A stretch of 64,000 nucleotides of DNA, from positions 2,604,001 to 2,668,000 of the forward strand of contig NZ_CP029191.1 of NCBI RefSeq assembly GCF_008642335.1, in the 5' to 3' direction. The notes under the pieces are model-generated. The model was not told the DNA's origin. It worked only from the letters and a program-made list of their open reading frames with translations, and did no database searches. The translations under genes were made by a program, and so were the position numbers. Shown here in pieces: positions 1 to 64,000 of the stretch. The number at the start of each line of letters is the position of its first letter. The stretch's first letter is position 1. This DNA is from Streptomyces venezuelae. GTDB lineage: Bacteria; Actinomycetota; Actinomycetes; Streptomycetales; Streptomycetaceae.

Positions 1-155
1 TTAGGCGTTGGCCAAGGGTTACTCCGCGTACCGCCCACTATCGGGGCAACACCAAGATCGTGTCGCACTTTGATAACAACGCAATAACTCAAACCCCGTA
101 CCCACCGGTATGGAGCGACCTAGCATGCGGCGGACCGAACCATCTCGGAGCCGCC

Positions 156-1262
156 ATGAACCCTCTGCACCCGCACCGCAAGAGCCGTTCCGTCCCGCGT
201 TCCGCCGCCCGCTCGCCCGTGCCACGGGCCCTCGGCGTCGGCGCACTGCTCCTGATACCCCTGCTCGTCTTCGCCGGCGGTGACGCCCTGAGAGCCGCCG
301 TCGACTTCACCGCGGGCGTCCTCTCCCTGGTCTCGCTGACCGCCGCCGTGGTCTGGGGCCTGGTGGCCACCGACCGCCTGTTCCTGCACTCGCGCCAGCG
401 TCTGCTCGCCCAGGCCGTGCACCGCGCCACCGCGATCGCCTCCGTCGGCTTCCTGCTGCTGCACGGCACCGTCAAGGTCGCCCTCGACCACGTGTCACTG
501 TTCGGCGCCCTGATGCCCTTCGGGCTCGGCGTCACGGGCAGCGCGGGGCTCATCGGGCTCGGCTCGCTCGCGGGCCTCCTGATGGTCGCCACGGCCGTCA
601 CAGGCGCCCTCCGCAGCGCCTTCGCCTCCCCCGCCCGGATCGCGTCGCGCTGGCGGGCGATGCACATGCTGGCCTACCCCGCCTGGTGCTCGGCGCTCAT
701 CCACGGCCTGTACGCGGGCCGCGAGCCCAAGCCCTGGGTCGTCACGCTGTACGCACTGTGCCTGGTCGCGGTCGCCGGAGCGGTCGCCCTCCGCGCGGCA
801 CCGCCACCGGTCAAGCGGAAGGTCGCCGCCCGCGTCCTCGCCCTGCTCGAACCGGAAGGCGCCGCCCCGCACCGGGACGAGCCTCCCGCGCGGGACACCC
901 TCTCCACCCCGCTGCCCGGCACGACCGCCCCACCCCCCGCGACGGACCCCGTGGTCGGCATCTCGGCGGCCTACCGCGCCCTGACCGTCACCGCGCCACC
1001 GCCCCACCCCACCGTCCCGCCGCCCCGCGCCGAGCCCCCGGGCCGCTGGCCCGCGCCCTCCCCGCCACCGCCCGCCGAGTCCCCCTACGTCGCCCCCCAG
1101 CCGACGTACGACACCACGCCCCAGCCCGTGTACGACCCCTCGTACGACGCCCCCCTCGACCCCGTGTACGACAGCGGTCCCGCCACCGAACCGCTGCATC
1201 GGCCCTTTCAGGCCCCCGGCACGGGCGAGCCCTGGAACGCCGCCACCGGAGGCCACCCGTGA
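156..1262 (+). CDS. Ferric-reductase-like heme membrane protein
   Basis: A 368-residue membrane protein resembling the transmembrane domain of ferric reductases and cytochrome b-type proteins. The first ~230 residues hold about six hydrophobic segments. Histidines sit in or beside the helices in the contexts VHRAT, LLHGTVK, MHMLAY and LIHGLYAG, which suits bis-histidine heme ligation. The last ~130 residues are a Pro-rich, probably disordered cytoplasmic tail with Y-D-P/Y-D-T motifs. I chose the ATG at 156 because CTCGGAG lies just upstream; a more upstream in-frame ATG at 60 has no good ribosome binding site. The stop overlaps the GTG of the next gene (GTGA), so the two are translationally coupled. 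It probably passes electrons to or from the flavo/Fe-S protein encoded next. The true acceptor is unknown. Confidence 0.75.
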   Translation: MNPLHPHRKSRSVPRSAARSPVPRALGVGALLLIPLLVFAGGDALRAAVDFTAGVLSLVSLTAAVVWGLVATDRLFLHSRQRLLAQAVHRATAIASVGFLLLHGTVKVALDHVSLFGALMPFGLGVTGSAGLIGLGSLAGLLMVATAVTGALRSAFASPARIASRWRAMHMLAYPAWCSALIHGLYAGREPKPWVVTLYALCLVAVAGAVALRAAPPPVKRKVAARVLALLEPEGAAPHRDEPPARDTLSTPLPGTTAPPPATDPVVGISAAYRALTVTAPPPHPTVPPPRAEPPGRWPAPSPPPPAESPYVAPQPTYDTTPQPVYDPSYDAPLDPVYDSGPATEPLHRPFQAPGTGEPWNAATGGHP

Positions 1263-2851
1263 ACGCCTCGCTCCCCGACGTCCCCGAAGTCCGCGTCGTC
1301 GGCCTGCCCCTGCTCACCTCGGGCTTCGACCTCGTCGAACGCCTCGACCTCTCCATGCACCTGAAGGTGCACGGCCCGCTGGAACCGATGGCCGGCGAAC
1401 CGCTCGCCCGCCTCGCCGAGCACATCGCCCTGCGGGGCCGCGGTGGCGCGGGGTTCCCCTTCGCCCGGAAGCTGCGGTCCGTCGCCGACGCGGCGATCCG
1501 GCGCGGCATACGCCCTGTGGTCGTCGTCAACGGCAGCGAGGACGAGCCCGCCTGCCGTAAGGACACCGTCCTGATCAACCGCGCGCCGCACCTCATCCTC
1601 GACGGCGCCCTCCTGGCCGCCGAGGCCATCGGGGCACGCACCCTGGTCGTCGGCGTGACCCGCGACTCGACCGAGGCGTCGATGCGCACCGCGCTGGCCG
1701 AGCGCGGCCTGGGCAACCGCCGCGGATCGGCCCTCCGCGCGCGCGTGCAGCGCAATCCGGTGCGCATGGTCACCGGGGAGTCCTCCGCCCTCGTCCGCTC
1801 GGCGGACGGCGGGCCCCCGCTGCCGCCGGGCCGCAAGGTGCGGACGTCCGACTCCGGAGTTGGCGGCGCCCCCACCCTGCTCTCCAACGCGGAGACGTTC
1901 GCCCAGCTCGCCGTCGCCGCAAGGACAGGCGCCGACCGCTACTGCCGCACCGGCCTGCGCGACGAACCCGGCACCGTCCTGCTGACCCTCTCCGGAGCGG
2001 TCGCCCGGCCGATGGTCGTCGAGGTCCCCACCGGAGTGCCTCTCCAGTACGTCCTCCAACTGGCCGGAGCGCCGTCGCTTCCCCAGGGCGTGCTGACGGG
2101 CGGCTATCACGGCAGGTGGCTCGACGGGGCGACGGCGCACGACGCCGTCGTCTCCCGCGCCTCCCTGGACGCGTGCGGGGGCGCTCTCGGCGCGGGCGCG
2201 ATCCTGCCGATCGGTGAGGGCACCTGCCCGCTGGGCGAGTCGCTGCGGGTCGCGCACTGGCTGGCCGCCGAGAGCAGCGGGCAGTGCGGCCCCTGCTACC
2301 TCGGCCTGCCCGCGGCGGCGCGCGGCCTCGCCGACGTGCTGCAGGGCGGCGGACCGACCGCCCTCGAAGCGCTGCGCGAGGTGACACGGGCCGTGAAGCG
2401 GCGCGGCGCGTGCAAGCACCCGGACGGCTCGGCGGCCTTCCTGGAGTCGTCGATCTCGGCGTTCACGGACGACCTCGCCGCGCACGTCCTGGGCGGCGGG
2501 TGCGGCCGTCCCGTCGAGGGTGTCCTCCCCCTCCAGGAGGACACGCCGCCGGCAGAGGCTCCCAGCGGGCGCACGCTGGCCGTCGACTGGACGCTCTGCC
2601 AGGGGCACGGCCTCTGCGCGGACATCGTCCCGGAGCTGATCCAGCTGGGCCCCGACGGCTTCCCGTCGGTGGCGGAAGCGTCCGTCCCTCGTTACTCCGA
2701 AGCGCGTGCCGCCCGCGCCGTGCGCCGCTGCCCCGCGCTCGCCCTGCGCATCGAGGAGGCACCGAAGGAGGCCGCGCCGTCCCGCACGGCACTGCCCGCC
2801 GCGCTCCCGCCGGGCCGGAGCCGCCGCGCGCTCGGCAGCGGAAGGCAGTGA
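1259..2851 (+). CDS. NuoF-like NADH/flavin Fe-S protein with fused ferredoxin
   Basis: A 530-residue protein related to the 51 kDa (NuoF) subunit of complex I. It has the Gly-rich FMN/NAD-binding motif GRGGAGFPFARK near residue 62 and a degenerate second motif, NGSEDEPACRKD. A Fe-S region follows near residues 338-385, then a C-terminal ferredoxin with C-x5-C (CQGHGLC) and a later CP, typical of a 3Fe-4S cluster. The usual four-Cys N3 ligand set is altered: S340 replaces the first Cys, with C343, C346 and C385 retained. The gene starts with GTG overlapping the stop of the membrane heme gene. It is not in a nuo operon, so it is likely a stand-alone electron-transfer module (NAD(P)H to ferredoxin or heme). 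The substrate is not evident. Confidence 0.78.
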   Translation: MNASLPDVPEVRVVGLPLLTSGFDLVERLDLSMHLKVHGPLEPMAGEPLARLAEHIALRGRGGAGFPFARKLRSVADAAIRRGIRPVVVVNGSEDEPACRKDTVLINRAPHLILDGALLAAEAIGARTLVVGVTRDSTEASMRTALAERGLGNRRGSALRARVQRNPVRMVTGESSALVRSADGGPPLPPGRKVRTSDSGVGGAPTLLSNAETFAQLAVAARTGADRYCRTGLRDEPGTVLLTLSGAVARPMVVEVPTGVPLQYVLQLAGAPSLPQGVLTGGYHGRWLDGATAHDAVVSRASLDACGGALGAGAILPIGEGTCPLGESLRVAHWLAAESSGQCGPCYLGLPAAARGLADVLQGGGPTALEALREVTRAVKRRGACKHPDGSAAFLESSISAFTDDLAAHVLGGGCGRPVEGVLPLQEDTPPAEAPSGRTLAVDWTLCQGHGLCADIVPELIQLGPDGFPSVAEASVPRYSEARAARAVRRCPALALRIEEAPKEAAPSRTALPAALPPGRSRRALGSGRQ

Positions 2852-2874
2852 GGAGACGACAGCTGCCGGACACG

Positions 2875-2906
2875 AAAAAGCGGGCCACCCGATTCGGGTG
2901 GCCCGC
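2875..2906 (-). terminator. Terminator of first tRNA-Ala
   Basis: An 11-bp perfect stem (2880-2890 with 2896-2906) and a 5-nt loop, followed on the minus strand by five T's (AAAAA at 2875-2879). This is a classic intrinsic terminator just downstream of the tRNA. Confidence 0.8.
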
Positions 2907-2916
2907 TCATATCCTG

Positions 2917-2989
2917 TGGAGCTAAGGAGAATTGAACTCCTGACCTCCTGCATGCCATGCAGGCGCTCTACCAACTGAGCTATAGCCCC
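2917..2989 (-). tRNA. tRNA-Ala(GGC)
   Basis: A 73-nt tRNA on the minus strand. The acceptor stem GGGGCTA/TAGCTCC has one G-T pair and discriminator A. The D-arm is AGCTCAGTTGGTAGAGC. The anticodon stem CCTGC/GCAGG encloses the loop ATGGCAT, giving anticodon GGC, and the T-arm is GGAGTTCAATTCTCC. CCA is not encoded. It is identical to the copy at 4851-4923. Confidence 0.97.
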
Positions 2990-3110
2990 TTGCTTGTCCG
3001 CCCGGTTTCCCCGGCGGCTCCGCCAACATTACACGGTCATACCCGTGCTCCACCAAATCGTTTCCGGTCTGGGCCGGTGTGGGTGGATACGGGCGGTACT
3101 GTCAGCCTTC

Positions 3111-4322
3111 GTGACCGTGCTCGCGCTCCCCGCCGCCCGCCGCCGCGTGCCACTGGCCGCCGGGGCCTGCCTGCTCTCCTTCACGGCCTTCTGGCTCGCC
3201 CAGCGTGCCGCCGACGTCTCGATGATCGACCTGATGGTCTACCGCGCCGAGGGCGAGACCGTGCGCGCGGGCGGCGACCTCTACGCGCTGCGCACCACCG
3301 AGGCCCATCTGCCCACCACCTACCCGCCGTTCGCCGCGCTGCTCTTCACCCCGCTGACGCTGCTGGACACGGCGGTCATGCGCACCCTCGCGACGCCGGC
3401 CAACCTGGCGCTCCTGATCGCCTTCGTGCACCTGTCCCTACGGCTGGTCGGCGAACGGCACGCGCGCGTGGAGACCGTTCTGTGGGCGTCCGCCCTCGCC
3501 GTGTGGTGCGAGCCGGTGTGGACGACGCTGCGCTACGGACAGGTCAACCTGCTGCTCGCCGTCCTCGTCCTGTGGGACCTGACGCGGCGCGCAGGACACC
3601 GCTGGACCGGCGTGGGCATCGGCGTCGCGGCGGCGATCAAGCTCACGCCCGCGCTCTTCGCGGTCCTCCTGCTGCTCACCGGGGCCGCCGAGGCCGTCCG
3701 GCACGGACCGTGGCGGCCTGCCGTGCGGCACGCGTGCGTGGCGGCCGTCTCGTTCGCCGGGGCGACGCTCCTCGCAGCCGCCGTCCTGCCGTACGACTCG
3801 TGGCGGTTCTGGACCCGGATGGTCTTCGAGGCGGGCCGGGTCGGCCTTGCCGAGGACACCGCGAACCAGTCGCTGCGCGGCGTCCTGGCGCGCCTCCTGC
3901 ACACCGGGGAGCCCGGCGCCACGTGGGCTGTTGCGGCCGCCATGACCGGCGCGCTGGGCCTCGCGGTGGCGACGGCCTCCGCACTGCGCGGGGAACGGGC
4001 CCGGTCGGTGCTCTGCTGCGCCGCGACGGCGCTTCTGGTGAGCCCGGTGTCGTGGTCGCACCACTGGGTGTGGTGCGTGCCGATGGCGCTGCTCCTGTGG
4101 GCGGACGCGGAGCGACGTGGCGGCCGGGCGCGGTGGGCGGCGGTCGGAGGCATGTGCCTGGTCTTCTGCTCGTACGCCCTGTGGTGGGTGCCCCATGGCG
4201 TCGGGCGGCTCGAACTCGACCAGAACTATGGCCAGATGACGCTGTCCGCCCTCTACGTAGTGACCGCTTTTACGTTCCTGTGGACTGTCGTCACGCGGTG
4301 GCGAACGAGTAGAACCGCTTGA
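3111..4322 (+). CDS. Glycosyltransferase family 87 (mannosyltransferase-like) membrane protein
   Basis: A polytopic membrane protein of about 403 residues with the look of GT87 alpha-mannosyltransferases (PimE-like), which use polyprenyl-phosphate mannose outside the membrane. Visible features are an early extracytoplasmic acidic motif (MIDLMVYRAEG), the TYPPFAALLF segment typical of the family, and about ten hydrophobic helices. The GTG at 3111 is preferred: TACTGT at 3097-3102 is positioned as a -10 for a leaderless transcript, whereas the upstream ATG at 2994 lies 5 bp from the tRNA. The 3' end overlaps the convergent zinc-ribbon gene by 32 bp. The exact acceptor (lipid or protein) is not determinable here. 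Confidence 0.8.
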   Translation: MTVLALPAARRRVPLAAGACLLSFTAFWLAQRAADVSMIDLMVYRAEGETVRAGGDLYALRTTEAHLPTTYPPFAALLFTPLTLLDTAVMRTLATPANLALLIAFVHLSLRLVGERHARVETVLWASALAVWCEPVWTTLRYGQVNLLLAVLVLWDLTRRAGHRWTGVGIGVAAAIKLTPALFAVLLLLTGAAEAVRHGPWRPAVRHACVAAVSFAGATLLAAAVLPYDSWRFWTRMVFEAGRVGLAEDTANQSLRGVLARLLHTGEPGATWAVAAAMTGALGLAVATASALRGERARSVLCCAATALLVSPVSWSHHWVWCVPMALLLWADAERRGGRARWAAVGGMCLVFCSYALWWVPHGVGRLELDQNYGQMTLSALYVVTAFTFLWTVVTRWRTSRTA

Positions 4323-4524
4323 GGGTGCAGTGCTCGTCGAGGAGCCGGCCGTAGATCGGCTCCCCCTCCAGCTCGCGGTACGTCTCGATCGGGTCGCCTT
4401 TTATGATCAGCGCCCGCGCGCATTCCTCGCACCAGTACTGGTACTCCGGGTTGACCGGTTCCATGTCGCGGACGATCGGCGTACCACTGCCGCACCAATC
4501 GCATTTCCGCCGGTGTGCACCCAT
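4291..4524 (-). CDS. Small CxxC zinc-ribbon-like protein
   Basis: A 77-residue conserved-looking protein with two CxxC pairs (CDWC at residues 8-11 and CEEC at 32-35), likely one zinc site. It has no signal peptide or membrane segment. The ATG at 4524 is preceded by GGAGCTGATCG. It starts 3 bp after the stop of the 60-residue zinc-ribbon gene, so the two form an operon. Its 3' end overlaps the GT87 gene antisense. Function unknown; nucleic-acid or protein binding is only a guess from the ribbon. Confidence 0.7.
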   Translation of the reverse strand: MGAHRRKCDWCGSGTPIVRDMEPVNPEYQYWCEECARALIIKGDPIETYRELEGEPIYGRLLDEHCTLKRFYSFATA

Positions 4525-4527
4525 CGA

Positions 4528-4710
4528 TCAGCTCCAGCTGTGGCCGCAGGCGGTGCACACGTACGAGACTCCGCCGTTGTCACCGAGTACTTGGGCGACG
4601 TGGGACGAGCCGCAGGAAGGGCAGTCGAGGAGCGTGCGGAGCGCGGACCGTTCTCGTACCGCCGCCGCTTCGGAGGGGTGGTCGACCTCTCCGAAGATGC
4701 TCGCAGGCAT
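4528..4710 (-). CDS. Small zinc-ribbon protein
   Basis: A 60-residue protein starting MPASIFGEVDHP. Near its C-terminus it has CPSC and CTAC pairs that would form a zinc ribbon, and it ends CGHSWS. I preferred the ATG at 4710 to the upstream in-frame ATG at 4764 because GGAGGGAGAG lies just upstream. It is the first gene of a two-gene unit with the 77-residue CxxC protein (3-bp gap). Function unknown. Confidence 0.7.
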   Translation of the reverse strand: MPASIFGEVDHPSEAAAVRERSALRTLLDCPSCGSSHVAQVLGDNGGVSYVCTACGHSWS

Positions 4711-4808
4711 CGCGCTCTCCCTCCCGTCGGGCTGCGTCCCCTTCCGGCCGTCCGATTCTGCCACGGTCTGCGCGACCAGGGGGGAAGAGGTCGTGGCGGA
4801 TCACACAG

Positions 4809-4839
4809 AAAAATCCCGCCCCCCTGACGGGGACGGGAT
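4809..4839 (-). terminator. Terminator of second tRNA-Ala
   Basis: A stem of about 10 bp with one mismatch (4813-4823 with 4829-4839), followed on the minus strand by a T5 run. It lies 12 bp downstream of the tRNA. Confidence 0.75.
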
Positions 4840-4850
4840 CTTCCGGATTG

Positions 4851-4923
4851 TGGAGCTAAGGAGAATTGAACTCCTGACCTCCTGCATGCCATGCAGGCGC
4901 TCTACCAACTGAGCTATAGCCCC
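4851..4923 (-). tRNA. tRNA-Ala(GGC), second copy
   Basis: Every base of the 73 nt matches the tRNA-Ala at 2917-2989, including anticodon GGC and no encoded CCA. The identity extends only a few bases on each side, and each copy has its own unrelated terminator. Confidence 0.97.
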
Positions 4924-5016
4924 TTGCGTTCTTCCCGCTCGGCGGGCGAACAAGAAGAACTTTAGCCTGCGACCAGCCGGAATGTGAAATCCGGGTCCGG
5001 GCGCCCACCGGGACGC

Positions 5017-5658
5017 TCAGTCGTCGTCGCCGAGCACCGCTTCCGGCAGCGTGCCGGCGTTGTGCTCGAGCAGGCGCCAGCCCCGCGCGCCGCGGCCGAG
5101 GACCGACCAGCAGCAGTTGGTGAGGCCGCCGAGCCCCTCCCAGTGGTGCGGTTCGAGGCCGAGGAGACGGCCGATCGTCGTACGGATCGTGCCGCCGTGG
5201 CTGACCACCACCAGCGTGCCGTCCTCGGGCAGCTTCTCCGCATGGCGCAGGACGACGGGGGCGGCCCGGTCGGCGACCTCGGTCTCCAGCTCGCCGCCGC
5301 CGCGGCGCACGGCCTCGCCGCGCTTCCACGCGGCGTACTGGTCGCCGAAGCGGGCGATGATCTCGTCGTGCGTCAGGCCCTGCCACTCGCCCGCGTAGGT
5401 CTCGCGGAGCGCCTCCTCGTGCGTGACGGGGAGGCCGGTGATCGCGGAGAGCTCACCTGCCGTGGCGCCCGCGCGCTTCAGGTCGGAGGCGATGATCGCG
5501 TCCGGCTTCAGGGAGGCGAGCAGCCGGGCGGCGCGCTTGGCCTGGGCGACGCCCGTCTCGGTCAGCTCGATGTCCGTGGAGCCCTGGAAGCGGCGCTCCA
5601 GGTTCCACGCCGTCTGGCCGTGGCGCCACAGGATGATCCGCGGGCCGCGGTGGGTCAC
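5017..5658 (-). CDS. Histidine phosphatase family protein
   Basis: A 213-residue member of the phosphoglycerate-mutase-like histidine phosphatases. The phospho-acceptor motif LWRHGQTAWN is at residues ~10-19 (RHG). The second catalytic His is in VVSHGGTIR, and a conserved Glu follows TYAGEW. The GTG at 5658 overlaps the rsfS stop (GTGA), so it is co-translated with rsfS and nadD. Homologues in this position are often annotated as phosphoglycerate mutase, but the true substrate (sugar phosphate, nucleotide or other) is not shown. Confidence 0.88.
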   Translation of the reverse strand: MTHRGPRIILWRHGQTAWNLERRFQGSTDIELTETGVAQAKRAARLLASLKPDAIIASDLKRAGATAGELSAITGLPVTHEEALRETYAGEWQGLTHDEIIARFGDQYAAWKRGEAVRRGGGELETEVADRAAPVVLRHAEKLPEDGTLVVVSHGGTIRTTIGRLLGLEPHHWEGLGGLTNCCWSVLGRGARGWRLLEHNAGTLPEAVLGDDD

Positions 5659-6098
5659 CGCAGCTCACCGTCCAGGTCGGCCTCCTCCGCGGCCTGCTGC
5701 TCGGCGTGCTCGGCGCCCTTGCCGCGGGTCGCCTTGGCGTCCTCGGGCAGGTCGATCTCGGGGCAGTCCTTCCAGAGGCGCTCGAGCGCGTAGAAGACAC
5801 GCTCCTCGCTGTGCTGGACGTGCACCACGATGTCCACGTAGTCGAGGAGGATCCAGCGGGCGTCGCGGTCGCCCTCACGGCGGACCGGCTTGGCGCCGAG
5901 CTGCTTGTTCAGCTGCTCCTCGATCTCGTCGACGATCGACTTGACCTGGCGGTCGTTGGGTGCGGAGGCGAGCAGGAAGGCGTCGGTGATCGACAGCACG
6001 TCGCTGACGTCGTACGCGATGATGTCGTGCGCGAGCTTGTCGGCAGCCGCCTGGGCGGCGACGGTGATGAGCTCGGTGGAGCGGTCCGTGGCGGTCAC
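5655..6098 (-). CDS. rsfS: Ribosome silencing factor RsfS
   Basis: A 147-residue RsfS/Iojap family protein. It binds ribosomal protein uL14 on the 50S subunit and blocks joining with 30S under nutrient limitation. The fold core is visible as the ADKLAHDIIAYDVSD segment, ITDAFLLASAPNDRQVKSI and the ARWILLDYVDIVVHVQ signature. The C-terminal ~30 residues are an acidic, Ala-rich tail. I chose the GTG at 6098 (VTATDRSTEL) because AAGGAAAG precedes it. It lies downstream of nadD and the LCP gene and overlaps the histidine phosphatase start. Confidence 0.92.
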   Translation of the reverse strand: MTATDRSTELITVAAQAAADKLAHDIIAYDVSDVLSITDAFLLASAPNDRQVKSIVDEIEEQLNKQLGAKPVRREGDRDARWILLDYVDIVVHVQHSEERVFYALERLWKDCPEIDLPEDAKATRGKGAEHAEQQAAEEADLDGELR

Positions 6099-6220
6099 TA
6101 GTGAGCTTTCCTTCGGCTGGTGGATACACCCCAAGGGTCTCACGGACCGCCGACAGCGCCCCAGACGATTACGTCACCGCTCCGGCGCGGGCCGTCCGGC
6201 ATGGCCCGCGCCGACCGCTC

Positions 6221-7882
6221 TCACCTGGTCCTGTAGTCCTGTCCGAGCACTACGGAGACGTCGGCGTTGGCCGCCGTGCTCCCCTTGCGGACCGCGCTCT
6301 CCGGCAGGCCGAGGGTCTTGGCGACCTCGGTGGCCTGCTCCTTCTTGTCCGCGTCGGCGTAGGTGACCTGGGAGGCGGGCTGGGCGGCCGAGCCCGCGCC
6401 GCCGTCGATGAAGGTGTAGCCGCCGTTGACCAGGGAGACCCGGGCGTCCTGGGCCGCGCCCTTCTTGCCGGAGGCGTTCTTCACGCCGACCCGTACGGCC
6501 GCGTCCTTGTCCGGACTCTTCACCGCGCCGCCGAGCACGTCCTTGACCACGGCCTCTCCCGCCCCGTCGGTCAGCGTGCCGCCCTGGCCCACCGGCAGCA
6601 GCGTCGTCTTGTAGTCGCCGCCCTTCGCGCGGTCGGCGAGCTTGGCGAGGAAGGCGCCGAGGTCCTTGTCCTCCAGCGACGGGTCGAGGATCTGGGCGAG
6701 CGACTGCACCGTGGTCGTGGCCGCCTGCGGGTCCGACGACAGCTTGCGCAGGACGCCCTGCATGACCGCTCCGAAGCGCCGGAGCTGGTCGGCCTCCTGC
6801 TCGCCGGAGGCGCGGTACGTGGCGTACGCGACGGCCATCTTGCCGCTCAGGGTCTGCTGCTCGCCCTTCTTGACGAGGGGGGCCTCGCCCTTCTTGGCCT
6901 TGGGGTCGGGCACGTCGGCGTTCGTGTCGATGTCGATGTTGCCGACGAGCTCGACGAGGTTCTCCAGGTACGGGGTGTCGAGCCGCCACGTGCCCTCGAC
7001 CTGCGTGCCGAGCACCGTGTCGATCGCGTCGCGGGTGCCGGTCGAGCCGTCGTCGTCGACGGACTTGCCGAGCGTCGTCGGCGTGCCGTCGTCGTCCGAG
7101 ACGGCGAGCGTGTTGGGCAGCAGGACGGTGGCGCCCCGCTCCGTGGTCGCGTTGTTCACAAGCAGCGCGGTCGAGGTGCCGCCGCCCTTGGTGTTGTGCA
7201 GGTGCAGGACGATCACGTCGCGCTTCTGCGGTCCTGACGCGGCGGCCGCGCCGCCGTCGTCGCCGGACTGGCCGGGGAGCTTGCCCGCGAACCACAGATA
7301 GCCGACGCCACCGGCGATCACCAGAGCGAGGACCACGACCAGCGCGACGACCCGGGAACGCCCGCGCCGCTTGGCCTCCTCGCGCCGCTCGGTGCGGCTC
7401 TCGGTGAACTTCAGCCAGTCGATGACGTCTTCGGATTCCTCGTCCGGCTCCTCGATGAACGAGAACTGCTCGGTCTTGTACTCACCGGGCTGCTCGCGAC
7501 GGGGCGGGGGCGCGGGCGCGGGTTCCGGCACCGGCACCGGCTCGGGCTCCGGTGCCGACGGCTGTTGCTGGTGCTGCGGTTGCTGTTGCTGCGGTTGCTG
7601 CTGCTGCGGGATCCATCCGGCGTTGTCGTACGAGGTTCCGGCCCCGCCGTACACGTCGTACCCCTGCTGCCCACCCGCGTACGGGTCGTACCCCTGGGAC
7701 TGCTGCGGCACCTGCGGCTGCTGCGCCTGCTGGACCTGTTGGGCCTGCTGAACCTGCTGGTACACCGGCCGCCCGTACTCGTCGTACCCGACGACCTGGT
7801 ACTGGTCGGCCGCGTACTCACCCGCGTACTCGCCCGCATACGGGTCAGTGCCCGCATAAGGGTCGTACTGTCGGTCGTTCAC
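6221..7882 (-). CDS. LytR-CpsA-Psr family protein with LytR_C domain
   Basis: A 553-residue type II membrane protein. Residues 1-177 form a Gln/Pro/Tyr-rich cytoplasmic region with YDPYAG repeats and glutamine runs, and one TM helix lies at ~178-198. The extracellular part begins DVIVLHLHNTKGG and has an LCP-like core (residues ~220-410) and a C-terminal LytR_C-type domain ending near VVLGQDYRTR. LCP proteins transfer lipid-linked glycopolymers to peptidoglycan. From memory, the Streptomyces coelicolor LCP gene at the equivalent place was named pdtA and linked to spore-wall glycopolymer; I cannot verify identity. The GTG at 7882 follows GAGAGGGGCACC. It lies between nadD and rsfS. The LCP core is divergent. 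Confidence 0.82.
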   Translation of the reverse strand: MNDRQYDPYAGTDPYAGEYAGEYAADQYQVVGYDEYGRPVYQQVQQAQQVQQAQQPQVPQQSQGYDPYAGGQQGYDVYGGAGTSYDNAGWIPQQQQPQQQQPQHQQQPSAPEPEPVPVPEPAPAPPPRREQPGEYKTEQFSFIEEPDEESEDVIDWLKFTESRTERREEAKRRGRSRVVALVVVLALVIAGGVGYLWFAGKLPGQSGDDGGAAAASGPQKRDVIVLHLHNTKGGGTSTALLVNNATTERGATVLLPNTLAVSDDDGTPTTLGKSVDDDGSTGTRDAIDTVLGTQVEGTWRLDTPYLENLVELVGNIDIDTNADVPDPKAKKGEAPLVKKGEQQTLSGKMAVAYATYRASGEQEADQLRRFGAVMQGVLRKLSSDPQAATTTVQSLAQILDPSLEDKDLGAFLAKLADRAKGGDYKTTLLPVGQGGTLTDGAGEAVVKDVLGGAVKSPDKDAAVRVGVKNASGKKGAAQDARVSLVNGGYTFIDGGAGSAAQPASQVTYADADKKEQATEVAKTLGLPESAVRKGSTAANADVSVVLGQDYRTR

Positions 7883-7898
7883 CGGTGCCCCTCTCGGC

Positions 7899-8534
7899 TC
7901 ATTCGCCGCGGTACAGCTCACGCTTGTCGATATAACGCACCACACCGTCGGGCACCAGGTACCAGACCGGATCGCCCTTGGCGACGCGCGCGCGGCAGTC
8001 CGTGGACGAGATGGCCAGGGCGGGCACCTCAACCAGGGAGACACCACCCTTGGGCAGCCCGGGATCGGCCAGCGTGTGGCCGGGCCGGGTGACCCCGATG
8101 AAGTGCGCGAGGGAGAACAGCTCTTCCGTGTCCCGCCAGGTGAGGATCTGGCCGAGGGCGTCGGCGCCCGTGATGAAGAAGAGGTCCGTATCGGGGTTGA
8201 GGGCACGCAGATCGCGCAGCGTGTCCGTGGTGTACGTGGCCCCGCCGCGGTCGATGTCGATGCGGCTGACCGAGAACTGCGGGTTCTCCGCGGTCGCGAT
8301 GACCGTCATCAGATACCGGTCCTCGGCGGGCGAGACCTGCTTGTCGCTCTTCTGCCACGGCTGGCCGGTCGGCACGAACACCACCTCGTCGAGGTGGAAT
8401 TGCGCGGCGACCTCACTGGCCGCCACGAGGTGTCCGTGGTGGATCGGGTCAAACGTTCCGCCCATGACGCCCAGGCGGCGCTTGCCGTTGCTCACCGGAC
8501 CGATCTCCGGACCGGTCTCCGGACCGGTAGGCAT
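7899..8534 (-). CDS. nadD: Nicotinate-nucleotide adenylyltransferase
   Basis: NadD adenylates nicotinate mononucleotide in NAD biosynthesis. The nucleotidyltransferase motif [11 protein letters not shown] is present, as are [25 protein letters not shown] and the C-terminal [10 protein letters not shown] motif (ISST). I prefer the ATG at 8534 (211 residues) because GGGAGAGCAGG precedes it; an ATG at 8549 would add five residues. It heads nadD-LCP-rsfS-histidine phosphatase, the gaps being short or overlapping. The first ~15 residues are Gly/Pro-rich and vary in the family. Confidence 0.95.
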
Positions 8535-8600
8535 GTCCTGCTCTCCCATGCGTGCAGACCCTACCGGCCCGGCGGACGGGCCCTGTTTCAGCGGTCCCGT

Positions 8601-8765
8601 TCAGCGGTCCCGGTTGAAGCGGGTGGTGATCCACAGGAGCAGCAGGAGGACGACGAACGCGCCGCCTCCGGTGAGGAGAGGGCTGAGGCTTTCGTGGTTG
8701 CCGCCGTGCTCGCCGCCCTCGGAGGCGAGAGTGACCAGCTGGGCGGCGTTGCTGTGGAGGCTCAT
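8601..8765 (-). CDS. 54-residue single-pass membrane protein
   Basis: A short ORF starting MSLHSNAAQLVTLASEGG and ending ITTRFNRDR. One hydrophobic helix lies at residues ~33-47, followed by a basic cytoplasmic tail. The ATG is at 8765. Synonymous positions are GC-rich as in real genes of this window. It sits upstream of nadD on the same strand, about 65 bp away. No function can be inferred; it may have a role with the neighbouring 88-residue membrane protein. Confidence 0.6.
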   Translation of the reverse strand: MSLHSNAAQLVTLASEGGEHGGNHESLSPLLTGGGAFVVLLLLLWITTRFNRDR

Positions 8766-8851
8766 CTCAGGCAGGACCTATCCGGAGGTGGGATGGACAT
8801 AAAGACTTCCGGCCCATCGTAAGCGGGAGGCCCGTTCCGCCTTACGCCGAC

Positions 8852-9118
8852 TCAGCCGTTGCGGTGGTCGGCGTCCTCGGAGGACTTCTTGTCGGCGTCC
8901 TCGGAGGACTTCTTGTCGGTGTCCCCGGCAGCGTTCTTGCCGGCGCCCTCGGAGGCCTTGTCGGCCCCCTGCCGGTACCCCCGCAACAGGAACCAGCCGA
9001 CCAGTACGCATCCGACGACCATGACGATCAGCACGATCCGCAGCAGATTGCCCGGTCCCTGCTGCTCCGCGGCCTTGGCCGCCTCCGTGAGCCAGTCGGC
9101 CCCAGGGTTGTGCTCCAT
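8852..9118 (-). CDS. Small membrane protein with DADKKSSE repeats
   Basis: An 88-residue protein with one TM helix (residues ~27-46) and a charged cytoplasmic tail. The tail contains a short tandem repeat, D-A-D-K-K-S-S-E, in two perfect copies plus partial ones, produced by a 24-bp DNA tandem repeat at 8867-8915. It starts at the ATG at 9118, preceded by GGAGTC. It diverges from the M48 protease gene. Function unknown. Confidence 0.7.
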   Translation of the reverse strand: MEHNPGADWLTEAAKAAEQQGPGNLLRIVLIVMVVGCVLVGWFLLRGYRQGADKASEGAGKNAAGDTDKKSSEDADKKSSEDADHRNG

Positions 9119-9217
9119 GACGGAAGACTCCTTCTGTGTGCTGCCCTGTCACGGTATCTCCGCCTAGGCTTGGCCCCACCTCGGGGGCACGAGAGGACGA
9201 GACATGGGGGATGCGGC

Positions 9218-10300
9218 ATGACCGACGACAACCACCACGGCGGGGGCGGCGAGGGCCACGAGCGGATGCCGAGCCGGCAGCGCAGGCGCTTCCCGGGCAT
9301 CTCCTCGCGCGCCTACGAGCACCCGGCGGACCGTTCGGCCCTGGTGGCCCTGCGCAAGCTCAGCGGCTTCGACACGGTCTTCAAGGCCCTCAGCGGCCTG
9401 CTCCCCGAGCGGAGCCTGAGGCTCCTGTTCCTGTCGGACTCCGTACGTGTGTCCGACGCGCAGTTCGCGCACCTCAACACCATGCTGCGGGACGCCTGTT
9501 ACATCCTGGACCTGGAGAAGGTCCCGCCGATGTACGTGAACCAGGACCCGAACCCGAACGCGATGTGCATCGGCCTGGACGAGCCGATCATCGTCGTGAC
9601 CACGGGCCTGGTCGAACTGCTCGACGAGGAGGAGATGCGGGCGGTCGTCGGGCATGAGGTGGGCCACGCCCTCTCCGGCCACGCGGTCTACCGCACGATC
9701 CTGCTGTTCCTCACGAATCTCGCCCTGAAGGTCGCGTGGATCCCGCTCGGGAACGTCGCGATCATGGCGATCGTGACGGGGCTGCGCGAGTGGTTCCGCA
9801 AGTCGGAGCTGTCGGCGGACCGGGCGGGCCTGCTGGTCGGCCAGGACCTGAAGGCCTCGATGCGGGGCCTGATGAAGCTGGCGGGCGGCAACCACCTGCA
9901 CGAGATGAACGTGGACGCGTTCCTGGAGCAGGCCGAGGAGTACGAGGCCGGGGGCGACCTGCGCGACTCCGTCCTGAAGATCCTCAACGTCCTGCCGCGC
10001 ACGCACCCCTTCGCCGCGGTCCGCGCCGCCGAGCTGAAGAAGTGGGCCGAGTCGCGGGACCACCAGCGGATCATGGACGGCCACTACCCCCGCCGCGACG
10101 AGGACAAGGACACGTCGGTCTCCGACTCCTTCCGGCAGTCGGCGTCGTCGTACGCCGACAACGTCCGCAACAGCAAGGACCCGCTGATGAAGCTGGTCAC
10201 CGACATCGCGGGCGGCGCGGGCGACCTCGGCGGCAAGCTCCGCGGCAGGTTCACGGGCTCGAACAACGGCGACGGCGCGCCCGAGGACAAGCAGCCTTAG
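9218..10300 (+). CDS. M48 family metallopeptidase
   Basis: A 360-residue membrane-associated zinc protease. The HEVGH motif is at residues 146-150 (after MRAVVG), and the third zinc ligand is likely the Glu in RKSELSADRAG. Hydrophobic segments near residues ~155-190 flank the active site as in HtpX-like M48 enzymes. The C-terminal ~80 residues look disordered and charged. The ATG at 9218 has a G-rich site before it; the longer reading frame upstream overlaps the divergent small gene. The stop overlaps the convergent downstream gene by 4 bp. The substrate is likely membrane or misfolded protein (family inference). Confidence 0.88.
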   Translation: MTDDNHHGGGGEGHERMPSRQRRRFPGISSRAYEHPADRSALVALRKLSGFDTVFKALSGLLPERSLRLLFLSDSVRVSDAQFAHLNTMLRDACYILDLEKVPPMYVNQDPNPNAMCIGLDEPIIVVTTGLVELLDEEEMRAVVGHEVGHALSGHAVYRTILLFLTNLALKVAWIPLGNVAIMAIVTGLREWFRKSELSADRAGLLVGQDLKASMRGLMKLAGGNHLHEMNVDAFLEQAEEYEAGGDLRDSVLKILNVLPRTHPFAAVRAAELKKWAESRDHQRIMDGHYPRRDEDKDTSVSDSFRQSASSYADNVRNSKDPLMKLVTDIAGGAGDLGGKLRGRFTGSNNGDGAPEDKQP

Positions 10301-11406
10301 CCGGACGCCGACAGCGAAGGCTGGGCCGACGCCGCGAGAGACCCGCACAGCGGCGTCGCTCCCCCGGTCGCGTACGGATCCGTGCCGGCCGGGCCGCCCG
10401 TCTTCGCCCGCTCCCCGGCGAGCAGCGGTCGCAGGTGGTCCGCCGACCCTGCGGCGCAGGCCAGCGGGCCCGCCTGGGTCGCGGAGGTCAGCACCTCGGC
10501 GCGGTGCATGCGCAGGTCGTCGCGGTCGAAGCGGAAGTGCAGCTCGCGGCGGACGGTGAACAGCGACGCCCGCGCCCGCTCGTCGTCGGCGCCCTTGGCA
10601 CGCCGCGTGCCCTCGCGGTCGACGCCCCGGAGGGCATACACGAACGTGTGATCCGAGGTCACCTCAAGCGTGTTCTTGTCGGTCTCGACGATCCGCAGCG
10701 TGCCCTCGGCCCTGACCCGGTGGTCGGCGAGCGCGGCCCGCGCCGGGTCGAACCGCACGAGCCACCCCGTCGCCGCATGCCGCCCGTCGGCCGCCGGACG
10801 GTTGAAACTCCGGTCGAACTGGGCGTACTGCTGCGGATCGATCAGCAGGCGTACGTCGCGCGGGGAGCCGCCCGCGAGCACGTCCGGGTCGAGGGCGGAC
10901 TCGACCAGGTAGTCCTTGGCGGTGACGAGCGCCCCCATCACCTGGCTGTCCGAGAAGTGTGAAGTGCGGCGCACCGGCGGGAGGTTGATGCCGCCCGCGC
11001 CGACGCGGAACTCGGCGGCGGGGCTGTGCGCGTACAGGTCGGAGACGCTCTTCGAGCCCGGCACGCGGCCGGTCGGGGCGAGGGGCGTCACGGTCATGCG
11101 CAGGGGTTCGGGGCGTTTGGCGGCCGGGGACTGGTACGGGCTGCGCAGGCCGATGTAGATCGCGGTGCCGAAGGCGACGGCGATCAGCACGACGAGGATC
11201 AACAGCTGCCGGGAGAGGGTCCGGTGGAGTCCCGGGCGGCGGCGGACGGCGCGCGTGTGGTCGCCCATGCGCTCCTGCGCGGAGAACTCCTGGAGGCGGG
11301 CAGCCCGCACGAACGACTCGTCGAAGACAACCGATCGGTACTCGTCCTCGCCACCGCCGGCAGCGCCCTCGGGTGTCCCCGCGGGTGGATCTCCTGGCCC
11401 GCCCAT
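10297..11406 (-). CDS. Membrane-anchored protein with SVVFDE motif
   Basis: A 369-residue unrecognised protein. A short cytoplasmic segment contains EYRSVVFDESFVRAARLQE (residues ~22-40), a TM helix lies at ~70-88, and an extracellular domain of about 280 residues ends in a Ser/Ala-rich tail. Two Cys near the C-terminus (PLACAAG and PLCGSL) may form a disulfide. The adjacent upstream gene (11486-12100) carries the same cytoplasmic motif, so the two probably bind a common partner. Its stop overlaps the M48 gene convergently. Function unknown. Confidence 0.72.
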   Translation of the reverse strand: MGGPGDPPAGTPEGAAGGGEDEYRSVVFDESFVRAARLQEFSAQERMGDHTRAVRRRPGLHRTLSRQLLILVVLIAVAFGTAIYIGLRSPYQSPAAKRPEPLRMTVTPLAPTGRVPGSKSVSDLYAHSPAAEFRVGAGGINLPPVRRTSHFSDSQVMGALVTAKDYLVESALDPDVLAGGSPRDVRLLIDPQQYAQFDRSFNRPAADGRHAATGWLVRFDPARAALADHRVRAEGTLRIVETDKNTLEVTSDHTFVYALRGVDREGTRRAKGADDERARASLFTVRRELHFRFDRDDLRMHRAEVLTSATQAGPLACAAGSADHLRPLLAGERAKTGGPAGTDPYATGGATPLCGSLAASAQPSLSASG

Positions 11407-11485
11407 ACCTTCAGGGTAGGTCTCCGGGCCGTCAGGTAAACGCCCTGGTACACGACAACTTCTGACAACACATCACGTGTGCGCC

Positions 11486-12100
11486 TCAGGGCGTGCGTGG
11501 CGTCGCGGGCACCGCGGACTGGCTGAACTCGGCGGAGACGGAGGGGCTGGGCGACGCTTCGTTGTCGGCGCTCTGCCCGACCTCGGTCGAGGCGGGCGCG
11601 GGCACCTGGCCCGAGCCGCCCGACGAGGCTCCTCGGTAGACGGCGGTGAAGGCGAGGGCGACCATGCCGATGCCCATCAGGAGGGCGAGCATCCACGCTA
11701 TGGGGCGGTGCCAGCGGACCTGGCCGGGGTGGCGGCCCGGGCGGCCGTACCCCCCGTCCGGGGCATCGCGTTCGTAGGCGTCGTCGAGGTCGTCATCGCG
11801 GGCGAACCCGGGTCCGTCGTCCGGGCCGAAGCCGTCTTCGTAGAGCTCGTCGTCCGCCGTGTCGTGGGCCCGGCCGCGGGTGCGCGCCCTGCGGGCCTCC
11901 GCCTCGGAGGCCTCGGCGCGCGCCTCGGCAGCGGCCAACAACCGCTCCACGGCGGTCGGTTCATGGATCTCCGCGGCCCGCACGAAGTCCTCGTCGAAGA
12001 CCACGGAGGCGAACTCTTCGTCCGCACCCCCGCGGTCGCGGTCGTCGTCGGGCTCCCAGCCGTCAGGGAACGACGGCGTGCCCCCCACGTCCTCCGGCAC
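11486..12100 (-). CDS. Membrane protein with SVVFDE motif
   Basis: A 204-residue unrecognised protein. It has a long acidic/Arg-rich cytoplasmic region with EFASVVFDEDFVRAAEIHE (residues ~29-47), an Ala/Glu/Arg-rich probable coiled coil (~52-75), one TM helix (~134-155) and a ~50-residue Ser/Pro-rich extracellular tail. It shares its N-terminal motif with the next gene (10297-11406). It lies just downstream of proA on the same strand. Start GTG at 12100 (GGAGG upstream). Function unknown. Confidence 0.7.
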   Translation of the reverse strand: MPEDVGGTPSFPDGWEPDDDRDRGGADEEFASVVFDEDFVRAAEIHEPTAVERLLAAAEARAEASEAEARRARTRGRAHDTADDELYEDGFGPDDGPGFARDDDLDDAYERDAPDGGYGRPGRHPGQVRWHRPIAWMLALLMGIGMVALAFTAVYRGASSGGSGQVPAPASTEVGQSADNEASPSPSVSAEFSQSAVPATPRTP

Positions 12101-12150
12101 CCCTCCAGCCTAGACCTGGAACGGTCAATTTGGGCAGGGCAAAGGGGAAT

Positions 12151-13443
12151 TCAGCGGATGTGGCCGTCGCCCGTGACGATGTACTTGGTGGAGGTCAGCT
12201 CGGGCAGTCCCATCGGGCCACGCGCGTGCAGCTTCTGGGTGGAGATGCCGATCTCGGCGCCGAAGCCGAACTGGCCGCCGTCGGTGAAGCGCGTCGAGGC
12301 GTTCACGGCGACCGTGGTGGAGTCGACGAGTTGGGTGAAGCGGCGGGCGGCCTGCTGCGAGGTGGTGACGATCGCCTCGGTGTGCCCGGAGGTCCACAGC
12401 CGGATGTGCTCGACGGCCTGCTCCAGCGTGTCGACGACGGCGGCCGCGATGTCGTACGACAGGTACTCGGTCTCCCAGTCCTCGGTGGCCGCGGGGACGA
12501 CGGTGGCCTTGCTGCCCTCGGCGTACGTGATGACGCGCTCGTCGGCGTGGACGGTGACGCCGGCCTCGGCGAGGGCGTCCAGGGCGCGCGGCAGGAACGC
12601 GTCGGCGATGTCGCGGTGCACGAGCAGGGTCTCGGCGGCGTTGCAGACGCTGGGGCGCTGCGCCTTGGAGTTGATGAGGATGTCGACGGCCATGTCGATG
12701 TCGGCGGCGGCGTCCACGTAGACGTGGCAGTTGCCGGTGCCGGTCTCGATGACGGGGACGGTGGACTCCTCGACGACCGTCTTGATCAGGGAGGCGCCAC
12801 CGCGCGGGATGAGGACGTCGACCAGGCCGCGGGCGCGCATGAGCTCGCGCACGGAGTCGCGGTTCTCGCCCGGGACGAGCTGGACGGCGTCGGCGGGCAG
12901 TCCTGCGCCGTGCACGGCGTCGCGCAGGACGCGCACGAGGGCCGTGTTCGACCCGTACGCCGAGGACGAGCCGCGGAGCAGGACGGCGTTGCCGGACTTG
13001 AGGCAGAGGGCCGCCGCGTCCACGGTGACGTTGGGCCTGGCCTCGTAGATGATCCCGACGACGCCGAGCGGGACACGGACCTGGCGCAGGTCGATGCCGT
13101 TGGGGAGCGTCGAGCCGCGGACGACCTCTCCGACCGGGTCGGGCAGGGCGGCCACGTCGCGCACGTCGGCGGCGATGGCGCGGACCCGCTCGGGGGTGAG
13201 GGTGAGCCGGTCGACGATGGACTCGCTGGTGCCGGCCTCGCGGGCGCGCTCCGTGTCCTTGCCGTTGGCCTCGACGATCTCGGCGGTCCGCACCTCGAGC
13301 GCGTCCGCGATCGCGAGCAGCGCGTCGTCCTTGGCGGAGCGCGGCAGCGGGGCGAGCGTGGCGGCGGCGCCGCGGGCGCGGTAGGCGGTCTGGGCGACCG
13401 GCGAGAGGTTGTCGTAGGGCGAGACGGGAGAGAGCGACGTCAT
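12151..13443 (-). CDS. proA: Glutamate-5-semialdehyde dehydrogenase (gamma-glutamyl phosphate reductase)
   Basis: A 430-residue ProA, the NADPH-dependent second step of proline synthesis. An aldehyde-dehydrogenase-like fold is evident from [31 protein letters not shown], the catalytic Cys region [16 protein letters not shown], and [22 protein letters not shown] near the C-terminus. Length matches the family. It lies downstream of proB, with a 162-residue unknown gene between. Start ATG at 13443. Confidence 0.96.
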
Positions 13444-13531
13444 GCCCGCAGGGTAATCCCCGTGTGCGGGGCGTCCACCCGCTGTTCCACTTCCCGAGAC
13501 CGGTCCGTCCGGTGTCCCGCGGGACTACGGC

Positions 13532-14020
13532 TCAAAAGGGGTGCACGCCGACGGGGGTGGCCGGTAACGGTCCGTAACCCTCCGCGATGCGCTGGTGGTA
13601 AGTGTCGCGGCCGATCACCTCGAGCCCCACGATCTCCCACGGCGGCAGCTGGGCGCTCTGCCGGTGCTCGCCCCACAGGCGCAGGGCGACCGCGGCGGCG
13701 TCGTGCAGGTCGCGGGCCTCTTCCCAGTAGCGGATCTCGGCGTGGTCCGGCGCGTATCTGCTGGTCAGCAGAAAGGGATGGTCGTGGGCGAGCTGTTCGA
13801 GACCCCGTCTGACCTCGTCCAACGGCGCTTCCTTGCCCGAGACGCTCAGCGTGACGTGCCAGAGGCGGGGCGTCTCCGTCGGCTCGGCATCGCGGCCGTC
13901 GCCCGCGTCGGCCGCGCGTGGCTGATGCGGATCGCTCTCGTACGCCGTCCCCGCGGCGACGCTCGTCAGCGCCCGCTCAGCCGAGCCGCGGGACGCCGCC
14001 CCAGGGCGCACTCGTCTCAC
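13532..14020 (-). CDS. Conserved unknown between proB and proA
   Basis: A 162-residue soluble protein. After a variable N-terminal ~50 residues, it contains PRLWHVTLSVSG, EQLAHDHPFLLTSRYAPDHAEIRYWEEA and a C-terminal IGRDTYHQRIAEGYG, which suggests a small alpha/beta fold with conserved His and Asp. The start is set by an excellent ribosome binding site, AAAGGAGG, 5 nt before the GTG at 14020; longer frames upstream lack one. It lies between proB and proA on the same strand. I do not recognise a family. Confidence 0.75.
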   Translation of the reverse strand: MRRVRPGAASRGSAERALTSVAAGTAYESDPHQPRAADAGDGRDAEPTETPRLWHVTLSVSGKEAPLDEVRRGLEQLAHDHPFLLTSRYAPDHAEIRYWEEARDLHDAAAVALRLWGEHRQSAQLPPWEIVGLEVIGRDTYHQRIAEGYGPLPATPVGVHPF

Positions 14021-14235
14021 GACGGCCTCCTTTACGCAATGGTGTGCCGATACGCAACGGTCGTGCAGAACTGTCTTCAACAAAGTTGAGCAGGCCAAGC
14101 AGTGCCGCGGGGCGGTTTTGGGGAGTTTCACCTTCCGCGGGCCCGTCGGCGGGGGCCGTGCGCGATGGTTTTCGGCCGGGGCCCACGAGGCGTGCGGGAC
14201 GGGCGGTCGGACGCGACCTGGGGCTTTCCCGAGTG

Positions 14236-15363
14236 CTATCCGGGCAGCAGGACGAGGTCGTCCCGGTGCACGACTTCCCGCTCGTACGCAGGTCCGAGTT
14301 CCTTGGCGAGGTCCCTCGTGGAGCGGCCGATGAGCAACGGGATCTCCTTGGCGTCGAAGTTCACCAGACCACGCGCCACCGCACGGCCCGCGGCGTCCCG
14401 CAGCTCGACGGGGTCGCCCGCGGTGAAGTCGCCCTCGACGGCGGCGATCCCGGCCGGAAGCAGCGACTTGCGCCCCTCGACGACCGCGCGCACCGCCCCG
14501 TCGTCGAGGGTGAGGGCGCCGCGCGGCTCGGAGGCGTGCTGCAGCCACAGGAGGCGGTCGGCGGAGCGGCGGCCGGTGCGGTGGAAGTACGTACCGGTGG
14601 CGCGGCCCGCGAGGGCGTCCCCGGCGTGGCTGGCGGAGGTCAGGACGACGGGGATGCCCGCGGCGGCGGCGATCCGGGCCGCCTCGACCTTGGTGACCAT
14701 GCCGCCGGTGCCGACGCCGGCCTTGCCCGCGCTGCCGATCTCGACGTGCGCCATGTCGGTGGGGCCCCTGACCTCGTCGATGCGGGAGGTGCCGGGCTTC
14801 GCTGGGTCGCCGTCGTAGAGGCCGTCCACGTCGGAGAGGAGGACGAGGAGGTCGGCGTGGACGAGGTGCGCGACGAGGGCGGCGAGCCGGTCGTTGTCGC
14901 CGAAGCGGATCTCGTCGGTCGCGACGGTGTCGTTCTCGTTCACGATGGGCAGCGCGCCCATGGCGAGCAGCTGGTCGAGGGTGCGCGAGGCGTTGCGGTG
15001 GTGTGCCCTGCGGGCCATGTCGTCGGAGGTGAGGAGGACCTGTCCGACGCGGACGCCGTAGCGCGCGAAGGAGGCGGTGTAGCGGGCCACGAGCAGGCCC
15101 TGGCCGACGCTGGCCGCTGCCTGCTGGCGTGCGAGGTCCTTGGGGCGGCGCACGAGGCCGAGCGGGGAGAGTCCGGCGGCGATGGCGCCGGAGGAGACGA
15201 GCACGATCTCGCGCAGGCCGCCGTCGCGGCTCTTGGCGAGCACGTCGACGAGGGCGTCGACACGGTCCGCGTCCAGGCCCCCCGATGCGGTGGTCAGGGA
15301 CGACGACCCGACCTTGACGACGACCCGCCGGGCCTCTGCCACTGACTGCCTTGCCGATGCCAC
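14236..15363 (-). CDS. proB: Glutamate 5-kinase
   Basis: A 375-residue ProB, which phosphorylates glutamate as the first step of proline synthesis. It has an amino-acid kinase domain (VVVKVGSSSLT, LVSSGAIAAG, PIVNENDTVA, GTGGMVTKVEAA) and a C-terminal PUA domain (GALTLDDGAVRAVVEGRKSL to the end). I chose the GTG at 15363 because GGGGAAG precedes it. Proline feedback normally acts on the kinase domain. It diverges from the TagF-like gene across 313 bp. Confidence 0.96.
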   Translation of the reverse strand: MASARQSVAEARRVVVKVGSSSLTTASGGLDADRVDALVDVLAKSRDGGLREIVLVSSGAIAAGLSPLGLVRRPKDLARQQAAASVGQGLLVARYTASFARYGVRVGQVLLTSDDMARRAHHRNASRTLDQLLAMGALPIVNENDTVATDEIRFGDNDRLAALVAHLVHADLLVLLSDVDGLYDGDPAKPGTSRIDEVRGPTDMAHVEIGSAGKAGVGTGGMVTKVEAARIAAAAGIPVVLTSASHAGDALAGRATGTYFHRTGRRSADRLLWLQHASEPRGALTLDDGAVRAVVEGRKSLLPAGIAAVEGDFTAGDPVELRDAAGRAVARGLVNFDAKEIPLLIGRSTRDLAKELGPAYEREVVHRDDLVLLPG

Positions 15364-15676
15364 GCTCTTCCCCAAATGATCCCGATGCCCCGGACCCGCG
15401 GTCCCGGACCTGCAATCTACGTGAGGGCGCGGGCCGGGCGCCTGCCCATTCCGAGGCGCGGACCGGGGCCCGGAGGCGGGCGGGCGCATTCCCGTCAGAG
15501 GCGAAAGACACCTCCGAGGTTCAGTCCGTTTGCCCCTTTATCCGGTGATTGACGTCACGGAAGATTGCTAGGGACCCACTGCGCGTCATACGGTCAGTGG
15601 TCGACTTTCGACTTTTTTCGTCTTCACTCGGTTCCCCCCCATCCCCTCTTCTCATCCCCGCCAGGAGCCAAAGCCC
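15364..15676. other. Divergent intergenic region proB / TagF-like gene
   Basis: A 313-bp non-coding stretch that must hold promoters for both genes. A pyrimidine-rich tract with T6 (about 15614-15660) lies before the plus-strand start. A TTGACG at 15549 has no -10 at normal spacing, so I do not call a promoter. Confidence 0.5.
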
Positions 15677-17767
15677 GTGCCCTCTGCCGGACTCGCCCCC
15701 CGACGCATCGTGCAGCTGTCAGCGCTGTTCGCGATGTTCGCGCTGTTCGCGACACAGCTCGCGACCGCGCTGATCCCCTACGTCCCGGTGTTCGTCGCCG
15801 CGGCCGCCGCGAACCTCGCGCTCGACATCTATCTGCAGTACAAGCAGCCGGGCCTCCTCTCCCTCCTTGGCAAGATCCGCTTCGACGTCACGGTGCGCCA
15901 GCTCCTGCGCGACATGCTGATCCTCGTCGGCCTGCTGCGCATCGACGGCATAGAGCCGCTTGCCGAGCAGTCGCCGCTGACGATCGGGCTGCTCACCTTC
16001 TACGCCCTGCACTTCGGCTGCCAGGCCGTCGCCGTGCTGGTGCGCCGCGCCCGCTCGCTGCCGATCGTGACGCGCAACATCGACACGTCGAAGCTCCACC
16101 TGACGGCCGCCCCGCCGCGGATCCTCTCCCGGCGCCAGGCCCACCGTCTGCTGACCTTCTCGGTCCCGACGACGGTCGGCCTGCTGGTCACCGCGGCGAC
16201 CACCGACGCGTACTGGGGCGGCATCGGGCTCGCCGTCTCCCTCGTCCTGATCGGCGCGGGCGCGCTGTACCTCGCCACCTGGCTGCTCCCGAAGAAGCGG
16301 GCGAAGAACGACGAGAAGGTCATGGAGTGGCTCGACGAGTGGCTCGCGGCCTACAAGCCGACCGTCGCCATGTACTTCTCCGGCGGCACCACGTCCGCGT
16401 ACCAGGCGAACATGTGGCTCTCGACGCTCTCCGAGCTCGACGGCAAGCCGCTGATCGTGCTGCGCGAGCGCTTCATGGTCCAGAAGATCGACGCGACGGA
16501 CGTCCCGATCATCTGCTTCCCGAAGGTCGCCACGATGTTCTCCCTGGAGACGTCGACGCTGAAGATGATGCTGCACCCGGCGAACGCCGCGAAGACCTCG
16601 CAGGTCCTGCGCATCCCGACGATCAAGCACGCCTTCATCAACCACGGCGAGAGCGACAAGCTCTCCTCCTGCAACCCGTATGCGAAGGCGTACGACGAGG
16701 TGTGGGTGGCGGGCCCCGCGGCCCGCGACCGCTACCAGCTCGCGGACATCGGCGTCGAGGACAAGGACGTCGTCGAGGTCGGCCGCCCGCAGCTGTCACC
16801 GATCCGCCCGTACGCGGGCGCGCCCACCGGCGCGTACACGACCGTGCTGTACGCCCCCACCTGGGAGGGCTGGGACGGCAACCCCGGCAACACCTCGGTG
16901 GTCCTGGCCGGCGAGAACATCGTCCGCGAGCTCCTCGCGGACCCGAGCGTGCGCCTCCTCTACAAGCCGCACCCGATGACCGGCTCGCAGAACCCGGCGG
17001 CGGGCGCCGCCAACGAGCGCATCAAGGCGATGATCCTGGCCGCCAACGCGAAGCGGTCCGGTGCCCGTCCCGGCGCCGACGCCGCGGCCGAGCTGGTCCG
17101 CCGCACCGCGGACCTGGACCGGCTCACCGCGCGGACCTTCCGCAAGAGCGCGGACGAACAGGAGCGCATGATGCTCCAGGGCGCCCCCGAGGGCGACCAG
17201 CAGGCGGCGGTGGCGGCCGCGACGGCCGCGTGGGAGACCGCGTTCTGGGCGTCGTTCCCCGAGTGGGAGCACCAGATCATCACCACCGCGCGCCCCGCGA
17301 TCTTCAGCTGCTTCAACCAGGCCGACCTGCTGATCAGCGACGTCTCGTCGGTCGTCTCCGACTGGCTGAGCAGCGAGAAGCCGTACGCGGTCGCCAACAC
17401 GGCGGGCATGTCCGAGGCGGAGTTCCGCGCGAGCTTCCCGACGGCGTCCGCCGCGACGATTCTGACGCCCGAGGCGGACGGCGTGGCTGCCCTTCTGAAG
17501 GCCGTTCGCGCGCCGGAGCTCGACTCTCACGCCGAGGCCCGCGCGGAGCTCAAGGAGCACCTCCTGGGCCCCTCTGACCCGCCTTCCCTGGTCCGCTTCA
17601 ACGCGGCGGCCCTCGCGCTCAGCGCCAAGGCCGACGCCCGCCGCGTCCGCATGGCCACCCGCGTCGACGCGGACATCCCGGGCCAGCGCGTCGCGGAGGA
17701 AGCGGCGGAGGAGATGGCGCAGGACCCGTCGGAGTCGAACGGCGCGGAGGACTCGGTCACCGCGTGA
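15677..17767 (+). CDS. CDP-glycerol glycerophosphotransferase (TagF/TagB)-like membrane protein
   Basis: A 696-residue protein. The N-terminus (~residues 10-210) has several hydrophobic segments. From ~225 it matches the glyphos_transf (TagB/TagF) family: MYFSGGTTSAYQANMW, IKHAFINHGESDK, DEVWVAGPAARDRY, LYAPTWEGWDGN, LYKPHPMTGS and ISDVSSVVSDWLSSEKPYAV. Such enzymes polymerise polyol phosphates of wall teichoic acid. The H-G-E and S-D-V-S motifs of the active site are present. A genus-typical spore-wall glycopolymer role is likely by context (LCP gene nearby) but unproven. It is a monocistronic plus-strand gene between proB and obgE, ending in a strong bidirectional terminator. Confidence 0.82.
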   Translation: MPSAGLAPRRIVQLSALFAMFALFATQLATALIPYVPVFVAAAAANLALDIYLQYKQPGLLSLLGKIRFDVTVRQLLRDMLILVGLLRIDGIEPLAEQSPLTIGLLTFYALHFGCQAVAVLVRRARSLPIVTRNIDTSKLHLTAAPPRILSRRQAHRLLTFSVPTTVGLLVTAATTDAYWGGIGLAVSLVLIGAGALYLATWLLPKKRAKNDEKVMEWLDEWLAAYKPTVAMYFSGGTTSAYQANMWLSTLSELDGKPLIVLRERFMVQKIDATDVPIICFPKVATMFSLETSTLKMMLHPANAAKTSQVLRIPTIKHAFINHGESDKLSSCNPYAKAYDEVWVAGPAARDRYQLADIGVEDKDVVEVGRPQLSPIRPYAGAPTGAYTTVLYAPTWEGWDGNPGNTSVVLAGENIVRELLADPSVRLLYKPHPMTGSQNPAAGAANERIKAMILAANAKRSGARPGADAAAELVRRTADLDRLTARTFRKSADEQERMMLQGAPEGDQQAAVAAATAAWETAFWASFPEWEHQIITTARPAIFSCFNQADLLISDVSSVVSDWLSSEKPYAVANTAGMSEAEFRASFPTASAATILTPEADGVAALLKAVRAPELDSHAEARAELKEHLLGPSDPPSLVRFNAAALALSAKADARRVRMATRVDADIPGQRVAEEAAEEMAQDPSESNGAEDSVTA

Positions 17768-17780
17768 CGGTCTGAACGCA

Positions 17781-17826
17781 CACGAGAGGGCCCCCGGAGC
17801 TCGGAAGCTCCGGGGGCCCTCTCGTG
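17781..17826. terminator. Strong bidirectional terminator
   Basis: A 21-bp perfect inverted repeat (17781-17801 with 17806-17826) with a 4-nt loop between the convergent TagF-like and obgE genes. It has no U-run, which is common for Streptomyces terminators. Confidence 0.75.
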
Positions 17827-17854
17827 CGTTCGTACGCGGTTCCAGCAGGCCTTG

Positions 17855-19303
17855 CTAGAAGGGCTTGAAGTCGTCGTACTCCTTCTGCGCCTCGTCCCGC
17901 TCCGCCTCGCGGTCCCTGCGGCGCTGTGCGGCCGGACGGGGCGCTTCCAGACGGTGGTCCTCGCCGCGGCGGCCGAGCATCTCCGCGCCCGCCATCATCG
18001 TCGGCTCCCAGTCGAAGACGACCGCGTTCTCCTCGGGGCCGATGGCGACGCCGTCGCCGTTGCGCGCGCCCGCCTTCATCAGCTCCTCCTCGACGCCGAG
18101 GCGGCTGAGGCGGTCCGCGAGGTAGCCGACGGCCTCGTCGTTGTTGAAGTCGGTCTGGCGCACCCAGCGCTCCGGCTTCTCGCCGCGCACGCGGTACAGC
18201 GGCTCGCCGCCGACCTCCTCGCGGGTGACCGTGAAGCCGCTGTCGTCCACGGCCTTGGGACGGATGACGATGCGGGTCGCCTCCTCCTTCGGCTTCGCGG
18301 CACGCGCCTCGCCCACTAGCTCGGCGAGGGCGAAGGAGAGCTCCTTGAGGCCCTTGTGCGCGACGGCGGACACCTCGAAGACGCGGTAACCGCGCGCCTC
18401 CAGGTCGGGCCTGACCATGTCGGCGAGGTCCTGTCCGTCGGGTACGTCGATCTTGTTCAGGACGACGATGCGCGGCCGGTTCTCCAGGCCCGCGCCGTAC
18501 TCCCGCAGCTCCGCCTCGATGACGTCGAGGTCGGAGACGGGGTCGCGGTCGGACTCCAGGGTCGCCGTGTCGAGCACGTGGACGAGGACGCTGCAGCGCT
18601 CGACGTGCCGCAGGAACTCCAGGCCGAGGCCGCGGCCCTGGCTGGCGCCGGGGATGAGGCCGGGCACGTCGGCGACCGTGTAGACGGTCGAGCCGGCCGT
18701 GACCACGCCGAGGTTGGGGACGAGCGTCGTGAACGGGTAGTCCGCGATCTTCGGCTTCGCGGCGCTCAGCACGGAGATCAGCGAGGACTTGCCGGCGCTC
18801 GGGTAGCCCACGAGCGCCACGTCGGCGACGGTCTTGAGCTCCAGGACGACGTCCCGCTCCTCGCCGGGCACACCGAGCAGCGCGAAGCCGGGTGCCTTGC
18901 GGCGGGCGGAGGCGAGCGCCGCGTTGCCGAGGCCACCGCGGCCACCCTGGCCCGCGACGAAGGTGGTGCCCTGGCCGACCAGGTCGGCGAGGACGTTGCC
19001 CTGCTTGTCGAGGACGACCGTGCCGTCCGGCACGGGCAGGACCAGGTCCTGGCCGTCCTTGCCGGAGCGGTTGTCGCCGGCGCCGGGCTGGCCGTTGGTG
19101 GCCTTGCGGTGCGGGCTGTGGTGGTAGTCGAGGAGCGTGGTGACGTCCTGGTCCACAACCAGGATCACGTCACCGCCGCGGCCGCCGTTCCCGCCGTCGG
19201 GGCCCCCGAGCGGCTTGAACTTCTCACGGTGGACGGAGGCACAGCCGTGGCCCCCGTTACCCGCGGCGGCGTGCAGCTCGACGCGGTCCACGAAGGTGGT
19301 CAT
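17855..19303 (-). CDS. obgE: GTPase Obg
   Basis: A 482-residue Obg GTPase involved in 50S assembly and in development. The Gly-rich Obg domain is N-terminal ([34 protein letters not shown]). The GTPase domain follows with G1 [10 protein letters not shown]3 [10 protein letters not shown] and G4 LNKID, then a C-terminal OCT domain. Start at the ATG at 19303, with CAGGAGGCACC upstream. The last ~40 residues are Arg/Glu-rich. It follows rplU-rpmA, with a hairpin between. Confidence 0.97.
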
Positions 19304-19351
19304 GGTTGGTGCCTCCTGAAACTTACGGAAATGTCTTAGCTGTAACACGCG

Positions 19352-19393
19352 AAAGGCGGACCCGCTTCCCGATCACCGGGAAGAGGTCCGCCC
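19352..19393 (-). terminator. Hairpin after rpmA
   Basis: Imperfect stem, 19356-19363 with 19386-19393 plus an inner 7-bp stem, in the rpmA-obgE gap. The minus strand reads CTTTCGCG after it. It may reduce read-through from the ribosomal genes into obgE. Confidence 0.5.
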
Positions 19394-19440
19394 TCGCAGA
19401 ACTCGCTCGACGAGCGCCTTGATCAGTCGGAAAGACGGAT

Positions 19441-19695
19441 TCAGGCGGCCGGAACGATGTTCACGACCTTGCGGCCACGGTGGGTACCGAACTCCACCGC
19501 ACCGGCGTCCAGCGCGAACAGGGTGTCGTCCTTGCCGCGGCCGACGCCCGAGCCCGGGTGGAAGTGGGTGCCGCGCTGGCGGACCAGGATCTCACCGGCG
19601 TTGACGAGCTGACCGCCGAAGCGCTTCACGCCGAGCCGCTGAGCATTGGAGTCGCGCCCGTTCCGAGTGGACGATGCGCCCTTCTTGTGTGCCAT
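19441..19695 (-). CDS. rpmA: 50S ribosomal protein L27
   Basis: An 84-residue bL27: [21 protein letters not shown], then [17 protein letters not shown] and [16 protein letters not shown]. It starts directly with the MAHKKG form, without the Firmicutes-type N-terminal extension that needs cleavage. It sits 14 bp downstream of rplU in the usual order. Confidence 0.98.
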
Positions 19696-19709
19696 CTTGT
19701 CTCAGTCCC

Positions 19710-20030
19710 TTACTTCGCAGCCGTGGGGATGCCGGTGATCTTGATCGCCGTGTACTGCTGGCGGTGACCCTGACGACGGCGGTAACCGGTCTTGTTCTTG
19801 TAGCGAAGGATGTCGATCTTCGCGCCCTTGTGGTGGTCCACGACCTCGGCCTGGACCTTGATGCCGGCCAGCACCCACGGGTCGCTGGTCACAGCGTCGC
19901 CGTCGACAACGAGCAGGGTCGAGAGCTCGACCGTGTCGCCAACCTTGGCAGTGGAAATCTTGTCAACCTCAACGATGTCGTCGACAGCAACCTTGTGCTG
20001 GCGACCACCGCTGCGCACGATGGCGTACAC
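19710..20030 (-). CDS. rplU: 50S ribosomal protein L21
   Basis: A 106-residue bL21: [23 protein letters not shown] at the N-terminus and the C-terminal signature [16 protein letters not shown]. The GTG at 20030 is set by family length; a longer open frame upstream (to 20171) is the leader RNA, not protein. It is the first gene of rplU-rpmA. Confidence 0.97.
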
Positions 20031-20170
20031 GCGGATCTCTCTCTCGCTCGGAACGGGACCCCCGCAGTCCAGCCGCCCGCAGAAGCGGAAGCGGCCTCTC
20101 TCACGGCCGGGGCCACGAGAGGAAAAAGGTTTACAGGGGGCGGGCGTGCATAGGAACACGCCGACGGTCA
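20031..20170 (-). promoter_or_regulatory. Structured leader of rplU
   Basis: The minus-strand leader can form several hairpins: CCTCTC...GAGAGG with an inner GGCC/GGCC, a CCGC...GCGG stem, and GGAC...GTCC close to the start codon. L21 leaders that control rplU are known in other bacteria. Assignment here is inference from position and pairing only. Confidence 0.35.
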
Positions 20171-20218
20171 AGGTTACGGGGCCGCCCCGGAAGGGTCAAA
20201 CCGGCCCCGCACCCCCCG

Positions 20219-21571
20219 TCACGTGACCGGCTTCTCACCGTCCGGCGGCAGCGGCTTGACGCCCTTGCACAGGTCCGTCTTGTCCGCGCTGCCCGGCCAG
20301 GCCACGGCCCGCGTGCGGTCGAAGTGCGAGCGGTACGTGTCGTGCACCGAGTCGTCGTCGATCTTGACGATCGCCTCGTCGTTCTCGCGCAGCGCCGGCG
20401 CCGTGTAGTTCTGCGAGCCGGTGAAGGAGACCTTGTTCCGCTTGCCGTCGTACACACCGTCGACCAGCAGGTACTTCGAGTGGATGATGTACGGCGTCGT
20501 GAGGCGGGTGCCGGGGTGCAGCGGGTCCCTGTCGTCGTTGTAGCAGCGCACCGAGGGGCCGCCCGACGTGTGCAGCTGCTCCCAGGTGCCCGGGGTGCCG
20601 CCCTGGCTCTTCGCGCTGTCCGTCTCCGCGTACAGGATGCTCACCGAGCAGCCCGCCTTCTTCAGCGAGACGAGCTTGTCGGCGATCTGCTTGCGCGTGA
20701 TCTTGAAGATCGCGGCACGGACCTTGGTGTGCTGCGTGACACCCGCGGCGTCCTTGTACGTGCACTTCACGTTGTTCAGGACCGAGTACATGGTGTCGGT
20801 CTCGTTGACCGTGCCGTTGCGCGGGAAGAAGTACGCCTTGTAGCGGCCGCTGCTGACCGTGCGGTAGTCCCAGTCGGCCCAGCGCTTGCCGAGCATGTCC
20901 GTGAAGTAGTCCGCGTACGCGTCGTACATCGCGGGGTTGTTCGGCAGCAGCAGCGCGTCGTTGAAGAACTTGGTGTGCGCCGACGGCGTCGAGTTCGACG
21001 TGGTCTGCACGACCACGTCCTTGGCGCCCTCGACCTCCGAGAACAGCCAGAACTTGTTGTGCATGATCGACTTGCCGTACTTCGGGTCGCCCAGGCAGGA
21101 CTTCCCCGTCGGGCAGAGCGACACGAAGGACGTCTTGGTCTTGTCCGTGCCGAGCGCCGTCTTCAGCGTGTTGTACGCGGTGTTCGTGGGCCGGTCGCTC
21201 TTGCTGGTCTCGTCGAGCAGCATCTGCACGTGCACGCCGCGGTTCTTGGCGGCGACGAGCGCGTCGACGACCGGGGCCTCCCACACGTGGTAGACGGCGA
21301 CCTTGATCGTCGAGCCGGGCACGGCGGAGTTCGTCAGCTCGATCAGGCGGGTCCGGATCGCGTGCTGCGCGTCGACGTCACCCTTCGGGTCGTTGAAGAT
21401 CGGCCCCTCGGTCCAGGTGGACCCGGCGTCCGCCGACGCGGTCCCCACGGACCCCGCGGCCTGGATCCCGGCCGCCGAGAGGACCGTGGCGAGTGCCACC
21501 GCCTGACGGCCGCCCTTGACCGGTTTCACCGCACGGTGTCGTCCCGTGCCTCGCAGGCGCGCGTGCGCCAT
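20219..21571 (-). CDS. Secreted phospholipase D-like protein
   Basis: A 450-residue PLD-superfamily protein. The N-terminal signal peptide has basic residues, a hydrophobic stretch and an ASA|DAG-type cleavage site near residue 48. Two HxK half-sites are present: HNKFWLFSE (no Asp after it) and IHSKYLLVDG, followed by FTGSQNYT. There are Cys in LCPTGKSCLG, VKCTYKD, AGCSV, RCYND and LCKG. PLD-type active sites form from two HKD halves; the first half here is degenerate, so the activity (phospholipase or other phosphodiesterase) is uncertain. It is oriented with rne and rplU but is unrelated to both. Confidence 0.85.
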   Translation of the reverse strand: MAHARLRGTGRHRAVKPVKGGRQAVALATVLSAAGIQAAGSVGTASADAGSTWTEGPIFNDPKGDVDAQHAIRTRLIELTNSAVPGSTIKVAVYHVWEAPVVDALVAAKNRGVHVQMLLDETSKSDRPTNTAYNTLKTALGTDKTKTSFVSLCPTGKSCLGDPKYGKSIMHNKFWLFSEVEGAKDVVVQTTSNSTPSAHTKFFNDALLLPNNPAMYDAYADYFTDMLGKRWADWDYRTVSSGRYKAYFFPRNGTVNETDTMYSVLNNVKCTYKDAAGVTQHTKVRAAIFKITRKQIADKLVSLKKAGCSVSILYAETDSAKSQGGTPGTWEQLHTSGGPSVRCYNDDRDPLHPGTRLTTPYIIHSKYLLVDGVYDGKRNKVSFTGSQNYTAPALRENDEAIVKIDDDSVHDTYRSHFDRTRAVAWPGSADKTDLCKGVKPLPPDGEKPVT

Positions 21572-21735
21572 CAGTCATCCCTCCCCCGGACGCGGACACA
21601 CCCTCTCCCCAAACGTGTGCTCACGCCCCCGTTCACTTACCAGACCTCATGAGTTTTACAGGTGCTCCCCCGCGCTCCAAGACCGGGGCGCCCCGTTCAC
21701 ACTTTCGGGGCGTAATGACGTGTATGCCGGACACG

Positions 21736-21781
21736 CCGGTGCCCCCTGCCCGGCGGGAGACCGCCGGGCAGGGGGCACCGG
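21736..21781 (-). terminator. Terminator of rne
   Basis: A 21-bp perfect stem (21736-21756 with 21761-21781) with a GAGA loop, 13 bp after the rne stop. It is probably the main terminator for rne. Confidence 0.75.
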
Positions 21782-21793
21782 TGTGCGAAGGGG

Positions 21794-24700
21794 TCAGGCC
21801 TCGTCGGCGCCGACGGAGACGCCGGAGGGCGCCTGCTCCGCCGCTGCGGCCTTCTTCGCCGTCGCCTTCGTCGCCTTCTTGGCCGTCGTCTTCTTGGCGG
21901 CCGTCTTCTTGGCCGCGGTCTTCTTTGCGGCCGTCTTCTTCGCGGGCGCCTTCTTGGCCGCCGTCTTGCGCGCCGTCTTCTTGGCCGGAGCGGCGTCCTC
22001 GGCGGGTGCCTCGGACTCTGTCGCGGCCTTCTCGGCGGGCTGCTCGGCCGGCTTCTCGGCCGACGGGACGACCATGACGGCCGCCTCTGCGGACGCGGTC
22101 GGCGCGGCGGCCTTGCGCACCGCACGGCGGCGCGGACGCGGCGGCGCGGCGTCGGCGACGGGCGCCTCGGTCGCGGTCTCGGCGACCTGCTCCACCTTCG
22201 GGGCCTCAGCCTTCGGGGCCTCCGTCACGACGATCTCGGTGGCCTCGGGCTCGGCGGCCTTCGGCGAACCCGCGGGCGACGTGGCCTTGCGGACCGCACG
22301 GCGGCGCGTACGTCCCTTCGGCGCGGCGTCGTCCACCGGCGCCTCGGGAGCCGCCGGAGCCGCGGTGGCCTCGGCGTGCGCCTCCTGGGCCGCCTCGACG
22401 GCCGCGGGGCTGCCCACCATCGGGTCCTCGACGGCCGGGGCCTCGGTGCGGGCGACGTCGGACTCGACGACCGGCACCTCGGCGTCCTTGGCGGCGGCCT
22501 TCGCGGCCCGCTCCGCCTTCTGGGCGGCCTTGGCCTTCTTGCCCGACTTCTTCGCGGCCTTCGGAGCCTCGTCCTTGGCGGCGTCCGCCTGCAAGGCGTC
22601 GGCCTGCGGAGCCTCCTCCACCGGGGCGGCCTCCGCGCGCGGAGCGCCCGCCGGAGCCGACACCCGGCGCGTCGCACGCCGCCGCGAACGGCCGCGGGAC
22701 GACGCGGCGGCCTCGGCCTCGGCCGCGCTGCTGTAGAGCTCCTCGTCCGGGACGAACTCGGGCTCGGGCAGCGCCACCGGAGCGGCGACCTCCGCCGCGA
22801 CCTCCGCCGCGGTCTCGGTCTCCGGCTCGGCGGCGACGTCGGCCGACTCCACCTCGTGCGTGTGCTCGTGACCGTGGTCGTGCTGGTCGGAGCCGCCGCG
22901 GCCGCGCTTCTTGCGCTTGCCGCCGCCACCGACGGAGGTGGGCTGCTCCATGTGCACGATGACGCCGCGGCCGTTGCAGTGCACGCAAGTCTCGGAGAAG
23001 GACTCCAGGAGGCCCTGTCCGACGCGCTTGCGAGTCATCTGGACCAGGCCGAGCGAGGTGACCTCGGCGACCTGGTGCTTGGTCCTGTCCCGGCCCAGGC
23101 ACTCCAGGAGGCGCCGCAGGACCAGGTCCCTGTTCGACTCCAGGACCATGTCGATGAAGTCGATGACGACGATGCCGCCCAGGTCGCGCAGGCGCAGCTG
23201 GCGCACGATCTCCTCGGCCGCTTCGAGGTTGTTCCTCGTCACGGTCTCTTCGAGGTTGCCGCCCTGTCCGGTGAACTTGCCGGTGTTGACGTCGACGACG
23301 ATCATCGCCTCGGTCTTGTCGATCACCAGCGAGCCGCCGCTCGGCAGCCAGACCTTGCGGTCCAGGGCCTTGGCGAGCTGCTCGTCGATCCGGTACGTCG
23401 CGAAGACGTCGACCTCGGACGTCCACTTGGAGAGGCGGTCCGCCAGGTCGGGCGCGACGTGCGAGACGTAGCCGTGGATGGTCTGCCACGCGTCGTCGCC
23501 GCTGACGATGACCTTGGAGAAGTCCTCGTTGAAGATGTCGCGGACGACGCGGACGGTCATGTCCGGCTCGCCGTAGAGCAGGCCCGGCGCGCTCGTCGAG
23601 GCCGCCTTCGACTTCTTCTGGATGTCCTCCCACTGCTGCTGCAGACGCTCGACGTCGCGGCGCAGCTCGTCCTCGCTCGCGCCCTCGGCGGCGGTGCGCA
23701 CGATGACGCCCGCGTCCTCGGGGACGATCTTCTTGAGGATGGTCTTCAGACGCGCGCGCTCGGTGTCGGGCAGCTTGCGGCTGATGCCGGTCATCGAGCC
23801 CTCGGGCACGTAGACCAGGTAGCGGCCGGGCAGCGAGACCTGGCTGGTGAGGCGGGCGCCCTTGTGGCCGATCGGGTCCTTCGTGACCTGCACGAGGACC
23901 GACTGGCCGGACTTCAGGGCGGACTCGATGCGGCGGGGGCCGTTGGCCATCCCGAGCGCCTCGAAGTTGACCTCACCGGCGTACAGGACGGCGTTGCGGC
24001 CCTTGCCGATGTCGATGAACGCGGCCTCCATGGACGGCAGCACGTTCTGGACCTTGCCCAGGTAGACGTTGCCGACGTACGAGGTGGCCTGCTCCTTGTT
24101 GACGTAGTGCTCCACGAGCACGTTGTCCTCGAGGACGCCGATCTGGGTGCGCTCGCCGTTCTGGCGGACGACCATCACGCGCTCGACGGCCTCACGGCGG
24201 GCCAGGAACTCGGCCTCCGTGATGATCGGGACGCGGCGGCGGCCCTGCTCGCGGCCCTCGCGGCGGCGCTGCTTCTTGGCCTCCAGGCGGGTCGAGCCCT
24301 TGATGGACTGGACCTCGTCGGCGCCGGTGCCGGGCTCGCGCTCCTCCTTCTTGCGGGGCTCTCGGACCTTGACGACCGTACGCTCCGGGTCGCCGTCGCC
24401 CGGCTCGCCCTCGGCGGAGTCACCGGCGCGGCGACGGCGGCGACGACGGCGACGGCTGCTGCTGGAACCGGCACCGCCGGACTCCGCGGCGTCGTCGGCG
24501 CCGTTGGTGTCGTCGTGCTCATCGGACTCGTCGGCCTCGTCGGACGCGCCCTCGTCGGAGTGCTCCTGCTGGTCGGCGGCGGCAGAGGTGTCGGCGTCGT
24601 CGGACTCGCCCGACGCGTCGTTCTGCTCGTTGTCCTGGTCGGCGGAGTCACCGCGGCGACGGCGACGGCCACCGCGACGGCGACGGCGGCCCTGGCGCTC

Positions 24701-26098
24701 GCCGGACTCCTCCGTGTCGTCGTCGGATTCGGCCTGCTCGGCGGCGGCCTCCTCGGGCTCCTCGGCCTGCTGCTCCTCGACAGGGGCGGCCTTGACGGGC
24801 TCGCGCTCCTCGGCGTCGGGCTGCTCGTCCGCGGCGCGACGGCGGCGGCGACGGCGCGGCGTCGTCTCCTCCTCGGCGACGGGGGCGGGCGTGGGCTCGG
24901 GCTCGGCGGGCGTGTCCTCGGCGGCCTCGGCGGCGGCTGCCGCGGCGGCGCGCTCCGGGGTCTGGAACATCGGCTCGGCGAACACCGGGGCCTGGAAGAC
25001 GGCGACGGCGGGGCGGGCGGGCTTGCGGCCGCCGTCCTCGCCGGACTCCTCGGCGCGCTGGGCCTTGCGGGCCTTGTGTCCGGACGGCGCGGAGAACCCG
25101 GTGGCCGCGGCCTTGCGGGTGGCGCGGCGGCGACGGCCGCGGGGCGCCTCGTCCTCGGCCGCGTCGGCTGCGGCTTCGTCGGCCGGTGCCTTCTCGGCGG
25201 CGGCCGGCTGGTCGGCGAACTTGGCGGCGACCTCGTGCTCGGCGGTCTGCGGCGCACCGGCGGGCGCGGAGGTGCCACGGGTCGCACGGCGACGCGTGCG
25301 GCCCTTGGGCGCGTCCTCCTCGGCCACCGGCTCAGCCTGCGCGGGGGCCACGGGGGCCTCCTCGACGGCGGCCGTCTCCTCGGCGGGGGTCTGCGGCTCC
25401 GCGGCGGGCGCGGAGGCGCCACGGGTCGCACGACGGCGCGCACGGCCCTTGGGCGCGTCCTCCTCGGCCACCGGCTCAGCCTGCGCGGGGGCCACGGGGG
25501 CCTCCTCGACGGCGGCCGTCTCCTCGGCGGTGGTCCGCGGCTCCGCGGCGGGCGCGGAGGTGCCACGGGTGGCGCGACGGCGCGTGCGGCCCTTGGGCGC
25601 GTCCTCCTCGGCGACCGGCTCGGCCTGCGCGGGCGTCTCCTCCGCGGCGGCCTGCGGCGCACCGGCGGGGGCGGAGGCGCGGCGCGTGGCGCGGCGGCGC
25701 GGGCGGGCGGCGGGGGCCTCGGCGGCCTCCTCCTGCGGGGTGGCCTCGGGTGCCGCATCGGCGGCGGGCGCGGGTGCGGCGGCGGGCTCAGCGGCCTCGG
25801 TGGCCTCGACCGCCTGCGGCGCGCCCGCCGGGGCGGAGGCGCGGCGGGTGGCACGGCGGCGTGCGCGGGGCGCGGGGGCCTCGCCGGCCTCGGGCGTCTG
25901 CGCGGGCTCCTCGGCCGCTGCCGCGGCGGGGGCCTCTTCGGAGGCGGGGGTGGCCGGTATGGCCGGAGCCGCGGCGTCGGCGGCGCCGGTCGGCGGGCCC
26001 GCCGGACGCGATGCGGCGCGGCGCCTGCGGCGCGGCGGCAGGGTGTCGCTGGGGGTGTTGTTGTCCGAGCCCTCGGTGGGTTCGTTCGGCTCAAGCAT
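21794..26098 (-). CDS. rne: RNase E/G family ribonuclease (very long)
   Basis: A 1434-residue endoribonuclease. The catalytic core spans about residues 615-1050: an S1-like RNA-binding part (YVGNVYLGKVQNVLPSMEAAFID), the DNase I-like part with the metal site DVNTGKF and IDFIDM, and the Zn-link CVHC at ~1037-1040. The N-terminal ~600 residues are disordered, rich in Ala/Glu/Arg, and include 48-residue repeats. The C-terminal ~370 residues are also disordered and end in a Lys/Ala-rich tract. In Streptomyces RNase ES the flanking regions are known to be large (from memory), so core and length fit. It is the last of a series of minus-strand genes, before the PLD gene. Confidence 0.95.
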   Translation of the reverse strand: MLEPNEPTEGSDNNTPSDTLPPRRRRRAASRPAGPPTGAADAAAPAIPATPASEEAPAAAAAEEPAQTPEAGEAPAPRARRRATRRASAPAGAPQAVEATEAAEPAAAPAPAADAAPEATPQEEAAEAPAARPRRRATRRASAPAGAPQAAAEETPAQAEPVAEEDAPKGRTRRRATRGTSAPAAEPRTTAEETAAVEEAPVAPAQAEPVAEEDAPKGRARRRATRGASAPAAEPQTPAEETAAVEEAPVAPAQAEPVAEEDAPKGRTRRRATRGTSAPAGAPQTAEHEVAAKFADQPAAAEKAPADEAAADAAEDEAPRGRRRRATRKAAATGFSAPSGHKARKAQRAEESGEDGGRKPARPAVAVFQAPVFAEPMFQTPERAAAAAAAEAAEDTPAEPEPTPAPVAEEETTPRRRRRRRAADEQPDAEEREPVKAAPVEEQQAEEPEEAAAEQAESDDDTEESGERQGRRRRRGGRRRRRGDSADQDNEQNDASGESDDADTSAAADQQEHSDEGASDEADESDEHDDTNGADDAAESGGAGSSSSRRRRRRRRRAGDSAEGEPGDGDPERTVVKVREPRKKEEREPGTGADEVQSIKGSTRLEAKKQRRREGREQGRRRVPIITEAEFLARREAVERVMVVRQNGERTQIGVLEDNVLVEHYVNKEQATSYVGNVYLGKVQNVLPSMEAAFIDIGKGRNAVLYAGEVNFEALGMANGPRRIESALKSGQSVLVQVTKDPIGHKGARLTSQVSLPGRYLVYVPEGSMTGISRKLPDTERARLKTILKKIVPEDAGVIVRTAAEGASEDELRRDVERLQQQWEDIQKKSKAASTSAPGLLYGEPDMTVRVVRDIFNEDFSKVIVSGDDAWQTIHGYVSHVAPDLADRLSKWTSEVDVFATYRIDEQLAKALDRKVWLPSGGSLVIDKTEAMIVVDVNTGKFTGQGGNLEETVTRNNLEAAEEIVRQLRLRDLGGIVVIDFIDMVLESNRDLVLRRLLECLGRDRTKHQVAEVTSLGLVQMTRKRVGQGLLESFSETCVHCNGRGVIVHMEQPTSVGGGGKRKKRGRGGSDQHDHGHEHTHEVESADVAAEPETETAAEVAAEVAAPVALPEPEFVPDEELYSSAAEAEAAASSRGRSRRRATRRVSAPAGAPRAEAAPVEEAPQADALQADAAKDEAPKAAKKSGKKAKAAQKAERAAKAAAKDAEVPVVESDVARTEAPAVEDPMVGSPAAVEAAQEAHAEATAAPAAPEAPVDDAAPKGRTRRRAVRKATSPAGSPKAAEPEATEIVVTEAPKAEAPKVEQVAETATEAPVADAAPPRPRRRAVRKAAAPTASAEAAVMVVPSAEKPAEQPAEKAATESEAPAEDAAPAKKTARKTAAKKAPAKKTAAKKTAAKKTAAKKTTAKKATKATAKKAAAAEQAPSGVSVGADEA
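25256..25700. repeat. 144-bp direct repeats in rne 5' region
   Basis: GCCCTTGGGC and the surrounding sequence recur at 25301, 25445 and 25589, a 144-bp period, about three copies. They encode 48-residue units (APKGR-T-RRRATRG...AEPVAEED) in the disordered N-terminal region of RNase E. Confidence 0.8.
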
Positions 26099-26329
26099 GC
26101 GGGCGGTTCTCCCGTCACGCTCCCGGGCGCCGCGCCTGGTCCGGTGATGTCGCGGCTCGCGCTGTGCGCGGGGCCGCCATCCGGGGGCGTGGGCGCCGCA
26201 CGGGAGCTCTATGTCTTGTCTCGCCGGTTCCGTACGCCCATGTGCGGACGGCCTGGCGAAAGTCTCGGTCAGTGCGCTGCCCGACCCAGGTGGCTCCCGA
26301 GTACGAGGGCGGCGCGGTGACGTACGTCC

Positions 26330-27124
26330 TTACCGGGGGCCTTCCGGCGCCGGCGCCTTCGCGGCGGCAGGTACGGCGGCCGTGGGTGGAGCGGCCGTGT
26401 CTGCCTCGCGGTCGGGCGCGAGCGGGTCGGTCACCGTGCCGGTCTCTTCATCGAAAAGCCCCTGCGCCAGCCTGGTCACCGCTGCGGGGACCGGCGGCGC
26501 CAGGTCGGCCACAGCTCGGAGACCGGACAGGACGTCGTCAGGTCGTACGGCAGGTGTCACGTGCCGAACAACCAGCCGCAGTATCGCACAGGGCTTGTCG
26601 CTCGGCCTATCGGTGTCGGCGGCGGACGGTCCGTCGTCGACGGTCAGGCTCACCACGGCCTCGCGCGCGTCGAAGGTGCGCATGCCGTTCTTCGTGCGGC
26701 GCTGGACCTCGACCTTCTCGGCCGCCGTGAACTGCTCGGCGGCGCGCTGCGCCACCGCGGGCTCCACGCCGTCCAGGCGCAGCTCCCATACGGAGGCCGT
26801 CAGCCGGTCGGCGAGTCCCGAGGTGCGGGACTCGACGGCGTCGACGATGTCGAGCCCGGCGGGCATCGACTCGTCGAGGAGTTCGCGGAGCTTGTCCGGG
26901 TCGCGCGGTGCGGTGAGCGCGATCTCCAGGTACTCGGCCTCACTGCCCGTGCCGGTGGGTGCGGCATTGGCGTACGACACCTTGGGGTGCGGGGTGAAGC
27001 CCGCCGAGTACGCCATGGGCACCTCGGCGCGGCGCAGCGCACGCTCGAAGGCGCGCTGGAAGTCACGGTGGCTGGTGAACCGGAGGCGGCCGCGCTTGGT
27101 GTAGCGCAGTCGGATGCGCTGCAC
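26330..27124 (-). CDS. DUF2344 (TIGR03936-type) radical SAM-associated protein
   Basis: A 264-residue protein of the family that accompanies TIGR03960 radical SAM proteins. The N-terminus has RYTKRGRLRFTSHRDFQRAFERA, then PHPKVSYANAAPTGTGSEAEYLEI. The last ~40 residues are Pro/Ala-rich. The start is uncertain: GTG 27124 has no clear ribosome binding site, but an AAGGA lies just before the stop of the upstream gene and could drive a non-standard CTG near 27166. It is the last gene of the unit with the repeat membrane protein, GNAT and radical SAM genes. Molecular role unknown. Confidence 0.8.
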   Translation of the reverse strand: MQRIRLRYTKRGRLRFTSHRDFQRAFERALRRAEVPMAYSAGFTPHPKVSYANAAPTGTGSEAEYLEIALTAPRDPDKLRELLDESMPAGLDIVDAVESRTSGLADRLTASVWELRLDGVEPAVAQRAAEQFTAAEKVEVQRRTKNGMRTFDAREAVVSLTVDDGPSAADTDRPSDKPCAILRLVVRHVTPAVRPDDVLSGLRAVADLAPPVPAAVTRLAQGLFDEETGTVTDPLAPDREADTAAPPTAAVPAAAKAPAPEGPR

Positions 27125-27171
27125 CGCGGGTGCGGGCGGCGGGCCTACGGGCTGTCGCTTGCCCAGTGTCG

Positions 27172-28317
27172 TCAGTCCTTCATGAGTGCGGTCGTACTGC
27201 TGCCTAGAGTACGTGTGTCGGGCGTGTCGGGTTCCCGCCGGGCCACCGGAACCGCCTCGCGCGGCGCTCCGAACAGCATGCGCCGTACGTCGGCGCGCGC
27301 CTGACGGGCGGTGTCCCTGGCGGAGGCGAGGGCGCGCCGCGTGGTGCGGCCGACGCTCCGGGCGGCCGTGGCGACGGGCTTCCACAGCGCGTCGCGGATG
27401 ACGTGCCCGACGGGCGTGAGCACCGTGCGGTACACCCACCTGACCGGCTCGACGAAGATCCACCGAAGGAGTGTGCCGAGGAAGCGGCCCACGGCGCGGG
27501 AGATGTGTCCGGCGATGCGCCACGCGTGTCCGAAGGCGTCGGCGATCTCCCGCGCGACGACGGCGATCGCCCGCCCGATGGGGGTGAGCACCCAGCGCCA
27601 CAGGGCGACGAGGGGCACGACGAAGATCCAGCGGAGCAGCGTGGCGATGCCGCGGCCGACCGGCGAGAGCACGGCCCGGTACAGCCAGACGGCGGGCGCC
27701 ACGATCAGCGTCCGCACCAGCCAGGCGATCGCGATGCCGACCGGCACGACGACGTACCGCCACAGCCCCACCCACGGCCACACGAACACGGCCTTGCCCA
27801 GCCAGACGAGGCCGACCCACAGGGCGTGTCCGACCGGCGTCAGCACGCGCGCGTAGAGCCACGTCGCGGGGATGACGAAGAGGACCCGGCCCAGCCAGGC
27901 GATGCCGTGTCCGATGGGCGTCAGCACGCGCGCGTAGAGCCACATCACCGGGATGACGAACAGGCCGCGGCCGAGCCAGGCGAGGCCCTTGCCGACCGGC
28001 ACGAGCACGTACCGCCACAGGCCGACCCACGGCCACACGAAGACAACCTTGCACAGGAACGTCAGTACCGCGCCGATGGCCCGCCCGACGGGGCGCAGCG
28101 CGTTGCGGTAGAGGAAATTGCCGCACACGGCGAGCGCGTCCCACACCAGGCGCACGGGGACGACGAGCACGAGCACGACGATCCGCACCGGGATGCGGAT
28201 CGCGACGGCGAGACATCCGTCGGCCTGCGCGGGCGCCAAGGGCGGTACGGGCGTCGCAGGCCGCGCGGGCAGCACGGGCTCCGCGACCTGCTGGTCAGGC
28301 CGTTTTTCCAGGTCCAT
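27172..28317 (-). CDS. Repeat membrane protein with 27-residue units
   Basis: A 381-residue protein I do not recognise. Residues ~70-310 are built of about nine copies of a 27-residue unit: W/Y-x-x-V-L-x-P-V/I-G, a W-L-G-R-like middle, then L/V-F-V-x-P-x-x-W-L. Two copies are 31 long, giving a 31/27/27 pattern (85 residues) that is repeated (70-154 and 155-239). Each unit is hydrophobic with Arg at the joints, which suggests membrane-embedded or interfacial helices. The N-terminal ~35 residues are Pro-rich; the C-terminal ~70 are Arg/Ala-rich and soluble. No catalytic motif is seen. It lies 6 bp after the GNAT gene and between it and DUF2344. Confidence 0.75.
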   Translation of the reverse strand: MDLEKRPDQQVAEPVLPARPATPVPPLAPAQADGCLAVAIRIPVRIVVLVLVVPVRLVWDALAVCGNFLYRNALRPVGRAIGAVLTFLCKVVFVWPWVGLWRYVLVPVGKGLAWLGRGLFVIPVMWLYARVLTPIGHGIAWLGRVLFVIPATWLYARVLTPVGHALWVGLVWLGKAVFVWPWVGLWRYVVVPVGIAIAWLVRTLIVAPAVWLYRAVLSPVGRGIATLLRWIFVVPLVALWRWVLTPIGRAIAVVAREIADAFGHAWRIAGHISRAVGRFLGTLLRWIFVEPVRWVYRTVLTPVGHVIRDALWKPVATAARSVGRTTRRALASARDTARQARADVRRMLFGAPREAVPVARREPDTPDTRTLGSSTTALMKD

Positions 28318-28323
28318 GTTGTC

Positions 28324-28869
28324 CTAGACGCGCGCGGCGCCGGTTCGGATCCAGTACCGCAGTTTCCCGCTGCGTTCGTCCTCGAACGTGCCGCCCGCGG
28401 CCTCGATGACCTTGCGCGAGCCGATGTTGTCGGTGTCGCAGGTCACCAGGACGGATTCCAGGCCGAGTCGGGCGGCGTGCGGGAGGCAGGCGCGGAGCAT
28501 GTCGGTGGCGTGGCCGCGGCGTCGGGCGGTGGGGCGGACGTCGTAGCCGATGTGGCCGCCGTACTCGCGCAGGAAGCGGGTGGCGATGGTGTGCCGGACG
28601 GTGATCCGGCCGAGGTAGGCGGCGCCGTCGACGTACCAGAGGGTCGTGACGGGGACGGAGTGCGCCGCGGTGGGGTGCTCGGCGGCGCGGACCTCGGCGA
28701 CGTACGCCTCGAAGACCGCCGGGTCGCGCCAGCGCCGGCCGTACTCGCGCAGGGTGGCGCCGAGCGTCGTGTCGTCGTCGGGCCCGCCCCGGCCCTCGGC
28801 CCGGAACTCCTCCATCGCGGCGATGAAGGAGCGGTGCACCAGGCCGGAGGGCGGGGCGAGTCGAGGCAC
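28324..28869 (-). CDS. GNAT family N-acetyltransferase
   Basis: A 181-residue GNAT acetyltransferase. The acetyl-CoA-binding segment is GYDVRPTARRRGHATDML (motif A, R-R-x-G-H-A), preceded by IGYDV and followed by ESVLVTCDTDNIGSRKVIEAAGG, typical of the RimJ/RimL-like subgroup. Start GTG at 28869; it begins 15 bp after the radical SAM gene stop. The substrate is unknown; the context gives no clear hint. Confidence 0.88.
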   Translation of the reverse strand: MPRLAPPSGLVHRSFIAAMEEFRAEGRGGPDDDTTLGATLREYGRRWRDPAVFEAYVAEVRAAEHPTAAHSVPVTTLWYVDGAAYLGRITVRHTIATRFLREYGGHIGYDVRPTARRRGHATDMLRACLPHAARLGLESVLVTCDTDNIGSRKVIEAAGGTFEDERSGKLRYWIRTGAARV

Positions 28870-28884
28870 TGTCAGGTGTCTCGG

Positions 28885-30810
28885 CTACTTCACGACGGTG
28901 AGCGGCAGGAGCTTCTTGCCGGTGGGGCCGATCTGGATGTGCGTGTCCATCTGCGGGCAGACGCCGCAGTCGAAGCACGGGGTCCAGCGGCAGTCCTCGA
29001 CCTCGGTCTCGTCGAGCGAGTCCTGCCAGTCCTCCCAGAGCCAGTCCTTGTCGAGGCCGGAGTCCAGGTGGTCCCAGGGCAGCACTTCTTCGTAGGTGCG
29101 CTCGCGCGTGGTGTACCAGTCGACGTCGACGCCCATCTCGGGCAGCGTCTTCTCGGCGCAGCGCATCCAGCGCTCGTACGAGAAGTGCTCACGCCAGCCG
29201 TCGAAGCGGCCGCCCTCTTCGTAGACGGCGCGGATGACGGCGCCGATGCGGCGGTCGCCGCGCGAGAGCAGGCCCTCGACGATGCCGGGCTTGCCGTCGT
29301 GGTAGCGGAAGCCGATCGAGCGGCCGTACTTCTTGTCGCCGCGGATCTTGTCGCGGAGCTTCTCCAGGCGGGCGTCCGTCTCCTCGGAGGAGAGCTGCGG
29401 GGCCCACTGGAAGGGCGTGTGGGGCTTCGGCACGAAGCCGCCGATCGACACCGTGCAGCGGATGTCGTTCGATCCCGAGACCTCGCGGCCCTTCTGGATG
29501 ACCTTGGTCGCCATGTCGGCGATCTGCAGGACGTCGTCGTCGGTCTCGGTGGGCAGGCCGCACATGAAGTACAGCTTCACCTGGCGCCAGCCGTTGCCGT
29601 ACGCGGTCGAGACGGTGCGGATGAGGTCTTCCTCGGACACCATCTTGTTGATGACCTTGCGCATGCGCTCGGAGCCGCCCTCGGGGGCGAAGGTCAGGCC
29701 CGACCTGCGGCCGTTCCTGGTCAGCTCGTTGGCGAGGTCCACGTTGAAGGCGTCGACACGGGTCGAGGGGAGGGACAGGCCGATCTTGTCCTCCTCGTAC
29801 CGGTCGGCGAGGCCCTTGGCGACCTCGGCGATCTCGCTGTGGTCGGCGGAGGAGAGCGAGAGCAGGCCGACCTCCTCGAAGCCGGTCGCCTTGAGGCCCT
29901 TGTCCACCATGTCGCCGATGCCGGTGATGCTTCGCTCCCGTACGGGGCGCGTGATCATGCCGGCCTGGCAGAAACGGCAGCCGCGGGTGCAGCCGCGGAA
30001 GATCTCCACGGACATGCGCTCGTGGACGGTCTCGGCGAGCGGGACGAGGGGCTGCTTCGGGTAGGGCCACTCGTCGAGGTCCATGACGGTGTGCTTGGAC
30101 ACGCGCCACGGCACGCCGCTGCGGTTGGGGACGACGCGGCCGATGCGGCCGTCCGGGAGGTACTCGACGTCGTAGAACGCCGGGATGTAGACGGAGCCGG
30201 TCCTGGCGAGGCGGAAGAGGACCTCCTCGCGGCCGCCGGGGCGGCCCTCGGCCTTCCAGGCGCGGATGATCTCCGTCATGTCGAGCACGGCCTGCTCGCC
30301 GTCGCCGATGATCGCGGCGTCGATGAACTCGGCGATCGGCTCGGGGTTGAAGGCGGCGTGACCGCCCGCGAGGACGATGGGGTCCTCGACGGTGCGGTCC
30401 TTGGCCTCCAGCGGGATGCCCGCGAGGTCCAGGGCGGTCAGCATGTTCGTGTACCCGAGCTCGGTGGAGAAGCTCAGGCCGAAGACGTCGAAGGCGCCGA
30501 CGGGGCGGTGCGAGTCGACGGTGAACTGGGGCACCTGGTGCTCGCGCATCAGGGCCTCCAGGTCGGGCCACACGCTGTAGGTGCGCTCGGCGAGCACGCC
30601 CTCGCGCTCGTTGAGGACCTCGTAGAGGATCATGACGCCCTGGTTGGGCAGTCCCACCTCGTACGCGTCGGGGTACATGAGCGCCCAGCGGACGTCGCAG
30701 GATTCCCACGGCTTGACGGTGGAGTTCAGCTCACCGCCGACGTACTGGATGGGCTTCTGCACATGCGGGAGCAGAGCTTCGAGCTGTGGGAAGACCGATT
30801 CGGCAGACAT
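28885..30810 (-). CDS. B12-binding-domain radical SAM protein (TIGR03960)
   Basis: A 641-residue radical SAM protein with a B12-binding-like N-terminal region (YPDAYEVGLPNQGVMILYEVLN...) and the core CxxxCxxC cluster motif CTRGCRFCQAG near residues 274-284. The GGEP-like step is represented by LSSADHSEI, and a C-terminal Cys pair occurs in DFDCGVCPQ-like context (CFDCGVCPQM). Its usual partner DUF2344 is normally fused or adjacent; here GNAT and the repeat membrane gene lie between. Reaction unknown. Start ATG at 30810. Confidence 0.93.
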   Translation of the reverse strand: MSAESVFPQLEALLPHVQKPIQYVGGELNSTVKPWESCDVRWALMYPDAYEVGLPNQGVMILYEVLNEREGVLAERTYSVWPDLEALMREHQVPQFTVDSHRPVGAFDVFGLSFSTELGYTNMLTALDLAGIPLEAKDRTVEDPIVLAGGHAAFNPEPIAEFIDAAIIGDGEQAVLDMTEIIRAWKAEGRPGGREEVLFRLARTGSVYIPAFYDVEYLPDGRIGRVVPNRSGVPWRVSKHTVMDLDEWPYPKQPLVPLAETVHERMSVEIFRGCTRGCRFCQAGMITRPVRERSITGIGDMVDKGLKATGFEEVGLLSLSSADHSEIAEVAKGLADRYEEDKIGLSLPSTRVDAFNVDLANELTRNGRRSGLTFAPEGGSERMRKVINKMVSEEDLIRTVSTAYGNGWRQVKLYFMCGLPTETDDDVLQIADMATKVIQKGREVSGSNDIRCTVSIGGFVPKPHTPFQWAPQLSSEETDARLEKLRDKIRGDKKYGRSIGFRYHDGKPGIVEGLLSRGDRRIGAVIRAVYEEGGRFDGWREHFSYERWMRCAEKTLPEMGVDVDWYTTRERTYEEVLPWDHLDSGLDKDWLWEDWQDSLDETEVEDCRWTPCFDCGVCPQMDTHIQIGPTGKKLLPLTVVK

Positions 30811-30860
30811 CGCGGACCTTCATGAGCTGGCAGGGGTGACCATCAAGCGTACCCCGGCGT

Positions 30861-32426
30861 TCAGCTCCCCAGCGCCGACCTCACTTTCGCGCGGGACGCC
30901 TCGGCCCACACCTCGGGCAGTTCCCGCTCGCGGTCCTTGCCCGCCGCCTCCTCCTGGCCGTACAGGAGGCCCCAGGTGAACGCGGACTCCCCCGCCAGGT
31001 GTGCCTGGATGGCGAGGGCGCGCAGGGCCTCGCGCGCGACGACGCTGTCCTGGTGGTCGCCCAGCACCTTCTGGACGGACTTCATGCGCTTGGCGAACTT
31101 CCTGGCGGGTTTGCCGAGCGCGGGGGTCGCTGCCTCGCCCGCGTACCGGGCGCGCTTGGCGGCCTTGCGGGCCTCGTGCAGGGCCACGTCGCGGTCCTGG
31201 CCCGGGGGCAGGCTCAGGGCGTGCTCGATGCGGGTGGCGAGGCGGGCGTAGTCCTTGAGGGCCGCCTTGACGAGGGCCTTCTCGGGCGGCGCATCGGCCG
31301 CGGGACGCAGCGGGGGCGCGGCGAGCAGGGCGTCGAGGCTGTCGAGGAGGGCGAGGTAGCGCTTGCTCTCCAGAACGGCGACCGTCCTGCGCCGGGAGCC
31401 CGCGCCGCGGGCGACGGTCCAGATGCGCAGACGGCCGCGGACCGGGCCGAGGAGGAGGGTCCTGGGCAGCGCGCCGATGCGTTCGGTGAGCCGCTCGGTG
31501 AGGACTTCCTGGTCGCGGTCGACGCCCAGCTCGGCTGCGAGCCACTTCAGCTCTTCGCCGACGGGGTCGGTGACCGTGCGGTCGAGGACGTTCCGGTACG
31601 ACTTGAAGGCGCTGCGCAGCCGCCTCGTGGCGACCCGCATCTGGTGCACGGAGTCGGGCAGGTCGCGGCGGACGGCGGGGTCGAGGGCCAGGAGGGCGTC
31701 GCGCTGGGTGCGGAGGCGGGCGAGGACGTGGTCTCCGGAGGAGACGGGTGTGTGGTCCTCAAGACGGACGACGGCGTGTCCTGTGCCCTCGTCGTCGGTC
31801 CACTTGCCCTCTGAGTCCATCGGCGCCGTCGTGCGCAGGCCGCGGGTCAGCTTCGATGACCACATCGAGCGTTTGACGCCCGCCTTGCGGAGCTTCTTGT
31901 CGACCTTGTCGAGCAGTTGCGGGTCGCCGTCGTCGGCGAGTTCGACCTCCAGTTCGGACCAGCCGATGCGCTCCCCGCCGGGGGCGCACCGCTCGGCGTG
32001 CACCGTGTCGAGGGCGACCTCGGCGAGCATGGCGCCTTCGGCGTCGACGAGGTGCCGCACGTGCCGGGTGGTCTCCAGGCGGAGCAGCGGCACCAGTTCG
32101 GCCTCGCGCACCCGGGCGCGCACGAGACCGAGCAGGGCGCGGGGCACCGTGTCCGAGAGCGGCGCGTGGACCTCGTCGCGCACGCCCTCGGCGAGCGACA
32201 CGGGGAGCTTCAGGTGCCAGCCCGCGTCGTGGCCCCCGGTGCGGCGCCGCAGCGTGATGGAGGCCGCGGCGAGCCGCTGGTCGGGGGTGTCCCAGTAGAC
32301 GGCGTCCAGGTCCGCCGTGCCTTTGTCGACGACGCCCGCGACCCCGGTGACTCTGGTGAGGTCGGGCAGCTCTGTGCCCGCTGTGACGTCGTACTTCCGC
32401 TCGATCTCGCGCTTCGTCTCCGCCAT
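30861..32426 (-). CDS. CYTH-CHAD domain protein
   Basis: A 521-residue protein. The N-terminal CYTH domain has the metal/substrate motif EIERKYDV at residues 6-13 and hydrolyses or binds triphosphates (including inorganic polyphosphate chemistry in family members). The C-terminal CHAD domain (~220-515) is helical with the conserved His motifs VHQMRVATRRLRSAFKSY and LHEARKAAKRARY, and such domains bind polyphosphate. The N- and C-terminal order CYTH then CHAD is the standard one. It sits 59 bp downstream of rodA. Start ATG at 32426. Confidence 0.95.
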   Translation of the reverse strand: MAETKREIERKYDVTAGTELPDLTRVTGVAGVVDKGTADLDAVYWDTPDQRLAAASITLRRRTGGHDAGWHLKLPVSLAEGVRDEVHAPLSDTVPRALLGLVRARVREAELVPLLRLETTRHVRHLVDAEGAMLAEVALDTVHAERCAPGGERIGWSELEVELADDGDPQLLDKVDKKLRKAGVKRSMWSSKLTRGLRTTAPMDSEGKWTDDEGTGHAVVRLEDHTPVSSGDHVLARLRTQRDALLALDPAVRRDLPDSVHQMRVATRRLRSAFKSYRNVLDRTVTDPVGEELKWLAAELGVDRDQEVLTERLTERIGALPRTLLLGPVRGRLRIWTVARGAGSRRRTVAVLESKRYLALLDSLDALLAAPPLRPAADAPPEKALVKAALKDYARLATRIEHALSLPPGQDRDVALHEARKAAKRARYAGEAATPALGKPARKFAKRMKSVQKVLGDHQDSVVAREALRALAIQAHLAGESAFTWGLLYGQEEAAGKDRERELPEVWAEASRAKVRSALGS

Positions 32427-32485
32427 GAATTGAATCTAGACGCGAAATCGAACGGCAAACATGGCTGCGGCGCCACCGGCTTCCG

Positions 32486-33682
32486 CTAGGCCGACATCGG
32501 CCGTTGCACCTTGATCGACTGGAGCAGTCCGACCGCCACCCAGACCGCGAACATCGACGAGCCTCCGTACGAGACGAAGGGCAGCGGAAGGCCCGCGACC
32601 GGCATGATGCCGAGGGTCATCCCGATGTTCTCGAAGGCCTGGAAGGCGAACCACGCGATGATGCCGGCGGCGACGATGGTGCCGTAGAGCTCGGTGGTCT
32701 CGCGGGCGATGCGGCAGGCGCGCCACAGGACGACACCGAGCAGGACCAGGATCGCGCCCGCGCCCACGAAGCCGAGCTCCTCACCGGCGACGGTGAAGAC
32801 GAAGTCGGTCTGCTGCTCGGGGACGAACTGTCCGGTGGTCTGCGAGCCCTTGAAGAGGCCGGTGCCGGTCAGGCCGCCCGAGCCGATCGCGATGCGCGCC
32901 TGGTTGGTGTTGTAGCCGACGCCCGCCGGGTCGAGTGCGGGGTTGGCGAAGGCCGCGAAGCGCGCGATCTGGTAGTCGTCGAGGACGCCCAGCTGCCATA
33001 TGGCGACACCGCCGGCGACGCCCGTGCCGAGCAGCCCGAACACCCAGCGGTTGGAGGCGCCGGAGGCGAGCAGCACGCCGAGCACGATCATCGCCATCAC
33101 CATGACCGAGCCGAGGTCGGGCATGAGCAGGACGATCATTATCGGAACGGCGGCCAGGCCGAGGGCCTGGAGGACGGTGCGGTGGTCGGGGTGGTCGCGG
33201 TCGCCCGCGTCGACGCGGGCCGCGAGCAGCATCGCCATGCCCAGGATGATCGTGATCTTCACGAACTCGGAGGGCTGGAGCGAGAAGCCGCCGCCGAGCA
33301 CGATCCACGCGTGGGCGCCGTTGATCGTCGCGCCGAGCGGGGTGAGGACGAGCAGGACCAGGAAGACGGAGATGCCGTAGAGGATCGGCACGGCCGTGCG
33401 CAGGGTGCGGTGGCCGAGCCAGACGGTGCCGATCATCAGGGCGAAGCCGATGCCGGTGTTCAGGACGTGTTTGAGCGCGAAGGAGTACGGGTCGTCGCCG
33501 ACGAGCTCGGTGCGGTTGCGGGTCGCCGAGTAGACGAGCGCGGTGCCGATCCCGGAGAGGGCGATCGCCGCGATCAGCATGGGCCAGTCGAGTCGGCGCA
33601 CTATCGAGTCGCGGGCCAGGAGCCGCGACACCCCGGAGCGCTCCGGGCCGTATCCGGAGACGGAGAAGCCGTTGCCGGTCAT
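32486..33682 (-). CDS. rodA: RodA/FtsW/SpoVE-family peptidoglycan polymerase
   Basis: A 398-residue SEDS glycosyltransferase with about ten TM helices. The conserved segment GAHAWIVLGGGFSLQPSEFVKI and the C-terminal FENIGMTLGIMPVAGLPLPFVSYGGSS are hallmarks. It works with class B PBP (mrdA) encoded immediately upstream (stop and start overlap by one base). In Streptomyces this protein (sfr in S. coelicolor, from memory) acts with MreB in spore-wall synthesis. Start ATG at 33682 from overlap and N-terminal fit. Confidence 0.95.
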   Translation of the reverse strand: MTGNGFSVSGYGPERSGVSRLLARDSIVRRLDWPMLIAAIALSGIGTALVYSATRNRTELVGDDPYSFALKHVLNTGIGFALMIGTVWLGHRTLRTAVPILYGISVFLVLLVLTPLGATINGAHAWIVLGGGFSLQPSEFVKITIILGMAMLLAARVDAGDRDHPDHRTVLQALGLAAVPIMIVLLMPDLGSVMVMAMIVLGVLLASGASNRWVFGLLGTGVAGGVAIWQLGVLDDYQIARFAAFANPALDPAGVGYNTNQARIAIGSGGLTGTGLFKGSQTTGQFVPEQQTDFVFTVAGEELGFVGAGAILVLLGVVLWRACRIARETTELYGTIVAAGIIAWFAFQAFENIGMTLGIMPVAGLPLPFVSYGGSSMFAVWVAVGLLQSIKVQRPMSA

Positions 33683-35856
33683 CAGTCGCGCCTCCAGTCG
33701 GCCGGCGGGCCGGCCAGTTGCTGCTCGGCCGGGGGCTTGGGGGCCGCGGGCTTGTACGGCTTGATCTTCGGGGAGTGGATGGAGCCGTCGGGCTTGATCT
33801 TCGGCAGGTTCTTCTGCGGCTGGGGCAGGAGCGCCTTCTTCACGTCCTGCTTGCCCTCGTCGTCCAGGCCGTAGATCGCGTTGTAGATCTGGCGGACGGC
33901 GGGGCCGGATGCGCCGGAGCCCGTACCGCCCTGGGAGATCGTCATGACGATCGTGTAGTCCTTGGTGTACGTCGCGAACCACGAGGTGGTCTGCTTGCCG
34001 TAGACCTCGGCGGTACCGGTCTTGGCGTGCATCGGGATCTTGTCCTGCGGCCATCCCTGGAACCGCCAGGCCGCCGTGCCGCGCGTGGCGACGTCGGCGA
34101 GAGCACCGTCTATGTCCTTCTGCGTCTTGGCGTCGAAGGGCAGCTTGCCGTGCGACTTGGGCGCGATCTCCTCGACCTGCCGGCCGTCGGCGCTGACGAT
34201 CGCCTTGCCGACGGTCGGGTTGTACAGGGTGCCGCCGTTGGCGATGGCGGAGTAGATCGTGGCCATCTGTATGGGCGTCACGAGGGTGTCGCCCTGGCCG
34301 ATGGAGTAGTTGACGGAGTCACCGGCGCGCATCTTCATGCCTTCGAGGCAGTTCTCGTAGGCGATGCGTTCGGCGTAGTCGCCGCCGCTCTTCTTGCCCT
34401 GCTTGCACCAGGCGTCCTTGTTGGCCTTCCAGTAGTCCTTCTTCCACTGGCGGTCGGGGACGCGTCCGGTGACCTCGTTGGGGAGGTCGATGCCGGTCTC
34501 CTTGCCGAGGCCGAACTGGTGGGCGGTCTTGTAGAACCAGTCCTTGGGGTCCTTGACCGGCTTGTTCCCGCCGTCCTTGCGCCACTGGTCGTGCGACAGC
34601 TTGTAGAAGACGGTGTCGCAGGAGACTTCGAGGGCCTGGCCGAGGGTGATCGAGCCGTGGCCCTTGGACTCGTAGTTCTTGAAGGTCTGGCCGCCGATGG
34701 AGTACGAGCTGGGGCACGGGTAGCGGCCGTTGAAGTCGTAGCCCGCGTTGACCGCGGCGGTCGTCGGGATGACCTTGAAGATGGAGCCCGGGGCGGCCTG
34801 GCCCTGGATGGCGCGGTTCAGCAGCGGATAGTTGGACTTCTTGCCGGTGAGCCGCGCGTAGTCCTTGCCGGAGATGCCGCCGACCCAGGCGTTCGGGTCG
34901 TACGACGGGTTGGAGGCCATGGAGACGACGCGTCCGGTCTTGTTCTCCATGACGACGACGGCGCCCGCGTCCGCCTTGTAGTTTTCGTTGGTGTTCTTGT
35001 CGAACTCCTTGCGGGCCTTCTTCATCGCGTCGTTCAGCCAGTACTCGGCGACGGCCTGCACGCGCGCGTCGATGCTGGTGACGACGTTCGCCCCGGGCCG
35101 CGCGTCGTCCGACTCGGCCTCGCCGATGACCCGGCCGAGGTTGTCCACTTCGTAGCGGGTCACGCCGGCCTTGCCGCGCAGCTGCTTGTCGTACGTGCGC
35201 TCCAGGCCCGAGCGGCCGACCATGTCCGAGCGGAGGAACGGCGAGTCGGTGTTCTCGGCCTTCTTGATCTCCTCGTCCGTGACGGGCGAGAGGTAGCCGA
35301 GGACCTGCGCGGTGTTGGACTTGCCGGGGGCGGCGTAACGCCGCACGGCCGTGGGCTCGGCGGTGATGCCGGGGAAGTCCTCGGAGCGCTCGCGGATCTG
35401 CAGGGCCTGCTTGGGCGTCGCCTCGTCGGTGATGGGGATGGGCTGGTACGGCGAGCCGTTCCAGCAGGGCTGCGGCGTCTTGGCGTCGCAGAGGCGGACC
35501 TTGCCCTCGACCTCTTCGGCCTTCATGTCGAGGACGTCGGCGAGCTTGGTGAGGACCGCCTTGCCGTCGTCCTTCATCTTCATCAGGTCGGTGCGGGACG
35601 CGGAGACGACCAGACGGGTCTCGTTGTCGGCGATGGGCACGCCCCGGGCGTCCAGGATCGAGCCGCGCACGGCGGGCTGGACGACCTGCTGGACGTGGTT
35701 GCCGGAGGCCTCCTCGGCGTACTCGTCGCCGTTGCGGACCTGGAGGTACCAGAGGCGGCCGCCGAGGGTGAGCAGGAGGGAGACGACGAGGATCTGGATG
35801 ATGACGAGACGGATCTGGACGCGTGGGGTCCGGCCCGTCTCGGGAATGTTGGTCAC
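33682..35856 (-). CDS. mrdA: Penicillin-binding protein 2 (class B transpeptidase)
   Basis: A 724-residue class B PBP. One N-terminal TM helix (~residues 14-38) precedes a dimerisation region. The transpeptidase domain has SIFK with Ser358 and Lys361 as SxxK, an SxN-type site later (likely SVN in DSVNYSIGQ), and KTGTAEVYG with Lys612 as KTG. The C-terminal ~40 residues are Pro/Lys-rich. It pairs with RodA, and mreBCD are directly upstream, so it belongs to the elongation/spore-wall complex. Start GTG at 35856. Confidence 0.95.
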   Translation of the reverse strand: MTNIPETGRTPRVQIRLVIIQILVVSLLLTLGGRLWYLQVRNGDEYAEEASGNHVQQVVQPAVRGSILDARGVPIADNETRLVVSASRTDLMKMKDDGKAVLTKLADVLDMKAEEVEGKVRLCDAKTPQPCWNGSPYQPIPITDEATPKQALQIRERSEDFPGITAEPTAVRRYAAPGKSNTAQVLGYLSPVTDEEIKKAENTDSPFLRSDMVGRSGLERTYDKQLRGKAGVTRYEVDNLGRVIGEAESDDARPGANVVTSIDARVQAVAEYWLNDAMKKARKEFDKNTNENYKADAGAVVVMENKTGRVVSMASNPSYDPNAWVGGISGKDYARLTGKKSNYPLLNRAIQGQAAPGSIFKVIPTTAAVNAGYDFNGRYPCPSSYSIGGQTFKNYESKGHGSITLGQALEVSCDTVFYKLSHDQWRKDGGNKPVKDPKDWFYKTAHQFGLGKETGIDLPNEVTGRVPDRQWKKDYWKANKDAWCKQGKKSGGDYAERIAYENCLEGMKMRAGDSVNYSIGQGDTLVTPIQMATIYSAIANGGTLYNPTVGKAIVSADGRQVEEIAPKSHGKLPFDAKTQKDIDGALADVATRGTAAWRFQGWPQDKIPMHAKTGTAEVYGKQTTSWFATYTKDYTIVMTISQGGTGSGASGPAVRQIYNAIYGLDDEGKQDVKKALLPQPQKNLPKIKPDGSIHSPKIKPYKPAAPKPPAEQQLAGPPADWRRD

Positions 35857-35908
35857 TTCTTCCCTCCCCTGGGACGTCCCGCGGTGCGGTCAGCGAAGTG
35901 CTTCGCCT

Positions 35909-36583
35909 TCACAGGCGCTTGACCCCCTTGATGCGTCCGGCGCGGGCGACACGGGCCTTGGCGGCCTTCGCCCGCAGGCCGCTGCCGCGCTGGTTGCCGA
36001 TGCTCAGGCCGGTGCCGGAGGAGAGCCAGCCGGAGGAGACGTCGGCCGCCTTGTTGGCGGGTCCGTTCTCCCCGAGCGGGTCGTTGTCGGCGCGCCGGGC
36101 AAGGGCGATGATCAGCGGCACGGTGAACGGGGCGAGCAGCAGGTCGTAGAGCGCGGCGGTGAACAGGAGCCCGACCAGGCCCACATGGCGGGCGGCGGTG
36201 TCGCCGACGAGGGAGCCGACGCCCGCGTACAGCAGCGTCGAGCCGATGGCGGCGCTGACGACCACGACGAGCGGTCCGGTGGCGGAGCGGAGCCGTCCGC
36301 CGTCGGGCTTGGCGAGGCCCGCGAGGTAGCCGATGACGCAGAGCACCAGCGCGTACCGGCCCGCGGCGTGGTCGGCGGGCGGCGCCAGGTCGGCGAGGAG
36401 GCCCGCGCCGAAGCCGACGAGGGCGCCGCCGACATGGCCGTAGACCAGGGCGAGGCCGAGGACGGTGAGCAGGACGAGGTCCGGGACCGCGCCCGGCAGC
36501 TGGAGCCGCGCCAGGACGCTGACCTGGATGACCAGGGCGACGACGACGAGGGTGGCGGACAGCAGGATTCGGTTGAAGCGCAT
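35909..36583 (-). CDS. mreD: Rod shape-determining protein MreD
   Basis: A 224-residue membrane protein with about five or six TM helices and a basic cytoplasmic tail of ~50 residues (RVARAGRIKGVKRL). MreD bridges MreC and the PBP2/RodA machinery. It is longer than E. coli MreD because of the tail. The ATG at 36583 lies 12 bp after the mreC stop, with GGAGACC before it. Confidence 0.93.
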   Translation of the reverse strand: MRFNRILLSATLVVVALVIQVSVLARLQLPGAVPDLVLLTVLGLALVYGHVGGALVGFGAGLLADLAPPADHAAGRYALVLCVIGYLAGLAKPDGGRLRSATGPLVVVVSAAIGSTLLYAGVGSLVGDTAARHVGLVGLLFTAALYDLLLAPFTVPLIIALARRADNDPLGENGPANKAADVSSGWLSSGTGLSIGNQRGSGLRAKAAKARVARAGRIKGVKRL

Positions 36584-36595
36584 GGGTCCGGTCTC

Positions 36596-37549
36596 CTACT
36601 GCTCGTCGTTGCCGGCGTCGGCGCCGTCCACCGGCCGTCCCGACGGGGTGGCCGTGACGGTCACGGTCGGGGTCGGCTTGGGCTTTTCGGGCTTCTTCGG
36701 CAGGACCGTGTCGCGCGGGTCCTCACGGGGCGCTTCGACGACGACGCCGACGATGTCGAGCTTGGTGAACCCGACGTACGGCTTCACGTAGACGTTGCGG
36801 GTGAGGTCGCCGCCCGACGGGTCGACGCGGACGATCTCGCCGACGGGCACGCCCGGCACGAACGGCTTGTCCTTGCGCGAGCCGAAGGTGACCAGGCGGT
36901 CGCCCTTCTTGACCTCGGCCTTGCCGTTGAGCAGCTGGACGGAGAGCGGACGGTCGCCCTGTCCGGTGGCGAAGCCGAGCTCGTCGGTCTTCTCCATGCG
37001 CGTGCCGACGGTGAAGTCGGGGTCGTTGGCGAGCAGGACGGTCGAAGTGTTCGGGCCGACCGTGGTGACGCGGCCGACCAGTCCGTCGCCGTTCAGGACG
37101 GTCATGTCGCGCTTGATGCCGTCGTTGGCGCCGGCGTCGATGGTGACGGTCCAGGAGAAGCCCTGGGCCGCTCCTATGCCGATGACCTCGGCGCCCTTGA
37201 TGCCGTACTGCCCTGCGCCCGCTGTCTTCAGCATGCTGTCGAGCTGGCGTACGCGGCTGCGGTTGCGGTCGTCGCTGCCGAGCTTGGCCTTCAGCGCGGC
37301 GTTCTGGCGCTCCAGTTCGGCGATGCGGTTGTGGCGTTCACCGGAGTCGCGCACCGCGCCGATGGCGTTGCCGATCGGGTCGACGGCGGAGGACATGCCC
37401 TCCTCGACCGGACCGAAGACGGTGGCGGCGGCCCGGCGGGCACCGTCGACCGGTGAGTCCTCGCCGCCGCGGATGTCCACCGTGATCAAAGCGAACGCGA
37501 TGGCTACCAGCAGCACCAGGAGCAGCCGGCTCTCTCGTGTGTCCCTCAC
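36596..37549 (-). CDS. mreC: Rod shape-determining protein MreC
   Basis: A 317-residue protein with one TM helix (~residues 8-24), then a coiled-coil part (RIAELERQNAALKAKL) and the beta-rich MreC domain (IGIGAAQGFSWTVTIDAGANDGI, VGRVTTVGPNTSTVLL, LVTFGSRKDKPFVPGVPVGEIVRV). The C-terminus is a Pro/Thr-rich extracytoplasmic tail. GTG start at 37549. It follows mreB after a 163-bp gap with a hairpin. Confidence 0.95.
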   Translation of the reverse strand: MRDTRESRLLLVLLVAIAFALITVDIRGGEDSPVDGARRAAATVFGPVEEGMSSAVDPIGNAIGAVRDSGERHNRIAELERQNAALKAKLGSDDRNRSRVRQLDSMLKTAGAGQYGIKGAEVIGIGAAQGFSWTVTIDAGANDGIKRDMTVLNGDGLVGRVTTVGPNTSTVLLANDPDFTVGTRMEKTDELGFATGQGDRPLSVQLLNGKAEVKKGDRLVTFGSRKDKPFVPGVPVGEIVRVDPSGGDLTRNVYVKPYVGFTKLDIVGVVVEAPREDPRDTVLPKKPEKPKPTPTVTVTATPSGRPVDGADAGNDEQ

Positions 37550-37659
37550 GTGCGGCGGCGTGCCTTCCTCAATCGGATTCCGTGGAATCTGCGGGTTCCA
37601 CGAGGTTCTGGGGAATTGTCGTGCCTTACGGGAATTGCGTGTCGTGCCTCTATATCAAC

Positions 37660-37699
37660 GATCCGCCGCACGAGGCGGCAGGCACTCGTACGGCGGATC
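37660..37699 (-). terminator. Hairpin between mreB and mreC
   Basis: A 14-bp stem with one mismatch (37660-37674 with 37685-37699) lies 14 bp beyond the mreB stop. It has no T-run. It could give mostly monocistronic mreB transcripts with partial read-through into mreCD. Confidence 0.5.
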
Positions 37700-37712
37700 T
37701 TCGCGCGTCAGA

Positions 37713-38744
37713 TCATCTGCGCGGCTGGGCGTCCAGCACCTGCTGCAACGCCTCGAACTCCTCGACGCACTTTCCGGAGCCGAGCGCCACGCTGTCCAGC
37801 GGGTCCTCGGCGATGTGGATCGGCATGCCGGTCTCCCGGCGCAGCCGCTCGTCGAGGCCGCGCAGCAGGGCGCCGCCGCCGGTGAGAACGATTCCTCGGT
37901 CCATGACGTCGCCCGACAGCTCGGGCGGGCACTTGTCGAGGGTGGTCTTGACCGCGTCCACGATCGCGTTGACCGGCTCCTCGATGGCCTTGCGGACCTC
38001 GGCGGCGGAGATGACGACGGTCTTGGGCAGCCCGGAGACCAGGTCCCTGCCGCGGATCTCGGTGTGCTCGTCGGCGTCCATGTCGTACGCCGAACCGATG
38101 GTGATCTTGATCTGTTCGGCGGTGCGCTCGCCGAGGAGGAGGGAGTACTCCTTCTTGATGTGCTGGATGATCGCGTTGTCCAGCTCGTCGCCGGCGACGC
38201 GGATCGACTGTGCCGTGACGATTCCGCCGAGGCTGATGACCGCGACCTCGGTGGTGCCGCCGCCGATGTCGACCACCATGTTGCCCGTGGCCTCGTGGAC
38301 CGGGAGGCCGGAGCCGATGGCCGCGGCCATGGGCTCCTCGATGATGTGCACCTGGCGCGCGCCGGCCTGCGAGGAGGCCTCGATGACGGCGCGGCGCTCG
38401 ACGCCGGTGATGCCGGAGGGCACGCAGACGACGACGCGCGGGCGGGCGAGGTAGCGCCGCTTGTGGATCTTCAGGATGAAGTAGCGGAGCATGCGCTCGG
38501 TGATCTCGAAGTCGGCGATCACGCCGTCCTTCAGAGGGCGCACCGCGACGATGTTGCCGGGCGTGCGCCCGATCATCTTCTTCGCTTCTGCGCCGACCGC
38601 GAGAATGCCACCGGTGTTGGTGTTGATCGCGACGACGGACGGCTCGTTGAGTACGATCCCCCGACCCCTGACGTACACCAGCGTGTTGGCGGTCCCGAGG
38701 TCGACAGCCATGTCACGGCCGATGAACGACATGTTGTTCCCCAT
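37713..38744 (-). CDS. mreB: Actin-like cell-shape protein MreB
   Basis: A 343-residue bacterial actin. The phosphate-1 motif [21 protein letters not shown], the phosphate-2 motif [18 protein letters not shown] and the adenosine motif [18 protein letters not shown] are all intact. It organises spore-wall synthesis in Streptomyces rather than rod elongation (family knowledge). I chose the ATG at 38744 ([12 protein letters not shown]) by match to known N-termini; an in-frame ATG at 38831 would add 29 residues. Confidence 0.97.
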
Positions 38745-38956
38745 GAGGATGCGTCTGGCCTTCCCTAGTGGAGCGTGTGATGGCTTTTTAGGTAGGCGAG
38801 GTGGGTGCTGTGTGGCAGTGGAGGCTTCCATCGTAGTCTCGGCTGCGCGAACACGGCGCTAGGGTCTTCGCCATTGTCAGCAGATGATGGGCCGCCTCGC
38901 TCTTGGAGACGTGCCATCGGAGGCACGGGTTCCCCCGATTGGGGCGCATATGCCAA

Positions 38957-38984
38957 AGGACGGCCGAATTCCTTCGGCCGTCCA
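38957..38984 (-). terminator. Hairpin after ndk
   Basis: An 11-bp stem (38958-38968 with 38973-38983) about 50 bp beyond the ndk stop, followed on the minus strand by CTTT. It probably separates ndk from the mreB promoter region (38745-39034), in which I see no gene. Confidence 0.55.
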
Positions 38985-39034
38985 GGGCAGGAACGGTGCA
39001 CTCCTGACTCCGGGTCAGAAGACTGTGCGTCGGA

Positions 39035-39448
39035 CTAGACGACGCCCGGGAAGAAGATCTTGAGCTCGCGCTCCGCGGACTCCTCCGAGTCCGAGGCGTG
39101 GATCAGGTTCTCCCGGACGATCGTGCCGAAGTCGCCGCGGATCGAGCCCGGCGCCGCGGCGATCGGGTCGGTCGGACCGGCGAGCCCGCGCACGCCCTCG
39201 ATGACCCGCTCGCCCTCGACGACGAGCGCGACGACGGGACCGGACGACATGAAGGCGACCAGCGGCTCGTAGAAGGGCTTGCCCTTGTGCTCGCCGTAGT
39301 GCTGCTCCAGGGTCTCCTGGTCCAGCGAACGCAGCTCCAGCGCGGAGATCGTCCAGCCCGCCTTGCGCTCGATGCGGCCGATGATCTCGCCGATCAGGCC
39401 ACGACGGACGGCGTCGGGCTTCAGCAGGACGAGGGTGCGCTGGCTCAT
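39035..39448 (-). CDS. ndk: Nucleoside diphosphate kinase
   Basis: A 137-residue NDK. It moves a phosphate from ATP to NDPs via His117 in the motif NLIHASDS. The N-terminal TLVLLKPDAVRRGLIGEI is also typical. The start is ATG 39448 (MSQRTL), since the frame upstream lacks family similarity. It lies downstream of the DUF4233 gene. Confidence 0.98.
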   Translation of the reverse strand: MSQRTLVLLKPDAVRRGLIGEIIGRIERKAGWTISALELRSLDQETLEQHYGEHKGKPFYEPLVAFMSSGPVVALVVEGERVIEGVRGLAGPTDPIAAAPGSIRGDFGTIVRENLIHASDSEESAERELKIFFPGVV

Positions 39449-39519
39449 GTGCGGCTCCAAGAGGTGTTCGTACGATCGATGCGATCGGGTGGGATTGGGC
39501 CGCACGATACCGGGGTCGG

Positions 39520-39885
39520 CTACGCCGCGTTACCTCCGGCCTCCGGCTGCCCCTCCGCCATGGCCGCGAAGCGGGCCTTCGCCTCGTCGATCTTGCGGCC
39601 GAAGTGGACCGAAGCCCACCAGATGGCCGCGAAGACGGCGCCCAGGAAGAACATCGTCGGCACCACGAAACCGCTCGCGATCAGCGCGACCTGCAGGGCC
39701 CAGCCGAGCTGCACCCCGCCGGGCCGGGTGACCATCCCGCAGAGCAGGAGGCTCACCACCATCGCGATGCCGCAGACCGTCCAGACCGTGCCCATGGACA
39801 GGTCGTCGTCCTTCATGGCGACCAGGCCCGCGAAGCCGATCACGAAGAACTCGCCGATCAGCGTCGAAGCGCAGAGCGTACGCAC
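39520..39885 (-). CDS. DUF4233 membrane protein
   Basis: A 121-residue protein with four hydrophobic helices (~residues 8-23, 33-48, 60-80 and 82-96) and a charged C-terminal tail. It fits the DUF4233 family usually encoded right after folC in actinobacteria. The GTG at 39885 lies 6 bp after the folC stop, with GAGG upstream. Function unknown. Confidence 0.85.
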   Translation of the reverse strand: MRTLCASTLIGEFFVIGFAGLVAMKDDDLSMGTVWTVCGIAMVVSLLLCGMVTRPGGVQLGWALQVALIASGFVVPTMFFLGAVFAAIWWASVHFGRKIDEAKARFAAMAEGQPEAGGNAA

Positions 39886-39891
39886 AGGAAT

Positions 39892-41418
39892 TCAGCCTCT
39901 CCCCAGGAGCAGTCGGGCCTCGCCGACCGTGATGACGGAACCAGTGACGAGGACGCCGCCGCCCGCGTACTCCCCCTCTTCCTCGGCGAGGGTGATCGCC
40001 GCCTCCAGCGCGTCGTCGAGGCGCGGCTCGACCTGCACGCGGTCGTCACCGAAGACCTCCACGGCGAGTCCGGCGAGGGTGTCCGCGTCCATCGCGCGAT
40101 GGCTGGAGTTCTGCGTGACGACGACCTCGGCGAAGATCGGCTCGAAGGCCTCCAGAAGCCCCTTCACGTCCTTGTCGTCGCTCGCGCCGACCACGCCGAT
40201 GAGCCGGCTGAAGTCGAAGACCTCGCTGATCGCGGCGGAGGTGGCGCGGGCGCCGGCCGGGTTGTGCGCGGCGTCCAGGACGACGGTCGGCGAACGGCGC
40301 ACGACTTCGAGCCTGCCCGGCGAGGACACGGACGCGAACGCCTTGCGGATCGCGTCGATGTCCAGCGGGCGCGCGTGCTGCGAGCCGATGCCGAAGAACG
40401 CCTCCACGGCGGCGAGCGCCACCGCGGCGTTGTGCGCCTGGTACTCGCCGTGCAGCGGCAGGAACACCTCTTCGTACTCCCCGCCGAGGCCACGGAGCGT
40501 CAGGAGCTGGCCGCCGACCGCCACCTGACGGGAGACGACGCCGAACTCCAGGCCCTCGCGGGCGACCGTCGCGTCGACCTCGACGGCCTTCTTCAGCAGG
40601 ACCTGCGCGGCGTCCACGGGCTGCTGCGCCATGATCACCGTGGCGTCCTGCTTGATGATGCCGGACTTCTCCTTGGCGATCTCGCCCGGCGTGTTGCCCA
40701 GGCGGTCGGTGTGGTCAAGGTCGATGGGGGTGATGACGGCGACGGAGCCGTCGATCACGTTCGTCGCGTCCCAGCTGCCGCCCATGCCGACCTCGACGAC
40801 GGCCACGTCCACGGGGGCGTCCGCGAACGCCGCGTACGCCATGCCGGTGAGGACCTCGAAGAACGAGAGGCGGTACTCCTGCTGGGAGTCGACCATCTCC
40901 ACGTACGGCTTGATGTCCTGGTACGCCTCCACGAAGCGCTCCGCCTCGATGGGGGCGCCGTCCAGGCTGATCCGCTCGGTGATCGACTGGACGTGGGGCG
41001 AGGTGTACCGCCCCGTGCGCAGGTCGAAGGCGGAGAACAGGGCCTCGATCATGCGGGCCGTGGACGTCTTGCCGTTCGTGCCCGTGATGTGGATCGAGGG
41101 GTACGCGCGCTGCGGCTCGCCCAGGACGTCCATCAGCGCGGCGATGCGGCTGACGGACGGCTCCAGTTTCGTCTCGCCCCAGCGGCCCGCGAGCTCCGTC
41201 TCCACCTCGCGCAGCGCCCGGTCCACCTCCGGGTCGGTGGGACGCGCGGGGACACCGCTCTCGGGCGGGCCCGCCTGGGTGCGCAGGGTGCGGCTGCCCG
41301 CCTCGATCACGGCGAGGTCGGGGTCGCGGTCGGTTTCGGCCCCGACGATGTCCTCGAAGGCGTCGTCCGGGTCGGCGGGGCTGTCGGCATGGTCGTCGCG
41401 CGGGGGGAGATCACTCAC
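39892..41418 (-). CDS. folC: Folylpolyglutamate synthase / dihydrofolate synthase
   Basis: A 508-residue bifunctional Mur-ligase-like enzyme adding glutamate to folates. The P-loop is ITGTNGKTSTARM. Other motifs are YTSPHVQSITERI (SPH), DVAVVEVGMGGSWDATN, DHTDRLGNTPGEIAKEKSGI and VLDAAHNPAGA. The first ~80 residues form an acidic extension not needed in other bacteria. Start GTG at 41418 (VSDLPPRDD); an upstream in-frame start at 41442 is possible. It diverges from the MreB-like gene. Confidence 0.95.
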   Translation of the reverse strand: MSDLPPRDDHADSPADPDDAFEDIVGAETDRDPDLAVIEAGSRTLRTQAGPPESGVPARPTDPEVDRALREVETELAGRWGETKLEPSVSRIAALMDVLGEPQRAYPSIHITGTNGKTSTARMIEALFSAFDLRTGRYTSPHVQSITERISLDGAPIEAERFVEAYQDIKPYVEMVDSQQEYRLSFFEVLTGMAYAAFADAPVDVAVVEVGMGGSWDATNVIDGSVAVITPIDLDHTDRLGNTPGEIAKEKSGIIKQDATVIMAQQPVDAAQVLLKKAVEVDATVAREGLEFGVVSRQVAVGGQLLTLRGLGGEYEEVFLPLHGEYQAHNAAVALAAVEAFFGIGSQHARPLDIDAIRKAFASVSSPGRLEVVRRSPTVVLDAAHNPAGARATSAAISEVFDFSRLIGVVGASDDKDVKGLLEAFEPIFAEVVVTQNSSHRAMDADTLAGLAVEVFGDDRVQVEPRLDDALEAAITLAEEEGEYAGGGVLVTGSVITVGEARLLLGRG

Positions 41419-41562
41419 GTACGCCAGTCTACGGAGCGGCACCGACAGCCGTCGTCAGGACCTGTCGGTCGGAGCCCGGGACCTTCGTCGGGACCTTCGG
41501 CCCGTCCGATTCGGGACCTTGGTCCCTCCGCTTCGGGGAGCCGCCCGGCAAACTTGGCGATC

Positions 41563-42579
41563 ATGGACATAGGTATCGACCTCGGCACTGCGAACACCCT
41601 CCTCTATGTGCGCGGCAAGGGGATCGTGCTCAATGAGCCGTCGGTGGTCGCCGTGCGGGCGGACAAGGGCGGCAAGAGCGGGGTGCTCGCCGTGGGGACG
41701 GAGGCCAAGGAGACGATCGGGCGTACGCCCGGGTCCATCACCGCCATCCGGCCGCTGCGCGACGGCGTGATCAGCGACTACGAAGCGGCCGAGGAGCTGA
41801 TCCGGCACTTCGTGCGCAAGGCCGTGCCGGGGCGTCGTCCCCGTACGCGCATGGTCGTCTGCGTGCCGAGCGGCGTCACTCCTGTGGAGCGGCGCGCCAT
41901 CGTGCACGCCTCCCAGCGGGCCGGGGCGCGCGCCGTCCATCTCGTCGAGGAGCCCATGGCGGCGGCCATCGGCGCGGGGCTGCCGGTCGCCGAGCCCCGC
42001 GGGTCGATGGTCGTCGACATCGGCGGCGGCACGACCGAGGTCGCGGTGATCTCCCTGGGCGGCATCGTCACGGCCCAGTCCCTGCGGGTCGGCGGCGACC
42101 GGCTCGACACGGCCATCACCGACTACGTCCGCAAGGAGCACGCGCTGCTCATCGGCGAGCGCACCGCCGAGGACATCAAGGTCGGCATCGGGTCGGCGTG
42201 GCCGGTGCCGGGCGAGGACGCGCTGGAGATGCGGACGTTCACGGTGCGGGGGCGGGAGAAGGTGGGCGGTCTGCCGAAAACGCTCGACCTGACGGCGCGT
42301 GAGGTGCGGGCGGCGCTCGACGAGCCCGTCGAGCAGATCATCGCGGCGGTGAAGACGACGCTGGAGGAGTGCCCGCCTGAGCTCTCCGGCGACATCATGG
42401 AGCACGGCATCGTGCTCACGGGTGGCGGTGCGCTGCTTCCCGCGCTTGATCTGCGCATCGCATCGGCCACGGGGATTCCGGTGTTCGTGGCGGACGATCC
42501 GCTGGACAGCGTGGCCATGGGGTGCGGGAAGTGTGTGGAGGACTTCGACGGGCTCGAGCGGGTGATGTCGGCGGCGTAG
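41563..42579 (+). CDS. Second MreB-like actin homologue
   Basis: A 338-residue MreB paralogue. It begins [20 protein letters not shown], lacking the short amphipathic lead (MSFIGRDM) of the main MreB. It keeps [36 protein letters not shown] and [18 protein letters not shown]. Alignment by eye to the window's mreB (37713-38744) is clear over the full length. Streptomyces have extra MreB-like genes (Mbl, SCO6166-type), but I cannot say which this one resembles. It stands alone on the plus strand, divergent from folC; a weak ribosome binding site precedes the ATG. ATP-binding motifs are intact, so it is probably functional. Confidence 0.85.
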   Translation: MDIGIDLGTANTLLYVRGKGIVLNEPSVVAVRADKGGKSGVLAVGTEAKETIGRTPGSITAIRPLRDGVISDYEAAEELIRHFVRKAVPGRRPRTRMVVCVPSGVTPVERRAIVHASQRAGARAVHLVEEPMAAAIGAGLPVAEPRGSMVVDIGGGTTEVAVISLGGIVTAQSLRVGGDRLDTAITDYVRKEHALLIGERTAEDIKVGIGSAWPVPGEDALEMRTFTVRGREKVGGLPKTLDLTAREVRAALDEPVEQIIAAVKTTLEECPPELSGDIMEHGIVLTGGGALLPALDLRIASATGIPVFVADDPLDSVAMGCGKCVEDFDGLERVMSAA

Positions 42580-42618
42580 GCGGGCGGCGTAGGCGGGCGG
42601 CGTAGGCGGGCGGCGTCG
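42572..42618. repeat. 13-bp tandem repeat at end of MreB-like gene
   Basis: CGGCGTAGGCGGG repeats three times in perfect tandem (42572-42610) with a partial fourth. The first copy contains the TAG stop of the MreB-like gene, and the rest are non-coding. Confidence 0.9.
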
Positions 42619-42786
42619 TTGTACCGGTTGGCGGCTTGAGCTCGGTCGCCTCCCGTGTGCGGGGGGGGGCGGGTACGCGCCGGGATGTCCGTCCTCGCCA
42701 TCCCTGCGCCGCGTCGTCCTGCCTCTTGCCCGGTGCGTTTCGCGCCGTGCTCCGGGCGGACATCCCGGCACGTCCCCTCACACCGT

Positions 42787-43040
42787 CCCGCGGCTGCGGG
42801 TCGTGGCGGCGAATGGCACCATCCCTCGCGTCGTTTTGCGGCTGCGGGTCTTGGCGGCGAACGGCACGTGCCCCCGCGTCGTCTCGCGGCTGCGGGGCCT
42901 GGCGGCCGAGCGCACCATCCCTCACGCCGTCCCGCGGCTGCGGGGCCTGGCGGCCGACCGCACCATCCCGCGGCTGCGGGGCCTGGCGGCGGACGGTGCC
43001 ATTCCTCGCGTTGGCTCGCGGCTTGGGGTCTTCAGGGCGG
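42787..43040. repeat. 48-bp-period repeat array
   Basis: The core CGCGGCTGCGGG starts at 42789, 42837 (first base T), 42885, 42933 and 42969, with a degenerate start at 43017. The steps are 48, 48, 48, 36 and 48 bp. Because all are multiples of three, frames stay open on both strands: plus gives units of the type RLRGLAAERTIPxxVx, minus gives QPRDDARDGAIRRxDP. I see no promoter or convincing ribosome binding site. The 42580-43031 stretch has no assignable gene. Confidence 0.85.
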
Positions 43041-44204
43041 GTCGCCTGTGGACAGGGTTGCGTGGACCTCGTACGTGGATGTCTTCGGGCCCGCCTCGAA
43101 CGTGCCGCCGACCGCTCTGATCCGTTCCGCCATGCCCGTCGTGCCCGTGCCCGCGGAGACCGGGGCGGCGGGCGGGGCCGCGGTGGGGAGCGGGTTGGTG
43201 ACCGTGATGTGGAGGCGGCCGCCGTGCAGGGCCACGCGGACGGCGACCCGCTCGCCCGGCGCGTGTTTCGCCGCGTTCGTCAGGCACTCCTGGACCACCC
43301 GGTGCACGGCCGCCTGCCGGAGCGGTGAGAGCGCGTGGGCCTCGTCGTCGATCAGGAGGTCGACGGGGCTGCCTGCGCGGGCGCTGCGCTCGGCCAGTTC
43401 GGGCAGGGCGCTGAGGCCCGGCGTGGGGGCGCCGTCCGTGCCGCGCTGCACGATGATCTCGTTCAGCATCCGGTGCGCGCTGCGTGCCGTCTCCGAGAGC
43501 TCATCGAAGCCGTCCTCGAAGGGACCGCCCTCGGCCCGGCGCGCCAGTACCTGCGAGCGGACGCTGAGGAGCGTCAGCTCGCGGCCCACGAAGTCGTGCA
43601 CGTCCCGCGCGATGCGGGCCCGCTCCCGCTGGACCGCGTGCAGCGTCTCCGTCTCCACGCGCTGCGCCTCCAGCGCGCGGACCAGGTCCTGCCGGTTCGC
43701 GGCGACCCCGACGCCCGCGGCGAGCACCCCGATCGGGACGACCAGGCTGGAGAACTCGCCGAGCGTGTCCCCCCGGTGCACCGGCCAGCCCGGCAGGTTG
43801 AACATCACGTACGCGAACGCGACGTATCCGACGACGCCGATCGCCCCGGCGAGACGGCCCCGGTAGCGCCCCAGCGAGTACAGCGCGAACTGGGCGAGCG
43901 TCAGCTCGTGCAGCCAGCCCAGGAAGCAGAGCGCCACCGCGTACGTCAGCCAGGGCGCCCTGCGGCGCACCAGGAGTGAGCACGCGCCGCCCGCGAGGGC
44001 CAGCACGGCCATCGGTCCGTTGAGGGAGTTGTCCGCCTCGGCGAGGCCGGGGACGTCCAGGCTCATCAGCGCGAACGCGCTCAGCGCGGTGAGGACGTCC
44101 AACGCGCGCGGCTCCCGCGACCAGCGCCCGCCGAGGCGGCCGGCCGTGGCCGCCGCCTGGCGAATCGCCTGGGCGGCGGGCAAGGTGCGCATGCTCTCCA
44201 TCAT
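43032..44204 (-). CDS. Sensor histidine kinase (HisKA_3 type)
   Basis: About 390 residues. Several TM helices lie in the N-terminal half (LDVLTALSAFALMSL..., LLVRRRAPWLTYAVALCF). The dimerisation/phospho-acceptor motif is RARIARDVHDFVGRELTLL (His in RDVHD), followed by a short ATPase region with VVQECLTNAAKHAPGERV (N box) and TGMAERIRAVGG. These are NarL/LiaS-type features. The stop at 43032 lies in the repeat array. The start (ATG 44204 or 44192) is uncertain. No response-regulator gene is adjacent, so it appears to be an orphan. Confidence 0.82.
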   Translation of the reverse strand: MMESMRTLPAAQAIRQAAATAGRLGGRWSREPRALDVLTALSAFALMSLDVPGLAEADNSLNGPMAVLALAGGACSLLVRRRAPWLTYAVALCFLGWLHELTLAQFALYSLGRYRGRLAGAIGVVGYVAFAYVMFNLPGWPVHRGDTLGEFSSLVVPIGVLAAGVGVAANRQDLVRALEAQRVETETLHAVQRERARIARDVHDFVGRELTLLSVRSQVLARRAEGGPFEDGFDELSETARSAHRMLNEIIVQRGTDGAPTPGLSALPELAERSARAGSPVDLLIDDEAHALSPLRQAAVHRVVQECLTNAAKHAPGERVAVRVALHGGRLHITVTNPLPTAAPPAAPVSAGTGTTGMAERIRAVGGTFEAGPKTSTYEVHATLSTGDPP

Positions 44205-44381
44205 CCAAGGTCTTTCGGCCCGTTCCACCGGACCAACGTCCCTGATTTGGTGATGTGCCGCACTCCTGCGCTTTGCGGATGAACACGTTGAACACGGTCG
44301 AACCACTTGGACGTGCACACAACGGGTGTATTTTCGGCGCGGCTGCCCGCTCCCGGCGCGCGCCGGGGGTCAAATCGGACC

Positions 44382-45119
44382 ATGTGGTATGCCCAGAATC
44401 CCGCCAGGCGGACCCATCAGCTCGCCGGTGACGCCGGGGTCCTCCTGTGGACCGCGCTGTGGGCCACCGCGGCCGTCGTCGCCTACAGGCTGGCCTGTCT
44501 GCTCGCCCTCCCCCGCGCCCTGCAGCAGCACAACGCGCCGCTTCCGCTGGTCGGCGGCCGCGTCGACAACGCGCTGCGCCGGATCGCGGGTGTCGTCGAC
44601 GCGATGGACCCGGTGACCGTACGGACCGCCGTCGCCGTGGGTGCCGTCGCCCTCTTCGTCGTCCCGGTCGGCCTCGTCCTGAACGCCTGGCTGCCGCGCC
44701 GGCTGCGGTGGATCCGGCAGGCCGGCGCCGCCCGTGACCTCGCCGCGTCCGACGACGGCCGCGAACTCCTCGCCCTGCGCACGCTGCTCCGGCCCCTGCA
44801 CGAGGTGGCCCTCACCGCGTCGGAGATCCCTGACGCGACACCGGGCAGCCTCGCCTGGGGCTGGCGGCACGGTGATCCCGAGACGCTGGACGCGCTGGCC
44901 GAGGCGGAGCTCGAACGGCTCGGTCTCGACTTCACGCCGTTGGGCTCGCCGGTGCCGGTGCCGGAGGTGGTCCCGGAAGTGGTGACGGACGTGGCTTCTC
45001 ACGTCGTGCCCGGGGCGCCCGTGCGGCCGGTTCCCGCGCAGGCCACGGAGGCCGTGGGGGTGGACGAGGCCGGTGGGGGCGTCGGGGTCTCCGGGACCGT
45101 CAACGGGCCCGTCGGCTAG
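44382..45119 (+). CDS. Two-TM protein of unknown function
   Basis: A 245-residue unrecognised protein. Two hydrophobic segments (residues ~18-40 and ~82-101) flank a short loop. A soluble ~120-residue C-terminal part follows, rich in Pro/Val near its end. The ATG at 44382 comes soon after CAAATCGGACC. It runs into the histidine kinase gene with only 4 bp between, so it may belong to that unit as an accessory or sensor-partner protein. Function unknown. Confidence 0.65.
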   Translation: MWYAQNPARRTHQLAGDAGVLLWTALWATAAVVAYRLACLLALPRALQQHNAPLPLVGGRVDNALRRIAGVVDAMDPVTVRTAVAVGAVALFVVPVGLVLNAWLPRRLRWIRQAGAARDLAASDDGRELLALRTLLRPLHEVALTASEIPDATPGSLAWGWRHGDPETLDALAEAELERLGLDFTPLGSPVPVPEVVPEVVTDVASHVVPGAPVRPVPAQATEAVGVDEAGGGVGVSGTVNGPVG

Positions 45120-45123
45120 CGCC

Positions 45124-46274
45124 GTGCCGCTGAACCTGCGGTTGACCGCGCAGGTCGCCGAGGCCCTGCTCGCCGCGGTGCCCGAGGGCGCGCTGCTCGT
45201 CGGCGCCGACGAGCGGATCGTGGCCGTGAACCGGCGGTTCGTGGAGCTGGCGCGGCTGCAGGACGTCGACACGTCGTCGGGCGCGGCGGTGGACGCCCTC
45301 GCCGCCGCCGTCGCGGAGCAGCTGCCCTCGGGCAGCACCTCCCTGCGGCAGCTCAACCGCCGCCAGTTTCCGCGGACCGCGGAGGTCCGCTTCCTCGACG
45401 GCCGCGTCGTGCGGACCAGCCGCCGGCCGATCGACGTGGCCGGCGAGCGGGTCGGAGTGCTCTGGCTGGCCGAGGACATCACCGAGCGGCGCCGCCGCGA
45501 GACCGACCTGCGACGCCACATCCGAACGCTCGGGGAGCTGGCCCGCGAGCGGTCCGAGTTCACCGCCCGCGCCTCGCACGAGCTGCGCACCCCGCTCGCC
45601 ACGATCCTCAGCTTCTGCGACCTGCTCGCCCCGCCGTCCGGGGAGCCGCTCTCCGCGGCGCAGGCCACGTACCTCGACACGATCCGGCGCAACGCGCAGC
45701 GCATGCAGGAGATGGTCGACGGACTGCTGCACGCGGCGACGGCGACCGCGTCGGGGGGCCGCCAGGAGACGGCGTACGCACGCGTCGACATGGCCCGGCT
45801 CCTGGGGCGCCTCACCGGTGAGCTGCAGCCCCGCGCGGAGACCGCGGGCCTCTTCCTGGTCCACGACCACGAACCGGGGCCGCCCGCGTACGCCGATCGC
45901 GGCCATCTGGAGAACGCGCTGGCCGCGCTGCTCGACAACGCCGTGAAGTTCACCCCGGCGGGCGGCACGGTGACGGTGTCCGCCCATCCGTACGACGAGC
46001 CGGACGGTGCCGGGTGGGAGATCTCGGTCGCCGACACCGGCATCGGGATCCCCAAGGAGTTCCAGGAGGAGGTCTTCACCGAGTTCGTACGCGCCCCCAA
46101 CGCGCGTCGCGGCGCGTATCCCGGGACCGGGCTCGGGCTCTCCGCCGTCCGGGACGCCGTGCGCCTGCACGACGGGCACGTCGCCGTGCACGGTGGGGAG
46201 GGGGAAGGGACGGTCGTGGTGGTGCGGCTGCCGATGGGGCGTCCTGCGGTGGCGGCGCCGGCTGCCGGGCGCGG

Positions 46275-46278
<4 letters not shown>
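45124..46278 (+). CDS. PAS-domain sensor histidine kinase
   Basis: About 384 residues, with no TM helix seen, so probably cytoplasmic. A PAS-like domain (~residues 15-130) ends VLWLAEDITERRRRE. The HisKA domain has FTARASHELRTPLATIL (His152), and the HATPase_c has NALAALLDNAVKFTPAG (N box), DTGIGIPKEFQEEVF and PGTGLGLSAVRDAV. The start is uncertain (GTG 45124 or 45073). Its stop overlaps the response regulator ATG (ATGA). It forms a two-component system with it; the signal is unknown. Confidence 0.85.
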
Positions 46279-46964
<686 letters not shown>

Positions 46965-47003
46965 CGGTGGGTTGTTCGTCGGCCGCGGGGCGGTGGGGGC
47001 TTG

Positions 47004-47025
47004 GCGCGCAGTTCCCCGCGCCCCT
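47004..47025. repeat. Dispersed intergenic repeat (single arm)
   Basis: GCGCGCAGTTCCCCGCGCCC (to 47023) plus CT. The same core occurs at 59172-59193 and, inverted, at 59079-59100. It is a short repeat common in Streptomyces intergenic regions. It sits between the response regulator and wecB. Confidence 0.75.
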
Positions 47026-47115
47026 GGCGGCGACTCCTCGGGGTCGGACATGTCGTACTGCCCCATAGGGCTAAAGACCGGGACCAAAGGCCTGTACCCG
47101 GCAATACGGCCATTT

Positions 47116-47156
47116 GCAACCGTCCCGCAACCGAACGCGATCCGAGGTCGCAACCG
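47116..47156 (+). promoter_or_regulatory. Three GCAACCG direct repeats upstream of wecB
   Basis: GCAACCG occurs at 47116, 47127 and 47150, spaced 11 and 23 bp apart, near whole turns of the helix. A possible -10, TAATGT at 47188-47193, lies downstream. The layout suits an activator site, perhaps for the neighbouring response regulator. No binding is shown. Confidence 0.35.
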
Positions 47157-47217
47157 TCGCGCCGCACTCTCCAGGGGTACGTCGCCGTAATGTTCCGTTC
47201 CTCCTGGAGTGCCCCGC

Positions 47218-48369
47218 GTGTTCACCCCCACCATCCGCCCCGCCGCCGACGTCGCCGTCGTGCTCGGTACCCGGCCCGAGCTGGTCAAGATGGCACCCCT
47301 GGTGCGGGCCCTCGGTCCGGCGGCCCGGGTGATCCATACCGGGCAGCACTACGACGACTCCCTCTCCGGACGGTTCCTCGCCGAGCTCGGGCTGCCCGCG
47401 CCCACCCTCCTGGACGGCGTCGGCGGACAGACCCGTGCCGTGCAGATCTCCGTCGCCCTCGCCCAGCTCGACGCGGAGTTCGCCGCCCGCCCGCCGCGCG
47501 CCGTCGTCGTACAGGGCGACACCAACGCCGCCCTGTCCGGCGCGCTCGCCGCCAACGCCCGCGGCATCCCCCTCGTCCACATCGAGGCGGGCCTGCGCAG
47601 CCACGACCGCGCCATGCCCGAGGAGCACAACCGCGTCCTCATCGACCAGCTCTCCGACGTCCTGTGCGCCGCCACGGAGGACAACCGCGCCAATCTCCTC
47701 GCCGAGTCGATCCCCGCCGAGCGGATCGCCGTCACCGGCAACACGGTCGTGGAGGCCGTCCGCGACGCGCTGCCCTCCGACGCCGAGCGCGCCGCACTCC
47801 TCGCCGGGCACGGGCTCACCCCCGACTCGTACGTCCTCGCCACCGTCCACCGTCCCGAGAACACCGACGACCCCGCCGCGCTCCGCGCCGTCCTGACCGA
47901 ACTCGCCGGCCTCGCCCAGCAGTTGCCCGTCCTCGTGCCGCTGCACCCGCGCACCCGCGCCCGCGCCGAGGCCGCCGGGCTCGACGGACTGCTCTCGGCA
48001 CTCACCCTCCTGCCGCCCATCGGATACGGGGAGTTCCTCGCCCTCGCCCGCCACGCGGCGCTGCTCGTCTCCGACTCCGGCGGTGTGCAGGAAGAGGTCA
48101 CCGTCCTCGGGCGGCCGCTGGTCGTCGTACGCCGGTCCACCGAGCGGCCCGAGGCCGTGGCCGCGGGGTTCGCCGAGCTCGTCCGGCCCGGGCCCGAGGT
48201 CGGACGTGCGGCGCGGCGGCTGCTCGCCGAGGGCCGGGCCGGGCTGTCCCGGCTCGCCGCCACGCCCAGCCCGTTCGGCGACGCACAGGCGTCCCGGCAC
48301 ATCGTCGCGCTCCTGGCGGACCTCACGGCCGAGCAGGCCGTGCCCGCCCCTCTTCAGGCAGCGGCCTGA
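47218..48369 (+). CDS. wecB: UDP-N-acetylglucosamine 2-epimerase (non-hydrolysing)
   Basis: A 383-residue epimerase converting UDP-GlcNAc to UDP-ManNAc. Motifs are GTRPELVKMAPLVRAL, GQHYDDSLSG, VVQGDTNAAL, HIEAGLRSHD, PEEHNR and the C-terminal SDSGGVQEEVTVLG. I chose the GTG at 47218 because TCCTGGAG sits 8 bp before it; an upstream in-frame GTG at 47209 overlaps that site. UDP-ManNAc is a precursor for surface glycopolymers, and the next gene is a glycosyltransferase, so the two likely make a polysaccharide or lipid-linked glycan. Confidence 0.93.
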   Translation: MFTPTIRPAADVAVVLGTRPELVKMAPLVRALGPAARVIHTGQHYDDSLSGRFLAELGLPAPTLLDGVGGQTRAVQISVALAQLDAEFAARPPRAVVVQGDTNAALSGALAANARGIPLVHIEAGLRSHDRAMPEEHNRVLIDQLSDVLCAATEDNRANLLAESIPAERIAVTGNTVVEAVRDALPSDAERAALLAGHGLTPDSYVLATVHRPENTDDPAALRAVLTELAGLAQQLPVLVPLHPRTRARAEAAGLDGLLSALTLLPPIGYGEFLALARHAALLVSDSGGVQEEVTVLGRPLVVVRRSTERPEAVAAGFAELVRPGPEVGRAARRLLAEGRAGLSRLAATPSPFGDAQASRHIVALLADLTAEQAVPAPLQAAA

Positions 48370-48407
48370 TCTCCCCCGGCTCACGCCCACACCACCTCAG
48401 GACCCTC

Positions 48408-49757
48408 ATGCTCACCCCCGACCGGTTCCTCTTCCTCTTCCCCTTCCTCCTTCTTGGGTGCTTCCTCCTCTACTGGGCTGGAGCCCGGTACTCGTACCTG
48501 CGCCGTCCCGGGAACGAAAGCGGCGACCCCACCGCCTTCGCCTGGCATTTCTTCGTGCCCTGCCGTGACGAGGAGACCGTCGTGGGAGCCACCGTGAGCC
48601 GGTTGCGCGGTGACTTTCCCGCCGCGCACGTGTGGGTCGTCGACGACGCGAGTGACGACCGCACCGCCTCCGTCGTCGCCGCGCTGGCCGAGGACGACGT
48701 CCGCGTCCACCTCGTCTCGCGGCGCAGACCCGACGCCCGGGTCGGGAAGGGGGCCGCCCTCAACGCCGCCTACGCCGAGCTCGACGACTTCCTGCCCGCC
48801 GACGCCGACCGCTCCCGGGTCGTCGTGTGTGTCGTGGACGCCGACGGGCACCTCGCGCCCGGCGCGCTCGCCGCCGTCAGCGGGCCCGGCGGCTTCGGCG
48901 ACCCCGAGACGGGCGGCGTGCAGGTCAGCGTGCGGATGCGGAACGTGGACGAGCCGCGGCCGCTGGCCGGGCGGGGGCGCGTCCTCAACGCGGGCGCCAG
49001 GCTCCTGGTCCGTATGCAGGACATGGAGTTCGCCGTCTCCAACGCGGGCATGCAGCTGCTGCGCACCCGCACCGGTTCCGTCGGCCTCGGCGGCAACGGG
49101 CAGTTCACCCGGCTCACCGCACTCGACCGGATCGCCGCGGCCGAACGCCGCCCCTGGCAGCGCGACGCCCTCCTGGAGGACTACGAACTGGGCCTGCACA
49201 TGATCCTGGGCGGCTACCGCGTGACCCACATCGCCGACACGTACGTCTCCCAGGAAGGCCTCCCGCACGCCCGCCGCTTCCTGACCCAGCGCACCCGCTG
49301 GGCGCAGGGAAACCTGCAGTGCGTGCGGTACGCGCCCCGCATCGTCGGGTCGCGCCACTACTCGGGGCGCGGTGTCCTGGAGACCCTGTACACCTTCATG
49401 CAGCCCCTCGCGCACGTCGCGAGCCTCGTGCTGACCGTGTTCCTCGTCGCCGCCCTCGCCCTCGGGCACTCCCCGCTGGACTCCGCGCTCGGCGCGTGGC
49501 CGCTGGTGCTCGTGCTGTGTCTGCTGTCCGTCCTGCCGTTCGCCCTGTGGGGGCCGGTCTACCGGAGGGACTTCGCTCCCGAGCGCTCCTGGGTCGCGGG
49601 GCTGCTGTGGGGGTTCGCGCTGTGGCTGTACGCGTACCACGTCTTCGTCGTCTCGGCCCGCGGGCTCCTGCGCGTCCTGCGCGGGCGGAACGGCTGGGCC
49701 AAGACGCGGCGCAACGCCGAGGTCGTGGGCGCGGGGCCGGTCGCGACGGAGGCCTAG
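48408..49757 (+). CDS. Family 2 processive glycosyltransferase
   Basis: A 449-residue membrane GT2. An N-terminal TM helix (~residues 8-24) precedes the catalytic domain (FFVPCRDEETVVGAT, VWVVDDASDDRT, VVCVVDADGH as the DXD-like metal site, ALLEDYELG, QRTRWAQG as Q-x-x-R-W). Three or four TM helices follow near the C-terminus. This cellulose/hyaluronan-synthase-like layout extends a glycan through the membrane. The ATG at 48408 has AGGA upstream; 38 bp separates it from wecB. The polymer is unknown. Confidence 0.9.
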   Translation: MLTPDRFLFLFPFLLLGCFLLYWAGARYSYLRRPGNESGDPTAFAWHFFVPCRDEETVVGATVSRLRGDFPAAHVWVVDDASDDRTASVVAALAEDDVRVHLVSRRRPDARVGKGAALNAAYAELDDFLPADADRSRVVVCVVDADGHLAPGALAAVSGPGGFGDPETGGVQVSVRMRNVDEPRPLAGRGRVLNAGARLLVRMQDMEFAVSNAGMQLLRTRTGSVGLGGNGQFTRLTALDRIAAAERRPWQRDALLEDYELGLHMILGGYRVTHIADTYVSQEGLPHARRFLTQRTRWAQGNLQCVRYAPRIVGSRHYSGRGVLETLYTFMQPLAHVASLVLTVFLVAALALGHSPLDSALGAWPLVLVLCLLSVLPFALWGPVYRRDFAPERSWVAGLLWGFALWLYAYHVFVVSARGLLRVLRGRNGWAKTRRNAEVVGAGPVATEA

Positions 49758-49764
49758 ACGTACG

Positions 49765-49808
49765 CGAGGGCCCCGGGACCGTATCTCCGTACGGTCCCGG
49801 GGCCCTCG
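49765..49808. terminator. Bidirectional terminator (GT2/valS)
   Basis: A 19-bp perfect stem (49765-49783 with 49790-49808) with a 6-nt loop between convergent GT2 and valS. No T-run. Confidence 0.75.
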
Positions 49809-49828
49809 TCTGCGTACATGCGGAAGGC

Positions 49829-52453
49829 TTACGCGGCCGGCAGCGCCTCCAGCTGCGCCTGCAGCCGCGCGATGTCCGCCTCCGCCTTCGTGAGGCGTCC
49901 GCGGATCTTGTCGACCACGTTGTCCGGCGCCTTGGCGAGGAACGCCTCGTTGCCCAGCTTCGCCTCGGCCTGCGCCTTCTCCTTCTCGGCGGCGGCCAGG
50001 TCCTTGGCGAGGCGCTTGCGCTCGGCCGCCACGTCGATCGTGCCGGACAGGTCGAGCGCGACCGTGGCGCCCGAGACCGGCAGGGTCGCCGTCGCCGTGA
50101 ACGCGTCGCCCTCCGGCTGGAGGCGCAGGAGCTGGCGGATGGCGGCCTCGTGCGGCGCGAGCGCCGTGCCGTCCAGGGTCAGGCGGGCCGGGACCTTCTG
50201 GCCCGGCTGCAGGCCCTGGTCGGCGCGGAACCGGCGGACCTCGGTGATGACCTGCTGGAGCGTCTCGATCTCGCGCTCGGCGGCCGCGTCGCGGAAGCCG
50301 CTGTCCGAGGGCCACTCGGCGATGACCAGCGACTCGCCGCCGGTGAGCGCCGTCCAGAGCGTCTCCGTCACGAACGGGACGATCGGGTGGAGGAGGCGCA
50401 GCGTGACGTCGAGGACCTCGCCGAGGACGCGGGCCGAGACCTTCGCGCCGTCGCCGCCCGCCATGAACGTCGTCTTGGACAGCTCGACGTACCAGTCGAA
50501 GACCTCGTCCCACGCGAAGTGGAAGAGGGCGTCCGAGAGCTTGGCGAACTGGAAGTCGTCGTAGAGCGCGTCGACTTCGGCGACCGTCGCGTTGAGGCGG
50601 GAGAGCACCCAGCGGTCGGTGGCCGACATCTCCTCGACCGGGGGCAGGTCGCCCTCGATCGTCGCGCCGTTCATCATCGCGAAACGCGTGGCGTTCCAGA
50701 TCTTGTTGGCGAAGTTGCGCGAGCCCTGGACCCAGTCCTCGCCGATCGGCACGTCGGTGCCGGGGTTGGCGCCGCGGGCCAGCGTGAAGCGCAGGGCGTC
50801 CGAGCCGTACTTGTCCATCCAGTCCAGCGGGTTGACCGCATTGCCGAAGGACTTCGACATCTTCTTGCCGAACTGGTCACGGACCATGCCGTGCAGCACG
50901 ATCGTGTGGAACGGCGGGGTGCCGTCCATCGCGTACAGGCCGAACATCATCATCCGGGCGACCCAGAAGAAGAGGATGTCGTAGCCGGTGACCAGGACGG
51001 AGTTCGGGTAGAACTTCGCGAGCGAGTCGGTCTGCTCGGGCCAGCCGAGCGTGGAGAACGGCCACAGGCCGGAGGAGAACCACGTGTCGAGCACGTCGTT
51101 GTCCTGGCGCCAGCCCTCGCCGGTGGGCGCCTCGTCGTCGGGTCCGACGCAGACGACCTCGCCGTTCGGGCCGTACCAGACGGGGATGCGGTGGCCCCAC
51201 CAGAGCTGGCGCGAGATGCACCAGTCGTGGAGGTTGTCGACCCAGTCGAAGTACCGCTTCTCCATCTCCTGCGGGTGGATCTTGACCTTGCCGTCGCGGA
51301 CCGCGTCACCGGCGGCCTTGGCGAGCGGGCCGACCTTGACCCACCACTGCATCGACAGGCGCGGCTCGATGGTGGTCTTGCAGCGCGAGCAGTGGCCGAC
51401 CGAGTGCGTGTACGGGCGCTTCTCGGCGACGATGCGGCCCTCGGCGCGCAGCGCGCCGACGATCGCGGAGCGGGCCTCCAGGCGGTCCAGGCCCTGGAAG
51501 GGGCCTGCGACCGTGATGACCGCGTGCTCGTCCATGACCGCGATGTTCGGCAGGGAGTGGCGCTGGCCGATCTCGAAGTCGTTCGGGTCGTGCGCCGGGG
51601 TCACCTTGACGGCGCCGGTGCCGAACTCGGGGTCGACGTGCTCGTCGGCGACGACGGGGATGGTGCGGTCGGTCAGCGGCAGCTTGATCTGCTTGCCGAC
51701 CAGGTGCTTGTACCGCTCGTCCTCGGGGTGGACCGCGACAGCGGTGTCACCGAGCATCGTCTCGGCGCGGGTGGTGGCGACGACCAGCGTCTCGTCCCCC
51801 TCGCCGTACTTGATCGAGACCAGCTCGCCGTCGTCGTCCTGGTACTCGACCTCGATGTCCGAGATCGCCGTCAGACAGCGCGGGCACCAGTTGATGATGC
51901 GCTCGGCGCGGTAGATCAGCTCGTCGTCGTAGAGCTTCTTGAAGATCGTCTGGACGGCCTGCGAGAGGCCCTCGTCCATGGTGAAGCGCTCGCGCTCCCA
52001 GTCCACGCCGTCGCCGAGGCGGCGCATCTGGCCGGAGATCTGGCCGCCGGACTCGCTCTTCCACTGCCAGACGCGGTCGATGAACGCCTCGCGCCCGAGG
52101 TCGTGGCGGGACTTGCCCTCCTTGGCGAGCTCGCGCTCGACGACGTTCTGGGTGGCGATGCCCGCGTGGTCCATGCCGGGCTGCCAGAGCGTCTCGTGGC
52201 CCTGCATGCGCTTGCGGCGGGTGAGGGCGTCGATGAGCGTGTGCTCGAAGGCGTGGCCCAGGTGGAGGGCGCCGGTGACGTTCGGCGGGGGGATGACGAC
52301 GGTGTACGGGGGCTTCTCGCTCTTCTCGTCGGCCGAGAAGTACCCGCGTTCTACCCAGCGCTCGTACAGCGGCCCCTCTACCTCGGCCGGCGCGTACTGG
52401 GTCGGCAGTTCGGGAGTGGTCGCTGGAGGCTGCTGCTGAGCGTTCTCGGTCAC
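49829..52453 (-). CDS. valS: Valyl-tRNA synthetase
   Basis: An 874-residue class I aminoacyl-tRNA synthetase. It has the HIGH-type motif LHLGHAFEH near residues 61-69, [15 protein letters not shown] (KMSKS), a long CP1 editing domain between them and a C-terminal coiled coil ([25 protein letters not shown]). Length and motif order match bacterial ValRS. GTG start at 52453. No T-box leader is visible upstream. It diverges from the first paralog of the PGPYGQ array. Confidence 0.97.
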
Positions 52454-52590
52454 GCGGCCAGTTTAGAGGGGTGACGGAGCGGTCCCGAAACCGGAATGTT
52501 CGACATCGCTTGCGGCCGGGGGATCCGGCCGGCCGGGATTTCGTTCAGGATGTCCGGGACACATCAGCATTCGGAGGGGGACCCCACGTA

Positions 52591-53541
52591 ATGAGCTACA
52601 ACGAACCGGGCCCGTACGGGGGCCAGCAGCCCCAGCAGCCGGGGCCGTACGGGGGTCAGCCTCCGCAGCAACCGGGCCCGTACGGGAGCCCCTACGGGCA
52701 GCCGCCGCAGCAGCCGCCTCAGCAGCCGGGTTACGGCTACCCACAGCAGCCCCAGGGTTATCCGCAGCAGCCCCCGCCCCAGCAGGGCGGCTACAGCCAG
52801 CCGCAGCAGCCGGGCCCCTACGGGCAGACCCCGTACCCGGAGCCTCCCCAGGGCGGGGGCGGCAAGAAGAAGACCGGGCTCGTGATCGGCGCGATCGCCG
52901 TGGTCGCCGCGCTCGGCGTCGGGGCGTACTTCGTCCTCGGCGGCGACAGCGGCTCGGCCTCGGTCGAGGACGACGGCGCGCACAAGCTGGTGCCGCCGGC
53001 CTCCGTGGGCAAGTACAAGAAGAGCGACAAGGGAGGCGACGGCGACGACGGCCCGCTCGGCTCCGACGACAAGAAGGCCGCCGCGGAGATCGGCATCAAG
53101 AACCCGACGAGTGTGGCGGCCGCGTACGAATTCGGTGAAGCCTTCACGGGGAAGCAGATCAGCTTCCACGGCATGTACGGCCGGATCGAGGATCCGGAGA
53201 AGGCCATCGACGGCGGCTTCGCCAAGGCCGACGAGAACGCGAAGAAGGAGGCGGCCGAGGAGAAGAACGACCCGGACGAGGCGTTCGAACTCGTCGGCAG
53301 CCCCGAGACCGTGGAGCCCGACGGACTCGACGGCGCGATCATGAAGTGCCAGAACGGGAGCATCTCGGACGACGGCAAGGAGACGAAGGTGCCGATCTGC
53401 ATATGGGCTGATCACAGCACCTACGGCATCGTCTTCGGCATGGACGTGGCGGCGATGATCAAGGGCGGTGGCGGCATGGCCACGGACGAGGTCTCGTCCT
53501 TCGCCGCCGATCTGCGCAAGGCCGCACGCGTGAAGGCGTAG
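52591..53541 (+). CDS. PGPYGQ-repeat membrane protein, paralogue 1
   Basis: A 316-residue member of a three-gene tandem family. The N-terminal ~88 residues are a Pro/Gln/Gly/Tyr low-complexity region of repeated PGPYG and YPQQP units, with no Lys or Asp. A GKKKTG stop-transfer lead-in and one TM helix (~residues 94-115) follow, then a ~200-residue extracellular domain. Two Cys, in MKCQNG and PICIWADHSTYG, are shared with the paralogues. It is the most divergent copy. GGAGGGGGACC precedes the ATG. Its own terminator follows. Function unknown. Confidence 0.75.
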   Translation: MSYNEPGPYGGQQPQQPGPYGGQPPQQPGPYGSPYGQPPQQPPQQPGYGYPQQPQGYPQQPPPQQGGYSQPQQPGPYGQTPYPEPPQGGGGKKKTGLVIGAIAVVAALGVGAYFVLGGDSGSASVEDDGAHKLVPPASVGKYKKSDKGGDGDDGPLGSDDKKAAAEIGIKNPTSVAAAYEFGEAFTGKQISFHGMYGRIEDPEKAIDGGFAKADENAKKEAAEEKNDPDEAFELVGSPETVEPDGLDGAIMKCQNGSISDDGKETKVPICIWADHSTYGIVFGMDVAAMIKGGGGMATDEVSSFAADLRKAARVKA

Positions 53542-53588
53542 CGAACGGGCGGGCCGCGCGGGAGCGGCCACAGGGCACGAGGACGGGC

Positions 53589-53621
53589 AGGGCCCGGGGC
53601 GGACGATCCGCCCCGGGCCCT
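53589..53621 (+). terminator. Terminator of paralogue 1
   Basis: A 15-bp perfect stem (53589-53603 with 53607-53621) and a 3-nt loop, about 48 bp after the stop. Confidence 0.75.
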
Positions 53622-53746
53622 TCGTACGTCCGCCCTCTGGAACAGCCCCTCAACAACTCCGCATCGATCCGGTGCGACCGCACGATCCCGCGCGTCGATC
53701 CGCCAGGATGTTCGGACCACGTAAGTACTGGGAGGGAACCCAAGCA

Positions 53747-54784
53747 ATGAGCTACAACCAGCCGGGCCCGTACGGCGGGCAGCAGCCCCAGCAGCCCGGG
53801 CCGTACGGCCAGCAGCCGCAGCAGCCCGGCCCCTACGGCCAGCCGCCGCAGGCGCCCCAGCCCGGCTACGGCTACCCCCAGCAGGCCCCGCAGCAGGCGC
53901 CCCAGCCGGGCGGCTACAGCCAGCCGCAGCAGCCGGGCCCCTACGGGCAGCAGCCCCAGCCCCCGTACGGCCAGCAGCCGCAGGCCCCCTACGGGCAGGT
54001 CCCGCCCCCGCCCCCGGGTGGCGGCGGCAAGAAGAAGACCGGCCTGATCATCGCGGCCGTCGCCGTGGTCGCCGCGGCAGCGGTCGGCGGCTACTTCGTC
54101 CTCGCGGGCGGTGACGACGAAAAGGGCGGCAAGAACGGCGGCTCCTCGAACGTGGCCGGCGGGGGCGACGACTCCGGCATCAAGGACGACGGGCCGCACA
54201 AGCTGACGACGCCGTCGCTCGTCATGGGCGACTACAAGAAGGACGAGGCCCGGTCCGGCGGCCTGAACAGCATCGACCTCGACAAGGCCGAGGCGGCCGG
54301 GGTGAAGGACCCCAAGGACGTGCAGGCCCAGTACCAGTCGGGCAGCAAGGAGAACCCGATGGCGCAGAAGATACTGGCCTTCGGCGGCGTCTACGGCGAG
54401 ATCGAGGACCCCGAAAGCGTCGTGGACCACATGTTCGACAACGCCAAGAAGAAGAACGAGGCGGGCGGCAGCAGCGGCCAGAGCGTCGAACTGGTCGGCG
54501 AGCCCAAGGAGTACAAGCCGGACGGTCTCGACGGCGCGGTCCTGAAGTGCCAGGAGATGAAGATCGACCTGGGCGCGGGCGCGGGCACCTCCGCCGGCTC
54601 CACGGCGGGGTCCGGCGGAGCGAGCAAGATGTCCGCGGCGACCTGCATCTGGGGCGACCACAGCACCCTCGGCTACGTCGTCCACACGGACGTCGCCAGC
54701 GCGCTGTCCGGCACGTCCGTCGACCTCGACGAGTCGGCGGGCACCACGGCCAAGTTCCGCGGCGAGGTCCGCGTGAAGATCTGA
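53747..54784 (+). CDS. PGPYGQ-repeat membrane protein, paralogue 2
   Basis: A 345-residue paralogue. The N-terminal ~90 residues repeat PGPYGQQPQQ and YGYPQQ; one TM helix (~residues 99-120) follows. The following extracellular domain contains GVYGEIEDPESVVDHMFD and LKCQEM...CIWGDHSTLGYV. Its TM region and the next ~25 residues are nearly identical to paralogue 3. GGGAGGGAACC precedes the ATG. The low-complexity part faces the cytoplasm if the basic KKKTG is inside. Function unknown. Confidence 0.75.
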   Translation: MSYNQPGPYGGQQPQQPGPYGQQPQQPGPYGQPPQAPQPGYGYPQQAPQQAPQPGGYSQPQQPGPYGQQPQPPYGQQPQAPYGQVPPPPPGGGGKKKTGLIIAAVAVVAAAAVGGYFVLAGGDDEKGGKNGGSSNVAGGGDDSGIKDDGPHKLTTPSLVMGDYKKDEARSGGLNSIDLDKAEAAGVKDPKDVQAQYQSGSKENPMAQKILAFGGVYGEIEDPESVVDHMFDNAKKKNEAGGSSGQSVELVGEPKEYKPDGLDGAVLKCQEMKIDLGAGAGTSAGSTAGSGGASKMSAATCIWGDHSTLGYVVHTDVASALSGTSVDLDESAGTTAKFRGEVRVKI

Positions 54785-54831
54785 CATCCGGCACCTGTCG
54801 GGCTTCTCGGGGCCGGGCGATGTCCGCGCGG

Positions 54832-54859
54832 CAGGGTCCGGTCATACGGCCGGGCCCTG
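54832..54859 (+). terminator. Probable terminator of paralogue 2
   Basis: A 10-bp stem with one G-T pair (54832-54841 with 54850-54859), followed by TTG. Weaker than the other two in this array. Confidence 0.5.
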
Positions 54860-54908
54860 TTGCGTCAGGATGGCGGCAACACCTGAGCGTTTTCGGAGGG
54901 GAACCCCC

Positions 54909-55928
54909 ATGAGCTACAACCAGCCGGGCCCGTACGGCGGGCAGCAGCCCCAGCAGCCCGGGCCGTACGGTCAGCCGCCGCAGCAGCCCGGCCCCTACGG
55001 CCAGCCGCCGCAGGCGCCCCAGCCCGGCTACGGCTACCCCCAGCAGGCTCCCCCGCCGCCCCAGCCCGGTTACGGCTACCCGCAGCAGGCCCCGCAGCAG
55101 GGCGGCTACAGCCAGCCCCAGCAGCCCGGCCCCTACGGGCAGTTCCCCCCGCAGGCCCCGTACGGGCAGCAGCCCCACGGCCCCTACGGGCAGGTCCCGC
55201 CCCCGCCTCCCGGTGGCGGCAACGGCAAGAAGACCGGCCTGATCATCGCCGCCGTCGCCGTGGTCGCCGCGGCAGCCGTCGGCGGCTACTTCGTCCTCGC
55301 GGGCGGCGACGACGAAAAGGGCGGCAAGAACGGCGGCTCCTCGAACGTCGCGGACGGCGGCATCAAGGACGACGGCCCGCACACGCTGACGACACCGCCC
55401 ACGATCCTCAACGAGTACGACAAGAGCGACGACATGAACGGCGGCTTCAACTCCAGCGACCTGGCGGCCGTCGAGAAGGCCGGCGTCAAGGACCCGCAGG
55501 ACATCGATGCCGGCTACCAGTCGGGGGACGAGAGCAACCCGCTCGCGCAGAAGGCCCTCCAGTTCATGGGCGTCTACGGCGAGATCGAGAACCCGGCCCC
55601 CGTCGTCGACGCCGTCTTCGCGAAGATCAAGAAGGACTCGCAGAAGAACAGCTCGGACACGGGCAAGCTCGTCGGCAGCCCCAAGGACTTCAGCACGCAG
55701 GACACCATCCTCAAGTGCCAGGAGTCCGTGATGGAGAACAGCAACGGCGGCGGCACGTCCTCGGGCCCCAAGGAGATCCGCATGCCGGTCTGCGTCTGGG
55801 GCGACCACAGCACCGTCGGCGTCGTCGTGCCGCTCACGGTCGCCGACGCCATGGCGGGCAAGGTCTCCCTCGACGACGCCTCGGACACCACGCTCCGCGC
55901 CCGCAAGGCCCTCCGCGTCAAGGTCTGA
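54909..55928 (+). CDS. PGPYGQ-repeat membrane protein, paralogue 3
   Basis: A 339-residue paralogue. The repeated N-terminal region (~100 residues) has PGPYGQPPQ and GYGYPQQAP units. The TM helix (~residues 110-130) matches paralogue 2 almost exactly. The extracellular domain has ALQFMGVYGEIENPAPVVDAVF, LKCQES and PVCVWGDHSTVGVV (two Cys). GGAGGGGAACCCCC precedes the ATG. It is the last of the array, ending in a strong hairpin before clpX. Function unknown. Confidence 0.75.
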   Translation: MSYNQPGPYGGQQPQQPGPYGQPPQQPGPYGQPPQAPQPGYGYPQQAPPPPQPGYGYPQQAPQQGGYSQPQQPGPYGQFPPQAPYGQQPHGPYGQVPPPPPGGGNGKKTGLIIAAVAVVAAAAVGGYFVLAGGDDEKGGKNGGSSNVADGGIKDDGPHTLTTPPTILNEYDKSDDMNGGFNSSDLAAVEKAGVKDPQDIDAGYQSGDESNPLAQKALQFMGVYGEIENPAPVVDAVFAKIKKDSQKNSSDTGKLVGSPKDFSTQDTILKCQESVMENSNGGGTSSGPKEIRMPVCVWGDHSTVGVVVPLTVADAMAGKVSLDDASDTTLRARKALRVKV

Positions 55929-55969
55929 CGCGACGTCCCGCGTCCCGCCTCCCGCACCAGCGCAACGGA

Positions 55970-56006
55970 AAGGGGCGCCCGGCGATCAGATCGCCGGGCG
56001 CCCCTT
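55970..56006. terminator. Terminator between paralogue 3 and clpX
   Basis: A 17-bp perfect stem (55970-55986 with 55990-56006) with a 3-nt loop between convergent genes. Probably used both ways. Confidence 0.8.
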
Positions 56007-56022
56007 CGCGCGTATGTGCCGC

Positions 56023-57309
56023 CTACGCGGACTTCTGCTCCCCCGCACCGCCGCCCCGCGCGTCGCGCGGCACCAGGGTCGGGTTGACGTTCGAACGGAC
56101 GACGTCCGCCGTGATGACGACGCGGGCCACGTCCTTGCGGGACGGCACCTCGTACATCACCGACTGGAGGACTTCCTCCATGATGGCGCGCAGGCCGCGC
56201 GCGCCGGTCTGGCGGAGGATCGCCTGGTCCGCGATGGCCTCCAGGGCCTCACGCTCGAACTCCAGCTCCACGCCATCGAGTTCGAACAGCCGCTGGTACT
56301 GCTTCACCAGCGCGTTGCGCGGCTCGACGAGGATCTGGAGCAGCGCCTCGCGGTCGAGGTTGTGGACCGAGGTGATCACGGGGAGGCGGCCGATGAACTC
56401 GGGGATCATCCCGAACTTCACCAGGTCCTCCGGCATGATGTCCTCGAACTGGTCCTTCTCCTCCATCTCGCGCTTGGAGCGAATGGTGGCGCCGAAGCCG
56501 ATGCCCTTCGCGCCCGCGCGGGACTCGATGATCTTCTCCAGGCCCGCGAAGGCACCGCCCACGATGAACAGCACGTTCGTCGTGTCGATCTGGATGAACT
56601 CCTGGTGCGGGTGCTTGCGGCCGCCCTGCGGGGGCACCGACGCCGTCGTGCCCTCCAGGATCTTCAGGAGCGCCTGCTGGACGCCCTCGCCGCTGACATC
56701 GCGCGTGATCGACGGGTTCTCGCTCTTGCGGGCCACCTTGTCGATCTCGTCGATGTAGATGATCCCGGTCTCGGCCTTCTTGACGTCGTAGTCGGCCGCC
56801 TGGATCAGCTTCAGGAGGATGTTCTCGACGTCCTCGCCGACATAGCCCGCCTCCGTCAGCGCCGTCGCGTCCGCGATGGCGAACGGAACGTTCAGCATGC
56901 GCGCGAGCGTCTGCGCGAGGAGCGTCTTGCCGGAGCCGGTCGGGCCGAGCAGCAGGATGTTGGACTTCGCGAGTTCGATCGCGTCGTCACGGCCCTGCGC
57001 GCCGCCGTTCTCTCCTGCCTGGACCCGCTTGTAGTGGTTGTACACCGCTACCGAGAGGGCCTTCTTCGCGGGCTCCTGGCCCACGACGTAGCCCTCAAGG
57101 AATTCGTAGATCTCGCGAGGCTTGGGAAGTTCCTCCCAGCGCACCTCGCTCGTCTCCGCGAGCTCTTCCTCGATGATCTCGTTACAGAGGTCGATGCACT
57201 CGTCGCAGATGTACACACCGGGGCCTGCGATGAGCTTCTTGACCTGCTTCTGACTCTTTCCGCAGAACGAGCACTTGAGCAGATCGCCGCCGTCACCGAT
57301 GCGTGCCAC
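56023..57309 (-). CDS. clpX: ATP-dependent Clp protease ATP-binding subunit ClpX
   Basis: A 428-residue AAA+ unfoldase. The N-terminal zinc-binding domain uses C13, C16, C35 and C38. The Walker A is GPTGSGKT, and the Walker B region is [10 protein letters not shown]. Sensor 2 is [14 protein letters not shown], and a G-F-like pore loop is GYVGEDV. It feeds ClpP1P2. The GTG at 57309 follows GGGGAAGCACC. It is downstream of clpP2 with a 167-bp gap. Confidence 0.97.
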
Positions 57310-57476
57310 GAGGTGCTTCCCCTTCGCCTGGGAGACGCCACGTTCAGCGGCTCCTGGTGCCTCATATCCGACGGTACCTTGCCGGGCCCCCCGTTCGGGC
57401 CCCCCTTGGCACGGTTCGCTTCGACGTGCGTCGTACGCAAACCATGCCAAGGAGCGGCAGATGCTACAGCTCTGCG

Positions 57477-58172
57477 TCAGGCGACCGAGGAATTGTTCAT
57501 CTTCCGGGTGGAGATGATCTGGTCGACCAGGCCGTACGAGAGCGCGTCCTCGGCCGTGAGGATCTTGTCGCGCTCGATGTCGTCGCGGATCTTCTCGATC
57601 GGCGTCGTGGAGTGCTTGGCCAGCATCTCCTCCAGCTGCGAACGCATCCGGAGGATTTCGTTGGCGGCGATCTCCAGGTCGGAGACCTGGCCGCGGCCGG
57701 TCTCGCTGTAGGGCTGGTGGATCAGGACGCGCGCGTTCGGCAGCGCCATGCGCTTGCCGGGCGTGCCCGCCGCGAGGAGCACGGCGGCGGCCGAGGCGGC
57801 CTGGCCCATGCAGACGGTCTGCACGTCGGGCTTCACGAACTGCATCGTGTCGTAGATGGCCGTAAGGGCGGTGAAGGAACCACCCGGGCTGTTGATGTAG
57901 ATGGAGATGTCGCGGTCCGGGTCCATCGACTCCAGGCACAGGAGCTGCGCCATGACGTCGTTGGCGGACGCGTCGTCGATCTGCACGCCGAGGAAGATCA
58001 CGCGCTCCTCGAAGAGCTTCGCGTACGGGTCGTACTCGCGCACGCCCTGCGAGGTGCGCTCCACGAAGCGCGGGATCACGTAACGCGACTCGGCGCCGGT
58101 GCCGGTGAACTCGGCCTGGCCGCTCTCGGCCTGTGCACTGCCGTAGAGGCGGCGACCGGGAAAGTTGTTCAT
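57477..58172 (-). CDS. clpP2: ATP-dependent Clp protease proteolytic subunit ClpP2
   Basis: A 231-residue serine peptidase. Ser127 is in [11 protein letters not shown], His152 is in LIHQPYS, and the Asp is probably in DIERDKIL. The N-terminal ~40 residues are a likely propeptide/linker. It pairs with ClpP1 in a mixed tetradecamer. Start ATG at 58172. It follows clpP1 after 61 bp, so the two likely form an operon, with clpX after it. Confidence 0.95.
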
Positions 58173-58233
58173 CTCTGGTTCTCCTGAGAAGCGAGGGGCT
58201 TAGGTGTCGGCTGCGGGGCGCTGAGCACGGGGC

Positions 58234-58851
58234 TCAGGCTCCGGTGCCGCCCCCGCCCGGCATGCCTGCGGCGCTGGACATGATGTCGTCGATGAGGCCG
58301 TACTCCTTGGCCTCCTGCGGGTCGAACCAGCGGTCGCGGTCCGAGTCGCGCGTGACCTGCTCGACGGTCTGGCCGGTGTGGAACGCCGTGAGCTCGGCCA
58401 TCTTCTTCTTGGTCAGCAGCAGCCGCTCGGCGTGGATCTTGATGTCCGACGCGGAGCCCGCGAGGCCCGCGGACGGCTGGTGGATCAGGATCTCGGCGTT
58501 CGGCAGCGCGAAGCGCTTGCCGGGCGTGCCCGCGCTGAGCAGGAACTGGCCCATGGAGGCGGCCATGCCCATCGCGATCGTCACCACGTCGTTCTTGATG
58601 TACTGCATGGTGTCGTAGATCGCCATGCCGGCCGTGATCGAGCCGCCGGGGCTGTTGATGTAGAGGTAGATGTCCTTGTCCGGATCGGAGGCAAGGAGCA
58701 GCAGCTGTGCGGTGATCTTGTTGGCAATGTCGTCGTCGACCGGCTGGCCGAGGAAGATGATCCGCTCGCCGAGCAGCCGGTTGTAGACCTGGTCGCCGAG
58801 GCCACCACCGATGGAGGGGTCGCCGGCGGCGGAGGGCATCAGATTCGTCAC
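58234..58851 (-). CDS. clpP1: ATP-dependent Clp protease proteolytic subunit ClpP1
   Basis: A 205-residue serine peptidase. Ser99 is in [12 protein letters not shown] and His124 is in LIHQPSAG. I chose the GTG at 58851 because AGGTGG lies before it; an ATG at 58839 would be four residues shorter. It is the first gene of clpP1-clpP2. A ClgR-type box lies ~170 bp upstream. Confidence 0.95.
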
Positions 58852-59019
58852 GTATCCACCTGCTCGTCTTACGACGGCGCCGGGCCGTCTCACGTCTTCA
58901 GCTGGGGCCTGGGGCACCCGCGTGCGGAACCGCTCCGGGGCGGCTCCGGGGACTCCCCTGCCCTCGTATTCATGGACCCTAACGCTCAGCCCCGTCCGGG
59001 GAATCCCGCAAAGGTGACT

Positions 59020-59036
59020 GTTCGCTGTGAGCGCAG
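59020..59036 (-). promoter_or_regulatory. Candidate ClgR box upstream of clpP1
   Basis: GTTCGC-TGTGA-GCG on the plus strand, that is, CGC-N5-GCG (CGC 59023-59025, GCG 59031-59033). ClgR, an activator of clp genes in Streptomyces, is described as binding GTTCGC-N5-GCG (from memory). It lies ~170 bp before clpP1, plausible for an upstream promoter. Confidence 0.5.
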
Positions 59037-59076
59037 GTTCTGGCGGGGCGCCTCGAGTGGTGCCGGTCGTGCCCCG

Positions 59077-59196
59077 TAAGGGGCGCGGGGAACTGCGCGA
59101 GCAACCCCCACAAGCCGCACCCGCCATGGGTCCCGCCGCGGCAGACGCGCCTGCAGCCCCGTGGGGGCTGATCGCGCAGTTCCCCGCGCCCCTAAA
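59077..59196. repeat. Long inverted repeat of the dispersed intergenic type
   Basis: Arms of about 22 bp (59079-59100 and 59172-59193) match inversely with the core GGGGCGCGGGGAACTGCGCG, and inner CCCCCA/TGGGGG pairing extends the cruciform. The same core occurs singly at 47004-47025. No gene is seen here. Confidence 0.8.
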
Positions 59197-59197
59197 G

Positions 59198-59239
59198 ACA
59201 CCGGGCCCCCGGGACCGAGAAGTCCTGGGGGCCCGGTGT
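59198..59239 (-). terminator. Terminator of tig
   Basis: A GC-rich stem of about 18 bp (59198-59215 with 59222-59239) 20 bp after the tig stop, followed on the minus strand by TCTTTA. Confidence 0.7.
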
Positions 59240-59258
59240 GCGAGCGTCAGAGCGAGGC

Positions 59259-60638
59259 TCAGGCCTCGGTCTTCTCCTCGGCGGCGTCGGAGGTCTGCTC
59301 GCCCTCGGCGGCAGCCGTCTCGTCCTCGTCGTCCTCGAGGTCCACGACCTCACCGTTCGTGTCCTTGACCGTCGCCGCCTCGACGACGACCGCGAGGGCC
59401 TTGCCGCGGGCGACCTCGCCGACGAGCATCGGGACCTGGCCGCCCTCGACGACGGCCTGGGCGAACTGGTCGGGGGACATGCCGGAGGACTGCGCGCGAC
59501 GCATGAGGTGCTCGGTGAGCTCCTCCTGGTTCACGTTCAGCTTCTCCTTGTTGACGAGCTCGTCGAGGACGAACTGCGTCTTGATGCCCTTCTCGGCCTG
59601 CTCCTTGGTCTCGGCGTCGAACTCCTCGCGGGACTTGCCCTGGATCTCCAGGTACTTGTCCAGGTCGAGGCCCATCTGGCCGAGCTGGTGGTGCTCGAGG
59701 TTGTGCGTGCGGGTCTGGATCTCGTCCGCGAGGAGCTTCTCGGGGACGGGGACCTCGACCAGCTCGAGCAGCTTCTCCAGGACGCGCTCCTGGGCCTGCG
59801 TCGCCTGGTCGTACTGCTTCATGTTCTCGAGGCGCTTGCGGCTGTCGGCCTTCAGCTCGTCGAGGGTGTCGAACTCGGAGGCGAGCTGCGCGAAGTCGTC
59901 GTCCAGGGACGGCAGTTCGCGGGCGGCGACCTGGGTGACCTTGACGGTGACCTCGGCCTCCTTGCCGGCCGCCGAGCCGCCCTTGAGCTCGGAGGTGAAG
60001 GTGGCCTCGCCACCGGCCTCCAGGCCCTTCACGGCGTCGTCGATGCCCTCGAGGAGCTCGCCGGAGCCGATCGTGTAGGAGACGCCGGACGCGACGCCGT
60101 CCTCCAGGACCTCGCCCTCGACCTTGGCCTCGAGGTCGATCGTCACGACGTCGCCGTCCTCGGCGGCACGCTCGACCGGGGACGTGGAGGCGAAGCGCTC
60201 GCGCAGCTCCTCGACGGCCTTGTCGACGTCCTCGTCGCTGACCTCGATCGCGTCGACCTCGACCTCGATGCCGGAGTAGTCCGGGATCTCGATGGAGGGA
60301 CGGACGTCGACCTCGGCGGTGAAGTTGAGGGTCTCGTTGTCCTTCAGCTCGGTGATGTCCACCTCGGGCTGGCCCAGGACGTTGAGCTCGGCCTCGTTGA
60401 CGGCCTCGGTGTAGAACTTCGGGAGCGCGTCGTTGACGGCCTCTTCGAGGACGGCGCCACGGCCGAACCGCTGGTCGATGACGCGGGCCGGGATCTTGCC
60501 CTTGCGGAAGCCCTTCACCGTGACCTGCTGGTTGATCTTCTTGTAGGCCGCGTCGAGGCTGTCCTTGAGCTCCTCGAAGGGCACCTCAACAGTGAGCCGA
60601 ACCCGAGTCGGGTTCAGGGTCTCCACGGCGCTCTTCAC
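59259..60638 (-). CDS. tig: Trigger factor
   Basis: A 459-residue ribosome-bound chaperone and PPIase. The N-terminal ribosome-binding signature is [12 protein letters not shown] (G-F-R-x-G-K-x-P). The middle PPIase domain and helical C-terminal arms ([23 protein letters not shown]) follow, and the C-terminus is acidic. I chose the GTG at 60638 ([10 protein letters not shown]), since CAAGGAGACC precedes it. It lies near clpP1P2 on the same strand. Confidence 0.96.
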
Positions 60639-60765
60639 GGTTCGGTCTCCTTGGGGCTGACTTCTTGGGATTCTGCCCGGCTCAGAGACACACGGGCACA
60701 CAGCTTGCATAGTAACGGCAAGCAGGAGCCGAGCCACAATGCGATCTTGTGGGGGTGATTTCGGT

Positions 60766-60842
60766 GGTCGGGGTGGCGGGATTTGAACCCACGGCCTTCC
60801 GCTCCCAAAGCGGACGCGCTACCAAGCTGCGCCACACCCCGT
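60766..60842 (-). tRNA. tRNA-Pro(TGG)
   Basis: A 77-nt tRNA on the minus strand with encoded CCA (60766-60768). The acceptor is CGGGGTG/CACCCCG with discriminator A. The anticodon loop TTTGGGA gives TGG, within the stem TCCGC/GCGGA. The T-arm is GTGGGTTCAAATCCCGC. Confidence 0.97.
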
Positions 60843-60986
60843 CGGTGCGACACGTAGGGTACATGCCCGCAGGCAGTGCGGCTCCCGGTTAAACGGGGCC
60901 GGTTCCGGGGGGGGCACGTGCGGCGAGGGGCGAGGACCCGCTACGATGCCTGTCGTGCCGCGGCATCCGCTCGTGGCGCGATCTGT

Positions 60987-61057
60987 GCGGGCGTAGCTCA
61001 ATGGTAGAGCCCTAGTCTTCCAAACTAGCTACGCGGGTTCGATTCCCGTCGCCCGCT
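60987..61057 (+). tRNA. tRNA-Gly(TCC)
   Basis: A 71-nt tRNA: acceptor GCGGGCG/CGCCCGC with discriminator T. The anticodon stem CTAGT/ACTAG holds the loop CTTCCAA, giving TCC. The T-arm is CGGGTTCGATTCCCG. CCA is not encoded. TACGAT at 60942 is a possible -10. Confidence 0.97.
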
Positions 61058-61065
61058 CTCACAGG

Positions 61066-61096
61066 GAAACCCCAGGCCGGAACGGTCTGGGGTTTC
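61066..61096. terminator. Terminator after tRNA-Gly
   Basis: A 13-bp stem with one G-T pair (61066-61078 with 61084-61096). It lies between tRNA-Gly (plus) and a convergent small gene, and probably serves both. Confidence 0.75.
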
Positions 61097-61110
61097 TGCG
61101 TTCACGGCTC

Positions 61111-61314
61111 TCAGAAGCTGATCGAGTTGATCGTCTCCGCCACTTCGTTCAAGAAGCGGTTTATGGAAGGTGCCATACCTGTGGAGGCGAGGAAGAAGCC
61201 GAAGAGCACCGCGACGATCGCAGGCCCCGCCTTGAGCGACCCCCCGCGGATCAGCACCACGAGGATGATCGCCAACAGCAGCACCACTGACAGCGAAATG
61301 GCCACACTGATCAC
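61111..61314 (-). CDS. Small two-TM membrane protein
   Basis: A 67-residue protein (VISVAISLSVVLLLAIILVV...). Two hydrophobic helices lie at residues ~3-22 and ~30-45, with a short basic link and a C-terminal soluble tail (NRFLNEVAETINSISF). GTG start at 61314, with AGGG nearby. It ends near the tRNA-Gly terminator. No function can be inferred. Confidence 0.65.
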   Translation of the reverse strand: MISVAISLSVVLLLAIILVVLIRGGSLKAGPAIVAVLFGFFLASTGMAPSINRFLNEVAETINSISF

Positions 61315-61859
61315 ACCCTAGGTCGGTCGCTCTCCCGGCCCGGGGGGTACGACCCCGCACACCCCCGCCACGGACCATCGTGCCACCAACAGGCCCCCTC
61401 TATGCGGCCGGTGACGCAACGTCGGCCAACACGTGACGGCCCTCGCGCGCAAGGGCGCCCAGGGGGCGCATGGGCAGCGCACCGTCGTACAGCAATTCGA
61501 GTATCCGAAGTCATCGGAATTCGACGCGATCGTTGCCACCGCCACACACGACGTTCGCAGGAAATTCGAATTGTCTTGGAGGGCACATCCGACAGGCGCG
61601 GAGAGAGCGCGTTATGCACCATTTAAACCGGATGAGTTGTGACGTACTGGACAGGGTCCGGTCGCGAACCAGCACGTCTCTTTGTCGACCGACGGGATTA
61701 ACCGACGTGATTGCAGGAGATTGAGTCGAGAGAAGTGACGGGGGTTTTACGAATACGCCGGGGCGACGCTAGGGTGCCTCAGATGTTCCACGCTGCCACC
61801 ACCCCCGTAGGCGCAGTGCGGTCCCGGGTCGTCTCACCGAGCTCTTGGTGGGAGGGCCT
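61315..61859. other. 545-bp gene-poor region
   Basis: It lies between the small membrane gene and the acyltransferase. The stretch 61490-61730 is richer in A/T than its surroundings and includes a dyad TCCGA-AGTCA-TCGGA (61504-61518). A short frame 61433-61642 (69 codons) has atypical codon use and no ribosome binding site, so I do not call it a gene. Confidence 0.5.
61746..61775 (+). promoter_or_regulatory. Promoter of acyltransferase gene
   Basis: TTTACG (61746-61751), an 18-bp spacer and TAGGGT (61770-61775) resemble a Streptomyces housekeeping promoter. The start codon is 85 bp downstream. Confidence 0.5.
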
Positions 61860-63068
61860 GTGACCAACTCGGTGCACCCGCACGGACGCCACCGGGCGCC
61901 CCTCCCACCGGCCCAGGTGCCGGCGGCCGGAGTCCCCACTCCCCGCGCCCCCCACCCGCCCCCGCAGGCCGCCCCCACCGCTCCCCCCACCCCGGCAGGC
62001 CGCAGCACCGCCCACGGCGGGCCGAAGCCCGCCAAACAGCGCGACGCGTTCTTCGACAACGCCAAGTACCTGGCGATCGTCCTCGTGGCGATGGCCCACG
62101 CATGGGAACCGCTGACCGATCACAGCCGTACGGCCGAAGCGCTGTACATGACCGTCTACACCTTCCACATGCCGGCGTTCATCGTGATCTCCGGCTACTT
62201 CTCGCGCAGTTTCGACATGCGGGCCGACCGTCTCAAGCGGCTCGTGACCGGTGTCGCCGTGCCGTACGTCCTCTTCGAGATCGCGTACACGCTCTTCAAG
62301 CGCTGGGCGGACGACGACCCCGGCCAGCCCATCAGCCTGCTCGACCCCTGGTACCTCACCTGGTTCCTGGTCGCGCTCTTCGTGTGGCGGCTCACCGTGC
62401 CGCTGTGGAAGATCGTCCGCTGGCCGGTGCCGCTCGCACTGGCCATCGCCACGCTCGCCGTGATCTCACCCGACATCGGCGACGACCTCGACCTGCAGCG
62501 CGTCCTGCAGTTCCTGCCGTTCTTCGTCCTCGGCCTCTTCATGAAGCCCGAGTACTTCCAGCTGGTGCGCCGCCGCGAGGTGCGCCTCCTGTCGATCCCG
62601 GTCTTCGCGAGCGCGCTGCTCCTGGCGTACTGGGCGGCTCCCCGGATGACCTCGGCCTGGTTCTACCGCCGGGACAGCGCCCAGGAACTGGGTGCGCCGT
62701 GGTGGGCCGGTGTCGTGATGACGCTGGCGCTCTTCGGCTGCTCCGTCGTCCTCACCGCGTGCTTCTTCGCGTGGGTGCCGCGCCGGAAGATGTGGTTCAC
62801 GGTCCTCGGCGCCGGCACGCTGTACGGCTACCTGCTGCACGGCTTCCTCGCCAAGGGCTCCCGCTTCTGGGGCTGGTTCGACACCTACGACTGGCTGCAC
62901 CAGCCGCTCGGCGAGATCTTCGTGTCGGTGGTCGCCGCGAGCGTGGTCACGGCGCTCTGCACGCCACCGGTGCAACGGATGTTCCGGTTCGCGATGGAGC
63001 CCAAGATGGAGTGGGCGTTCAAGCGGGACGCGGCGCAACTCGCCCGTGAGCGGGCCAAGTCGACGTAA
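61860..63068 (+). CDS. Acyltransferase family membrane protein
   Basis: A 402-residue acyltransferase-3-type protein. A Pro/Ala-rich N-terminal ~60 residues precede about ten TM helices. The catalytic-type motif is KQRDAFFDNAKYLAIVLVAMAHAWEPL, with His in AMAHAW, and later MPAFIVISGYFSRSF. Family members O-acetylate surface sugars (fucose 4-O-acetylase-like). I chose the GTG at 61860 because GGGAGGGCCT precedes it. Substrate unknown; the sugar genes at 47-50 kb are not adjacent. Confidence 0.85.
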   Translation: MTNSVHPHGRHRAPLPPAQVPAAGVPTPRAPHPPPQAAPTAPPTPAGRSTAHGGPKPAKQRDAFFDNAKYLAIVLVAMAHAWEPLTDHSRTAEALYMTVYTFHMPAFIVISGYFSRSFDMRADRLKRLVTGVAVPYVLFEIAYTLFKRWADDDPGQPISLLDPWYLTWFLVALFVWRLTVPLWKIVRWPVPLALAIATLAVISPDIGDDLDLQRVLQFLPFFVLGLFMKPEYFQLVRRREVRLLSIPVFASALLLAYWAAPRMTSAWFYRRDSAQELGAPWWAGVVMTLALFGCSVVLTACFFAWVPRRKMWFTVLGAGTLYGYLLHGFLAKGSRFWGWFDTYDWLHQPLGEIFVSVVAASVVTALCTPPVQRMFRFAMEPKMEWAFKRDAAQLARERAKST

Positions 63069-63091
63069 GAGAGCTGTCGACGCAACGAGAG

Positions 63092-63571
63092 CTACGGAAC
63101 CGGGGTCTCCCCGAGTCCCAGCAGGGCGCGCATGGTGGCGTACTTCGCCGTCAGGCGCGCCCTTGTCGTCGCGTCGAGGACCGCGAGGCGGGCCGGGTCC
63201 GCGTTGTGCGCCAGGTCCGCCTCCTTCACGAGGCGGGCGCCCGGGGTGGCGAGGATGCGTCGCGCGTACGCCTCCGGGGGCTCGCCCGCGCGTTTGGTGA
63301 GGGCGAGGACGATGTCCTTGGTCCGCCTGGTGAGCGGGGCCTCCGTGAGCCACCGCTCCGACAGGGCGTCGTCCTCGACGGCGTCGTGCAGCCAGGCGGC
63401 CGCGATCTGCTCGTCGTCGCCGCCCCGCCGCCGTACCCCCTCGGCCACGGCCTGCAGGTGTTCGGCGTAGGGGCGGCCCGCCTTGTCCTCCTGGTCGGCG
63501 TGGGCCTCGCGGGCGAGGGCCTCCACCTCCGGCAGGGACAGCGGTTCGGGGCGGTGGCCTGCGGGCGTCAT
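63092..63571 (-). CDS. HD-domain protein (RelA/SpoT-hydrolase-like)
   Basis: A 159-residue HD-fold phosphohydrolase-like protein. The motif is QIAAAWLHDAVEDDA, with the early His in GRPYAEHLQAVAEG, similar to the hydrolase domain of (p)ppGpp enzymes, but with no synthetase domain. A later KEADLAHNADP contains the usual Asp. The ATG at 63571 overlaps the stop of the FtsX-type gene (ATGA), so it is co-transcribed. Substrate unknown. Confidence 0.8.
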   Translation of the reverse strand: MTPAGHRPEPLSLPEVEALAREAHADQEDKAGRPYAEHLQAVAEGVRRRGGDDEQIAAAWLHDAVEDDALSERWLTEAPLTRRTKDIVLALTKRAGEPPEAYARRILATPGARLVKEADLAHNADPARLAVLDATTRARLTAKYATMRALLGLGETPVP

Positions 63572-64000
63572 GCGGCCGACCTTAGCGCCGCCCTCGCCGG
63601 GATCGTCGCCGAGGCCAGGCCCATGACCAGGACCGCGCCCACGAAGGAGCCGTACACGAGCGGCGGGACGTACGGGGACTCGCCGGTCAGGCCCTTCATC
63701 ATCGGGATGAGGGTGGCGAACGCGATGGCCGAGCCGATGACGATGCCCGCGGACGCCACGAGCAGCGCCTCCCAGCGGATCATCCGGAGGACCTGGCGGC
63801 GCGTGGAGCCGATCAGGCGCAGCGTGCCGAGTTCGCGGCGGCGGTCCAGGACCGTCATGACCAGGGTGTTGATCGCGGCGACGGCCGCGAAGCCGCCGAG
63901 TACGGCCGCCATCGTGGTGTTGGCCCAGGCGTTGAGCTCGTTGTCCATGGAGCGTGCGGTGGCGTAGCCGTCGCGGTCCTTGAGGACGCCGAGTCCGGAG
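63568..64000 (-). CDS. FtsX-family ABC transporter permease, C-terminal part (cut by window end)
   Basis: A partial gene, open to the window edge. The visible 143 residues include the FtsX/MacB-type C-terminal domain: MAAVLGGFAAVAAINTLVMTVLDRRRELGTLRLIGSTRRQVLRMIRWEALLV and then two further TM helices, ending in IPARAAL. The true start lies beyond 64000; the internal ATG at 63948 is not the start. It is the permease of an ABC transporter, and its ATPase should lie upstream on the minus strand. It overlaps the HD gene by 4 bp. Confidence 0.88.
   Translation of the reverse strand, partial: SGLGVLKDRDGYATARSMDNELNAWANTTMAAVLGGFAAVAAINTLVMTVLDRRRELGTLRLIGSTRRQVLRMIRWEALLVASAGIVIGSAIAFATLIPMMKGLTGESPYVPPLVYGSFVGAVLVMGLASATIPARAALRSAA

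Follow-up and report, generated by a model that had tools for sequence, protein, structure and literature searches.

A proline-punctuated tandem-repeat protein of Streptomyces venezuelae and its possible arrangement in the membrane

Introduction

The stretch of DNA considered here (the window, 64,000 nucleotides from Streptomyces venezuelae) carries a run of minus-strand genes in the order mreB, mreC, mreD, pbp2, rodA, CYTH-CHAD, TIGR03960 radical SAM, GNAT, the repeat gene, DUF2344/TIGR03936 and rne/rns. What kind of protein does the repeat gene encode, and how would such a protein sit in a membrane? An earlier note on this DNA had described the product as a membrane protein built from nine 27-residue units, placed at 27387..28110, which is the repeat part of a 381-residue open reading frame (27172-28317).

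The question is of interest for several reasons. The protein belongs to a conserved family that matches none of the curated models searched, its sharp sequence grammar leads to a testable prediction of how it sits in the membrane, and the number of units varies between close strains, which provides a natural length series. In addition, two putative promoters are nested in the 3' ends of the preceding genes, and the locus cautions that near-perfect conservation of a C-terminal peptide may stem from constraint at the level of the DNA.

The repeat gene and its product

The frame is considered to be coding because its GC content by codon position is 0.73/0.52/0.93 and because dN/dS against seven relatives is 0.15-0.64 in the N-cap, the repeats and the C-cap; in the same comparisons, values for the short linker and the tail (11-15 codons) range from 0.22 to 1.73. 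The gene is single-copy in its own genome. In an alignment of 46 rows, the N-cap (R-x-PVRIVVLVLVVPVR-x-x-WDAL) and the C-cap are strongly conserved and the middle is variable. The features of the locus are collected in Table 1.

Table 1. Features of the repeat locus (positions in the window)
Feature	Position	Strand	Basis
Repeat protein, probably of the membrane, coding sequence, 381 aa	27172..28317	minus	ORF list; GC3 0.93; dN/dS below 1 in caps and repeats
N-cap, residues 33-56 (DGCLAVAIRIPVRIVVLVLVVPVR)	28150..28221	minus	many invariant or nearly invariant columns, 46-row alignment
Seven consecutive P-[VI]-G units (PxG at residues 76, 107, 134, 161, 192, 219, 246)	27532..28122	minus	motif spacing, unit profile
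First 85-residue block	27790..28044	minus	lag-85 test
Second 85-residue block	27535..27789	minus	lag-85 test
Eighth unit (PxG at residue 302), within the conserved C-cap	27364..27444	minus	unit profile
Putative ECF-like promoter of the repeat gene, GGATCC-N16-CGTCTA	28325..28352	minus	CGTCT ends 8 nt before ATG
Putative ECF-like promoter of DUF2344, GGAAC-N17-CGTAnnCT, inside the 3' end of the repeat gene	27206..27235	minus	
Last codons and stop of the repeat gene (AAGGACTGA), with a predicted second role as Shine-Dalgarno sequence of DUF2344	27172..27180	minus	codon invariance; Shine-Dalgarno role predicted
GNAT gene, upstream of the repeat gene in some relatives only	28324..28869	minus	
DUF2344/TIGR03936 gene, probable CTG start at 27166, alternative GTG at 27124	26330..27166	minus	start predicted

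Eight P-[VI]-G motifs are spaced in the window protein by 31, 27, 27, 31, 27, 27 and 56 residues, which bears out the double 31-27-27 spacing noticed earlier. A profile of the unit, trained on 57 other members of the family (301 units), finds eight units in the window protein above the 99% shuffle limit. Eight of the nine units originally counted are therefore clear; the ninth corresponds only to a degenerate stretch at about residues 257-291, which on our reading is hidden in the final 56-residue interval.

The longer period is also distinct. When residues 41-312 were compared with themselves and with 2,000 shuffles, a lag of 85 gave 63 identities in 187 positions (shuffles: mean 18.6, maximum 33; z=11) and a lag of 27 gave 73 in 245 (mean 24.0, maximum 41). 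The segment WPWVGLWRYV is identical in both 85-residue blocks, as had been reported. The inferred duplication of a whole block also agrees with the S. venezuelae protein P0005, which is shorter by exactly 85 residues than P0001, P0002 and the window protein; the edge of the gap is at the repeated WPWVGLWRYV, and the difference rests on this one database protein. At the DNA level, a 189-nt stretch is repeated 255 nt away with 72% identity, and the block duplication is thus not recent.

Repeat patterns change fast in the family: 81 loci display 39 distinct proline patterns, and at least 47 pattern changes are needed on a quick DUF2344 tree of the 81 rows.

The grammar of the unit

The 27-residue period proposed earlier is real, yet the unit is composite. 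Successive prolines in the core of the window protein are separated by 11-22-20-11-16-11-16-11-20-11-16-11-16-11-45-11-12 residues, which resolves the 27-residue unit into 11+16 and the 31-residue unit into 11+20. Proline-interval and unit statistics were taken from the best 120 of 1,359 homologues, plus 64 distant members where stated, proteins that are related rather than independent. In the best 120, 11 is the commonest interval (725 of 1,708, with 51 expected) and 16 occurs 236 times (41 expected). Intervals of 11, 12 and 16 likewise lead in the 64 distant members (207, 143 and 88 of 710). In one member, P0181, repeated segments of the VVVVPLSFLWHY type have their prolines close together, and the proline grammar takes on a different appearance.

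The unit profile, a search that the earlier note had suggested, also recognizes 5-10 units per protein in 63 held-out (but related) members. It is weaker outside Streptomyces: of the 64 distant members, 39 have only 1-3 recognized units and 25 have 4-8.

Within the 301 units, basic residues recur at positions 14 (91%), 21 (72%) and 6 (49%). The repeats contain 7.7% R and 7.8% W, and their 8.7% R+K is set against only 1.5% D+E. The mean unit is periodic in hydrophobicity, with a maximum near 95-100 degrees and a weaker one at 160-180; by permutation, p for this amphipathy is 0.019 for the full unit and 0.039 for positions 11-26. For the 11-residue part alone (positions 1-10), amphipathy at 100 degrees does not reach significance (p 0.27), nor does it for positions 14-26 (p 0.09).

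A family outside the curated collections

A phmmer search found 1,359 homologues among 8,000 scored proteins. Among the best 120 of these, all organism names are Streptomyces, lengths run from 293 to 499 residues, and the annotation is hypothetical or integral membrane protein. One homologue, P0256, is annotated as an MFS transporter; no transporter family matches the window protein, and the name looks wrong. A profile for distant members lists 64 proteins, those with an organism name being from Nocardia, Streptomyces, Kitasatospora, Actinomadura and one unclassified Streptomycetaceae. Whole genomes matching the family number 75 of 150 sampled in the bacterial family and 28 of 38 in the genus Streptomyces; in a sample of the class, 48 of 394 genomes and 8 of 137 genera match, two of these genera by marginal hits only. 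Marginal hits in very long open frames (G089, G101, G110, G151 and G270; E 4.5e-4 to 1.1e-5) look like chance and were excluded as members. Over 36 loci, the forward profile matched a single open frame per locus in 22 (weakest E 3.7e-33; ten of these loci had contributed to the training alignment) and the reversed profile none.

Searches of the curated collections returned no Pfam family for the window protein at E up to 10 or for ten homologues at E up to 1, no NCBIfam family for the window protein, no PADLOC defence family at E up to 1, and only three weak PHROGs matches (best E 0.1). Among PDB chain sequences, the best E was 0.54, with none below 0.5. An anti-phage or phage origin was rejected on the PADLOC and PHROGs results. 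No paper on the protein was found in the open-access literature, including under likely S. coelicolor locus tags. The proposal of a new repeat family thus holds up, with many homologues of variable repeat number; likeness to tandem amphipathic-helix repeat proteins would be one of analogy and not of membership.

How might the protein sit in the membrane?

A membrane location, as claimed before, is likely from composition. The mean hydropathy of a 19-residue window reaches 1.5-2.6 at seven places in the protein, and some sources call the homologues integral membrane proteins. Each of the seven hydrophobic peaks, on the other hand, carries charge in its central 13 residues (mean 1.43), compared with two of ten peaks in RodA (mean 0.20) and four of six in MreD (mean 0.67). 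Charged peaks are the rule in the family, with 610 of 751 in the best 120 of 1,359 homologues and 304 of 350 in the 64 distant members. The longest run free of R, K, D, E, H, N and Q in the window protein is 14 residues. Among the best 120 of 1,359 homologues, however, 93 have a stretch of at least 19 residues free of charged and polar residues, which also lacks proline in 81; 55 have two to four such stretches. In the distant members, the stretch is present in 18 of 64 and also proline-free in 5 of 64.

We favor, narrowly and with a probability of about 0.36, an arrangement in which the repeat protein is a scaffold lying in the plane of the membrane, because charge is present in the core of every one of the seven hydrophobic peaks. 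Short segments, probably helices, each beginning with proline and mostly 11 and 16 residues long, would follow one another in series, presenting Arg, Lys or His together with Trp and Tyr on an otherwise greasy and almost acid-free surface. Most segments would probably run within the inner leaflet of the cytoplasmic membrane, parallel to its surface, where the arginines could reach anionic lipid head groups, and one to a few longer stretches may span the membrane in many relatives. The N- and C-caps would anchor or terminate the array, and added units would enlarge the area covered. Such an expandable scaffold, expressed from its own ECF-like and probably leaderless promoter, might organize or stiffen the membrane in filamentous actinomycetes.

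The main competitor, only slightly less probable, is a multi-span protein in which the units, or hairpins of 11+16, traverse the bilayer or enter it partway, forming a stacked in-membrane solenoid as the earlier note suggested. The hydropathy peaks, the integral-membrane annotations and the long uncharged stretches of the 93 homologues argue for it; those stretches lowered our odds for the in-plane scaffold from 0.4 to the present value and raised those for the multi-span protein slightly. Moreover, the charge-in-peak test is not clean, because MreD, a real multi-span protein, is charged in four of six peaks. Against it stand the charge in every peak core of the window protein and in most of those of the best 120 homologues, the absence from the window protein of any run beyond 14 residues free of charged and polar residues, the lack of a run of at least 19 in 46 of the 64 distant members, and the basic residues at the same unit positions with no alternation between units. 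The 11- and 16-residue segments bounded by proline are also short for spanning. Could the protein instead coat neutral-lipid droplets, in the manner of perilipins, oleosins or exchangeable apolipoproteins? Streptomyces and Nocardia store triacylglycerol, and 11-residue repeats punctuated by proline are reminiscent of apolipoproteins and perilipins. This reading is nonetheless improbable, given that no Pfam family matches at E up to 10, that the acidic residues of apolipoprotein helices are missing, and that none of 12 papers listed in an open-access search ties the protein to droplets.

Two further possibilities concern the gene rather than the topology. The protein may be the partner of a neighbor, either by tethering RNase ES/DUF2344 to the membrane or by assisting the MreBCD-RodA envelope machinery, which is encoded a few genes away. 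The invariable position directly upstream of DUF2344 in the 80 Streptomyces loci described below and the presence of mre, pbp2 and rodA upstream in the window speak for such a partnership, as does the membrane tethering of E. coli RNase E (PMC10126417). We nevertheless consider it unlikely, because Nocardia and several other-genus homologues have neither rne nor DUF2344 in the fetched stretches, genomes without the repeat gene keep DUF2344 (ten of ten) and rne (eight of ten), the repeat gene and DUF2344 have separate predicted promoters, and several kilobases often separate the repeat gene from the radical SAM gene in relatives. That the gene is just a fast-drifting, GC-rich open frame with no functional product is very improbable. 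The rapid turnover of the repeat pattern and the absence of the gene from some Streptomyces genomes would fit that idea, but the low dN/dS in caps and repeats, the strong conservation of the caps, the presence of homologues in several families and the failure of the reversed profile stand against it.

How does the repeat protein relate to known systems? Exchangeable apolipoproteins of the apoA-I type, perilipins and synucleins consist of tandem amphipathic helical repeats of 11 or 22 residues, and in apolipoproteins proline marks the repeat starts. The repeat protein shares the 11-residue period with all three, but it is far more hydrophobic, rich in arginine and tryptophan and nearly acid-free, alternates 11 with 16, lacks a mixed acidic and basic polar face, and has no Pfam match, nor do its ten searched homologues. 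With MreD and RodA of the same window it has in common high hydropathy and an envelope gene neighborhood, and differs from them in the charge of its peaks, its tandem repeats and the lack of a family match. A bolder extension, which we regard as speculative and probably too strong, would make the family a new structural class: an in-plane membrane solenoid or belt of proline-capped, cationic 11- and 16-residue helices, a prokaryotic counterpart of the exchangeable apolipoproteins by analogy, whose length would be adjusted as whole units are rapidly gained and lost and which would scaffold the hyphal membrane in mycelial actinomycetes.

Putative promoters and the conserved C-terminal tail

Upstream of the repeat gene, the general form G-n-ATCC-N16-GCGTCt-N8-ATG is found. 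The pattern ATC[CG]-N16-CGTC[TC] occurs in 64 of 81 loci (shuffles, 0.2 of 81), and in 61 of these the distance to the start is exactly 8 nt; eight loci from other genera have no ATCC/CGTC match with a 16-nt spacer. Both this pattern and that for DUF2344 were written after the sequences had been seen. Since the -10 box ends 8 nt before the ATG, the mRNA is probably leaderless, with its 5' end at or near the ATG.

The boxes in the window also encode the final codons and stop of GNAT, which raises the question of whether ATCC is a mere GNAT end (W-I-R codons). In 66 loci without an adjacent GNAT, selected independently of the pattern, CGTC[TC] ends 8 nt before the start in 62, and ATCC precedes CGTC in 58, by 16 nt (49) or 17 nt (9), while only 14 have TGGATCC. 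The promoter reading is therefore retained; an open frame of at least 60 codons covers the ATCC region in 23 of those 58. A genome-wide regulon was rejected. The motif has 37 matches in its own genome, compared with 5 for the reversed pattern, but 27 of the 30 examined (L210-L239, the gene's own site included) lie in coding-like frames reading ATC and GTC codons.

The second putative promoter lies within the last 64 nt of the repeat gene. Its pattern, GGAAC-N17-CGTAnnCT, is found upstream of DUF2344 in 80 of 81 loci and has a single match in its own genome. In a set of 140 distinct DUF2344 upstream regions, 107 contain the pair, with a 17-nt spacer in all 107, and 29 of the remaining 33 hold CGTAnnCT within 320 nt; shuffles and reverse complements of these regions gave no pair. 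Among ten loci without the repeat gene, the promoter is present in two (L196 and L197) and missing from eight.

Do these sites resemble known ones? A sigma-70-type promoter scan found none, and each of the two promoters matches only one box of the sigma-E consensus (-35 nnAAC, -10 CGTC, about 17 nt). PMC6767563 gives the Streptomyces sigma-E site of mreB as GGGAAC-N17-CGTCTC; the DUF2344 promoter shares GGAAC and the 17-nt spacer with it and differs in its -10 (CGTA), whereas the repeat gene promoter shares CGTCT with sigma-E sites and differs in its -35 (GnATCC). The term "sco260" is not present in the main text of that paper. Spacers are mostly 18 bp by the counting of another paper (PMC10771440).

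The nesting of the DUF2344 promoter offers an explanation for the tail of the repeat protein. TLGSSTTA is found there in 87 of the best 120 of 1,359 homologues, the codons of the tail hardly vary in 68 of 81 loci, and GC3 over the last 14 codons is 0.49, versus 0.93 further upstream (70 loci). A role of the tail TRTLGSSTTALTKD as a peptide signal for sorting or binding was rejected on codon invariance, low GC3, the promoter boxes and the retention of the DNA block from CGTACTCT onward in L161, which lacks both the repeat gene and the full promoter pair. On this sequence evidence, the conserved tail appears to be a side effect of DNA that serves DUF2344 as promoter and ribosome-binding site. 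The idea of an RNA family in this region was also rejected, with one chance-level Rfam hit elsewhere and a folding z-score of -0.02 for the gene end.

Gene neighborhood

The earlier note placed the gene, correctly, between GNAT and DUF2344, and inside a radical SAM cluster, which is true of the window but does not extend to the family. In the window, the TIGR03960 radical SAM gene adjoins GNAT. All of the 80 named Streptomyces loci have the repeat gene immediately before DUF2344; they are the 80 best among 438 confirmed loci, a sample biased towards the query and linked by shared descent, and GNAT is adjacent in only 13 of them. Streptomycetaceae outside Streptomyces keep the DUF2344 link in L149-L154, L157 and L158, two of them with some kilobases between. 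In Nocardia, the locus L145 (identical to P0122 at 100%) and the congeneric L146 have no rne or DUF2344 within the fetched 4-13 kb, and the same is true of loci L142, L144, L147, L148, L156 and L200-L204 from other genomes. The radical SAM/DUF2344 link is thus not family-defining, because these homologues lie elsewhere.

The candidate CTG start of DUF2344 (27149-27166) lies 5 nt after the repeat gene stop, and a conserved GKRQPEGPPPAPAVQ-type frame precedes the usual GTG in the upstream regions of relatives; DUF2344 probably starts at this CTG.

The repeat gene is dispensable, since it is absent from 10 of 38 sampled Streptomyces genomes; a profile search at the locus found no match in any of the ten. 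The flanking genes are less than 400 nt apart in seven of these, and the other three hold 1.6-2.8 kb of other sequence. DUF2344 is kept in all ten, and rne is seen in eight; contig ends truncate the remaining two stretches.

Many relatives (L040, L041, L046, L047 and others) have several kilobases of extra DNA between the radical SAM gene and the repeat gene. The serine-integrase attachment site of phage phiJoe is 74 bp from the end of the radical SAM gene, according to PMC5311408, and integration of this type at the 3' end of that gene would fit the extra DNA. Finally, the RNase E/G-family protein of the window (1,434 aa; 21794-26098, minus strand) has an N-terminal part with repeated arginine-rich segments of the RRRATR-SAPAG type.
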